DNA from: Kordiimonadaceae bacterium
GTDB taxonomy: Bacteria > Pseudomonadota > Alphaproteobacteria > Sphingomonadales > Emcibacteraceae
Length of the DNA stretch: 40,493 nt
Direction: 5' to 3'
Assembly (NCBI GenBank): GCA_018675425.1
Contig: JABGYD010000054.1
Coordinates: 1 to 40,493, forward strand
Shown here: in pieces, positions 1-40,493 of the stretch
How the letters are laid out: each line of letters begins with the position of its first letter
Numbering within the stretch: position 1 is the first letter of the stretch
Translations under genes and position numbers: made by a program
The notes under the pieces: model-generated
Told to the model about the DNA's origin: nothing
What the model saw: the letters and a program-made list of their open reading frames with translations, nothing else
The model's database searches: none

Positions 1-1
1 G

Positions 2-238
2 TGGTTTGCAATATACTTTTGTGGGCTGCACGGCATTAGGGCCCTTATAGATTGCAAATTTAAAATTGTTCCAGATATACTCTGGCTTGCATTGTTTACA
101 GGTCCCGTTCTGGTAATTATTTTTATGATAGACTGGGAATATAATTCTAACAGTTTATTAATAGTTTTTCCAATATTGGCAAGTTTGACTATTGCCCATA
201 TGCTCTTACCGAGCTTAAAAATGATTGTGAAGCCATAA
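2..238 (+). CDS. C-terminal fragment of a Brp/Blh-like membrane protein (putative beta-carotene 15,15'-oxygenase)
   Basis: An open frame enters from the left edge and stops at TAA 236-238, giving 78 residues without a start, so the gene is 5'-truncated by the window. It shows two hydrophobic stretches (around LWLALFTGPVLVIIFMI and LLIVFPILASLTIAHMLL) and two separated histidines, in FAIYFCGLHGIRALI near the start and in LTIAHMLL near the end. From memory of the family, Brp/Blh carotenoid oxygenases carry a YF-x-x-x-H-S-x-R-like segment and a C-terminal LT-x-P-H-M-L-like segment, which this fragment resembles. Blh enzymes are inner-membrane proteins that cleave beta-carotene to retinal, usually beside rhodopsin genes. 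The assignment is inferred from a short tail; another polytopic membrane protein is possible. Confidence 0.5.
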   Translation, partial: WFAIYFCGLHGIRALIDCKFKIVPDILWLALFTGPVLVIIFMIDWEYNSNSLLIVFPILASLTIAHMLLPSLKMIVKP

Positions 239-333
239 TATTTGATAAATTTATCGTAAATTTAATAAATATTAATTTATTGGATTATTTAAAATTACAT
301 AATTAAAATCAAGAAAAGTAAATGGAGACTATT

Positions 334-702
334 ATGAATGCTAAAGGTCAAATTAAAAATCTCATCCAGATTTACGTTGACAGTATGGATGAATCTAATC
401 CTAATAAAGTAAAACAAATATTTCATAACAATGCAAAAATAGTTGGATATTTACATGGTGACTTTATGGAAATGTCAGTGGATGATTTTGCTGGTTTTGT
501 AGCGTCACAGCAACCTACGCCAAAAGAAAAAGGTGAAAATGTGATTTTTGAAATTATTACATGTGAAATAGAAGGCACAACGGCGGTTGTAAAACTTAGA
601 GATAAATATTTAGGTATAACCTTCATGGACATTTTATCTTTCATAAAAATTGAAGGTGAGTGGAAAATTTATAACAAATTGTTTAATGTTGAATGTGAAT
701 AA
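334..702 (+). CDS. NTF2-fold (lumazine-binding-like / SnoaL-like) small protein
   Basis: Encodes about 122 residues. The pattern of an N-terminal helix with YVDSMDESNPNKVKQIFH, then NAKIVGYLHGDFMEMSVDDFAGFV, and a C-terminal sheet ending EGEWKIYNKLF is typical of the cone-shaped NTF2 fold, closest in style to putative lumazine-binding family proteins. In that family, members of this size are often of unknown function and no substrate can be read from the sequence. The ATG at 334 is preferred over the in-frame ATG at 322 because GGAG (324-327) lies six bases before it. There is no signal peptide, so it is probably cytoplasmic. It stands about 95 bases after the Blh-like fragment and could be independent of it. 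Confidence 0.7.
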   Translation: MNAKGQIKNLIQIYVDSMDESNPNKVKQIFHNNAKIVGYLHGDFMEMSVDDFAGFVASQQPTPKEKGENVIFEIITCEIEGTTAVVKLRDKYLGITFMDILSFIKIEGEWKIYNKLFNVECE

Positions 703-802
703 AAGTACATAATGTTATTTATATTTATGAACAATTTGGTAAAGGTTGAATTGGTTTATTGGTGGCTGCTAATACCTAAATAGTAAGTTGGAGTTATATA
801 TT

Positions 803-1156
803 GTGGAATTTTTATTATTATTTTTATTACCTTTGATTCTAGGAAGTATTTTTCTAGGTTGGCAACGCAAGGTTAAAGTAAAACACAGGGTATCAGGTGT
901 GGAAAAGTACTGTTTCACAGGATATTCTTGGACTTACTTCTTCTTTGGTTTTTTTATACCAATATTTAGGGGAGAAATTGCAATAGGAATTTTTCATCTT
1001 ATATTTACTATGTTAACTTTTGGAATATTTCAGCTTATAATGCCCTTTCTTTACAATAAGCAGTCTTCTATAAGGCTTTTAACAAGTGGTTGGGAACTTA
1101 ATGATACGGAAGATAAGATGAGTTTTGCAAAATCTAAAATAGGCATATCCTCATAA
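803..1156 (+). CDS. Small inner-membrane protein (HrgC-like), function unknown
   Basis: About 117 residues with a hydrophobic N-terminal anchor (LLLFLLPLILGSIFLGW), then the segment GYSWTYFFFGFFIPIFRGE and a second hydrophobic hairpin (IFHLIFTMLTFGIFQLIMPFLYN). The arrangement of an aromatic GYSW-T-FFFG-F-P-FRG stretch followed by a hydrophobic run and a YNK motif resembles small membrane proteins named HrgC-like or DUF2628-like; that comparison is from memory and tentative. An in-frame TTG exists at 788, but GGAG at 790-793 sits nine bases before a GTG at 803, so GTG 803 is the likelier start. No functional role can be inferred from its neighbours. Confidence 0.55.
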   Translation: MEFLLLFLLPLILGSIFLGWQRKVKVKHRVSGVEKYCFTGYSWTYFFFGFFIPIFRGEIAIGIFHLIFTMLTFGIFQLIMPFLYNKQSSIRLLTSGWELNDTEDKMSFAKSKIGISS

Positions 1157-1224
1157 TTTATTACCTAAAAATTAACCCTGTTGTCGCAGACCTTCTAAAA
1201 AACTAATTAGATGAAAGATTTTCC

Positions 1225-2574
1225 ATGTATGACTACGATTTTTTTGTAATTGGTGCGGGCTCTGGTGGCGTACGAGCGAGTAGAATGGCGGCAAAATACG
1301 GTGCAAAAGTTGGTCTCTGTGAAGATTATAGAGTTGGTGGGACTTGCGTAATTCGTGGTTGTGTTCCCAAGAAGCTTTTTGTTTATGCTTCAGAATATTC
1401 TAGTCATTTTAAAGATGGCCTTGGTTTCGGGTGGTCTAGTTCGGATCATAGTTTTAATTGGAAAACTTTGAAGATAAATAAAGATAATGAGGTTAATCGT
1501 TTAGAGGAACTTTATAGAAAAAACTTAGATAACCATCAGGTTGAGATTATAAAAGCACGTGGAAAACTTATAGATAAACATACTGTTGAGCTAACAGATT
1601 CTAGAGGATCAAGTATTTTAACAGCGTCTAAAATTTTGATTGCGACTGGCTCATGGCCATCATACCCCTGCATTCCTGGTATTGAATATGCTATTTCATC
1701 TAATGAAGTATTCGAATTTGAAGAACTCCCTAAGCGTATTACCGTTGTTGGTGGAGGTTATATTGCTGTTGAAATGGCTGGTATTTTTAATGGGTTAGGA
1801 GTGGAAACTTCACTTATATATCGTGGAAACGAAATTTTACGTGGTTTTGATTTGGAAATTCGTGCCAAGCTTCGTGAGGAAATGCTAAAAAAAGGTATTG
1901 ATGTGCGTATTAATGAAGAGGTGGAAAAAATAGTCAAAACCTCGGATGGATATTTGCTAAATCTTTTGAATAATAATGAATTAAAAACGGATTGTATTGT
2001 TTATGCTACAGGGCGTAAAGCCAATACAGGAAACATGGGCCTTGAAGAGGTTGGCATAAAACTTAAAGCTAATGGTGATATCTACGTAGACGAATATTAT
2101 CGGTCAACTGTTGATAATATATTTGCTGTTGGCGATGTGACTGGTGGAATGCAATTAACACCAATTGCAATAAAAGAGGGTGCAGCTTTAGCTGCCACGC
2201 AATTTAATGACACTCCTACATTTGTGAATTATGATAATATTCCAACGGCTATTTTCTCTCAACCTCCCATTGGTACGGTAGGTCTATCGGAGGAGGATGC
2301 TCGAGATAGATATGGTGACAATATTCAGGTTTATAAGAGTGAATATAAATCTATGAAATTTACGCTTGCAGGTAGAGACGAAAGATCGCTCATTAAAATT
2401 TTGGTTGATTGTAAAACTGACAAAGTGGTGGGGGCTCACATGATAGGCCCTGATAGTGCAGAAATTATTCAAGGAATGGGCATTGCCATTAAGTGCGGAG
2501 CCACAAAGGCACAATTTGATGACACGGTTGCCGTTCACCCTTCTTCGGCGGAAGAATTCGTTTTGATGAAGTAA
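1225..2574 (+). CDS. gor: Glutathione reductase
   Basis: A 449-residue flavoprotein of the class I pyridine nucleotide-disulfide oxidoreductases, full length for the family. The FAD-binding GAGSGG motif is at residues 10-15, and the redox disulfide is in GGTCVIRGCVPKK (C41 and C46), a form typical of glutathione reductase rather than dihydrolipoamide dehydrogenase. A second dinucleotide fold begins at VVGGGYIAVEMAG; the later arginines in IYRGNEILRG fit NADPH preference. ATGR and VGDV motifs follow, and the C-terminal HPSSAEEF contains the active-site His438 and Glu443. It reduces glutathione disulfide with NADPH in the cytoplasm. This fits the glutaredoxin (grxD) and MAPEG genes elsewhere in the window. 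The ATG at 1225 is the only start giving the complete FAD motif. Confidence 0.95.
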   Translation: MYDYDFFVIGAGSGGVRASRMAAKYGAKVGLCEDYRVGGTCVIRGCVPKKLFVYASEYSSHFKDGLGFGWSSSDHSFNWKTLKINKDNEVNRLEELYRKNLDNHQVEIIKARGKLIDKHTVELTDSRGSSILTASKILIATGSWPSYPCIPGIEYAISSNEVFEFEELPKRITVVGGGYIAVEMAGIFNGLGVETSLIYRGNEILRGFDLEIRAKLREEMLKKGIDVRINEEVEKIVKTSDGYLLNLLNNNELKTDCIVYATGRKANTGNMGLEEVGIKLKANGDIYVDEYYRSTVDNIFAVGDVTGGMQLTPIAIKEGAALAATQFNDTPTFVNYDNIPTAIFSQPPIGTVGLSEEDARDRYGDNIQVYKSEYKSMKFTLAGRDERSLIKILVDCKTDKVVGAHMIGPDSAEIIQGMGIAIKCGATKAQFDDTVAVHPSSAEEFVLMK

Positions 2575-2644
2575 TGCTTCACAATGGTGTATAAAAGTTT
2601 TATAGAAAGCATAGTTAAAAGAACTATTTAATGGAAATTGACGA

Positions 2645-4030
2645 ATGACTAAAAACTGGAAACCAGATAGCTGGAGATCAATGCCTATTAGACAGGTGCC
2701 GACCTATCCAGATGAATTAAAGTTGACAGAAGTAGAGGCGCGACTTGGAAACCTTCCACCCCTTGTATTTGCTGGTGAGGCGCGCAGACTTAAGAAACAA
2801 TTGGGTGATGTGGCAAACGGTAATGCTTTTTTGCTTCAGGGTGGTGATTGTGCTGAGAGTTTCGCGGAATTTCATGCAGATAAAATTCGTGATACTTTTA
2901 GAGTTCTATTACAAATGTCTGTCGCTCTTACTTTTGCTGCAAGCTGTCCTATTGTTAAAGTTGGTCGTATGGCTGGGCAATATGCAAAACCCAGAAGTTC
3001 TGATACGGAAACCAAGGATGGAGTTGTTCTGCCAAGTTATCGTGGTGATATCATCAATGGAATTAGTTTTGATGAAAAATCCCGTATTCCTGACCCTGAG
3101 CGTATGGTTCAGGCATATAATCAGTCCTCCTCAACGCTTAATTTATTACGTGCATTTGCGCAGGGTGGGTATGCTAACCTTAAGAAAGTACACCAATGGA
3201 ACCTTGATTTCGTTGGTCGTGGTGAAGCAGTAGAAAAATATCAAGATCTTGCTGGCCGTATAGATGAGGCACTGGCCTTTATGGAAGCTTGTGGTATTGA
3301 TCCAAATAGTACTGCGTTACACGGTACTGACTTTTATGTTTCACATGAGGCATTGCTACTACGTTACGAGGAAGCGTTAACTCGCATTGATAGTACAAGT
3401 GGCGATTGGTATGATACATCTGGCCATATGGTTTGGATAGGGGATCGTACACGTATTAAAGGTGAGGCGCATGTTGAGTTTTTACGTGGTATACAAAATC
3501 CGTTGGGGTTGAAGGTTGGGCCAACGACCAAACTTGATGAACTTATAGAAATTATAGATATACTTAATCCAGAGAACGAGGCTGGACGCATTACGCTGAT
3601 TTGTAGGATGGGGGCAGGGATTGTTGAGGATAAACTTCCACCTGTAATTAAACGTATAGAGGGTGAAGGTAAGACGGTTGTATGGTCTTCGGACCCAATG
3701 CACGGTAATACTATTTCAGCAAATAATGGTTTTAAAACAAGACCCTTTGAAGATGTGCTTGCTGAAATTCGTCGGTTTTTTCGTATTCATCGCAGCATGG
3801 GAACTTATGCAGGTGGCGTTCATTTTGAAATGACTGGTCAGGACGTAACTGAATGCACAGGTGGAGCAGAAGCTATTACTGAAGAAAAACTAGCTGATCG
3901 CTACCGGACCCACTGTGATCCGCGTCTGAATGCAAGCCAAAGTCTTGAACTCGCATTTCTTATAGCTGAAGGGCTAAAAGAAGAGCGTGACGAACGAATT
4001 AAAGTGGCAAAAGCAGCCTCATCAAATTAA
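2645..4030 (+). CDS. Class II (plant-type) 3-deoxy-7-phosphoheptulonate synthase
   Basis: Encodes 461 residues, the usual length for class II DAHP synthase, which condenses phosphoenolpyruvate and erythrose 4-phosphate as the first step of the shikimate pathway. Family hallmarks are the N-terminal W-x-P-x-SWR segment, [14 protein letters not shown] with the conserved cysteine, [15 protein letters not shown], the SDPMHGNT stretch and [18 protein letters not shown] near the C terminus with the metal-binding residues. The enzyme is cytosolic and metal dependent. It is unrelated in sequence to the E. coli AroFGH (class I) enzymes; different genomes call the class II gene aroG, aroF or aroH, so no symbol is given. 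It lies between gor and nadE on the same strand, only 18 bases ahead of nadE, so the two are probably cotranscribed. Confidence 0.95.
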
Positions 4031-4048
4031 TAAGGACGGATATGTCTA

Positions 4049-5707
4049 ATGGCCAGTGCACTAAAGATCGCCATAGCGACCATAAATCCAACCGTAGGTG
4101 ATATTGACGGTAATGCAAAACGTATTCTTGAAGTTAGAAATGAGTATTTCGAAGCTGATCTAATTATTTTTAGTGAACTGGTTCTTATTGGTTATCCTCC
4201 TGAAGACTTAGTATTAAAGCCTTCTTTTCAACGTGACGCTATGGATAAGGCATTAGAGATTGCCCGCCAAACACATGATAGGGGCCCAGCTATACTTATA
4301 GGTTCGCTTTGGGTTGAGGGTGGAAAACTATATAATAGTTCTCTTTTTATTGAAAAAGGTAATATATCAGCTATTCGTCATAAACACGACTTACCTAATT
4401 ATGGAGTATTTGATGAAAAGCGCGTGTTCGAAAGTGGTCCATGCCCAGAACCTGTAGATTTTAGAGGAGTGAAGCTTGGGGTTTTAACCTGTGAAGATCT
4501 ATGGTGGGAAACTGTTACTGAGCACCTTACTAATAAAAACAGTGACCTTCTTATTTCACTTAATGGCTCACCATACGATACCTCTAAGGCCCATGATCGT
4601 TTTGCTAATGGAAAGGAAAGAACCACTCAGTCCGGGTTGCCGCTTATTTATACAAATCAAATTGGTGGTCAGGATGAACTTGTCTTTGATGGTGAAGCAT
4701 TTGTAATGGATAAGGGTGGTAATATAGTTGTCCGCCAACCTGCCTTTGAAGAAGTTGTGAGCATGACTGAATGGTATAAAGATAAAGAAAGCTGGGTTTG
4801 TAAAACTCAGAAATTGCCGACTAAAAATGATAGTTTGACTGATATTTATCAGGCTATAATGATTGGGTTGCGTGATTATGTGACTAAAAATAACTTTCCA
4901 GGGGTTGTTATTGGTATGTCTGGTGGTGTTGATAGCGCACTGAGTGCAATTGTTGCAGTCGATGCGCTTGGAGCAGACCGAGTTCACCTTGTAATGATGC
5001 CAAGTAAATTTACTTCTCAAGAAAGTCTAATTGATGCGGCTAGGGCTGCGGAGATGTTGGGCTGTCGAATTGATAATATACCAATTGGTGATGGTATAGA
5101 TGTCTTTGAAAAAATGCTTACTGCTTCATTCGCGGGCGCCAGGAAAGACCTAACAGAAGAAAACCTTCAGTCGCGGCTTCGTGCTATCATACTTATGGGC
5201 CTTAGTAATAAATTTGGCAAAATGGTATTAACTACTGGTAATAAATCTGAAATGTCGGTTGGTTATGCAACAATTTATGGTGATATGTGTGGTGGCTTTA
5301 ATGCACTTAAAGATATATATAAACTTGATGTATTTAAACTAAGTATATGGCGAAACAATAATCATCCAAGTGGAGGTTTTGGTCCAAGGGGCCAAGTTAT
5401 GCCTATAAGCATAATTGAAAAAGCACCAACAGCTGAGCTTCGTCTCAATCAAAAAGACGATGATAGTCTTCCACCTTATGAAGTTCTCGATGATATTCTT
5501 AAGTCCTTAATTGAACTGGAAATGCCTACTAAGGATATTGTAAAGGGTGGTCACGATTCAAAAACAGTTGCACAAATACAGAATTTATTATACGTGGCCG
5601 AATATAAAAGGCGTCAAGCTCCACCAGGGGTTAAGATCACAGAAAAGAATTTTGGTCGGGACCGTCGTTATCCAATTACTAACGGTTATAGAGACAAAAT
5701 TACCTAA
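4049..5707 (+). CDS. nadE: Glutamine-dependent NAD(+) synthase
   Basis: A two-domain protein of 552 residues. Residues 1 to about 260 are a nitrilase-type glutaminase with the expected triad, Glu43 (in FSELVLIGYP), Lys112 (before HDLPNYGVFDE) and Cys148 (in GVLTCEDLWW). Residues from about 270 form the NAD synthetase domain with the ATP PP-loop SGGVDS starting at Ser291 and the motif TTGNKSEMSVGYATIYGDM. It amidates nicotinic acid adenine dinucleotide to NAD+ using ammonia channelled from glutamine. The ATG at 4049 is preferred because AGGACGG at 4033-4039 precedes it and the nearby ATG at 4042 is in a frame that stops quickly. It follows the DAHP synthase gene closely and precedes gltX by about 40 bases. 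Confidence 0.96.
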   Translation: MASALKIAIATINPTVGDIDGNAKRILEVRNEYFEADLIIFSELVLIGYPPEDLVLKPSFQRDAMDKALEIARQTHDRGPAILIGSLWVEGGKLYNSSLFIEKGNISAIRHKHDLPNYGVFDEKRVFESGPCPEPVDFRGVKLGVLTCEDLWWETVTEHLTNKNSDLLISLNGSPYDTSKAHDRFANGKERTTQSGLPLIYTNQIGGQDELVFDGEAFVMDKGGNIVVRQPAFEEVVSMTEWYKDKESWVCKTQKLPTKNDSLTDIYQAIMIGLRDYVTKNNFPGVVIGMSGGVDSALSAIVAVDALGADRVHLVMMPSKFTSQESLIDAARAAEMLGCRIDNIPIGDGIDVFEKMLTASFAGARKDLTEENLQSRLRAIILMGLSNKFGKMVLTTGNKSEMSVGYATIYGDMCGGFNALKDIYKLDVFKLSIWRNNNHPSGGFGPRGQVMPISIIEKAPTAELRLNQKDDDSLPPYEVLDDILKSLIELEMPTKDIVKGGHDSKTVAQIQNLLYVAEYKRRQAPPGVKITEKNFGRDRRYPITNGYRDKIT

Positions 5708-5747
5708 TAGTGTATATAATTAAAATTTAAGAATAGGGTTAAAAATA

Positions 5748-7082
5748 ATGTCTGTAAAAGTAAGGTTTGCTCCTAGTCCAACTGGTCTCTTGCATGTAGG
5801 AAATATGAGAACAGCTATTTCAAATTGGCTTTACGCTCGCAAAATGGGTGGTGTTTTTTTTCTCCGTATTGATGATACAGACTTAGAGAGGTCAACATCC
5901 GAATATGAAGAAGGAATTATGGAGGACCTTCTCTGGCTTGGTCTTGATTGGGATGAGAGTGCTAAACAATCAGAACGTTTTGAGCAATATGATAAGGCAG
6001 TAAAAAAATTGAAGGGTGATGGCCGCCTTTACCCCTGCTATGAAACTACTCAAGAGCTTGACTTGAAAAGAAAAATTCAACTTGGTCAGGGGCGGCCACC
6101 CCTTTATGATCGTGCTGGTTTAAGCCTTACAGAGACAGAAAAAGAAAAGTTTGAATTAGATGGACGTAAAGCCCATTGGCGTTTTAAATTGGATATTCCT
6201 GCTCGTGTCGAGTGGAATGACCAGATAAAAGGTAGTCAAAGCTTTGATATTGCAGCATTGTCAGACCCTATTTTGGTTAGGGGCGATGGTACTTATCTAT
6301 ATACTCTTCCGAGTGTAGTAGACGATATTGATTTTGAAATTACTCATATAATGCGTGGTGAAGATCATTCTGCTAATAGTGCTGTACAAACTCAAGTTTT
6401 TGAAGCACTTGGTGCACAAGCACCTAAAATGGCTCATTTTTCACTTTTAACGGGGGTCGGTGGTGAAGGATTATCCAAACGGCTTGGCTCCGCGAGCATT
6501 AAGTCATATCGTGATGAAGACGGGTTGGAGGCCATGAGTATTATAAGTTTACTTGCACGAATTGGCTCGTCCGATCCCGTTATGCCATTTACAAGTGTGG
6601 AGCCCTTGATTGAGGCTTTTGAATTTTCAAAATTCAGTCGAGCGACTGCAAAGTTTGACCCAAATGATCTTCAAATACTAAATGAAAAAATACTTCATGT
6701 AACTGACTACAGTGCTGTAAAAGAACGTTTACCAGAGGAGCTCACTGAAAAAATATGGAATGTGGCTCGTGCCAATATTAAGAAACTTGATGATGTTAAG
6801 GCGTGGCTAAAAATTGTAAATGGTCCTGTGAGCCCAGTGATAGAAGATCGTCACTTCATTGCTAAGGCAATTGGTATGCTCCCTAGTGGGCAATGGGATA
6901 ATGAAACATGGAAAGAATGGACTGCTGCGGTTAAAAAAGAAACAGGTACAAAAGGAAAAAAATTATTTATGCCACTCCGTCAGGCGATAACAGGCCTTGA
7001 TCATGGTCCAGAAATGGCCTCTCTTTTACCTCTTATTGGCGAAGAACGGGTGAGGGCTCGGTTGAAAGGTAGTGAGGCTTGA
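5748..7082 (+). CDS. gltX: Glutamate--tRNA ligase
   Basis: A class I aminoacyl-tRNA synthetase of 444 residues that charges tRNA-Glu and, in lineages using GatCAB, often tRNA-Gln. The N terminus has RFAPSPTGLLHVGN with the HIGH-equivalent HVGN at 16-19, and the KMSKS-equivalent is SKRLG at 243-247. The RGEDH motif of the acceptor-binding region is present. The length and the LLARIGSSDP stretch resemble the shorter GltX paralogue common in alphaproteobacteria. It is too long, and has a complete anticodon-binding region, for a tRNA-Asp modifying GluQRS. A GltX paralogue may lie outside this window. Its stop codon abuts the cysS start with no spacer, so the two are likely translated from one message. 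Confidence 0.95.
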   Translation: MSVKVRFAPSPTGLLHVGNMRTAISNWLYARKMGGVFFLRIDDTDLERSTSEYEEGIMEDLLWLGLDWDESAKQSERFEQYDKAVKKLKGDGRLYPCYETTQELDLKRKIQLGQGRPPLYDRAGLSLTETEKEKFELDGRKAHWRFKLDIPARVEWNDQIKGSQSFDIAALSDPILVRGDGTYLYTLPSVVDDIDFEITHIMRGEDHSANSAVQTQVFEALGAQAPKMAHFSLLTGVGGEGLSKRLGSASIKSYRDEDGLEAMSIISLLARIGSSDPVMPFTSVEPLIEAFEFSKFSRATAKFDPNDLQILNEKILHVTDYSAVKERLPEELTEKIWNVARANIKKLDDVKAWLKIVNGPVSPVIEDRHFIAKAIGMLPSGQWDNETWKEWTAAVKKETGTKGKKLFMPLRQAITGLDHGPEMASLLPLIGEERVRARLKGSEA

Positions 7083-8408
7083 ATGAGTTCAAAACTTAAA
7101 TTATATAATACCCTTACTAATAAAAAAGAAGAGTTTAAGGCAATTAACCCCAGCCATATAACAATGTATGTATGCGGGCCGACTGTGTATGATTTTGCTC
7201 ATGTAGGGAATGCGCGTCCTGTTGTGGTTTTTGATACACTGGCAAGACTTTTAAGACATGATTATGGCAAAGTAACATACGCGCGTAATATTACTGACAT
7301 TGATGATAAAATCATTGCGGCCGCTGCAAATGGTAATATCGCAGAAATTACAGAAAAATTTGCTAGGCACTATGAAGAAGATATGAGTGCATTAAATGCG
7401 AAAAAACCAGACATTGTTCCAAAAGCTACCGACTATTTGGATGAGATGATAGTTCTGATATCTGACCTTATTGCAAAGGGATATGCCTACGAAGCTAATG
7501 ACCATGTGCTTTTTCAAGTTTCAAAAATGGATGACTATGGGGAGTTATCAGGACGTAAAGTAGAAGATTTACTGGCAGGTGCCCGCGTTGATATCGCTGG
7601 TTATAAAAGGGAAGCTTCTGATTTTGTACTCTGGAAGCCCTCCTCCGATGCACAACCTGGCTGGGAAAGTCCTTGGGGTAGAGGGCGACCTGGGTGGCAT
7701 ACTGAGTGTTCAGCAATGATTAAAAAAAACTTTGGTGAGACCATTGATATTCACGGTGGGGGTCAAGATCTAATTTTTCCACATCATGAAAATGAAATTG
7801 CTCAAAGTAAATGCGCCCATGGAGGGAGAAACCTTGCCAATTATTGGTTGCATAATGGTTATTTAACTGTTTCTGGGGAAAAAATGTCAAAGTCACAGGG
7901 AAACTTTGTGACGGTGCATGACCTACTTAAAGAGTTTATTGGCGGAGGTGAGGATATTAGATTATGTCTTCTTACCGCACAATATAGGCAACCGGTTGAT
8001 TTTAGTAGGGACGGAGTTATTCAGGCTAAAAAACAACTGGATAAATGGTATAAAATTACTCAGGGAGTAGAACCCACAGTTGTTTCTGATGCGGTTCTTG
8101 ATGCGCTGCGTGATGATCTTAATACACCAAAGGCTATTATGGAGTTAAATCAGCTCTCCAAGAATGAAAATAGAAAAGGTGAGCTGCTTGCTTCCGCTCA
8201 ATTGCTAGGATTACTAGAAAGTACTATTGAGAAAAGATTGATGGGTTCTCTTAAAATTAATCCCGAGAAAATTGAAGATAAAATTTTGGAAAGAACTATT
8301 GCCAAGATGGATAAAAACTGGAAACGTGCTGACGAAATTCGTGATGAACTGAATAAATCAGGTATAAAACTTCTAGATAGGCCAGACGGCACAACGGCTT
8401 GGGAATAG
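7083..8408 (+). CDS. cysS: Cysteine--tRNA ligase
   Basis: A 441-residue class I synthetase. Seen directly are the zinc-associated Cys31 in the MYVCGPTVYDFAHVGN segment with HVGN at 40-43, WHTECSAM and HHENEIAQS, which supply further zinc ligands and the cysteine-recognition site, and the signature KMSKS at 267-271. The C-terminal helical domain ends in a short DRPDGTTAWE tail. The product charges tRNA-Cys in the cytoplasm. Its ATG immediately follows the gltX TGA (7080-7082), and the next gene starts four bases after its own stop, so gltX, cysS and trmJ form a tight translationally coupled unit. Nothing unusual was seen in its length or motifs. Confidence 0.97.
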   Translation: MSSKLKLYNTLTNKKEEFKAINPSHITMYVCGPTVYDFAHVGNARPVVVFDTLARLLRHDYGKVTYARNITDIDDKIIAAAANGNIAEITEKFARHYEEDMSALNAKKPDIVPKATDYLDEMIVLISDLIAKGYAYEANDHVLFQVSKMDDYGELSGRKVEDLLAGARVDIAGYKREASDFVLWKPSSDAQPGWESPWGRGRPGWHTECSAMIKKNFGETIDIHGGGQDLIFPHHENEIAQSKCAHGGRNLANYWLHNGYLTVSGEKMSKSQGNFVTVHDLLKEFIGGGEDIRLCLLTAQYRQPVDFSRDGVIQAKKQLDKWYKITQGVEPTVVSDAVLDALRDDLNTPKAIMELNQLSKNENRKGELLASAQLLGLLESTIEKRLMGSLKINPEKIEDKILERTIAKMDKNWKRADEIRDELNKSGIKLLDRPDGTTAWE

Positions 8409-8411
8409 CTT

Positions 8412-9230
8412 GTGGCTGGTACCAATCATAAAAAAACTACATCAAATGAAATAATTGGACCTGCTATTATTCTTGTTGTTCCGCAACTTGGTGAAAATAT
8501 TGGTAAGGCTGTACGAGCGATGTATAATTTTGGCCTTACTGACCTCAGACTTGTTTCTCCTCGTGATGGTTGGCCTAATGAGGCAGCAATTGCACCTGCC
8601 GCAGGTGCTGATATCGTTCTTAAAAAGACCAGGGTTTATGGTTCAACAGCAGAAGCTATTTCAGACCTTACGTATGTTTATGCTACAACCGCCCGCCCAC
8701 GTGATATGATTAAAGAAGTTATTACACCCAAGCGTTGTTGTAGTTTGATGCGTAAACATGTGGTCTCTGGTAAAAAAGTAGGTCTATTATTTGGTCCTGA
8801 AAAGGCGGGGCTTAAGAATGATGATATTGCTCTTTCTACGGCAATTGTCTCGGTACCCCTAAACCCGAGCTTTGCTTCAATTAATCTTGCTCAAGCAGTT
8901 GGTCTTATGTCGTATGAATGGTTTCAGACCGATACTGATATCAAAGACAGTTTTATGCCTTTGCTTGATACTAAAACTGCAACCTCAGGAGAACTATATA
9001 AGTTGTTTGAGCATATGGAGACTGAACTTCAAGAAGCTGGTTATTTTCGCTCGGATCAGCGGCGTTCTCTGATGCGCAGAAATCTAAGAAACATCTTTAC
9101 TCGTTCACAGTTGACCCACGAAGAAGTGAGTACGATGAGAGGTGTAGTTAAAGCTCTCGCAACGGGTGGTGGTGCTGGATGGATTGCAGAAAAAGAAGAA
9201 ATTAGAAAAAAAAATAAAAACAATGATTAG
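8412..9230 (+). CDS. trmJ: tRNA/rRNA 2'-O-methyltransferase of the TrmJ (SpoU/TrmH) family
   Basis: Encodes 272 residues with the SPOUT trefoil-knot methyltransferase motifs: IILVVPQLGENIGKAVRAMYNFGL (motif 1 with the conserved Asn and Arg), LLFGPEKAGL (motif 2) and VSVPLNPSFASINLAQAVGLMSYE (motif 3). A C-terminal helical extension of about 85 residues contains the DQRRSLMRRNLRNIF segment typical of TrmJ-type proteins. TrmJ methylates the ribose at position 32 of tRNA; the exact substrate here is inferred from family membership. The start is a GTG at 8412, three bases after the cysS stop; no in-frame ATG precedes motif 1. It is the last gene of the plus-strand housekeeping run before the rpsD promoter. 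Confidence 0.88.
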   Translation: MAGTNHKKTTSNEIIGPAIILVVPQLGENIGKAVRAMYNFGLTDLRLVSPRDGWPNEAAIAPAAGADIVLKKTRVYGSTAEAISDLTYVYATTARPRDMIKEVITPKRCCSLMRKHVVSGKKVGLLFGPEKAGLKNDDIALSTAIVSVPLNPSFASINLAQAVGLMSYEWFQTDTDIKDSFMPLLDTKTATSGELYKLFEHMETELQEAGYFRSDQRRSLMRRNLRNIFTRSQLTHEEVSTMRGVVKALATGGGAGWIAEKEEIRKKNKNND

Positions 9231-9232
9231 AT

Positions 9233-9260
9233 TTGACAACTTGTCAAAACTAGCTATATT
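9233..9260 (+). promoter_or_regulatory. Sigma-70-type promoter of rpsD with an overlapping 15-base palindrome
   Basis: TTGACA at 9233-9238 and TATATT at 9255-9260 are separated by 16 bases, a near-consensus housekeeping promoter only three bases after the trmJ stop. The -35 box lies within TTGACAACTTGTCAA (9233-9247), a perfect inverted repeat of seven bases about one central C. The repeat could be an operator or a coincidence of the -35 sequence. Confidence 0.7.
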
Positions 9261-9276
9261 CCGCCCATCTCGAATG

Positions 9277-9325
9277 ACTTGAGTGAGAACCTCAAGTTGC
9301 GTAGGAACCTCATATTGTACCTACG
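9277..9325 (+). promoter_or_regulatory. Structured rpsD mRNA leader with two hairpins
   Basis: Between the predicted transcription start (around 9267) and the rpsD ATG (9368) lie two potential stem-loops. The first is ACTTGAG (9277-9283) paired with CTCAAGT (9291-9297) across a seven-base loop. The second is CGTAGG (9300-9305) paired with CCTACG (9320-9325) across fourteen bases. Ribosomal protein S4 represses its own translation in several bacteria by binding a leader structure; that this leader does so is inference. Confidence 0.5.
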
Positions 9326-9367
9326 GTGCTGATATTATATTAATTCTAAACAAGAAGCGATTTGAAA

Positions 9368-9979
9368 ATGACTAAACGTACACAAGCCAAGTACAAAATC
9401 GACCGCCGTATGGGGGAAAACATATGGGGTCGTCCAAAATCACCAGTCAATACACGCGATTACCGTCCCGGCCAACATGGTCAAGGCCGTCGTGCTAAGC
9501 TCTCTGATTATGGTATACAGCTTATGGCCAAACAGAAACTTAAGGGTTACTATGGTGATATCACAGAAAAACAATTTAAACGGATTTACAAGGAAGCCGA
9601 TCGTCGCAGAGGTGATACAGGTCAAATTTTTGTTGGCCTTCTTGAATCTCGTCTTGATGCTGTTGTTTACCGTTCAAAGTTTGTTCCAACTATCTTTTCG
9701 GCACGACAATTTGTGAACCACGGCCACGTAACTGTAAACGGAAAAAAAGTTAATATTCCTAGTTTTATGATAAAAGTTGGTGATGTTATTGAGATACGTG
9801 AAAAATCACGTCAAATCCCGATGGTTATTCAAGGTTTAGAAAGCTCTGAGCGCGAAATTCCTGATTACATTTCATCTGATGTTCATAAAGTAACCTTCCT
9901 GCGTGTTCCAACCTTAGATGAAATACCTTACGCAGTTGTTATGGAGCCAAACTTAGTAGTCGAGTTTTACTCACGCTAA
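9368..9979 (+). CDS. rpsD: 30S ribosomal protein S4
   Basis: Encodes about 203 residues, the normal length of S4. It begins [21 protein letters not shown] and contains the central S4 RNA-binding domain ([41 protein letters not shown]), ending VVEFYSR. S4 nucleates assembly of the 30S body on 16S rRNA. The ATG at 9368 is preferred over the in-frame TTG at 9362 because family members start MTKR and AGAAG at 9353-9357 sits ten bases upstream. It stands alone with its own promoter and terminator rather than inside a ribosomal protein operon, as is usual in alphaproteobacteria. Confidence 0.97.
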
Positions 9980-10018
9980 TTACGACTATCAATTATTTGG
10001 TATCGTCAGAATAATATT

Positions 10019-10053
10019 AAGAGCCGCTCTGTTTAATTACTGGGTGGCTTTTT
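10019..10053 (+). terminator. Intrinsic terminator after rpsD
   Basis: AGCCGC (10022-10027) can pair with GTGGCT (10044-10049), with one G-U pair and flanking A/T pairs. Five T residues follow at 10049-10053. The loop is long (16 bases), so the terminator is plausible rather than strong. Confidence 0.55.
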
Positions 10054-10142
10054 AGTTTCTCTACAAGAATTTTTAAAACTTATATATTTTAAAAGTGCAC
10101 TTTTTTAATTTAAATTAATTGAATAGGTAAAGAGAATTGTAA

Positions 10143-11471
10143 TTAGTGGTTTTGATTTTGTTTATTTATGTTTTTAGATAATTTTCTTGTGATTAGATAA
10201 CCAAGGAATCCTGTAATAATTATCACGATACTAAATAAGATTTCCTTTGTGTTTTGAATAGTAAGGTAGGATAGCGTAGCCACAGTAATAGCAATGAAAA
10301 TAATTGGTGGTAATGGATAAAAAGGAATTTTGAAGGTATCCCTTTCATGAGTTACGTCTTTATGTCTTAAAATGAAAACCCCAACGATGACAAGTAGTGA
10401 GTTGATTGCCATGGTTGCACCAGAAAAAAGTAATATACTTTGGAATGTTGCAGACCAAAGAAATGTCAGAGCAATTATTGATTGCAGCCAAATAGCTGTT
10501 GATGGGATTCCATGCTTATTTTTTTTTCCCAATATATTGAATAAGGAATAATCTTCACCAAGAACTTGAAGAACACGTGGCGCAGCCATTAACATTGCGC
10601 TAACAGTAGAAATTAATAATAGCGATAATATTATACCCATAATATTGCCGCCTAAATCTCCAAAAGCGTATGTTGCTGAAATATAACCAACTTCTAGCTG
10701 ACCAGTCATGGCACTCATAGGTGCTGTTGCAAGAAATACATAATTGATAAGTAAGTAACAAACCATCACGGCGCTAGTACCTATTAATAGCACTCTGGGC
10801 AGTGTTTTTTTTGGCTCTACTAATTCGCTGGTTAAATATGTAGCTGCGTTCCAACCCGTGTATGCATAACCCACATAAATAAGTGAAACTGCAAAAGAAC
10901 CGCCAGTAAAAAGAGAAAGGTCGGAAGTTGAAGGCATATAACTCACGTCCTGTAAGTTATTGCTAAAAAATAAAGCTGCTACTGAGAAACCAATAATTAA
11001 CAAAACTTTTCCAGTTGTAAAAAAACTTTGTAATGTTCCGCTATTCTTATGACTAGTTGAATGAATAGCAGTCATTGAAATAATTAGAATTGTACCCAGC
11101 CATAGGGAATTTAGTTGTGGAAAAACGGAATTTAAATATTCTCCAAAGGTCATCGCAGCAAGTGCAGTAGGGGCAGCAAAACCAACCGTTACAGAAATCC
11201 AACCTGACACAAATCCAGCCCCAGGATGGTAAATCTCACTGAGAAAGTTATACTCTCCACCAGAACGGGGTAATTTAGAACTTAGTTCGGCATAGCATAG
11301 AGCCCCGCAGAATGCCATTATACCCCCAATGACCCATAAAGACATGATCACAAAGCCAGAAGTAATATCAGCTAGCTGAAAGCCTAAGCTGGTAAAAATT
11401 CCTGTCCCAATCATATTAGCAATAACTATTGCTATTGCTGTCTTCTCACTAAATTTTTTATTTAAAGACAT
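10143..11471 (-). CDS. APC-family amino acid permease
   Basis: Encodes about 442 residues with roughly twelve hydrophobic segments spanning most of the protein. The N terminus has the APC signature AIAIVIANMIGTGIFTSLG (helix 1 with the unwound G-x-G substrate loop), followed by ALCYAELSSKLPRSGGEYNFL, which is typical of LAT/APA-type transporters. These carry amino acids or polyamines across the inner membrane, but the substrate cannot be read here. The start is probably the ATG at 11469-11471: GAGG from the upstream ATGAGG sits six bases before it, whereas the farther ATG at 11481-11483 has no clear ribosome binding site. It is divergent from the DUF350 gene and its stop lies 163 bases from the rpsD stop, convergent with that gene. 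A second, different APC permease lies at 24237-25520. Confidence 0.88.
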   Translation of the reverse strand: MSLNKKFSEKTAIAIVIANMIGTGIFTSLGFQLADITSGFVIMSLWVIGGIMAFCGALCYAELSSKLPRSGGEYNFLSEIYHPGAGFVSGWISVTVGFAAPTALAAMTFGEYLNSVFPQLNSLWLGTILIISMTAIHSTSHKNSGTLQSFFTTGKVLLIIGFSVAALFFSNNLQDVSYMPSTSDLSLFTGGSFAVSLIYVGYAYTGWNAATYLTSELVEPKKTLPRVLLIGTSAVMVCYLLINYVFLATAPMSAMTGQLEVGYISATYAFGDLGGNIMGIILSLLLISTVSAMLMAAPRVLQVLGEDYSLFNILGKKNKHGIPSTAIWLQSIIALTFLWSATFQSILLFSGATMAINSLLVIVGVFILRHKDVTHERDTFKIPFYPLPPIIFIAITVATLSYLTIQNTKEILFSIVIIITGFLGYLITRKLSKNINKQNQNH

Positions 11472-11587
11472 GTTTTTCCTCATTATAATTCAAGAACTTA
11501 ACATGCCTATTTAATGGTAGCAAGATGGGTTTTCTATTGCACCCATTTGATATGATGATAAGATAATTAAAAACCTTAGGAGGTACT

Positions 11588-12007
11588 ATGGAACTCGTTT
11601 TTGATACACTAGCCAGTGGCTTTCCCTACTTCATCTCTCATTTTGGTTTGACACTTATTATGCTCGGTGTAGGTGTTTATATCTACGAAAAAATAACTCC
11701 TTATCCTGAACTTGAATTAGTCCGTGAAGGGAATATAGCAGCTAGTATTTCACTAGCAGCAGGAATACTCGGCCTTGCTATACCTCTAGCAGCGTGTCTT
11801 AAGGGCAGTGTTAGTCTTTGGGATATTTTTATTTGGGGGTGGGTGATTTTAATTATCCAAGTGCTTTCTTTTTTCTTTGCAAACCTTGTAATTGATAATT
11901 TAAATGACCGGATTATAAAAGGTGAAATTGGACCGGCTATTTTACTATTTGCTGGTAAAATTTCGATTGCCTTACTTAATGCGGCTGCCATTTCTGATAA
12001 GTTTTAA
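11588..12007 (+). CDS. DUF350 (YjfL-like) inner-membrane protein
   Basis: A 139-residue protein with four predicted membrane helices (around 13-32, 49-68, 76-97 and 116-135) and the segment VREGNIAASISLAAGILGLAIPLAA, the conserved core of the DUF350 family, in which the G-N-x-A-A-S pattern lies at the start of the second helix. DUF350 proteins have no firmly established activity and often accompany stress or envelope genes. A textbook ribosome binding site (AGGAGGT) ends a few bases before the ATG at 11588. Only eight bases separate its stop from the protease gene, so the two almost certainly form an operon. Confidence 0.85.
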   Translation: MELVFDTLASGFPYFISHFGLTLIMLGVGVYIYEKITPYPELELVREGNIAASISLAAGILGLAIPLAACLKGSVSLWDIFIWGWVILIIQVLSFFFANLVIDNLNDRIIKGEIGPAILLFAGKISIALLNAAAISDKF

Positions 12008-12015
12008 GTTTATAG

Positions 12016-12885
12016 ATGAGAATTTCTGCAAAGTTCACATTTATATTACTTGCGGTAGTTGTTTTTGTTGGTGAAATATCAAAAGACAATGGCAATAAAA
12101 AAATAGATCCCCGAACCAGTATACGTGAGAGCCCTTTTACCCCTCTGCCAGATATAAGGCCTGAGGGTTTGGGTACTATTGGTCCTGGACGTACAAGTGA
12201 CAGAGAAATTGTGATAGCTGAGGAGGAAAGAAAAAGTAAGGCAGAGTACACAGGAACGGCATTTTCGATTGATAATAACGGATTTTGGATAACTGCACGG
12301 CACGTAACAAATAATTGTGACCAACTTTTGATAGCACGTCCATTTCAGCGCCCACTTCCCATTGAGGGAGTGGCTGAACATATAGGGTCTGATGTAAGTC
12401 TTATCAAAACAAGCCGGGGTTATCCTCCATTGGATGTTGATTATAATTTACCAATATTTAATCAGGAAGGGTTCCATTACGGTTTTCCACGCGGCAAACC
12501 CGGGGCAGTTTACTCACGATTAATTGGAAGACGAATAATGAAGACTATAGGTGCCAATAATTATAAAGAAACGGTACATGTTTGGGCTGAAAAAAAGCGA
12601 ATACCTAACAGTAATGAAAGTCTTGGAGGTATTAGTGGAGGACCTATCCTAAATAAAGATGGCAAAGTAGTTGGTATTCATGTAGCAGGGTCACTTCGAA
12701 GAGGGCGTTCGTTCTCTTCTCTTCCATCCAATATTAATGATCTACTTAACAAATATAACATAAATATTAATCCAGCTTTTAAAATGGTAAATACAGCAGA
12801 GCTTAATACTAGTGATTTTTCAAATGTAGGAAATAAATTGCGCGATGAGTTAACCGTTGCTCAGGTAGTATGTAGAACTTATTAG
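12016..12885 (+). CDS. Exported trypsin-like serine protease (no PDZ domain)
   Basis: Encodes 289 residues. A hydrophobic stretch at 8-19 after two basic residues is a signal peptide or N-terminal anchor. The protease fold starts near residue 79 and shows the chymotrypsin triad: His96 in WITARHV, Asp126 in IGSDVSLI and Ser207 in GGISGGPI (GISGGP replaces the common GNSGGP). A GKVVGIHVAG segment follows, as in HtrA-type enzymes, but no PDZ domain follows the protease core; the last 60 residues are of unknown fold. It probably acts in the periplasm or at the membrane. Translation likely depends on coupling with DUF350, since no clear ribosome binding site precedes the ATG. The substrate is unknown; the pairing suggests a joint envelope role, which is inference. 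Confidence 0.82.
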   Translation: MRISAKFTFILLAVVVFVGEISKDNGNKKIDPRTSIRESPFTPLPDIRPEGLGTIGPGRTSDREIVIAEEERKSKAEYTGTAFSIDNNGFWITARHVTNNCDQLLIARPFQRPLPIEGVAEHIGSDVSLIKTSRGYPPLDVDYNLPIFNQEGFHYGFPRGKPGAVYSRLIGRRIMKTIGANNYKETVHVWAEKKRIPNSNESLGGISGGPILNKDGKVVGIHVAGSLRRGRSFSSLPSNINDLLNKYNININPAFKMVNTAELNTSDFSNVGNKLRDELTVAQVVCRTY

Positions 12886-12930
12886 GATACAAAAACGTTC
12901 CTTTTTTCCAACCCTATTAATGCAAATAGA

Positions 12931-13833
12931 TTATGTGGAACTAAGGTTTATAGCAAAAAAATCAAGAGTTCTTCTCCAAGCGATTTGTGCCATTTTTTCA
13001 TCATAACGCCCGGTGCTATCATTATGAAAACCGTGTCGTGCACCACTATACATATGCATTTTGTATGAAGCCCTATTGGTCTTAAGTGTTGCTTCATATG
13101 CGGGCCAACTAGCGTTGACACGTGGATCTATCTCTGCAAGCTGAATTAGTAGCGGCCCAGAGACATTATTAACTATATCGGTTCGGGCAGGGGTGCCGTA
13201 AAACGGCACGGCGGCGTCAACAACATTAGGAAGGCTCGCGGCTAGGAAGTTACTGATATATCCTCCGAAACAAAACCCTACAACACCAAGTTTACCGTTT
13301 GAACTAGTGTGATCTTTTAAAAAATGGGTCGCAGCAATAAAGTCAAATTCAACCTTAGAGGGGTCAAGACTACTCTGCATTGATCGTCCGTCATCGTCAT
13401 TTCCAGGATAGCCTCCCAAAGGATAAAGAGCATCAGGTGCAAATGCAGCATAGCCAGCCTTTGCTAAGCGACGGGCTACATCCTTAATATAAGGATTAAG
13501 TCCTCTATTTTCATGAATAACAAGGACAGTAGGTCTTTTACCCCCTGAGCTAGGGGTGCTTGGTTGCACTAAATAACCGTTACCTTCCCCGTGACCCATT
13601 AGGGAGGGGAACTTTTCATATGTAGCTTTTATATCTTTATCATTAAAGGAAACCTGTTGGGCAATTGCATAGTTTGGTATCAGAGTTGATGTTAGCATAG
13701 CGACAGTTAAGCCTCCAACTGCAATAGACCCAAGGCGGTCCATAAATTCACGGCGATCCATCATGCCATGTGCATAAGCATCATACCAATCAAAGGCTTC
13801 GGCAGGTATTTTAATTTTTGTTTTGGTTATAAT
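12931..13833 (-). CDS. Tat-exported dienelactone-hydrolase-family protein with a probable non-AUG start
   Basis: An alpha/beta hydrolase. Numbered from the ATG at 13762-13764, the triad is Cys165 (GFCFGGY), Asp213 (AEIDPRV) and His244 (GARHGFH), with HENRGLNPYI and PDALYPLGGYPGND typical of YghX-like dienelactone hydrolases. A twin-arginine motif (MDRREFM) is followed by a hydrophobic run and NYAIAQQ, so export by Tat is likely. The reading frame stays open upstream to 13848 and encodes IKIPAEAFDWYDAYAHG, which from memory matches the conserved N terminus of this family, but contains no ATG, GTG or TTG. An ATT at 13831-13833, with AAGAGAG five bases upstream, or an ATA at 13828-13830, would start it; the ATG at 13764 is the conservative alternative. 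It begins about 19 bases after grxD. The physiological substrate is unknown. Confidence 0.82.
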   Translation of the reverse strand: MITKTKIKIPAEAFDWYDAYAHGMMDRREFMDRLGSIAVGGLTVAMLTSTLIPNYAIAQQVSFNDKDIKATYEKFPSLMGHGEGNGYLVQPSTPSSGGKRPTVLVIHENRGLNPYIKDVARRLAKAGYAAFAPDALYPLGGYPGNDDDGRSMQSSLDPSKVEFDFIAATHFLKDHTSSNGKLGVVGFCFGGYISNFLAASLPNVVDAAVPFYGTPARTDIVNNVSGPLLIQLAEIDPRVNASWPAYEATLKTNRASYKMHMYSGARHGFHNDSTGRYDEKMAQIAWRRTLDFFAINLSST

Positions 13834-13852
13834 TTTAACTCTCTTTTTTCAT

Positions 13853-14185
13853 TTATTCCTGTGGTTCGACGCCAACAGTTTCAAAATGTGCTACTAATTC
13901 TCCGTTTGCGGCCATTTCACGAATAATATCACATCCACCTAGAAATTCTCCCTTAACATATAGCTGAGGGATTGTTGGCCAGTCTGAATATTGTTTTATT
14001 CCATCACGAAGGGTTTCATCTTGTAGAATATTATGTGTTTCGTATTTAACTTTAAAATAATTTAATATTTCTATAACGGTTGCTGAAAAACCACACTGGG
14101 GAAACATCCTATCTCCCTTCATGTAGAGGACAACATCATTTGTGTCTATGTCATTTTTAATACGGTCAAATACTGGGTTAGTCAT
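13853..14185 (-). CDS. grxD: Monothiol glutaredoxin (CGFS type)
   Basis: A 110-residue glutaredoxin with the CGFS motif at 31-34 ([10 protein letters not shown]), Lys23 in VLYMKGD that binds glutathione, [19 protein letters not shown] and a C-terminal helix. Length and motif define the Grx4/GrxD class, which carries and transfers [2Fe-2S] clusters, often as a heterodimer with a BolA protein, and is not a general disulfide reductase. BolA is encoded 69 bases upstream on the same strand, supporting that partnership. It is in the minus-strand chain purC to grxD. The start at 14183-14185 is an ATG followed by TNPVFDRIK; no other start is plausible. Confidence 0.96.
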
Positions 14186-14254
14186 AATTTATCCTGATAA
14201 GTTATTTTTAATTAATCAATGTATACCTGTAAAAGTGTATAAATTTTGTTATAG

Positions 14255-14488
14255 TTATTTTGGAGCAGAAGTTTGCAATGATAGTGCATGCAATTCGGCC
14301 CCAATTTTTCCTTCGAGTGCTTTATAAACCAACTGATGCTGCTGTACGCGATTTTTTCCAATAAATTCTTTGGAGACAACTTGTGCAGCAAACTGGCTCC
14401 CGTCTCCACGCATATCCTGAACTTGAACATCTGCGTCGGGTAAAATATCTAAAATCATTTCTCTTATTTGTGGCTCATCTAGGGCCAT
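14255..14488 (-). CDS. BolA-family protein
   Basis: Encodes 77 residues, the usual size of the short BolA/IbaG class. The fold is visible as an N-terminal helix (EPQIREMILDILPDA), a strand-loop with DMRGDGSQFAAQVVSKEF, then RVQQHQLVYKAL with the conserved His, and a terminal ELHALSLQT strand. These proteins bind [2Fe-2S] clusters together with monothiol glutaredoxins such as the one encoded next. An in-frame TTG at 14494 would add two residues, but AGGAG lies six bases before the ATG at 14486-14488, so ATG is chosen. It starts nine bases after the purL stop, so it belongs to the purine transcription unit. Confidence 0.92.
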   Translation of the reverse strand: MALDEPQIREMILDILPDADVQVQDMRGDGSQFAAQVVSKEFIGKNRVQQHQLVYKALEGKIGAELHALSLQTSAPK

Positions 14489-14497
14489 TTGCAACTC

Positions 14498-16720
14498 CTA
14501 ATCTTTATTTGACATGTATTTTGGCATCCATGTGCTATGGGCGTCAAGCAATTCGTTTAATGTAATAGTAAATGTATTTTTAATGTTTACAGTGTTTCCT
14601 TGAACTATACCTAAGTTTTTGATAGCTACATTAGCATCACGAGCAGCTGTTATGATACCCTTAACATTATCAGGACTGACAGATATGACATATCTGGCTT
14701 GGTCTTCACCAAACCCATATGCATGAATGGGAATATCTCCATTATTAATGGTAATTTCCATGCCATGCCCACTAGCCATTGCCATTTCCGATAAGGTAAC
14801 AAATAAGCCACCGTCAGAAACATCATGACAGGCAGTTATTATTCTTTTTTGTATTTGTGTTCGAACGAAGTCACCGTTTTTACGTTCAAGGGTCAAATCC
14901 ACAGGAGGGGGAGCGCCTTCTTCGCGCCCTTCGATGATATTTAAATACAGACTGCAGCCAAGGTGTCCCGTACATTCACCAATTAACATAATTACATCGC
15001 CTTCATTCTTTGGGGCTATTGTAATCATTTTGCTACTATCTTTTAAAAGCCCAACGCCGCCAATGGCTGGTGTTGGGTGGATCCCAGTACCATTTGTTTC
15101 ATTATATAGTGAAACGTTACCGCTTATTACAGGGTAATCTAGGACTGTACATGCTTCACGGATGCCCTCAATTGCACCAACAAACTGACCCATAATATCA
15201 GGTCTTTCGGGGTTGCCAAAATTTAAACAGTCAGTTATTGCGAGTGGCTGTGCTCCGACTGACGTAAGGTTACGCCAAGTTTCAGCTACGGCCTGTTTAC
15301 CTCCCTCAAATGGGTCAGCGTAACAATAACGTGGTGTGCAGTCGGTAGAAATAGCCAGCGCCTTATTGGTTCCATGCACACGAACTACTGCCGCATCTCC
15401 ACCAGGAATTTGTATTGTGTCTGCCATAACTTGATGATCATATTGTTGCCAAATCCACTCGCGGCTTGAGAGATCTGAACTGTTGATCATTTTTAGGAGA
15501 GTATCTCGAAAATCAATCGGTATTGGAATATCAAATGCATCAATTGTTGGCTGAATTTCAGTTTTAATCCAAGGGCGGTCATATTCAGGACTATTATCGG
15601 CTAGGGGTTGTGTTGGAATGTCCGCTACGGTCTTACCCTCAAATAACAAAGTTAGGTTCCCCGTTTCAGTAATTTCACCTATCACTGCAAAATCTAAATC
15701 CCACTTTTTAAAAATTGCCTCAGCTTCCCCGACGCGGTCGGGTTTTAAGACAACAAGCATACGCTCTTGGCTTTCAGAAAGCATCATTTCGTATGGTGTC
15801 ATATTTTCTTCACGTTGTGGGACATTGTCCAAATTAATGGTAAAGCCAACTCCTCCACCTGAGGCCATCTCAACTGATGATGAGGTCAGCCCAGCTGCCC
15901 CCATATCTTGTATTGCAACAACCATATCAGTTGACATAAGCTCAATGCAGGCTTCTATTAATAGTTTTTCCGTAAAGGGATCACCAACTTGTACAGTTGG
16001 TCGTTTTTCTTCATTATCTTCCGTAAACTCAGCTGAAGCCATGGTTGCTCCATGAATGCCATCACGGCCGGTCTTTGAACCCACGTAGATTACAGGATTC
16101 CCAACACCAGCAGCTGCAGATAAAAATATCTTATCTTGGTCTGCTAGACCTACAGCCATAGCATTTACTAAAATATTACCGTTATATGATGGATGAAAAT
16201 TTGTTTCACCTCCGATAGTTGGTACGCCTACACAATTGCCATACCCACCGATACCTTCAACAACTCCACTTAATAGATGACGAGTTTTAGGGTGTTCAGG
16301 TGAACCAAATCGAAGCGCATTCATATTTGCTATGGGACGTGCACCCATGGTAAATACATCCCGAAGGATGCCCCCAACACCAGTTGCTGCACCTTGGTAT
16401 GGCTCAATATAACTTGGATGGTTATGGCTTTCCATCTTGAAGATAGCAGCTTGGTTATCACCAATATCGATAACCCCAGCATTTTCTCCAGGACCATGAA
16501 TAACCCAAGGTGCCTCTGTAGGAAGAGTTTTAAGATGAAGTTTTGATGACTTATACGAGCAATGTTCACTCCACATAACGGAGAAAATACCTAACTCAGT
16601 CAGTGTCGGTTTTCGACCAAGTATCTTTATCATCAGTTTATGTTCATCAACGGAAAGACCATGTTCCTTTACAAGGTCATCGGTAATTTCTGGGTTATTA
16701 TTCCAGTTAATTTTAGTCAT
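14498..16720 (-). CDS. purL: Phosphoribosylformylglycinamidine synthase, large subunit
   Basis: A 740-residue protein of the short PurL type that needs separate PurQ and PurS subunits, both encoded just upstream. It converts FGAR, ATP and glutamine-derived ammonia to FGAM in purine biosynthesis. Motifs seen are [11 protein letters not shown] (with the catalytic-site His), [43 protein letters not shown] and, in the second half, the duplicated ATP-binding-like fold with [10 protein letters not shown] and [10 protein letters not shown]. The ATG at 16718-16720 is preceded by AGGG about eight bases upstream. Ten bases separate it from purQ. No truncation or insertion was seen. Confidence 0.97.
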
Positions 16721-16730
16721 GCTTTTAACC

Positions 16731-17420
16731 CTATTTAAGCGTATTAATTATGCTTTCGAAGAAACCGCGACCATCAGTACCACCCTGCGCATCTTCGATA
16801 AGTCTTTCGGGGTGTGGCATCATACCTAAAACATTTCCGCGCTCGTTGATAATACCGGCAATATTATTTTGTGATCCATTTGGGTTGGCACTTGCTATTG
16901 CATTGCCCTCCTTGCTGACATAACGAAAAGGTATTTGCCCATTGGTTTCCAGTATTTTTAATGTATCCTCATCAGCAAAATAGTTCCCATCATGATGGGC
17001 TATTGGAATATCAATAACTTGCCCCTTAGTGTATGCGTTGGTAAAATTAGTTGATGTATTCTCTACTTGTAAATGAACTGTTTTACATACGAACTTTAGG
17101 GAACTATTTCTCATAAGTGCGCCAGGCAATAGTCCCATTTCAGTCAAAACTTGAAAGCCATTGCAAACGCCAATAACATTACCGCCTCTTTCAGCGTGCA
17201 AAGCAATTGCTTTTATGGCTGGAGATCGTGCCGCCATAGCACCACATCGCAGATAATCTCCGAATGAAAAACCGCCAGGGAGGGCGATTAAATCAACATC
17301 GGGTATCTCACTATCTTGGTGCCAAATTTGATAGGGTGTTTTGCCTGTAATTTTTTCAAGCGCATCAAACATATCACGATTGCAGTTGGAGGCTGGGAAG
17401 GTAACAACAGCTGATTTCAT
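16731..17420 (-). CDS. purQ: Phosphoribosylformylglycinamidine synthase, glutaminase subunit
   Basis: A class I glutamine amidotransferase of 229 residues. The nucleophile is Cys86 in GVCNGFQ, with His203 and Glu205 in [11 protein letters not shown] completing the triad. The N terminus [15 protein letters not shown] and the [14 protein letters not shown] oxyanion region are specific to PurQ. It hydrolyses glutamine and passes ammonia to PurL through a complex with PurS. It lies 20 bases after purS and 10 bases before purL, matching the stoichiometric complex. The ATG at 17418-17420 gives the canonical N terminus. Confidence 0.97.
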
Positions 17421-17440
17421 ATTTTATTCCTATATTGGGA

Positions 17441-17680
17441 TTAGTCTATGGTGATTGAATAGTTTTCAATCACCATATTTGAAAGAAGCTTTTTACACAT
17501 TTTTTCTACCGTTTCCGCGGCATTTGATTTATCAGTCTCTGCTAAGTCAATTTCTATATACTTGCCCTGACGGACACCTTCGACACCAGAAAAACCAAGT
17601 GTTCCTAAGGCGTGCTGAATTGCCTTTCCTTGTGGGTCTAGAACACCATCTTTAAGAGTGATATGAATACGTGCTTTCAA
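17441..17680 (-). CDS. purS: Phosphoribosylformylglycinamidine synthase subunit PurS
   Basis: Seventy-nine residues, the usual size. The sequence KARIHITLKDGVLDPQGKAIQHAL with GFSGVEGVRQGKYIEIDL is characteristic of PurS, a small ferredoxin-like fold that bridges PurQ and PurL and is needed for ammonia transfer. It starts from the ATG at 17678-17680, about 23 bases after the purC stop, with an AAGGAAAAAA stretch upstream that can serve as ribosome binding site. Its place between purC and purQ is the standard alphaproteobacterial arrangement. Confidence 0.96.
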   Translation of the reverse strand: MKARIHITLKDGVLDPQGKAIQHALGTLGFSGVEGVRQGKYIEIDLAETDKSNAAETVEKMCKKLLSNMVIENYSITID

Positions 17681-17703
17681 GGTTTTTTCCTTCTTTAGAG
17701 TTG

Positions 17704-18444
17704 TTATTTATCTTCTAATTCTAACGACACACCAAGTCTACGTGCAACTTCTTGGTAAGCTTCAACCTCACCACCCAGGTCACGGCGAAAACGGTCTTTA
17801 TCTAACTTTTCCCCTGTTTCAAAGTCCCAGAGGCGACAATTGTCGGGACTAAACTCATCTGCTAGAACAATAAAGTGACCATCATCGCCGTCACTAAGGC
17901 GTCCGAACTCAAGTTTAAAGTCGATAAGTTCTATACCTACACTGGCAAAAAAACCTCTCAGGTAATCATTAATTTTTGAAGTCATTTCCATTATCTCAAT
18001 TAATTCATCCTCCTTGGCTATATCTAAAACGAGAATATGACTTTCAGGAATTAATGGATCACCTAGATCATCGTCTTTAAGTGAAAATTCAATAATAGGA
18101 CGTGGTAAACGCAGACCTTCTTCAATTCCAAAGGTCTTCGCCATTGTTCCTGCAACGGTGTTTCTCACAATGACTTCCAGTGGTATAATATCAACCTCAT
18201 GGATGAGTTGTTCTCGGTCTGAGGTCCGTTCAATGAAATGTGTGGGAATACCTATTTGACTAAGACGGGTCATAACAAGTTCGGTTATCTTGTTATTGAT
18301 TATACCCTTGCCAGCTATAGAACCTTTTTTTACATTATTAAACGCAGTAGCATCATCTTTAAAATATTGAATAATAGTGTCGGCACGGGGTCCTTTATAT
18401 AGGATTTTAGCCTTGCCTTCGTAAAGTATTTCTTTATCTGACAT
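17704..18444 (-). CDS. purC: Phosphoribosylaminoimidazole-succinocarboxamide synthase
   Basis: A 246-residue SAICAR synthetase, typical in length for the short bacterial form. Seen are [13 protein letters not shown] at the N terminus (ATP-binding loop), [39 protein letters not shown] and [12 protein letters not shown] followed by [14 protein letters not shown], all family signatures. It joins CAIR and aspartate in the eighth step of purine synthesis. It is probably the first gene of the purC-purS-purQ-purL-bolA-grxD chain, and is separated from purB upstream by 183 bases in which no gene was found. Confidence 0.97.
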
Positions 18445-18627
18445 GTGGGTTCCTAGACTTTAGATAATAGGCAGAATCGAACAATGGTAATTTAGCTTAA
18501 TAATTTAGTAAAAACAATCAACCTTAAGACATTAGAATAATTTTTTTATAGTATAGAAAAACAAAAAAATGGGTATATGAGGTAATTAACAACAATATAA
18601 TATTATTGTGAGTAAAGCGGCTAACTC

Positions 18628-19923
18628 TTACTCTCCAAATACTCGTGTAAATATTGTATCTATATGTTTAGTATGATAAGCTATATCAAATTTATCGTCG
18701 ATTTCAGCGGAGGTTAATATTTTATTGACTTCCGGATCAGCTTTAAGCTCCTCTGCAAAATTTGCTCCTTCTTCCCAAACCTTCATGGCGTTTCGCTGGA
18801 CTAGCCTATAACTATCTTCACGGCTTACACCCGCTTGTGTTAAAGCAAGCAGTATGCGTTGTGAATTATGTAGTCCACCTAGCTTATCCATGTTGGTTTT
18901 CATATTGTTCGGATAAACGACTAGCTTGTCCATTACGCCAGTGAGGCGCGCCAGTGCAAAATCAAGAGTAACGGTAGCATCTGGTCCGATCATCCGTTCA
19001 ACAGAAGAGTGTGAAATATCACGTTCATGCCATAGAGCAACATTTTCCATTGCTGGAAGGGCCATACCTCTCACCAAACGGGCAAGTCCCGTTAGATTTT
19101 CAGTTAAAATAGGGTTACGTTTATGTGGCATAGCAGATGAACCTTTTTGACCCTTAGAAAAGAACTCTTCTACTTCAAGTACTTCTGTACGCTGGAGATG
19201 TCTAATCTCAACAGCAAGTCTCTCAATGGAGCTTGCAACCACACCCAATGTACAAAAGAACATAGCGTGCCTATCACGAGGGATAACCTGCGTTGATATA
19301 GGTTCTACATTTAGCCCCATAGCTTTAGCAACATGTTCCTCAACATAGGGGTCTATATTTGCAAATGTGCCAACTGCACCAGATATTGCGCAAGTGGCAA
19401 TTTCTTCACGAGCTGCTTTAAGGCGAACAAGGTTACGGTCAAATTCGGCGTAAGCCTGAGCCATTTTTAATCCAAATGTGACAGGTTCCGCGTGAATAGC
19501 ATGTGAGCGGCCAATGCATACATCCATTTTATGCTCTATGGCTCTACGTTTTAAAACAACAAGAAGTTTTTCTACGTCATTAATAAGGATATCAGCGGCC
19601 TTCACCATCTGTATACTTAAGCAAGTATCCAATACATCCGAAGATGTCATGCCTTGATGTACGAACCGCGCTTCAGGACCGATATATTCTGAGAGCGATG
19701 TAAGAAAGGCAATAACGTCATGCTTCACCTCTTTTTCAATTTCGTCAATACGGCTAATATCAAAATTACCCTTTTCCCAAATTATCTTTGCACTTTCTTT
19801 TGGAATTACTCCTAACTCAGCAAGGGCATCACATGCGTGGGCCTCAATTTCAAACCATATTTGAAACCTTGATTGTGGCTCCCAAATAGTAGTCATTACT
19901 TCGCGTGAATAACGTGGTATCAT
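18628..19923 (-). CDS. purB: Adenylosuccinate lyase
   Basis: About 431 residues of the fumarase/aspartase superfamily. It has MIPRYSREVMTTIWEPQSRF at the start, the conserved TSSDVLDTCLSIQ and GRSHAIHAEPVTFG (catalytic His region), and the signature GSSAMPHKRNP whose mobile loop carries the catalytic Ser. It acts twice in purine metabolism, on SAICAR and on adenylosuccinate, releasing fumarate. An in-frame TTG at 19936-19938 would add five residues; the ATG at 19921-19923 is preferred because family members begin MIPRY and GGGAA lies upstream. It precedes the purC cluster on the same strand but is separated by 183 bases, so it may have its own promoter and message. Confidence 0.97.
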   Translation of the reverse strand: MIPRYSREVMTTIWEPQSRFQIWFEIEAHACDALAELGVIPKESAKIIWEKGNFDISRIDEIEKEVKHDVIAFLTSLSEYIGPEARFVHQGMTSSDVLDTCLSIQMVKAADILINDVEKLLVVLKRRAIEHKMDVCIGRSHAIHAEPVTFGLKMAQAYAEFDRNLVRLKAAREEIATCAISGAVGTFANIDPYVEEHVAKAMGLNVEPISTQVIPRDRHAMFFCTLGVVASSIERLAVEIRHLQRTEVLEVEEFFSKGQKGSSAMPHKRNPILTENLTGLARLVRGMALPAMENVALWHERDISHSSVERMIGPDATVTLDFALARLTGVMDKLVVYPNNMKTNMDKLGGLHNSQRILLALTQAGVSREDSYRLVQRNAMKVWEEGANFAEELKADPEVNKILTSAEIDDKFDIAYHTKHIDTIFTRVFGE

Positions 19924-20080
19924 GATGCTATTTCCCAAACAAAAGGTTAATATCTAATCTATGGATCAGGATTTAACATGTGGACGTAGATGGGGCAAGT
20001 TTTATTCTAGCTAAAGATATCTAACTTATCAAAATTTGTGATTATTATTGAAATAAATAATTGGCCTTATAAAGACAGTT

Positions 20081-20566
20081 TTATAAGTTAAATGGTATTT
20101 CGTTTTTCTTGGTTACTGTACGGAGAGAAAAGTTTGATTTAATGTTAGATACGCCCGGCAGGGTCGTGAGAACATCCATATGCAGTTTTTCATAATCAGA
20201 GGCATCTGAAACTATAACACGGAGTAAATAGTCTGCATCTCCAGACATTAAATAACATTCTATAATCTGTGGGCACTGCCGTACAATTTTTTCGAATTCA
20301 AAAAGTAGTTCCTTAGTTTGCTTTTCTACTGTGATTTGGACAAATACATTATCCGTTAAACCCGCAGCAGCCTGATCCATAACTGCAACATAACCCTCGA
20401 TAATTCCCTGCTTTTCGAGAGCCTTAACCCTGCGAAGACATGCGGACTGCGATAACCCCACTTTTTCTGATAAGTCAGAGTTACTAATACGGCCATCATT
20501 TTGTAAGTACTTAATAACAGCATGATCAATCTTATCTAGTTTAATATTTAGAAATTTATGTCTCAT
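20081..20566 (-). CDS. AsnC/Lrp-family transcriptional regulator, probable regulator of ald
   Basis: About 161 residues. The N-terminal winged helix-turn-helix is LDKIDHAVIKYLQNDGRISNSDLSEKVGLSQSACLRRVKALEKQGII, the exact pattern of the AsnC/Lrp family. The C-terminal RAM domain (NVFVQITVEKQTKE ... PQIIECYLMSGDADYLLRVIVSD) is the effector-binding and oligomerisation module, with the GDADY loop. It is transcribed divergently from ald across 125 bases, an arrangement in which such regulators usually control alanine dehydrogenase in response to an amino acid. The ATG at 20564-20566 is preferred to an upstream TTG at 20582-20584. A 10-base palindrome in the shared region may be a binding site. 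Confidence 0.92.
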   Translation of the reverse strand: MRHKFLNIKLDKIDHAVIKYLQNDGRISNSDLSEKVGLSQSACLRRVKALEKQGIIEGYVAVMDQAAAGLTDNVFVQITVEKQTKELLFEFEKIVRQCPQIIECYLMSGDADYLLRVIVSDASDYEKLHMDVLTTLPGVSNIKSNFSLRTVTKKNEIPFNL

Positions 20567-20587
20567 AAATATGAATATACGCAATTA

Positions 20588-20597
20588 AATTCGAATT
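20588..20597. promoter_or_regulatory. Candidate operator palindrome between the Lrp-type regulator and ald
   Basis: AATTCGAATT is a perfect ten-base palindrome in the 125-base divergent region, 22 bases upstream of the regulator start. It is surrounded by A/T-rich sequence of the type Lrp-family proteins prefer. Binding is inferred; short A/T palindromes occur by chance in DNA of this composition. Confidence 0.3.
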
Positions 20598-20691
20598 ATC
20601 AAACAATATGTATTAAAAAACGCAAGGACATTTTTTTTGATCTAAATTAGACTGTTATCCAACCTTTGTTATCAATTATTGGAAATGTATT

Positions 20692-21798
20692 ATGATTATT
20701 GGCTGCCCAAAAGAAATTAAAGTCCATGAGTATAGAGTTGGTCTAACTCCATCAAGTGCCTCGGAACTTATTCGAAATGGACACACTGTGATTATGGAGA
20801 AAAATGCTGGTAATGGCATTGGAATTTCTGATTCTGATTATGAAAATGTTGGGTGTTCTATATTATTAAAACCCGACGAAATTTTTAAAAAAGCGGAAAT
20901 GATAGTTAAGGTTAAAGAACCTCAGCTCCACGAATGTGCGATGCTAGAACCACATCACCTCCTCTTTACATATCTTCATTTAGCTGCCGATAAACCTCAA
21001 ACTGAGGCATTACTTAAATCTGGTTGTACCGCTATTGCATACGAAACTGTTACTTCTGATGATGGTTCGCTTCCACTTTTGGCACCCATGAGTGAGGTTG
21101 CTGGTCGGATGTCTATTCAAGCTGGCGCGCACGCTCTAGAAAAGGCTTCGGGGGGGCGTGGTATTCTTCTTGGGGGCGTCCCAGGGGTTGCTCCGGCTAA
21201 AGTTGTTATTATCGGTGGTGGTGTTTCAGGAATGAATGCTGCTGAAATGGCTGTTGGCTTAGGTGCCGACGTTACTATTTTTGATCGCAATTTAAATCAA
21301 ATGCGGTACCTTGACCAAAGATTTAGAGGTGCAGTTAAAACTATTTATTCGACTGCCCATGCCCTTGAAGAAGCGGTACTTGACGCTGATCTTGTCATTG
21401 GTGCTGTGCTTGTTGCAGGTGCTGCTGCTCCTAAGCTAGTATCTGCTAAGACAGCAAAAAATATGAAAAATGGAGCGGTTCTTGTTGATATTTCAATTGA
21501 CCAAGGAGGGTGCTTCGAAAACTCAAAAGCAACCACTCATTCGGATCCTACTTTTGTTATTGATGGTGTAGTTTACTATTGTGTGGCTAACATGCCCGGT
21601 GCTGTGGCTTATACATCAACATTTGCACTGAACAACGCTACACTTCCATTTACAGTTCAGCTTGCTAATAAAGGCTGGAAAAAAGCATGCTCTGATGATG
21701 AACATCTTTTGAACGGGGTTAATATTCAGAACGGTAGCGTAACTTTTGAGGCCGTTGCAAACGATCTTGACCTTCCATATTCTTCAGTCATACTTTAG
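20692..21798 (+). CDS. ald: Alanine dehydrogenase
   Basis: A 368-residue NAD-dependent alanine dehydrogenase that interconverts alanine with pyruvate and ammonia. Residues known from characterised enzymes are at matching positions: Arg15 (EYRVGL), Lys75 (VKVKEPQ) and His96 (YLHLAAD). The Rossmann motif is [29 protein letters not shown], and [12 protein letters not shown] carries the catalytic Asp. The closing segment [21 protein letters not shown] is a family signature. It is transcribed away from the AsnC/Lrp gene and followed by a likely terminator and maeB, so both pyruvate-producing reactions are neighbours. The ATG at 20692 follows GGAAA by about six bases. Confidence 0.96.
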
Positions 21799-21816
21799 AT
21801 TCTACAAGGTTTATTT

Positions 21817-21850
21817 AAGGGGGAGGGCATTTGTTCTTCCCTTTTCTTTT
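21817..21850 (+). terminator. Possible intrinsic terminator after ald
   Basis: AAGGG (21817-21821) can pair with CCCTT (21839-21843), extended by two G-U pairs. A pyrimidine run TTTTCTTTT follows. The stem is imperfect, so this is a moderate call. Confidence 0.45.
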
Positions 21851-21892
21851 GTTTACTGTAAATTCGACCAATTAATATTAAGGTGTAAATAG

Positions 21893-24190
21893 ATGTCGGA
21901 TAACTTTAAAGAGACAAGCTTGCGTTACCATAGGGAGCCTACACCAGGCAAACTTGGAATGGTTCCAACAAAACCGCTTGCTAACCAGCGGGATCTAGCG
22001 AGGGCATATTCGCCTGGCGTGGCATTTGCATGTGAAGCAATTGTTGAAGACCCATCCGCTGTATCGGAAATGACAATAAGAGCTAATCTTGTAGGGGTAA
22101 TTACTAACGGTTCCGCTGTTTTAGGCCTTGGAAATATTGGACCCCTTGCGTCTAAACCTGTTATGGAAGGCAAAGCGGTTCTGTTTAAGAAGTTTGCAGG
22201 AATTAATGTTTTTGATATTGAGATAGATCAGGAAGATCCCGATAAACTTATTGAAATTATTGCAGCACTCGAACCTACATTTGGTGCCATTAACCTTGAG
22301 GATATTAAGGCACCTGAGTGCTTTGTTGTTGAAAAAGCATTAAGAAAACGTATGAAAATACCTGTTTTTCATGACGATCAGCACGGGACAGCAATTGTAG
22401 CGGGAGCCGCAATTTCAAATGGTCTTCGCGTGGTTGGTAAAGAACTTAAAGATGTTAAACTTGTTGCAACGGGGGGTGGGGCAGCTTCTTTGGCTTGTCT
22501 CGATTTATTGGTAAGCTTAGGCCTTAGAAAAGAAAATATTACCCTGGTTGATCTTGAGGGAGTTGTCTTTACTGACCGAAAGAAAGATATGAATATTTAT
22601 AAAGATAAATACGCACGTGACACCACTAAACGGACACTTGATGATGCCATGAATGGTGTTGACGTATTTTTGGGGCTTTCAGCGCCCGGTATTTTAAAGC
22701 CAAGTATGTTAAAAAACATGGCAAAGAAACCATTTATCTTGGCCCTGGCTAATCCAACTCCTGAAATAACCCCTGAGGAAGCTAAAAAAATCCGACCCGA
22801 TGCAGTAATAGCCACTGGTCGTTCTGATTATCCCAATCAAGTAAACAATGTACTTTGTTTTCCATTTTTGTTTAGGGGGGCTCTTGATGTTGGGGCTACA
22901 GAAATTAATGATGAAATGAAAAAAGCCTGTGTATGGGCTATTGCAAACCTTGCTTATCGTGAAAGCTCGGATGAAGTAGCGGATGTCTATCGTGGTGAAG
23001 ATCTGAAATTTGGACCTGACTATATTATTCCTAAACCATTTGACCCTAGATTAATTCTTGAGGTTGCCCCTGCTGTTGCAGAGGCTGCTATGTTAAGCGG
23101 AGTAGCAACAAGGCCTATCAGTGATATGGACGCATATCGTAAAAAAATTGGTAACTTTATCTTTAAGTCTAATATGTTGATGCAACCGATCATTGAAGAT
23201 GCAAAGAAAAACCCTAAGAGAGTAATTTACGCTGAAGGGGAAGATAAAAATGTTCTACGAGCAGTGCAAGCAGCTATAGATGAGAAGTTGATACGGGCCA
23301 CACTTATTGGTCGCCCTGATGTTATTAATAGACGTATTGAAAAGCTGGGACTTCGTCTAAAAGAAAATGTTGATTTTGAGGTAATTAATCCTCACCAAGA
23401 TGGTCGATATAAAGAATTTTGCAATGAATATCATAAAATTGTTGGCAGAAAAGGGGTTTCGAAAGAGGCGGCAAGAACTATCATAAGAACAAATACAACT
23501 GTGATAGCGGCAATGTCCGTTAAACTTGGCTATCAGGATGCAATGATTTGCGGCACATACGGACGTTTCGATTTTCATATTCGTCACATTATTGATATTA
23601 TTGGTAGAAAAAATGAAATACAAAAAATATCTACTTTAAGCGTACTCATATTAGCTCAGCAGACATTATTCATAACAGATGCCTTTATGGACATAGATCC
23701 TACTATGGAACAAATCGTTGAAACCACTTTAGCTGCCGCTAAACAAATAGAATTATTTGGGATTAAACCAAAGGTTGCGCTTCTTTCGCATTCTAATTTT
23801 GGATCATCAAAGGCACCATCCGCTGTTAAAATGGGTAAGGCTGTTAAAATACTTCGTGAACGTGCACCTGATTTAGAAGTTGATGGTGAAATGCATGCAG
23901 ATGCTGCATTAAATGAATCCCTCCGTAATGGTATGATCCGGGACTGCGCCTTGAGTGGCGCCGCTAATTTACTAATTTTTCCAACACTTGATAGCGCCAA
24001 TAGTGCTTTAGGCCTGGTTAAAAGTATTGAGCGTGGCTTGCTCGTTGGACCAATCTTATTAGGCGCGGGACTTCCAGCTCACGTTGTTACACCAGGCGTG
24101 AGTGCTCGAGGTATACTTAATATGACTGCGATAGCTGTAAAAGATGCTCAAAAAGTTGAGAAAGAAAATTTACCGCAATTGCCACTTTAA
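21893..24190 (+). CDS. maeB: NADP-dependent malic enzyme with C-terminal phosphotransacetylase-like domain
   Basis: Encodes 765 residues, typical of the MaeB hybrid form. Residues 1 to about 430 are the malic enzyme with [61 protein letters not shown] and the Rossmann segment [17 protein letters not shown]. From about 435 the protein resembles phosphate acetyltransferase ([19 protein letters not shown] ... [14 protein letters not shown]), a domain that in characterised homologues is catalytically inactive and mediates allosteric control by acetyl-CoA. The enzyme converts malate to pyruvate with NADPH formation, which can supply gor. It is convergent with the permease gene that follows, 46 bases away. 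Confidence 0.95.
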
Positions 24191-24236
24191 TTTAATTAGT
24201 GTAAAATTATCGTGTTTAATATTAGCTTATTTACTG

Positions 24237-25520
24237 TCACTTTTTTAAGATTTTATTAGCGGCATAGAATAAACTTCCAAAAGCTATAAAAGCGAACATG
24301 TAAAGCCATGAATTTAAAGACGCTTGGAAGATAGCTCCGATACAAACTATCAGACCCATGAGTGGGATAAAATAGCCTCCAGGTAGTTTTAATGCTTGTT
24401 TGCGTGTTTCTTCATTAGCTCTTTTATTTATAATTGGAAGTGATGCAATGCATACGGCATATGCGATCATTCTTGTTAGAGCACTTGCAATGGCTAGGTA
24501 TATAAATGTTCCACTTACCGCTAAAATATAGACAAATACAGCTTTAAAAATAATAGAATTAATTGGGGTTTTGTATTTCTTGTGGATTTCACCAAACCAC
24601 GAAGGCAAACTTTCTTCTTCTGCCATACCCAGGGTTAGTCTTGGACTTGAAATCATAGTTCCTGTTATGTTGCCAACTATTGAAAAAATTGCAGTTAAAA
24701 TTAGAATAATCCCACCAACTGGCCCCAATATAGAGACACCTAATTCAATTAAAGGGGAATTACCAGATCCAGTAGGATTAACGGATACATAAACCATTTG
24801 TATTGCAAAATAGAAAACGGTGATTATTAAAACCATCGTTACTAGGGCACGTGGAAGTGTTTTTCTGGGGTTTTTAGTTTCACCAGCAGTTACGAGTACG
24901 GCCTCAAAACCAACAAAGGCATACATTACCAACAAAATCGTTGAGCCTAAATCGTCAAACTTGGGAAGGTCATTTGGTAAAAAACCTTCCGGCGTAACAA
25001 ATTGCACGCCAAGCATTATTATGAGTAATAATGGTATTATTTTAAAGAATGTGAATACATTAATTGCCAGAATAGCCCGCTTGATACCATATATATTTAT
25101 GAGTGCAAGCAACGCTGTTAAAAGTAATATAAGTATAGACCTTGTAATGGGCTCGGACGCATTATCCCAAATATAAGAAATATAATCAAAAAGTAGATTT
25201 ATATTTCCTGCAAATGAGGCCACTCGACCAACATATAAAAGCCATCCTGTTTGAAATCCAATTAATGGTCCAAAAGCTGTCGTCGCGTATAGAACTGGTC
25301 CCCCAGTTGACTGAAAGTAACTTGCTAAGACTGCAAAGGTTAGGACAATTGGTATTATTGCCGTTCCAAATATTAAAAATAGCCAGGGGCTCAGCATACC
25401 TGTTTGATCAGCCAGAATTCCTGGTAGTCCAAAAATAGCCGAGCCAATAAGTGCATTTACAACTAATAAACAAGCAGTGAATACACCGATTTCTCTATTT
25501 AAATGGCCACTAAATCCCAT
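24237..25520 (-). CDS. APC-family amino acid permease
   Basis: A 427-residue integral membrane protein with about twelve hydrophobic helices. The N terminus GVFTACLLVVNALIGSAIFGLPG is the APC helix 1 with a substrate loop (GSAIFG), and FQSTGGPVLYATTAFGPLIGFQTGWLLY corresponds to helix 3. VMYAFVGFEAVLVTAGETKNPRKTLPRAL is the conserved helix 6 and following loop. It probably moves amino acids across the inner membrane; the substrate cannot be deduced. Sequence and loops differ clearly from the permease at 10143-11471, so this is a distinct subfamily, not a duplicate. It lies between maeB (convergent) and tRNA-Arg, which is on the same strand 65 bases upstream. Confidence 0.88.
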   Translation of the reverse strand: MGFSGHLNREIGVFTACLLVVNALIGSAIFGLPGILADQTGMLSPWLFLIFGTAIIPIVLTFAVLASYFQSTGGPVLYATTAFGPLIGFQTGWLLYVGRVASFAGNINLLFDYISYIWDNASEPITRSILILLLTALLALINIYGIKRAILAINVFTFFKIIPLLLIIMLGVQFVTPEGFLPNDLPKFDDLGSTILLVMYAFVGFEAVLVTAGETKNPRKTLPRALVTMVLIITVFYFAIQMVYVSVNPTGSGNSPLIELGVSILGPVGGIILILTAIFSIVGNITGTMISSPRLTLGMAEEESLPSWFGEIHKKYKTPINSIIFKAVFVYILAVSGTFIYLAIASALTRMIAYAVCIASLPIINKRANEETRKQALKLPGGYFIPLMGLIVCIGAIFQASLNSWLYMFAFIAFGSLFYAANKILKK

Positions 25521-25585
25521 GATTTAATGTAAACAGTTATCAACAATTTAGTCAAATTAACTTTTGTGTATATATTTTAAAACTT

Positions 25586-25662
25586 TGGTGGTCCTAGGTG
25601 GATTCGAACCACCGGCCCCATCATTAGGAATGATGTGCTCTATCCAGCTGAGCTATAGGACC
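25586..25662 (-). tRNA. tRNA-Arg, anticodon CCT
   Basis: The minus strand folds into a complete cloverleaf. The acceptor arm is GGTCCTA with TAGGACC, the D stem GCTC/GAGC, the anticodon stem CATCA/TGATG with loop TTCCTAA, and the T arm GGTGG-TTCGAAT-CCACC. The anticodon CCT (complement at 25626-25628) reads AGG. The discriminator is A and CCA is encoded at the 3' end (complement of 25586-25588). Total 77 bases including CCA. Confidence 0.95.
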
Positions 25663-25956
25663 ATCCAAAGTAAGCTGCTTCTATCACAGAGAATTTTATT
25701 AATCAATCCGCACTAATTACAAAATGTGTAGATTATTTTTAGCAAATTTTTTAAATAATTTATAAATTTTTACTAATTTAAAACTTTATATATGTGTTAA
25801 AAGTTAATTAATATTATTCAACTAAATTTTGTGGATGATAAGAAATTTTCTGAAATTAAAATAGTTTGAATTCTGCTTTTGTTCTAATTAAATATCAATT
25901 ATAAGACTGGTAATATTTAATCTTATTAACACCTATTTCTAAAAAAAGAGTATTAA
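25663..25956. other. A/T-rich intergenic region between tRNA-Arg and ctaA
   Basis: This 294-base stretch is very A/T-rich and has no open frame with coding character. A weak promoter-like pair, TTGAAT (25866-25871) and TAAATA (25889-25894) with 17-base spacing, lies upstream of ctaA. No terminator-like hairpin or RNA motif was recognised. Confidence 0.5.
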
Positions 25957-26985
25957 GTGAACACTTCTCAAATTGTAAGTAATAGTAATAACCGTCAAGT
26001 CGCAACCTGGTTATTTGTTGTCTGTGCGTTCGTTTTTTCTATGATTATGGTTGGGGGAGTTACTCGACTGACTGAATCTGGACTAAGTATGGTAAATTGG
26101 CAGCCAATAAGTGGCATAATACCGCCGCTTACCGAAGTGGAGTGGAATGCTGAGTTTGAAGCTTATAAGCAATATCCTGAATACCAGAAGGTCAATATGG
26201 GAATGGATCTAGATGAATTTAAGAGTATTTTCTTTTGGGAATATGCTCACCGTCTGTTAGGAAGATTAATTGGTGTAGTTTTTGCCGTACCATTTTTTAT
26301 TTTTTTATTAAAATCCAAAATTAATTCATCATTAAAGCCGCACCTTTGGGGTATGATGTTTCTTGGTGGCTGTCAGGGGCTACTAGGTTGGTGGATGGTA
26401 AAGAGTGGACTGGTTGATCGCCCTGATGTAAGTCATTATCGTCTTACTGCTCATCTTGGCCTTGCCTTTGTAATATATGTTTATATGTTTTGGGTGGCCC
26501 TTAGATTAATAGCGCCCCAATCAGAAAATAAATTAATTCGACGCCAGGGCCTTTGCCTTTTATACGTTATTTTATTATTTATACAGGTATTACTAGGCGG
26601 TCTTGTGGCCGGTTTAAATGCTGGTTTAATAAGTGATACTTGGCCTCTGATGATGGGGCAGATAATACCTGATGGTTTATTTTATTATGACCCCTGGTAT
26701 ATGAATTTATTTAATAATCCGCTTACACTTCATTTTCAGCATAGAACTTTTGCCTATGCGGTTGGGATTATTGGTATAGCTCTTTGGTGGAATTATCGTA
26801 GCGACAGAGACAAAAAGATTGTGATTGCAGTTAATATGGTTTTAGTAACTATTTTTCTCCAAATAATCCTTGGGGTCCTTACAATTATTAATATGGTTCC
26901 TATTCCTCTTGCTGCCGCCCACCAAGCTGGTGCTGTTGTAACTTTATCTGCAGGTCTTTATCTGTTGGATAGGCTAAGGTCTTAA
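25957..26985 (+). CDS. ctaA: Heme A synthase (COX15/CtaA, type 2)
   Basis: Encodes 342 residues with about eight membrane helices. Conserved histidines that coordinate heme are His98 (FWEYAHRLLGR), His166 (LTAHLGLA; His160 lies close by), His262 (HFQHRTFAY) and His322 (AAAHQAGA). GGVTRLTESGLSMVNWQPISGIIPPL is the signature of the alphaproteobacterial/mitochondrial COX15 branch, which lacks the N-terminal cysteine pair of Bacillus CtaA. It oxidises heme O to heme A for aa3-type cytochrome oxidase, so the organism should respire aerobically. The start is GTG at 25957 with AGAG upstream; no earlier ATG gives a better N terminus. It is not beside ctaB or cytochrome oxidase genes here. Confidence 0.94.
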   Translation: MNTSQIVSNSNNRQVATWLFVVCAFVFSMIMVGGVTRLTESGLSMVNWQPISGIIPPLTEVEWNAEFEAYKQYPEYQKVNMGMDLDEFKSIFFWEYAHRLLGRLIGVVFAVPFFIFLLKSKINSSLKPHLWGMMFLGGCQGLLGWWMVKSGLVDRPDVSHYRLTAHLGLAFVIYVYMFWVALRLIAPQSENKLIRRQGLCLLYVILLFIQVLLGGLVAGLNAGLISDTWPLMMGQIIPDGLFYYDPWYMNLFNNPLTLHFQHRTFAYAVGIIGIALWWNYRSDRDKKIVIAVNMVLVTIFLQIILGVLTIINMVPIPLAAAHQAGAVVTLSAGLYLLDRLRS

Positions 26986-27191
26986 CTTAATAAAGTAATT
27001 TTCAAATTAAAAGTGAGTATTTTAATTTTATATAATTTGACAATGGTAGTTATTCATAATTAAATTTAGTACCTAAGTACTATTATATATTTATTCATTC
27101 ATACTCTAATTATCGATTTACCTGTAATACTTTATATAAAGGTATTATAATACCATATCTCTAAACTATTAAAAATAGTATATAAAATATA

Positions 27192-27219
27192 TTGACTTTA
27201 TTTAAATTAGTGACATATT
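27192..27219 (+). promoter_or_regulatory. Candidate promoter of rplM-rpsI
   Basis: TTGACT (27192-27197) and CATATT (27214-27219) are 16 bases apart, 43 bases before the rplM ATG and within a 276-base A/T-rich gap. The position fits the ribosomal operon. The upstream part of the gap shows no gene. Confidence 0.5.
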
Positions 27220-27261
27220 GCGCGTAATTGTAATTGTGAACTTAAATAGGGATTTATTCCA

Positions 27262-27735
27262 ATGAAAACATACTCTGCAAAACCTGCAGATATTGAGAAA
27301 AAATGGTTTGTAATAGACGCGGATGGTTTAATCCTCGGTCGAATGGCATCCATTATTGCTACTTATCTTAAAGGTAAACATAAACCTATGTTTACACCTT
27401 CAATGGATTGTGGTGACAATATCATCGTCATTAATGCTGAAAAAGTAAAACTTAGTGGTGATAAAAAAGATAAAAAAATCTATTATTGGCATACTGGTCA
27501 TCCTGGCGGTATCAAAGACCGTACTGCTCGGGATATTCTTGAGGGTGAACACCCAGAACGTGTTGTTATGAAAGCTGTAAAACGTATGTTACATAATGGC
27601 CCTCTTGGCCGGGAACAACTCAAAAATCTACGCGTTTTTTCTGGGTCAGAACATACACATGATGCTCAACAGCCAGAAATACTTGATGTTGCTGCAATGA
27701 ACGAAAAGAACTCAAGGGATTCTCAAAATGGCTGA
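27262..27735 (+). CDS. rplM: 50S ribosomal protein L13
   Basis: A 157-residue L13. Seen are [30 protein letters not shown], the core [35 protein letters not shown] and [18 protein letters not shown], then [26 protein letters not shown], all diagnostic. L13 is an early-assembly 50S protein. The C terminus extends by about ten residues past the usual end ([10 protein letters not shown]), and those codons overlap the start of rpsI by eight bases. The pair rplM-rpsI is conserved across bacteria. Confidence 0.97.
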
Positions 27736-28255
27736 AGATAAAAAAACATTAGAAGACCTTAAAGAGGTTACCGCTGAAGCAGTTATTGCTGAAGTTTCAG
27801 CAGATGACACGGGACTATCGGAAGCTTCTGAAGATGCTATACCTACTTATGTCCAAAAAATTGATGCCCAGGGTCGTGCGTACGCAACTGGTAAGCGCAA
27901 AGGCGCTATAGCACGTGTTTGGATTAAACCTGGTAAGGGTGTTATTACTGTAAACGGTCGTGAAGAAGCGGTTTATTTTGCTCGTCCGACCCTTCGTATG
28001 GTTATTGGTCAAGCATTTGAGATAGCTGGCCGAGTTGGTCAATACGATGTTATTGCAACGGTTAGTGGTGGCGGCCTTTCTGGACAAGCCGGCGCTGTTC
28101 GTCATGGGCTTAGTAAGGCGTTAACGCATTACGAACCTGATCTTCGCCCTGTAATTAAGGCTGCAGGCTTTCTTACACGTGATGCGCGTGTTGTTGAACG
28201 TAAAAAATATGGTAGAGCTAAAGCTCGTAGGAGCTTTCAGTTCTCAAAACGTTAA
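27728..28255 (+). CDS. rpsI: 30S ribosomal protein S9 with acidic N-terminal extension
   Basis: Encodes 175 residues; the S9 core begins near residue 51 ([20 protein letters not shown]) and ends with the basic tail RRSFQFSKR that reaches the ribosomal P site. Residues 1-45 are rich in Glu and Asp ([17 protein letters not shown]...), an extension that E. coli S9 (about 130 residues) lacks. The alphaproteobacterial form usually has a shorter one. The ATG at 27728 lies within the rplM 3' end, so translation is coupled. A strong terminator follows. The function of the extension is unknown. Confidence 0.95.
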
Positions 28256-28284
28256 GACAGAAGCAGACAATATCATTTATAATC

Positions 28285-28313
28285 AAAGGGTTGGTTCTTC
28301 CAACCCTTTTTTT
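28285..28313 (+). terminator. Strong intrinsic terminator after rpsI
   Basis: AAAGGGTTGG (28285-28294) and CCAACCCTTT (28300-28309) form a perfect ten-base stem with a five-base loop. It is followed by a run of T to 28313. It closes the rplM-rpsI unit. Confidence 0.93.
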
Positions 28314-28510
28314 ATACCATTTAGAAAACATACAAGTATTTGTATTTACAAGGGTATTTGTTTAATGTAATTGGGTATCTGTCTCCTATGCAAACCACAA
28401 AAGATAAGTTTGTAGTTTTACTAAAAATCGTTTTTGTAAAGTGGAGACTATAACAAAATTGGAGCGTTCGTAAGACCAATACTTCGAATGAAAGTTAAGA
28501 ATAAAATCTG

Positions 28511-29893
28511 ATGAAAAAAGATGACCTAACCAAAGGCCACATGGCATTGCATTTTCGAACTCTTGCCATACCAGCTGCTTTTGGAATGTTGTTTTCAACA
28601 CTTTATAATGTCGTAGACGTGTATTACGCTGGTATTCTTTCAACAGATGCGCAGGCTGGGCTTGCAATAGGATACCAGGCTTTTTTTATCCTTATGGCAA
28701 TTGGATTTGGTCTTAGCTCAGCGCTTAGCTCACTAGTTAGTAATGCCAAAGGTAGTGGCGATGATACTGTGGCTCAGCGTTACGTAGCGCAAGGGATAGC
28801 GTTCGGTGTGATTATCACTGGGTCATGCATGGTCATTGGCTGGTTTCTTGGGCCGAGACTGATTGATCTGGTCTCTGAACCCGGGGCGTATCGCGATGCA
28901 GCGTTGGGTTATTTTTATTGGCTAATTTTTGCTTTACCGGGATTTTTACTTGCATATGGTGGCAACGGAATCCTACAGGCACATGGAGATAGTCGCAGTA
29001 TGCAACGTGCGCTTATGTTGGCTTTTGTGGCCAACATTGCGCTTAATCCTCTCTTCATGTTCGGTCTGCCCGGCCTTTGGAATGGTATGGGGTTTAATGG
29101 CATCGCTGCGGCCACTATTATCAGTCAAACAGGGGTCATGGTCTATATTGTCAAGCGCATTTTTCAGCTTGATATTATGCAATCAGTAAAATTTGCGGCT
29201 TTCAGCCCGGACAAAGATAGCTTTAAAAACATTTTTGCACAGTTGTTGCCTGCAAGTTCGGCAATGATGGTCATGTTCATATCTGGTTTTGTTGTTCAGT
29301 TTGCTCTTAAGTCCTTTGGGGGGCATGCGGTTGCCGCTTATGGTGTGGCTATAAGAATAGAACAGATTTTGTTGTTACCAATCCTTGGTATGACGGGTGC
29401 TCTCTTGCCAATTGCAGGACAAAACTTTGGCGCGCAGAAATTTGACCGTGTACGATCAGCTCTAAAGTATTGTTGGGGTATAGGCTTTGCAATGACGGCT
29501 CTTGCAATGCCGATTTTACTGTTTGGTGGAAGCTTTGCAATGGCTTTGTTTAGCAATGATCCCGATGTGATTCGCGCAGGCAGCAGTTATCTGCGTGTTG
29601 ACGCCTTTTTATTCCCAATCTACATGATGCTTTTTTCAATAAATTCCCTTTTACAGTCATTCAAGCAAGCAATTTGGACACTCTGGATAAGCGTCTATCG
29701 TCAGGGGTTTGCTGTGGGGTTTTTTGTTTGGATGTTTATAAATTTTTTAGATTTTGGCGTTCAGGGTGTTTGGTTTGGCATTGCCACGGCAGTGACAAGT
29801 GGCTGGGTAATGTCTCTTATCATTGTCAGTAACGTTGCTAAAACACAAATGGGTGGGCTACTGCTAACACCACTGGTAAAGCCGTCCCAATAA
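28511..29893 (+). CDS. MATE-family multidrug/sodium antiporter
   Basis: A 460-residue inner-membrane protein with about twelve hydrophobic helices in two similar halves. Seen are the N-terminal IPAAFGMLFSTLYNVVDVYYAGIL, where the conserved Asp of MATE helix 2 lies, GIAAATIISQTGVMVYIVKRI and, in the second half, AIRIEQILLLPILGMTGALLPIAGQNFGAQKFDRVRSALKY, which is the strongest family signature. Such proteins export cationic drugs or metabolites by exchange with Na+ or H+. The substrate is unknown. Bases appear somewhat more G/C-rich than in flanking genes, judged by eye, which might reflect transfer. No strong ribosome binding site precedes the ATG at 28511. Confidence 0.9.
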   Translation: MKKDDLTKGHMALHFRTLAIPAAFGMLFSTLYNVVDVYYAGILSTDAQAGLAIGYQAFFILMAIGFGLSSALSSLVSNAKGSGDDTVAQRYVAQGIAFGVIITGSCMVIGWFLGPRLIDLVSEPGAYRDAALGYFYWLIFALPGFLLAYGGNGILQAHGDSRSMQRALMLAFVANIALNPLFMFGLPGLWNGMGFNGIAAATIISQTGVMVYIVKRIFQLDIMQSVKFAAFSPDKDSFKNIFAQLLPASSAMMVMFISGFVVQFALKSFGGHAVAAYGVAIRIEQILLLPILGMTGALLPIAGQNFGAQKFDRVRSALKYCWGIGFAMTALAMPILLFGGSFAMALFSNDPDVIRAGSSYLRVDAFLFPIYMMLFSINSLLQSFKQAIWTLWISVYRQGFAVGFFVWMFINFLDFGVQGVWFGIATAVTSGWVMSLIIVSNVAKTQMGGLLLTPLVKPSQ

Positions 29894-30105
29894 ATTAAAT
29901 AACATACCATAAATTGAATACGATTGCGATATAGAGCCACATATTTCTATAAAGTCTTTAAAAACATACCGAGGGGCCGCGCAGATGTTGTTGCGAGTAT
30001 TTTGTTCAGATTTAATTGTCCTGCACTATGATGCAAGTGCCCGGAATTAAAACTGCAATAAATTTTTTATATTTAATGATTAATTAATTATTTTGTTTAC
30101 ATGAA

Positions 30106-30132
30106 TTGCAATTATTGCCTAGCCGATATAAT
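30106..30132 (+). promoter_or_regulatory. Candidate promoter of the TPR gene
   Basis: A consensus -10 box TATAAT lies at 30127-30132, 36 bases before the ATG at 30169. The best -35 candidate, TTGCAA at 30106-30111, has a short 15-base spacer. The remainder of the 275-base gap after the MATE gene shows no gene. Confidence 0.45.
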
Positions 30133-30168
30133 GTCCTTGGAATAAATTAACGTAGAGAAGTAATTAGT

Positions 30169-31170
30169 ATGGGTAATCAAAAATCATTGTCTACCAAGGA
30201 CGCCTTAAAGTTTGCTAAGAAGGCTGAGGAAACTGGCGATAAGGAGAAAGCACAAAAATACTTTGAGGCAATTCTTACTACATATCCTGATAATGAAGAT
30301 GCAGTAATTGGAATAAAACGGCTTAATCCAAATAGCTTATTTCGAAGTGATATTGATGAGTTAAAGGAGCTCTTTAAAGAAAGTAAATTTTGGGAAGTTG
30401 AAGTTAAATGCAAAAATTATTTAGAACGTTACCCTGAAGTACAAGAACTGTATAGTTTACTCGGCCTGGTTATGGGCATTAAAGGGGCACATTCTGAAGC
30501 CTTATCACATTTTAAAAAAGCAGCTGAAATTACGCCACTTAACGTAAGCGTCCAATTTAATCTTGGTAATGCATTTAAATTTACTGGAAATAATAAATTA
30601 GCACTACAATCATTCATGCAGGCAATTAATATTGATCCAAAATATGTACCAGCTTTAAGTAACGCAGGACTAATTTTAATGGTTGAAAAAAAATATGATG
30701 CTGCCCTTGAGTTATTTACAGCGGCTGCTCACCTAATGCCAGATTCAGTTGAAGTGCTGTGTAACGTTGCAGGTGCATTGAGGGAAAAGGGGGAATATGA
30801 AATTGCCATTCACCACTATCATAAAGCAATAGAACTAGACGCTACTAATGCTCAGGTTTTTCTTGACATGGCCATGTGTGAAAAACTTAATGATAACCCT
30901 GCAGAGGCAAAAAATATTTATGAATTGATTACAACGGAAGATCCATTAAATACCGATGCTCATAATAGTTTTGGCAATTTTTTAAAAGAAACGGGTGCAG
31001 TAGAAGAAGCTATTTCTCATTATGAAAGAGCAATCGAACTAGAACCAACGAATCCGGCTCCTGTAAATAATCTTGGTATACTTTATCGGGATGACGGCCA
31101 GGATGATAAAGCTGAGGAAGTTTTTGAGTTAGCGCGCGAGAAGTTTCGTGAAGCAAAAAAGGTTCATTAA
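30169..31170 (+). CDS. Tetratricopeptide repeat protein
   Basis: A 333-residue soluble protein made almost wholly of TPR units, about eight. Clear examples are EALSHFKKAAEITPLNVSVQ, LALQSFMQAINIDPKYVPAL, AALELFTAAAHLMPDSVEVL, IAIHHYHKAIELDATNAQVF and EAISHYERAIELEPTNPAPV, each with the Gly/Ala, Tyr/Phe and Pro positions of the repeat. No signal peptide or catalytic domain was seen, so it is probably a cytoplasmic scaffold. Similar TPR regions lead sulfotransferase or glycosyltransferase domains in other alphaproteobacteria, but none is present here. Its partner is not evident. The DinB-like gene follows 34 bases downstream and may be cotranscribed. Confidence 0.9.
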   Translation: MGNQKSLSTKDALKFAKKAEETGDKEKAQKYFEAILTTYPDNEDAVIGIKRLNPNSLFRSDIDELKELFKESKFWEVEVKCKNYLERYPEVQELYSLLGLVMGIKGAHSEALSHFKKAAEITPLNVSVQFNLGNAFKFTGNNKLALQSFMQAINIDPKYVPALSNAGLILMVEKKYDAALELFTAAAHLMPDSVEVLCNVAGALREKGEYEIAIHHYHKAIELDATNAQVFLDMAMCEKLNDNPAEAKNIYELITTEDPLNTDAHNSFGNFLKETGAVEEAISHYERAIELEPTNPAPVNNLGILYRDDGQDDKAEEVFELAREKFREAKKVH

Positions 31171-31204
31171 TAATATTTAATTAACCTATTCCTAGGAGTT
31201 TAAA

Positions 31205-31738
31205 ATGACCATCATTCCGATGTCTGAATTTGAACGTTTTTTAATAATGTTTGATCGTATGTTTGATTTTGTAGAAACCTATGTGAAGAAAACTCCTAGT
31301 GACAAATACGAATGGATCCCAATTGATGGCCCAGGCGTAAGCTTTGGGGACAGGCTAGAAAATATAACTATAAAAGGGCTTTACGTGCACTTGACAACGT
31401 CTGAGGATGGCTTTATCCGTTCACTTATTTCAGCTGAGGATGGTGGTGAAATTCCCCTACCTATTAATCAACAGTTGACAAATGAAGTTTATGATGGCGA
31501 CTTTATCGCTATGGGACGTGATATACACGAAAACTGTATGGTCATGCTAAGGGGTATTAAAGTGACAGACCTGACAAAAACTGTTTGGTTTCAGGGGGGG
31601 GAATATAGTGCAATGGGGTTTCTGTGGGCTTTATATGCACACTACGCATACCATCTTGGTAATATTGACACATACATGCGCCAAGGTGATATGAAACCAA
31701 CTGCATTCTTCAATTTTCCTGAGAGTAAAATGGCTTAA
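31205..31738 (+). CDS. DinB-superfamily protein
   Basis: Encodes 177 residues consistent with a four-helix DinB fold. Three histidines fit the family metal site: His62 (LYVHLTTSED) and His146 and His150 (WALYAHYAYHLGNID). DinB-fold enzymes include mycothiol- and bacillithiol-dependent transferases and unassigned proteins. The substrate cannot be deduced, and this lineage probably uses glutathione rather than those thiols. The ATG at 31205 follows AGGAG by about seven bases (CTAGGAGTTTAAAATG). Its stop codon overlaps the last bases of the convergent CHMI-like gene by four bases. Confidence 0.75.
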   Translation: MTIIPMSEFERFLIMFDRMFDFVETYVKKTPSDKYEWIPIDGPGVSFGDRLENITIKGLYVHLTTSEDGFIRSLISAEDGGEIPLPINQQLTNEVYDGDFIAMGRDIHENCMVMLRGIKVTDLTKTVWFQGGEYSAMGFLWALYAHYAYHLGNIDTYMRQGDMKPTAFFNFPESKMA

Positions 31739-32085
31739 AGGCTTCCATTTATATGCTTCCCATAACTTCTAATATCCATATCTATTACTTCTAAGGTTAA
31801 TGACTTTGTCTGTCCAATATGGGGTTTAATACATTCAATCATATAATTAGAAATTTCTTTCTTTTGCTCTATTGTGCGCCCAGATAGAATTCTGAGCTTA
31901 ATATGAATATAATCATTAGGGTTAAGACCGGATTTATAGAATTCAAATGGAATTGCCCGAACTTTGATAGCATTAGAGTTAAAAATACCACTATTTACAA
32001 CCCCCTCGTAGACAACATCAACTAATTTTGAAATCTTAATTTTGTTCTCTACACCTCGAGTATATTCTATTATGCAGTGCGGCAT
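31735..32085 (-). CDS. hpaF: 5-carboxymethyl-2-hydroxymuconate isomerase-like tautomerase
   Basis: A 116-residue protein starting MPHCIIEYTRGVE, so Pro2 becomes the N-terminal catalytic proline after methionine removal, as in the tautomerase superfamily. The body (VRAIPFEFYKSG, DYIHIKLRILSGRTIEQKKEISNYMIECIKPHIG) matches the CHMI family in length and motif. CHMI isomerises a ring-cleavage intermediate in homoprotocatechuate degradation. No other gene of that pathway is adjacent, so this may be a stand-alone tautomerase with another substrate, and the symbol is given on family grounds. It is divergent from the VOC lipoprotein gene and tail-overlaps the DinB-like gene. Confidence 0.8.
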   Translation of the reverse strand: MPHCIIEYTRGVENKIKISKLVDVVYEGVVNSGIFNSNAIKVRAIPFEFYKSGLNPNDYIHIKLRILSGRTIEQKKEISNYMIECIKPHIGQTKSLTLEVIDMDIRSYGKHINGSL

Positions 32086-32247
32086 TTGTATTGGTTCCCT
32101 ATAAATGATTTAATTTACTTTTAAAATTATTTGCAGAAACTACTATACAGTTTGTTGATATGTCAATTGGGACTAAAACTGTCAATGAAGTGATTGCTAT
32201 TATTACCGGGTGTTAGTAAAGTTTAGAAAAAAAAATTAGAGAGAAAA

Positions 32248-33252
32248 ATGATGCTTAAAATTTTAACCAAGTTTTTTATTATTATTACTTTTATTTTAGT
32301 CTGTGGCTGTTCAAATAATAGTGAAAGTGAAAATAATAATATAGTCATGGACGATACTAAAGAAATAATGAGGGACATCATTGGCAACAATGCTTACTTA
32401 TATTATAAAAACTACAATGACGCTGTTAATTTTTATCATAATACGATGGGATTTAAGAATGTTTTTGAATTTCCGGACTTTGCTATAATCTTTCAAACAT
32501 CCCCGACTACGTTTATTACGGTTGTAAATGACAATGGTCGTGGAATGCATTCGGCTGATGAACCAAAAACGATAGCAATCGCACTCCTTACAGATCAGAT
32601 TGATGCTTGGTACGAATATGCTGTATCTCAAAATATGGATATTAGAAACCCACCAAAACCTCTTGGTGACAGCCCACATAATGGTTTTCTCGTAACTGAT
32701 CCTGGTGGCTATATTCTCGAATTTGAATATTTTGCACCACACCCAGAGAATTCTAAATTGATACCGTTATTAGAAGTTTCTGAGAATATTTATTTAGATA
32801 TTGGTCAGCAAAGTAGCCGACCAACTGAGCTTGGCTTTAAGGGAAGTATTTATTGGCTTTATCATAAAGACGCAAAAGAGGCTGCAGACTTTTATAGTAA
32901 TGTTATGGGTTTGAAAATGATTGTAGAGCAGCCATTTTCAGACATCTATACGTCATCACGCACCGGCTATATTGGTCTTGTTCTTGACGGCAGGGGTATT
33001 CATCCGGCAAGTCATGATAAGGCTGTAAATGTAGGGTTTATGACTACAAATGCACAGGCCTGGTTTGACCACCTTAAGAATGAACCATCCTTTAAACTAA
33101 GAACTGAGGAACTTTTTAACGAAAGTGGAGAAGATGGCACAGTTCTTATTGATATTGTGATTGGGTATGATCCTGACAATTATTATATCGAAATAGATGA
33201 ATTTCTAGATGTTGAAGCTAATAAGGCAATTAGAGCCGCTCTTAGTCAGTAG
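32248..33252 (+). CDS. Exported lipoprotein with two VOC (glyoxalase-like) domains
   Basis: Encodes 334 residues. A hydrophobic N-terminal segment ends in VCGC, so Cys21 is the probable lipidated residue (Cys at -2 is somewhat atypical for a lipobox). Two related domains follow: the first, near 45-165, includes NAYLYYKNYNDAVNFYHNTMGFKNV and ends PGGYILEFEY; the second, near 195-320, includes GSIYWLYHKDAKEAADFYSNVMGLKMI and ends DNYYIEIDEF. Both match the VOC fold, with Glu near each end as in metal-binding members. VOC proteins include dioxygenases, glyoxalases and resistance proteins; which applies is unknown. An envelope location is unusual for the fold. Start: first ATG of ATGATG after GAGAG. 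Confidence 0.78.
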   Translation: MMLKILTKFFIIITFILVCGCSNNSESENNNIVMDDTKEIMRDIIGNNAYLYYKNYNDAVNFYHNTMGFKNVFEFPDFAIIFQTSPTTFITVVNDNGRGMHSADEPKTIAIALLTDQIDAWYEYAVSQNMDIRNPPKPLGDSPHNGFLVTDPGGYILEFEYFAPHPENSKLIPLLEVSENIYLDIGQQSSRPTELGFKGSIYWLYHKDAKEAADFYSNVMGLKMIVEQPFSDIYTSSRTGYIGLVLDGRGIHPASHDKAVNVGFMTTNAQAWFDHLKNEPSFKLRTEELFNESGEDGTVLIDIVIGYDPDNYYIEIDEFLDVEANKAIRAALSQ

Positions 33253-33288
33253 TTTTTAAGTGTCTTCTTAATTTTCAAGTGTGTAAAC

Positions 33289-34422
33289 TTACCAACCATT
33301 GCAACGAGGCCATTTCTCTATCTTTTTTTCATTTTGATTAATTACATTATAGCTGTCATATGCAGCGGCAGTCATACAAGCATGGTTAGGTAAAATACGA
33401 AGTTTTGTACCTATAAAAAATTTATCATAATCAAGGTCTGTACCGTCTTGGGTAGTAATTATGCCATGTTCTTGGTTGGCTCCTTTTACAAATAAGTTTT
33501 CTATCAATTTACCATTAAGGTCACAGACAAGACCATATCCACAATCAAAATCCGTACCATGCGTGGATTGGTCTTTGGAGAGTGCCATACCACCTGCATC
33601 TGTTATTATATGATTTTGATTTTTTTTATGGCTAATAATAGTAGTGAGGACAGATAGTGCCAGTTGGTCCTTTTCACAAACATTCCTGCCGGATTGAAAT
33701 AAATCTTGAAAGACGTAAACACCCGCACGAAATTCAGTAACTCCATTAAGGTTTTTTGCAAAGGTTGCTGTTGGCGTAGAGCCACAGCTGATTATACTGC
33801 AAGGAATACCTTTAGCCCTTATGTTATTCGCAGCCTTGACTATTAATGACCGTTCACCTTCAGCGGCATTTATTAAATCTTCTTCAGTATGGCAAGTATA
33901 ACTTTCACCAGCGTGCGTAAGAACACCAGAAAATTCTGAGTGCTGCCCTTCATGTAGAATACGAGCAATTTCAATAACGGCTGGATCATCAGGGCTTTTA
34001 CCTGCACGGTGCATATCTACATCTATTTCAATCAGAACACGGTATTTACCAGTAAAATTCAAATTCTGATTGTTCAGCGCTTTGGCAACACCTAGATCGT
34101 CAATTAGCAATTTTAAATCTACTCCACGACTTAATAAGGCATTAACGCGAGGTAATTTTGAAGGAACTATAGAGACGGCGTAAATGATGTCTCTAAAGCC
34201 TGCGTCAGCAAAATATTCTGCTTCACGAAGTGTCGAGACAGTGATAGGACCTATCATTCCATCATTAATTAATAGAGCAATTGGAATACATTTCGTTGTT
34301 TTGACATGAGGTCGAAAGCTGATCCCAAGTTTTTTACTCCTTTGGTTCATTCTATTAATATTGTCAGTAAGCTTTTGTTTGTCAATAAGGAGGCAAGGGG
34401 TAAACAGATCATCAAATAACAT
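33289..34422 (-). CDS. DSD1-family PLP enzyme (D-serine dehydratase / D-threonine aldolase-like)
   Basis: A 377-residue enzyme of the alanine-racemase-like fold III. The PLP lysine is Lys41 in FRPHVKTTK; SCGSTPTATF binds the cofactor phosphate. The C terminus has NHACMTAA, where His347 and Cys349 match the zinc ligands of eukaryotic D-serine dehydratase, and ends with the family motif WPRCNGW. Such enzymes cleave D-3-hydroxy amino acids (D-threonine, D-serine, 3-hydroxyaspartate); the exact substrate is not deducible. There is no signal peptide, so it is cytoplasmic. It is convergent with the VOC gene and divergent from the Tat-exported PLP enzyme at 34729. That second PLP enzyme next door suggests shared amino-acid substrates, which is inference. 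Confidence 0.88.
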   Translation of the reverse strand: MLFDDLFTPCLLIDKQKLTDNINRMNQRSKKLGISFRPHVKTTKCIPIALLINDGMIGPITVSTLREAEYFADAGFRDIIYAVSIVPSKLPRVNALLSRGVDLKLLIDDLGVAKALNNQNLNFTGKYRVLIEIDVDMHRAGKSPDDPAVIEIARILHEGQHSEFSGVLTHAGESYTCHTEEDLINAAEGERSLIVKAANNIRAKGIPCSIISCGSTPTATFAKNLNGVTEFRAGVYVFQDLFQSGRNVCEKDQLALSVLTTIISHKKNQNHIITDAGGMALSKDQSTHGTDFDCGYGLVCDLNGKLIENLFVKGANQEHGIITTQDGTDLDYDKFFIGTKLRILPNHACMTAAAYDSYNVINQNEKKIEKWPRCNGW

Positions 34423-34550
34423 TTATTTTTCCGCTTCATAAAAGTCTATAACGAATAAGTAGATAGTTTTAAGTTATATAAATTATGTGTATTTGTAACT
34501 ATTTAAATCCTAGTCTGGCTATATAGTTTTAATGTTTGTTTGACTTTCTT

Positions 34551-34556
34551 TATAAT
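34551..34556 (+). promoter_or_regulatory. Consensus -10 box upstream of the Tat-exported PLP enzyme
   Basis: TATAAT at 34551-34556 lies about 170 bases before the ATG at 34729. The corresponding -35 position (around 34528-34533) is only weakly similar to TTGACA. It would give a leader of about 165 bases containing the palindrome and hairpin described next. Confidence 0.4.
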
Positions 34557-34619
34557 GGGTGAGATCCTTTCCCCTTCCTAATATTACGGTGAGGTGCTAT
34601 AAAACATCATCTTTGGGAA

Positions 34620-34670
34620 AAATATGAATTCATATTTATAAGTACTCTAAAACCTAATCCTTATAGGTTT
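34620..34670 (+). promoter_or_regulatory. 18-base palindrome and hairpin in the leader of the Tat-exported PLP enzyme
   Basis: The 306-base gap 34423-34728 carries no gene but holds AAATATGAATTCATATTT (34620-34637), a perfect palindrome. It is followed 12 bases later by a seven-base stem, AAACCTA (34650-34656) with TAGGTTT (34664-34670). The first is a candidate operator. The second has no T-run, so it is a regulatory or incidental hairpin rather than a terminator. Confidence 0.4.
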
Positions 34671-34728
34671 GAATACAAAGGTTTAATCGGCTTTTTAAGC
34701 TACGGGAATTATTTTAAAGGATTACAAA

Positions 34729-36111
34729 ATGAAAAAATTTAAGGGAACAAATCGCAGGAATTTTATGAAGGGTGCTGCTGGCGTTACTGCTCTTTTGTCT
34801 GCTGCGGGAACCTCTAGTGCACTAGCTATGGGACAATCAAGAGGGGGATCGAGTAAGGGTTATGATTTTGATGAAATTTATAGTCGTATTGGTGTAAATT
34901 CAGTCAAATGGGACAATGCAATCCGTCGTTATGGTAAAGATAAAATTACAGTACCAATGGGCATTGCTGATCTTGATTTTAGACAACATCCTGCTGTTGT
35001 AAAAGCTCTCCAAAATAGAGCTACATATGATAATTATGGTTACGAAACTTTACCTTCAAGTTATTATGATGCGATTGTTAACTGGAATAAAGACCGTTAC
35101 GGTATCGAAGTTAAGCGCGAATGGATTAGAAATTCTGCAGCTCTAAAGCCAGGTATGATCTCTTCTATGCGAGGCCTGAACCCTGCTAAGGGTAAAGTTA
35201 TACTTCAAACACCGACTTATTCTGGCTTTAAGGGTGCTGTATCTAAAGCAGGTATGAGGGTTGAAATGAACCCAATGAAGAAAATTGACGGTCGCTGGCA
35301 TATGGATCTTGAAGATCTAGCGGAACGGCTTGATTATGAGACTAAATGCCTCATTCTCTGTAATCCTAATAATCCTTCAGGGGAGTGCTGGACGGCAGAT
35401 GAGCTTCGGGCACTTGGTGATCTTTGTATCAGCCGTGGCGTTACTGTTCTTGCGGACGAAATTCATTGTGATTACGTGAACAAGGGTCATAAGTTTGTGC
35501 CATATTCATCTATTGGTGAAAAATATGCTGAAACAAGTATTACCTATCGTTCTCCTTCCAAGACGTTTGGTCATGCCAATCTAAAAGTTGCATACTTTTA
35601 TACCCAAAATCAAGATTTGATGGATGCAACTATGATTGGTGGCGGTCATGACGCTGGTTGTAACGCATTTGGATTAATTGCCTGTCAAACAGCATTTGAA
35701 GAAGGTGCTGAGTGGGTAGATGATGTTGCTGAATATGTTGATTCAAACTTTGATTATCTTGTGGAATATGTAAATACTGCTGGTAATTTATCAGGTATTG
35801 AATACTCAAAGCCTGAAGGAACGTATCTTGCTTGGCTTGATTGTAATGGCCTTATGGAAAAGGTATCTGGTCCAGAACAAATGCGGGCTTATCATGACGC
35901 CCAACGTGATGCTGGTCGGAGACATTCTGGCTTAACTCGTGAGGGTTGTATGGGGGAGTGGATAGTTCAGAACTCAGGAGTTCAACTAAATTCGGGCTCT
36001 TCTTATGGTATTGGTTCTGATGGCTTCATGCGTATGAATGTAGCAGTTCCGCTTTCAAGCCTTAAAACTGCGCTTGATAGTTTAAATACAGCAATTAAAA
36101 AATTAGGTTAA
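34729..36111 (+). CDS. Tat-exported PLP-dependent aminotransferase-fold enzyme (MalY/PatB-like)
   Basis: Encodes 460 residues. Residues 7-14 (TNRRNFMK) are a twin-arginine motif, followed by a hydrophobic h-region and ALAMGQ, a plausible signal-peptidase site. The rest is a fold-type I enzyme: MGIADLDFRQHPAV, NPNNPSGE (213 onward), Asp243 in LADEIHCDY, and PLP Lys278 in SPSKTFGH. The ADLDF segment and overall order resemble MalY/PatB cystathionine beta-lyases more than general aminotransferases. Because Tat exports folded proteins, the PLP cofactor would be inserted in the cytoplasm and carried out. The likely products are pyruvate, ammonia and a thiol via an enamine, but the substrate is unproven. 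Two exported RidA genes lie downstream on the other strand. Confidence 0.85.
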   Translation: MKKFKGTNRRNFMKGAAGVTALLSAAGTSSALAMGQSRGGSSKGYDFDEIYSRIGVNSVKWDNAIRRYGKDKITVPMGIADLDFRQHPAVVKALQNRATYDNYGYETLPSSYYDAIVNWNKDRYGIEVKREWIRNSAALKPGMISSMRGLNPAKGKVILQTPTYSGFKGAVSKAGMRVEMNPMKKIDGRWHMDLEDLAERLDYETKCLILCNPNNPSGECWTADELRALGDLCISRGVTVLADEIHCDYVNKGHKFVPYSSIGEKYAETSITYRSPSKTFGHANLKVAYFYTQNQDLMDATMIGGGHDAGCNAFGLIACQTAFEEGAEWVDDVAEYVDSNFDYLVEYVNTAGNLSGIEYSKPEGTYLAWLDCNGLMEKVSGPEQMRAYHDAQRDAGRRHSGLTREGCMGEWIVQNSGVQLNSGSSYGIGSDGFMRMNVAVPLSSLKTALDSLNTAIKKLG

Positions 36112-36134
36112 TATCCTAAAATAAAAATAATGAT

Positions 36135-36164
36135 AGGCCGTTTCCTAATTGGAAGCGGCCTTTT
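36135..36164 (+). terminator. Strong intrinsic terminator after the Tat-exported PLP enzyme
   Basis: AGGCCGTTTCC (36135-36145) pairs with GGAAGCGGCCT (36151-36161) with one G-U pair and a five-base loop, followed by TTTT. It ends the plus-strand message. It lies in the convergent region before the DksA-like gene and might serve that strand weakly too. Confidence 0.88.
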
Positions 36165-36240
36165 ATAATGTTTGTTAACAAAAACTATTATTTTTAAAAA
36201 ATATTGACAATATAGAATTTGGAACTGATAGTTAACCTTA

Positions 36241-36588
36241 CTAATTTTCTCGATTTGCGCATTTTTTACACAATACGATTGATGGATCAAAAATAAGTCG
36301 TTTTTCATTGATTGTCTCGCCGCATTTAACGCAATATCCGTATTCCTCATCGTAGCCTGTTATTCGTTCAAGCGCGCTTTTAATACGTAGCAATTCGTGA
36401 TTACGACGCCTTTTTACTTCTTCGGCCATGGCTTGGCCCTGCATGGCGTCCATGCGGCTGAGCCGTCCGACTGATGTTTGGTCGAGTTTGACGGGGGCCA
36501 CGTCTTCTTTATGGTTCGTTATAAGTGTTAAAAGCTCCTCCTGTCTTTCAAGGAGAAGCCTTTTATATTTATTGTTGTCAATAGACAC
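36241..36588 (-). CDS. TraR/DksA-family zinc-finger protein
   Basis: A 115-residue protein with a long N-terminal helical hairpin (KRLLLERQEELLTLI ... SRMDAMQGQAMAEEVKRRRNHEL) and a C-terminal zinc finger formed by Cys86, Cys89, Cys107 and Cys110 (CVKCGE and CKKC). The coiled-coil tip carries SRMDAMQ. DksA/TraR proteins bind the RNA polymerase secondary channel; whether this short member does so is untested. It starts at GTG 36588, and the TAG stop of the lipoprotein RidA gene overlaps that GTG by one base, so translation is probably coupled. This suggests co-regulation with the RidA pair. Confidence 0.85.
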   Translation of the reverse strand: MSIDNNKYKRLLLERQEELLTLITNHKEDVAPVKLDQTSVGRLSRMDAMQGQAMAEEVKRRRNHELLRIKSALERITGYDEEYGYCVKCGETINEKRLIFDPSIVLCKKCANREN

Positions 36589-37142
36589 TAAGTGATTTCA
36601 AAAGTCGCGATGACTTCGCAGGCATCGCCTATGGGTAGCGAATTTGTACCAACAGCAGCGCGAGCAGCGAGGCCGCTATCACCAAATACATCCTGGAACA
36701 ATTCAGATGCACCGTTGATCACCAAATGCTGTTCAGTAAAATCGTTTGTGCAGCGGACGATACCTTGGAGTTGTACGCATTGTTCAACACGGTCAAGATC
36801 ACCGTCGCAGGCTGCCTTGAGTTGACTTAAAACAAGGATTGCAGCTTCTCTTGCAAACGCATATCCTTGTTGGGTGTTGTATTTTTTACCGATGACGCCT
36901 TTATGACTTGCTGCTTGTCCTGCGATATAAACCATGTTCCCGATTTTGCGCCAAGGAGTATAAGTAGCGAGTGCCATTTTGGCTTCTGGAAGTTCAATAC
37001 CCATTTCACTAAGCTTTGCGTTAATTTTACCGTTTGATGGTGTAGGCGGTATCTCCGTTGATGTAACTGTTGTATCATCAGATTTACCACAAGCAGAAAT
37101 AATACTTGCTAAGGCAGTTGTTAATATTGCCCTACGTATCAT
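36588..37142 (-). CDS. RidA-family protein with lipoprotein signal (copy 1)
   Basis: Encodes 184 residues from the ATG at 37140-37142. MIRRAILTTALASIISACGKS is a lipoprotein signal with lipobox ISAC and Cys18 as the lipid site; Gly at +2 favours outer-membrane sorting. The mature domain, from about residue 38, is a YjgF/RidA/UK114 fold: GNMVYIAGQ, LVINGASELFQDVFG, ARAAVGTNSLP with Arg161, and CEVIATFE with Glu176, matching the Arg and Glu used for enamine/imine hydrolysis. An upstream in-frame start at 37176-37178 would add 12 residues and spoil the signal, so it is rejected. Its start overlaps the stop of copy 2 by one base (TAATG). The periplasmic face of a membrane is the expected location. 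Confidence 0.86.
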   Translation of the reverse strand: MIRRAILTTALASIISACGKSDDTTVTSTEIPPTPSNGKINAKLSEMGIELPEAKMALATYTPWRKIGNMVYIAGQAASHKGVIGKKYNTQQGYAFAREAAILVLSQLKAACDGDLDRVEQCVQLQGIVRCTNDFTEQHLVINGASELFQDVFGDSGLAARAAVGTNSLPIGDACEVIATFEIT

Positions 37143-37687
37143 TATGCAACCTCGAATACGGCAAGAACCTCGCAACAAATACCAAGTGGCAGGCTGTTGG
37201 TACCAATTGCCGCACGTGCTGCAAGTCCAGGCTCACCCCATATGTCTTGGAAGAGCTCAGATGTTCCGTTTATCACTAAATGCTGTTCTGTGTAATCATC
37301 ACTTGAATTCACAAGGCCTTGGATTTGAACGCACTGTTTTACGAGGTCTAGATCACCACCACATGCAGATTTAAGCTGACCGAGGAGGTTGATGCCGCAA
37401 TAGCGTGCTGCTGCATAACCTTCATCCGTTGTCATGTTTTCACCAAGTTTACCAAGGACAAGACCGTCTGGGCCCGCTGGTACTTGTCCGGCGATGTAAA
37501 CCATATTTCCAACTTTACGCCAACCGACATATGCAGCAACAGGTGCCTCAGCGGCTTTGACATCAATATTCAATTCTTTTAGTCTTGCGTCAACTTTTCC
37601 AGTTGATTGTGAAACAGCCTTATTGCTAAGTAAGCTTGCTCCTAGGACCGTAATAGCTGCAGCATTAAAAAAACTTCTTCTTTTCAT
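37142..37687 (-). CDS. RidA-family protein with Tat-like signal peptide (copy 2)
   Basis: Encodes 181 residues starting MKRRSFFNAAAITVLGASLL, an RR motif (KRRSFFN) with a short hydrophobic core and AVS-Q as possible cleavage site, so export by Tat is likely; Sec is possible. The RidA domain carries GNMVYIAGQVP, LVINGTSELFQDIWG, Arg158 in ARAAIGTNSLP and Glu173 in CEVLAVFE. It is closely similar to copy 1 over the whole domain, including the unusual EQHLVING stretch, so the pair arose by tandem duplication. It is the promoter-proximal gene of a three-gene unit with copy 1 and the DksA-like gene. RidA homologues hydrolyse 2-aminoacrylate and related enamines released by PLP enzymes. Confidence 0.87.
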   Translation of the reverse strand: MKRRSFFNAAAITVLGASLLSNKAVSQSTGKVDARLKELNIDVKAAEAPVAAYVGWRKVGNMVYIAGQVPAGPDGLVLGKLGENMTTDEGYAAARYCGINLLGQLKSACGGDLDLVKQCVQIQGLVNSSDDYTEQHLVINGTSELFQDIWGEPGLAARAAIGTNSLPLGICCEVLAVFEVA

Positions 37688-37860
37688 GATAAATAACTCT
37701 TTCGTTTTTAAATATTTCTTTAGAAATTCATTTTGTCATTCTTTGATGATTATTAAAAGAAGTAAATAAAGGTTTTATACATATAATAATTAGTCCATTG
37801 ACCGTTTTTCTTCCATCATCTAGTGTCAATTACAAATTTAACAAAAAGAAAGAACATTTT

Positions 37861-38244
37861 ATGGAACTTTTATCATTAGTCATATTGCTTGCATTGCTGC
37901 AATATATATATTTTGCAATATTAGTAGGAAAAGCAAGGGGAACCTATAATGTTGATGCACCAGCAACAACTGGTCATGAGGTTTTTGAGCGTCAGTACAG
38001 GGTCCAAATGAATACTCTTGAACTTCTTCTAGTGTTGTTACCCTGTATGGTGATTTTTGGACAACATGTTCGTGTGGATGTTGCAGCCTATGCAGGGTTT
38101 GTCTTTATTATTGGTCGTTTTGTTTTCTTGAAAAGTTATATGGCTGACCCTAAAAAACGGACCGTAGGCTTTTTATTGAGTATTCTGCCTATTCTAGTTT
38201 TGTTACTTTGGGGAATTTTCTCTTTAGCTACAAAAATAATTTAA
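37861..38244 (+). CDS. MAPEG-family membrane protein (glutathione-transferase-like)
   Basis: Encodes 127 residues with four membrane helices. The motif FERQYRVQMNTLE (Glu43, Arg44, Arg47, Asn51, Glu54) is the glutathione-binding signature of microsomal GST and leukotriene C4 synthase relatives. Such proteins conjugate glutathione to hydrophobic electrophiles in the inner membrane; the substrate here is unknown. The ATG at 37861 is preferred over a farther in-frame start at 37798 because the extra 21 residues are polar and unlike the family N terminus. AAAGAA lies upstream. It shares a terminator with the TonB receptor gene, which is on the opposite strand and converges with it. Glutathione recycling by gor fits this activity. 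Confidence 0.86.
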   Translation: MELLSLVILLALLQYIYFAILVGKARGTYNVDAPATTGHEVFERQYRVQMNTLELLLVLLPCMVIFGQHVRVDVAAYAGFVFIIGRFVFLKSYMADPKKRTVGFLLSILPILVLLLWGIFSLATKII

Positions 38245-38252
38245 ACTAACAT

Positions 38253-38283
38253 AAAAAAAAGGCGGTCATGTGACCGCCTTTTT
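38253..38283. terminator. Bidirectional terminator between MAPEG and TonB receptor genes
   Basis: AAGGCGGTCA (38259-38268) and TGACCGCCTT (38271-38280) form a ten-base perfect stem around TG. Eight A residues stand on one side and five T on the other. It can terminate both converging transcripts. Confidence 0.92.
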
Positions 38284-38323
38284 AACATTATTGCACCTGC
38301 TTTAAGGTTATATTAGAACATAA

Positions 38324-40493
38324 TCAAAATTGTTGACTAATTCTTCCATAAATCATGCGTTGTCTTGGATCATGCACTTTACTATCAAAACCACCATTTG
38401 TAGAAACCTTAGGGATGGCCTTATCAAAAGCATTAATAACTCCAATTGATAAGCGTGTTGGTGCATCATTAGGGTCACCTAATAAATAACTATATTGAAA
38501 GTCAACCGTTGTATAACTTGGTATTTGAACTGCATTTTGATCGTCCGTATATCCATCAATGTAACGGATAAATACATTAGCAGTGCTATTATCATTACTA
38601 TAGCCTACATTAGCACTTGCTCGTAATTGTGGCATTGAACGTGCGAAGTTATTGAAATTGCGGCTCCCAACTCCCTCGAATTTTACACCCGACTGATCAA
38701 CGGCATCATAATTAAATACATATGTTGCTTGTATACCAGTATGGATCTGGCCTAATGCATTTGACAAATCTGTTTTGTATCGAATATTAAAATCCATACC
38801 ATTCGTAGTGACCTTTGGAGCATTAATTATTTTAGTGTCAATTAAGTATAGTGATGATATTTGGCCAGGGGTGCTAAGGTTAAGCTGTGACAGTGCCTGT
38901 GCATTTCCCTTTAAGGCTTTATTAACTACGGATTGAGAGTTTTCCTGGGTAATCAGATTAGAAAACTTATAACCCCAGTAATCAACGCCAATACTCAAAG
39001 CATTTGTAGGAGCCCAGGTAAAACCGAAATTATAAACGTCCGAACTTTCTGGAACTAAAGTTGCATTACCAGTGGACCTTACTGGAAGGAAAGTCTTGGT
39101 AGTTCCAATTGTAATTTCATTAAGTGCAGTTTGAACCCCATAAGTATTATAGAGGGAAGGTGCCCTAAATGCCGTACTAAATGAACCCCTTATAGAAAAA
39201 CTATCATCAGGTCGCCATAGAACGGAAACTTTTGGATCAAAACTATTTACACTGTTTCCGTAATCTTCGTAACGGGCAGCGACTTGGATATCTAATGTAT
39301 CACTAAGTGGAATGGCAATTTCACTGAAGAGAGAGTAAATATTCCGCTCCCCACTATAGTCAGGACCGCCATAAAGGAACATTAAGTTTCCTCCATTTAA
39401 GCCAGCCGCGTTTGTGCCGTTAGATCCATTTCCATTAGGTCCATTATAATCAGTACTCCAATCATAACTCATTTTTTCTTTTCGATAGTCTGCACCAAAT
39501 GCAACCTGAACAGTATTTTGTCCGATTTCAAATAAATCCCCATTAACATGAGCTCCTATATTATAAAGCTCAGTACTTCCTTTTACGTTCATCTTAGCAG
39601 TGATTGCATCAATTGCAGCTTGGCTGTTTGGGTGCGTTGTATGTGATGTTCCAAAAGGATTGTATGCCCCAGTAAGTAATGCATTTATATAATTATCGCG
39701 CTTCACATCGTTGACCGTTGTATAGTTTTTACTTTTACTAAAGTTAGCGGATGTTTCCCAACTCCAATTAGAATTCAAATCACCATCAAGAGTTGATGCT
39801 ATGCGATATGTATCATTTTTGTGATCAGATTTAAATGCGGCCCCATTATCACCCTGTACGCGACCTAAAAATAATACACTGTTTGCACTTAATGCAGATG
39901 CTGTAGTTTGTAATTCAGATGGAACGTGAGAAAAATAAGCACCCGTTTTGGAGTTTCTTAGGGCAACTGGTACTGGAGAAGATATTGGGAAAGCGGGTGC
40001 ATTATTACGAATAGCTTTATTATTACTCAGCCCCCCCTCAATATAGAAATGCACCTTATCGTTAAGGTCAGTATCAAAAGATGTAAATATTTGTGTGCGA
40101 TCTTCCTCTGGAACGAGATCATAATATGGATCAAACTGAAAATTACAGCCGCCTATTTCTAAAAGTCCTACATTTCCTTGTTTTCCTGAATTTCGAGTGG
40201 AATTTGGTGCAGTCCCACAATATGGGTCAATAACAGGTACTGCATCTAAGAAACCATTACTGTTCGCATCCCCCGTACTTCCTACTCCACCGGGAGCAGG
40301 AACTTTATCTTTGAAATAAATAGTCCCGGGGCTGCCAGATCCTGATATCCCGCTACCAGATGTAATTTCAGAACGTTGAGCTGCTGTTAAGCGAGAACGG
40401 TGCATAAAGCTACTTGCAATAACAAAATTACCCTTTTCCCCAACCTTAGAACCCCAGATTGCGGATACATCATAATCTCTTTGGCTATCTGAA
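38324..40493 (-). CDS. TonB-dependent outer-membrane receptor, 5' end outside the window
   Basis: The reading frame runs from TAA at 38324 to the right edge without a start, giving about 722 residues, so the N terminus is missing. The frame continues upstream of an internal Met at 40405, and that extra 29 residues (DYDVSAIWGSKVGEKGNF ...) look like plug or early barrel. Features are the many aromatic beta strands, loops rich in Asn, Gly and Ser, FRAPSLYNTYG, NPFGTSHT and the terminal GRISQQF with a C-terminal Phe that signals barrel assembly. These receptors import siderophores, vitamins or oligomers with TonB energy. The substrate cannot be named, but the loop-rich, long barrel is of the type common in Sphingomonad- and Kordiimonad-like bacteria. 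Confidence 0.9.
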   Translation of the reverse strand, partial: SDSQRDYDVSAIWGSKVGEKGNFVIASSFMHRSRLTAAQRSEITSGSGISGSGSPGTIYFKDKVPAPGGVGSTGDANSNGFLDAVPVIDPYCGTAPNSTRNSGKQGNVGLLEIGGCNFQFDPYYDLVPEEDRTQIFTSFDTDLNDKVHFYIEGGLSNNKAIRNNAPAFPISSPVPVALRNSKTGAYFSHVPSELQTTASALSANSVLFLGRVQGDNGAAFKSDHKNDTYRIASTLDGDLNSNWSWETSANFSKSKNYTTVNDVKRDNYINALLTGAYNPFGTSHTTHPNSQAAIDAITAKMNVKGSTELYNIGAHVNGDLFEIGQNTVQVAFGADYRKEKMSYDWSTDYNGPNGNGSNGTNAAGLNGGNLMFLYGGPDYSGERNIYSLFSEIAIPLSDTLDIQVAARYEDYGNSVNSFDPKVSVLWRPDDSFSIRGSFSTAFRAPSLYNTYGVQTALNEITIGTTKTFLPVRSTGNATLVPESSDVYNFGFTWAPTNALSIGVDYWGYKFSNLITQENSQSVVNKALKGNAQALSQLNLSTPGQISSLYLIDTKIINAPKVTTNGMDFNIRYKTDLSNALGQIHTGIQATYVFNYDAVDQSGVKFEGVGSRNFNNFARSMPQLRASANVGYSNDNSTANVFIRYIDGYTDDQNAVQIPSYTTVDFQYSYLLGDPNDAPTRLSIGVINAFDKAIPKVSTNGGFDSKVHDPRQRMIYGRISQQF

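Follow-up and report, generated by a model that had tools for sequence, protein, structure and literature searches.

Adjoining genes for a predicted Tat-exported PatB-like PLP enzyme and two predicted exported Rid1-like proteins in Emcibacteraceae

Introduction

Rid proteins have been studied mainly as intracellular guardians of PLP enzymes (PMC4433059, PMC5619798; these and all papers below are cited from excerpts of their text). The proteins PA0814 and ACIAD3089 were placed in the Rid1 subfamily and deaminate imines, and Rid1 proteins were reported to deaminate 2-aminoacrylate in vitro and to rescue a ridA mutant (PMC5619798).

On contig JABGYD010000054.1 of a Kordiimonadaceae bacterium (GCA_018675425.1), a PLP enzyme, here called P, lies close to two Rid-family proteins, R1 and R2, and all three begin with motifs of export signals. 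If the Rids are periplasmic, one of them as a lipoprotein, reactive enamines or imines would also be made and cleared outside the cytoplasm, which raises the question of what the Rids protect or speed up there. The original prediction was that amino-acid cleavage by P and clean-up by R1 and R2 make up one periplasmic system. We considered whether the three proteins are such a system or export-bound neighbors with separate roles, starting from the window (the whole 40,493-nucleotide stretch of DNA that was analyzed) and extending to related genomes.

Results

The three ORFs were found as predicted, and Pfam and NCBIfam scores identified them as one PatB/MalY-like enzyme and two Rid-family proteins. 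The features of the region are as follows.

33289..34422, minus strand: DSD, a D-serine-dehydratase/alanine-racemase-N-type PLP enzyme, 377 aa
34729..36111, plus strand: P, PLP enzyme, PatB/MalY-like, Tat-type signal, 460 aa
36135..36161, plus strand: hairpin resembling a terminator, located between P and the convergent Rid unit
36241..36588, minus strand: DksA/TraR-type protein of 115 aa with a C4 zinc finger, its GTG start lying at the stop of R2
36588..37142, minus strand: R2, a Rid1-like predicted lipoprotein, 184 aa, Arg161/Glu176
37142..37687, minus strand: R1, Rid1-like with a Tat-type signal, 181 aa, Arg158/Glu173
37861..38244, plus strand: membrane protein of the MAPEG family, divergent from R1

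P and the Rid genes belong to separate, convergent units. The DksA/TraR-type gene sits between P and R2 and ends the R1-R2 unit; each junction among R1, R2, and this gene is a one-base overlap, which suggests a single operon. The DSD gene is divergent from P, and its product scored far below the cut-off of the BhcC model, with no export signal seen. Terminator-like hairpins in the region numbered 3, compared to 3.4 expected by chance, and the promoter and terminator scans gave counts at about chance level. The MAPEG gene was also found near R1 in six loci of the genus; a mercapturate-type route joining MAPEG and PatB was considered and dropped, the evidence being wanting.

P carries the motif TNRRNFMKG at residues 7–15 and the Pfam domain Aminotran_1_2, and its PLP lysine, K278 in SPSKTF, was invariant in all 17 aligned rows. 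The top NCBIfam model was TIGR04350 (PatB C-S lyase), on which P reached 307 bits, below the cut-off of 340, so that C-S lyase activity is not assured; two other Tat-type PatB-like (Tat-PatB) proteins, from loci L137 and L133, scored 295.5 and 323.7 bits. A Foldseek search with the predicted structure returned 4dq6 and 4dgt (named putative aminotransferases) at the top, followed by the C-S lyases 6qp3, 9k71, and cystalysin, indicating a PatB-type fold. Compared to the PatB/MalY C-S lyases, P has an insertion before its C-terminal part, and pLDDT was <50 over residues 1–43. From its sequence, P probably acts in amino-acid breakdown. The P family gave 2 to 8 matches per genus genome at E<=1e-30, contig-edge fragments included.

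R1 and R2 scored 63.4 and 65.7 bits, respectively, on PF14588 (YjgF_endoribonc), both above the curated cut-off of 35, and we take this model to be of the Rid1 kind. R1 starts with MKRRSFF. The start of R2 was taken as the ATG at 37142, the upstream TTG of the listed ORF being an unlikely start, and its lipobox is ISAC, with Cys18. The catalytic pairs named in the original prediction are kept in both proteins: the Arg and Glu columns of the Rid alignment, which was aligned to PA0814, were invariant in 21/21 rows, and R158/E173 of R1 and R161/E176 of R2 are the equivalents of RidA Arg105 and its Glu partner, presumably number 120. The R1 model matched 3d01 and 2otm and then PA0814 (9bk9), PA0814 and ACIAD3089 being among the best solved relatives; pLDDT was <50 over residues 1–26. 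In G011, the nearest relative, R2 has been lost, indicating that the R1-R2 pair is not indispensable.

The predicted signals, Tat-type on P and R1 and a lipobox on R2, proved to be present as motifs and conserved in the genus. R9, R10, F12, and K14 were invariant in 17/17 P-family rows, the genus R1 copies keep RRxFF, and the lipobox was matched in all nine R2 copies read. A purpose-made rule for Tat-like N-termini, applied to ORFs of at least 100 aa with overlaps removed, marked 3 of the 37 window ORFs, which were exactly P, R1, and R2; when 40 related loci were added to the window, 51/61 ORFs of the P and Rid families were marked versus 5/525 others. The genome encodes TatC, so that the features of a predicted Tat substrate (twin-arginine n-region, hydrophobic stretch, and TatC in the genome) are present, and P, R1, and R2 apparently are destined to leave the cytoplasm. 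That the signals are non-functional and the three proteins cytoplasmic is highly improbable, since the RR motif, the hydrophobic stretch, and the lipobox are conserved amid variable N-termini, the signal stretches are of low confidence in the structure models, and, among the class matches listed, the alignment of most Rid1 relatives begins only near model position 25, past the signal.

The genus of the window genome was assigned to Emcibacteraceae. P and the Rid genes lay no more than about 3 kb apart in 9 of its 10 resolvable genomes, and G002, the one genus genome without a P ortholog, lacks R1 too, a pattern that leaves room for a closer link between them. Other genes of the region are likewise conserved in order within the genus, so that nearness says little. 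In the sister genus g3, an R1 ortholog (at least 51% identity) was present in 15/16 genomes and P in 0/16. By this distribution, R1 appears to be older than P in Emcibacteraceae, though P may have been lost in g3. Within the sample of 60 relatives, the P-family genus was the only one to show R2 and a second exported Rid-like pair.

DSD was the neighbor most constantly kept beside P, which it adjoined, with or without a DAO-type gene between, in 9/9 genus genomes with a contig long enough to show it, the window's included. The DAO-type gene adjoined P in 8/10 genus genomes and overlapped DSD in six of the seven loci holding both, divergent from P. The P-(DAO)-DSD arrangement was kept even in G012 and G006, in which P lies away from the Rid genes or on a different contig. 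These results would suit a D- or beta-hydroxy-amino-acid pathway of P, DSD, and DAO, in which P is perhaps an exported racemase or lyase and the Rid operon an unrelated neighbor. Consistent with this, the Tat-PatB gene of L135, an unrelated MAG, has such a DAO gene 1.4 kb away, and broad amino-acid racemase activity is described for a MalY protein in the excerpt of PMC5845896. However, no DAO gene was found at E<=1e-30 in the window's own genome, the predicted export of P is at odds with a DSD that has no signal, and the low BhcC score of DSD also counts against the pathway, which we consider rather unlikely.

The Rid genes keep company of their own. A pair of secreted-looking amidohydrolase genes, divergent from R1, adjoined it in 11/15 g3 loci (one of the remaining four ends at R1), and seemingly they are its older neighbors. 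In G012, P stays with DSD and DAO, and R1-R2 lie 11.6 kb away, adjoining the amidohydrolases that flank R1 in most g3 loci. The second exported Rid pair of G001 lies near genes for a flavin amine-oxidase and an M19 dipeptidase, and in G046 a Tat-type Rid1 gene lies about 5 kb from that of an M19 dipeptidase whose N-terminus is Tat-like. R1 and R2 might then serve other exported enzymes, namely amidohydrolases, M19 dipeptidases, or amine oxidases that yield imines or dehydro-amino acids. This is quite improbable: the amidohydrolase pair adjoins R1 in only 3/10 genus loci, and the neighborhoods with dipeptidase or oxidase genes are isolated examples that did not recur in the four further second-pair loci read. 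A pairing of dehydropeptidase (M19) with Rid was set aside, as it rests on two single cases.

The named-genome search, in which the best 80 of 500 relatives were kept, placed the Tat-type PatB-like family in MAGs assigned to several phyla and included nine Tat-PatB loci from other groups. A Rid1-type gene was present in 0/9 of these outside loci and in 0/80 loci overall by a Rid1-type model, which more distant Rid kinds would escape; the same model did recover the Rid proteins in the window and 40 related loci. Elsewhere in the genome, an exported-looking Rid1 was found in only two of the nine outside Tat-PatB genomes. In the class survey, the P alignment matched 26/385 genomes at E<=1e-60, the window's included, the other rows beginning at model position 26 or later; in the phylum survey, the only match among 398 genomes at E<=1e-90 was the window's own, and neither survey yielded a further P copy aligned through the signal. 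The Rid alignment matched 277/385 genomes of the class at E<=1e-38, and most rows among the matches listed lack a signal.

The prediction of one dedicated periplasmic system for beta-elimination and enamine clearing thus meets mixed evidence. Its signals, catalytic residues, TatC, and co-occurrence in the genus stood up: all three proteins are exported by motif, P and the Rid genes are close neighbors, the P-family genus alone in the sample has R2 and the second exported Rid-like pair, and the chemistries of Rid proteins and PLP lyases are compatible according to the excerpts of PMC4433059 and PMC5619798. Beyond the genus, the two did not stay together, and each was found without the other, as in g3 and the outside Tat-PatB loci. 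Together with the convergent units, the general synteny of the genus, and G012, where each module keeps its own neighbors, this makes a dedicated system unlikely.

Discussion

Our preferred reading, to which we give about an even chance, is that P and R1-R2 are two adjoining export-bound modules, with the Rids serving general periplasmic clean-up that possibly includes the product of P. P would fold with its PLP cofactor in the cytoplasm and exit by Tat. Once periplasmic, it would most likely carry out beta-elimination on an amino acid with a thio or hydroxy substituent at the beta position, and the enamine released would turn into a keto acid and ammonia. The genes that persist beside that of P encode the signal-less D-serine-dehydratase-like enzyme and, in most of the genus, the FAD (DAO-type) oxidoreductase. 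R1, soluble and Tat-exported, and R2, a lipoprotein, would be duplicated Rid1-like deaminases of enamines and imines in general, the product of P being one possible substrate. R1 seems to have been linked first to the two secreted-looking amidohydrolases. The families, residues, predicted folds, signal motifs, gene order, and distribution were observed, and from them we infer actual export, activities, substrates, and a link from P to the Rids.

It is doubtful, though conceivable, that the genus runs an extracytoplasmic beta-elimination economy, in which the Tat-exported PatB-like family makes periplasmic enamines that are cleared by as many as four exported Rid-type proteins, arranged as two pairs that each combine a soluble form with, in most cases, a lipoprotein. 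By inference, this PatB-like family would be a candidate for supplying thiols or ammonia from amino acids outside the cell.

With the Rid1 subfamily (PA0814, ACIAD3089), R1 and R2 have in common the PF14588 domain, the Arg/Glu pair, and the fold, whereas they carry predicted export signals and are duplicated as soluble and lipoprotein forms; the words "signal" and "periplasm" are absent from the text of the Rid1 paper (PMC5619798). P shares its fold and PLP lysine with the PatB/MalY C-S lyases (B. subtilis 6qp3, cystalysin, and E. coli MalY), but differs in its Tat-type signal, its insertion, and its TIGR04350 score below the cut-off.

The original prediction that no system of this kind had been described was too strong. 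Tat-exported PLP enzymes are known from pyoverdine maturation, where PvdN and PtaA are exported folded by Tat, as proposed for P; they belong to other PLP subfamilies in a siderophore pathway, and the excerpt of PMC6206403 mentions no Rid partner. Among the literature matches listed (open-licence text), none described a PatB-type enzyme and a Rid protein that are both exported. The nearest parallels are the lao-cccA-ridA cluster of Gluconacetobacter diazotrophicus, in which a Tat-type L-amino-acid oxidase is clustered with ridA (PMC5053998), and the periplasmic oxidase/RidA pair LAO1/LAO2 of Chlamydomonas (PMC10805672), both known to us from excerpts. As at the P/R locus, an exported imine-producing enzyme is encoded there next to a Rid-family gene. 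In the LAO systems, the imine comes from a flavin oxidase that is paired with a single Rid protein, whereas at the P/R locus the enzyme is PLP-dependent and a separate operon encodes two Rid1-like proteins. Exported oxidase-RidA pairs are thus already known, and the P/R locus is a variation on them.

Gene arrangement and family membership

The three ORFs P, R1 and R2 were recovered where they had originally been placed, and the features of this region are as follows.

32248-33252, predicted lipoprotein with a glyoxalase/VOC domain (N-terminus ITFILVCGCS)
33289-34422, divergent from P, DSD, D-serine-dehydratase-like gene
34729-36111, plus strand, P, PatB/MalY-like PLP enzyme with the Tat-like start KGTNRRNFMKGAAGVTALLSAAG
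36588-37142, minus strand, R2, Rid1-like protein read from ATG, with the start MIRRAILTTALASIISAC, a lipobox
37142-37687, minus strand, R1, Rid1-like protein with the Tat-type start MKRRSFFNAAAITVLGASLL
38324-40405, TonB-dependent receptor barrel without a plug match

R1, R2 and a DksA/TraR-type zinc-finger gene were consecutive on the minus strand, with a one-base overlap at each junction. P was convergent to these three genes and divergent from DSD, indicating that P and the Rid genes do not form one operon. The upstream TTG given to R2 by mechanical ORF calling was superfluous, as the ATG start suffices. In four loci of the genus, a homologue of the glyoxalase-type lipoprotein was encoded in the same region as P. 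The TonB-dependent receptor was 693 aa long in the window versus 916 aa in G011 (the nearest relative by P), so the window copy is either truncated at the contig end or disrupted close to its start.

Both R1 and R2 exceeded the cut-off of PF14588 in the family scan, a model which we take to describe the Rid1 kind, and their catalytic pairs (R158/E173 in R1 and R161/E176 in R2) were as originally predicted. The AlphaFold model of R1 had a Rid-like predicted fold beyond residues 1-26, for which the pLDDT was below 50. As PA0814 and ACIAD3089, described as Rid1 proteins with imine deaminase activity (PMC5619798), were among the best solved relatives of R1, we took R1 and R2 to be of the Rid1 kind. 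Sequence and predicted fold both point to this membership, and the two proteins appear to retain what imine/enamine hydrolysis requires. Rid1-3 proteins are reported to deaminate 2-aminoacrylate, and Rid1 proteins to rescue a ridA mutant (PMC5619798). The genome of the window had seven PF01042 matches in total, R1 and R2 included; another, a protein of 161 aa, was 41% identical to R1 and had no space for a signal.

P matched Aminotran_1_2 in the family scan, with K278 as the PLP lysine. Its best NCBIfam match was TIGR04350 (PatB C-S lyase) at 307 bits against a cut-off of 340, which places P outside this family at the model's own cut-off. The predicted fold (AlphaFold) was PatB-like beyond residues 1-43, for which the pLDDT was below 50. 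Genomes of the genus had 2 to 8 P-family matches each at E<=1e-30, fragments included. Two more Tat-type PatB-like paralogues stood in tandem on contig C3 of the window's genome (L073:9816-12703), with 43% and 39% identity to P by BLAST.

Export signals

Reading of the N-termini bore out the predicted Tat-like starts and lipobox. A home-made Tat rule (RR-x-hydrophobic-x followed by a hydrophobic stretch) marked 3 of the 37 ORFs in the window, exactly P, R1 and R2. In the window plus 40 related loci (L059-L098), 51 of 61 P/Rid family members matched the rule versus 5 of 525 other ORFs, although these counts are not independent because the members are homologues. Of the ten members that failed it, two were truncated copies of P, four were Rid relatives of the Sec or lipoprotein type, and the remaining four were more distantly related. 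When 17 P-family sequences of the genus were aligned, only R9, R10, F12, K14 and L22 were invariant among the first 40 residues. RRxFF was present in all ten R1 copies read in the genus, a Tat-like start in 14/14 copies recovered by ORF calling in the sister genus g3, and the lipobox in 9/9 copies of R2. TatC was encoded in the window's genome. Judged by motif, P, R1 and R2 are probably exported, and their signals are conserved.

Co-occurrence of P and the Rid genes

The sample consisted of 60 genomes from 27 genera, thirteen of them from the genus, including that of the window (contig 69 of a 2.2-Mb genome, 99.6% complete). A P orthologue (>=77% identity) was present in 12 of the 13, fragmented in G008; the nearest P relative in G002 had only 49% identity. 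R1 was found in 11 of the 13, the G004 copy being a fragment at a contig end, and was absent from G002 and from G003, whose contig stops beside the P genes. P and the Rid genes lay within about 3 kb of each other in nine of the 11 genomes with both (G000, G001, G004, G005, G007, G008, G009, G010 and G011), sometimes separated by a P paralogue or a different gene. The distance was 11.6 kb in G012, and in G006 the two were on separate contigs. R2 was missing from G011. Among the matches listed, a tandem R1-R2 pair occurred only in this genus of the 27.

At E<=1e-30, P-type matches in the 60 genomes were confined to the 13 genus members and G041, whose protein had no signal. An R1 orthologue (at least 51% identity) was found in 15 of 16 g3 genomes, with no second Rid1 gene beside it among the matches listed, and P in 0 of 16. 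Among the best 80 loci from the named genome collection, at least nine outside the genus encoded Tat-like P-family proteins, in MAGs named Gemmatimonadetes, Gemmatimonadales, Acidobacteria, Proteobacteria, Pseudomonadales and Gammaproteobacteria. None of the 80 had a Rid1-type gene at E<=1e-4 within flanks of up to 10 kb. In a whole-genome check of ten genomes, nine from outside loci (completeness unstated) and the tenth a genus member, two of the nine (G443 and G449) had, away from P, a Rid1 protein with a Tat-like start by eye. Three gammaproteobacterial MAGs carried a Tat-type HisC/PtaA-like aminotransferase either next to the Tat-type PatB gene or with a single gene between (L137:7512-8660, L143:8657-9904 and L147:8715-9887; only the L137 copy was family-scanned), which would place two exported-type PLP enzymes close together.

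Neighbours and inferred history

P stood beside DSD, with or without DAO (a DAO-type FAD oxidoreductase gene) between them, in all nine genus genomes with a long enough contig. DAO was beside P in 8/10 genus loci; the window and G011 lacked it at this position, and the window's own genome had no match to it at E<=1e-30. In the two genomes in which P and the Rid genes are apart, G012 and G006, DAO and DSD remained with P. A pair of amidohydrolase genes, whose products look secreted from their N-termini, adjoined R1 in 11 of 15 g3 loci (in some, a contig end leaves one of the pair; L091 was read from match coordinates, as an antisense ORF was called there), and one of the other four stops at R1. 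The pair was beside R1 in three of ten genus loci (G006, G010 and G012). In a simple history, the family had R1 and the amidohydrolases from early on, P entered the genus beside them with DAO and DSD, and most genus members later lost the amidohydrolases; alternatively, the absence of P from g3 may reflect loss there.

The order of the DUF5117, MAPEG and ArgC genes was likewise maintained in several loci, so plain synteny accounts for part of the proximity of P to the Rid genes. Co-occurrence, the original refutation test, gave a split outcome: it held within the genus but failed elsewhere, where the genes are apart. One dedicated P/Rid system, as originally proposed, is not borne out, given this limited co-occurrence, the separate convergent units and the shared synteny.

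A second exported Rid-like pair

Contig C72 of the window's genome (L074:8994-10117) and loci L075-L078 carried another two Rid-like genes in tandem, encoding exported-type proteins. At E<=1e-25 this second pair occurred in 8 of 13 genus genomes versus 0 of 47 others; the copies in the window's genome matched no Pfam or NCBIfam model at E<=0.001. In the five loci, one member looked Sec-type and the other, in four, lipoprotein-like. The P family, R1-R2 and this pair in one genus fit an enlarged periplasmic enamine chemistry. However, this is a single branch of the tree, five genomes have P without the second pair (G005, G006, G009, G010 and G012), and G002 has the pair without a P orthologue or R1.

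Near the second pair in G001 (L077:2-9326) were two amine-oxidase-like genes whose KRDFL start the Tat rule did not mark (the one scanned was Amino_oxidase), together with M19-type membrane dipeptidases, of which two had Tat-like starts. These might be an alternative source of imines or dehydro-amino acids in the periplasm. In G046, a Tat-type Rid1 gene (L094:10009-10581) had the gene for an FMN-dependent dehydrogenase and sugar-acid genes next to it, and none of the six neighbours scanned was a PLP gene.

Comparison with known systems

P would take up PLP and fold in the cytoplasm and then cross the membrane in the folded state, as described for the PLP enzymes PvdN and PtaA of Pseudomonas (PMC6206403). 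Beta-elimination fits its family; racemisation, reported for a MalY protein (PMC5845896), is the alternative. If P yielded 2-aminoacrylate in the periplasm, the product would encounter R1 and R2. Rid-family genes are reported to cluster with PLP enzymes and FAD amine oxidases (Niehaus et al., PMC4433059). Pairing of an exported imine-producing enzyme with a Rid protein has already been proposed in print for L-amino-acid oxidase, in accounts of a Tat-type enzyme clustered with ridA in Gluconacetobacter (PMC5053998) and of LAO1 with LAO2/RidA in the Chlamydomonas periplasm (PMC10805672). The arrangement of P, R1 and R2 is real and conserved, and is a variant of this known kind of pairing.
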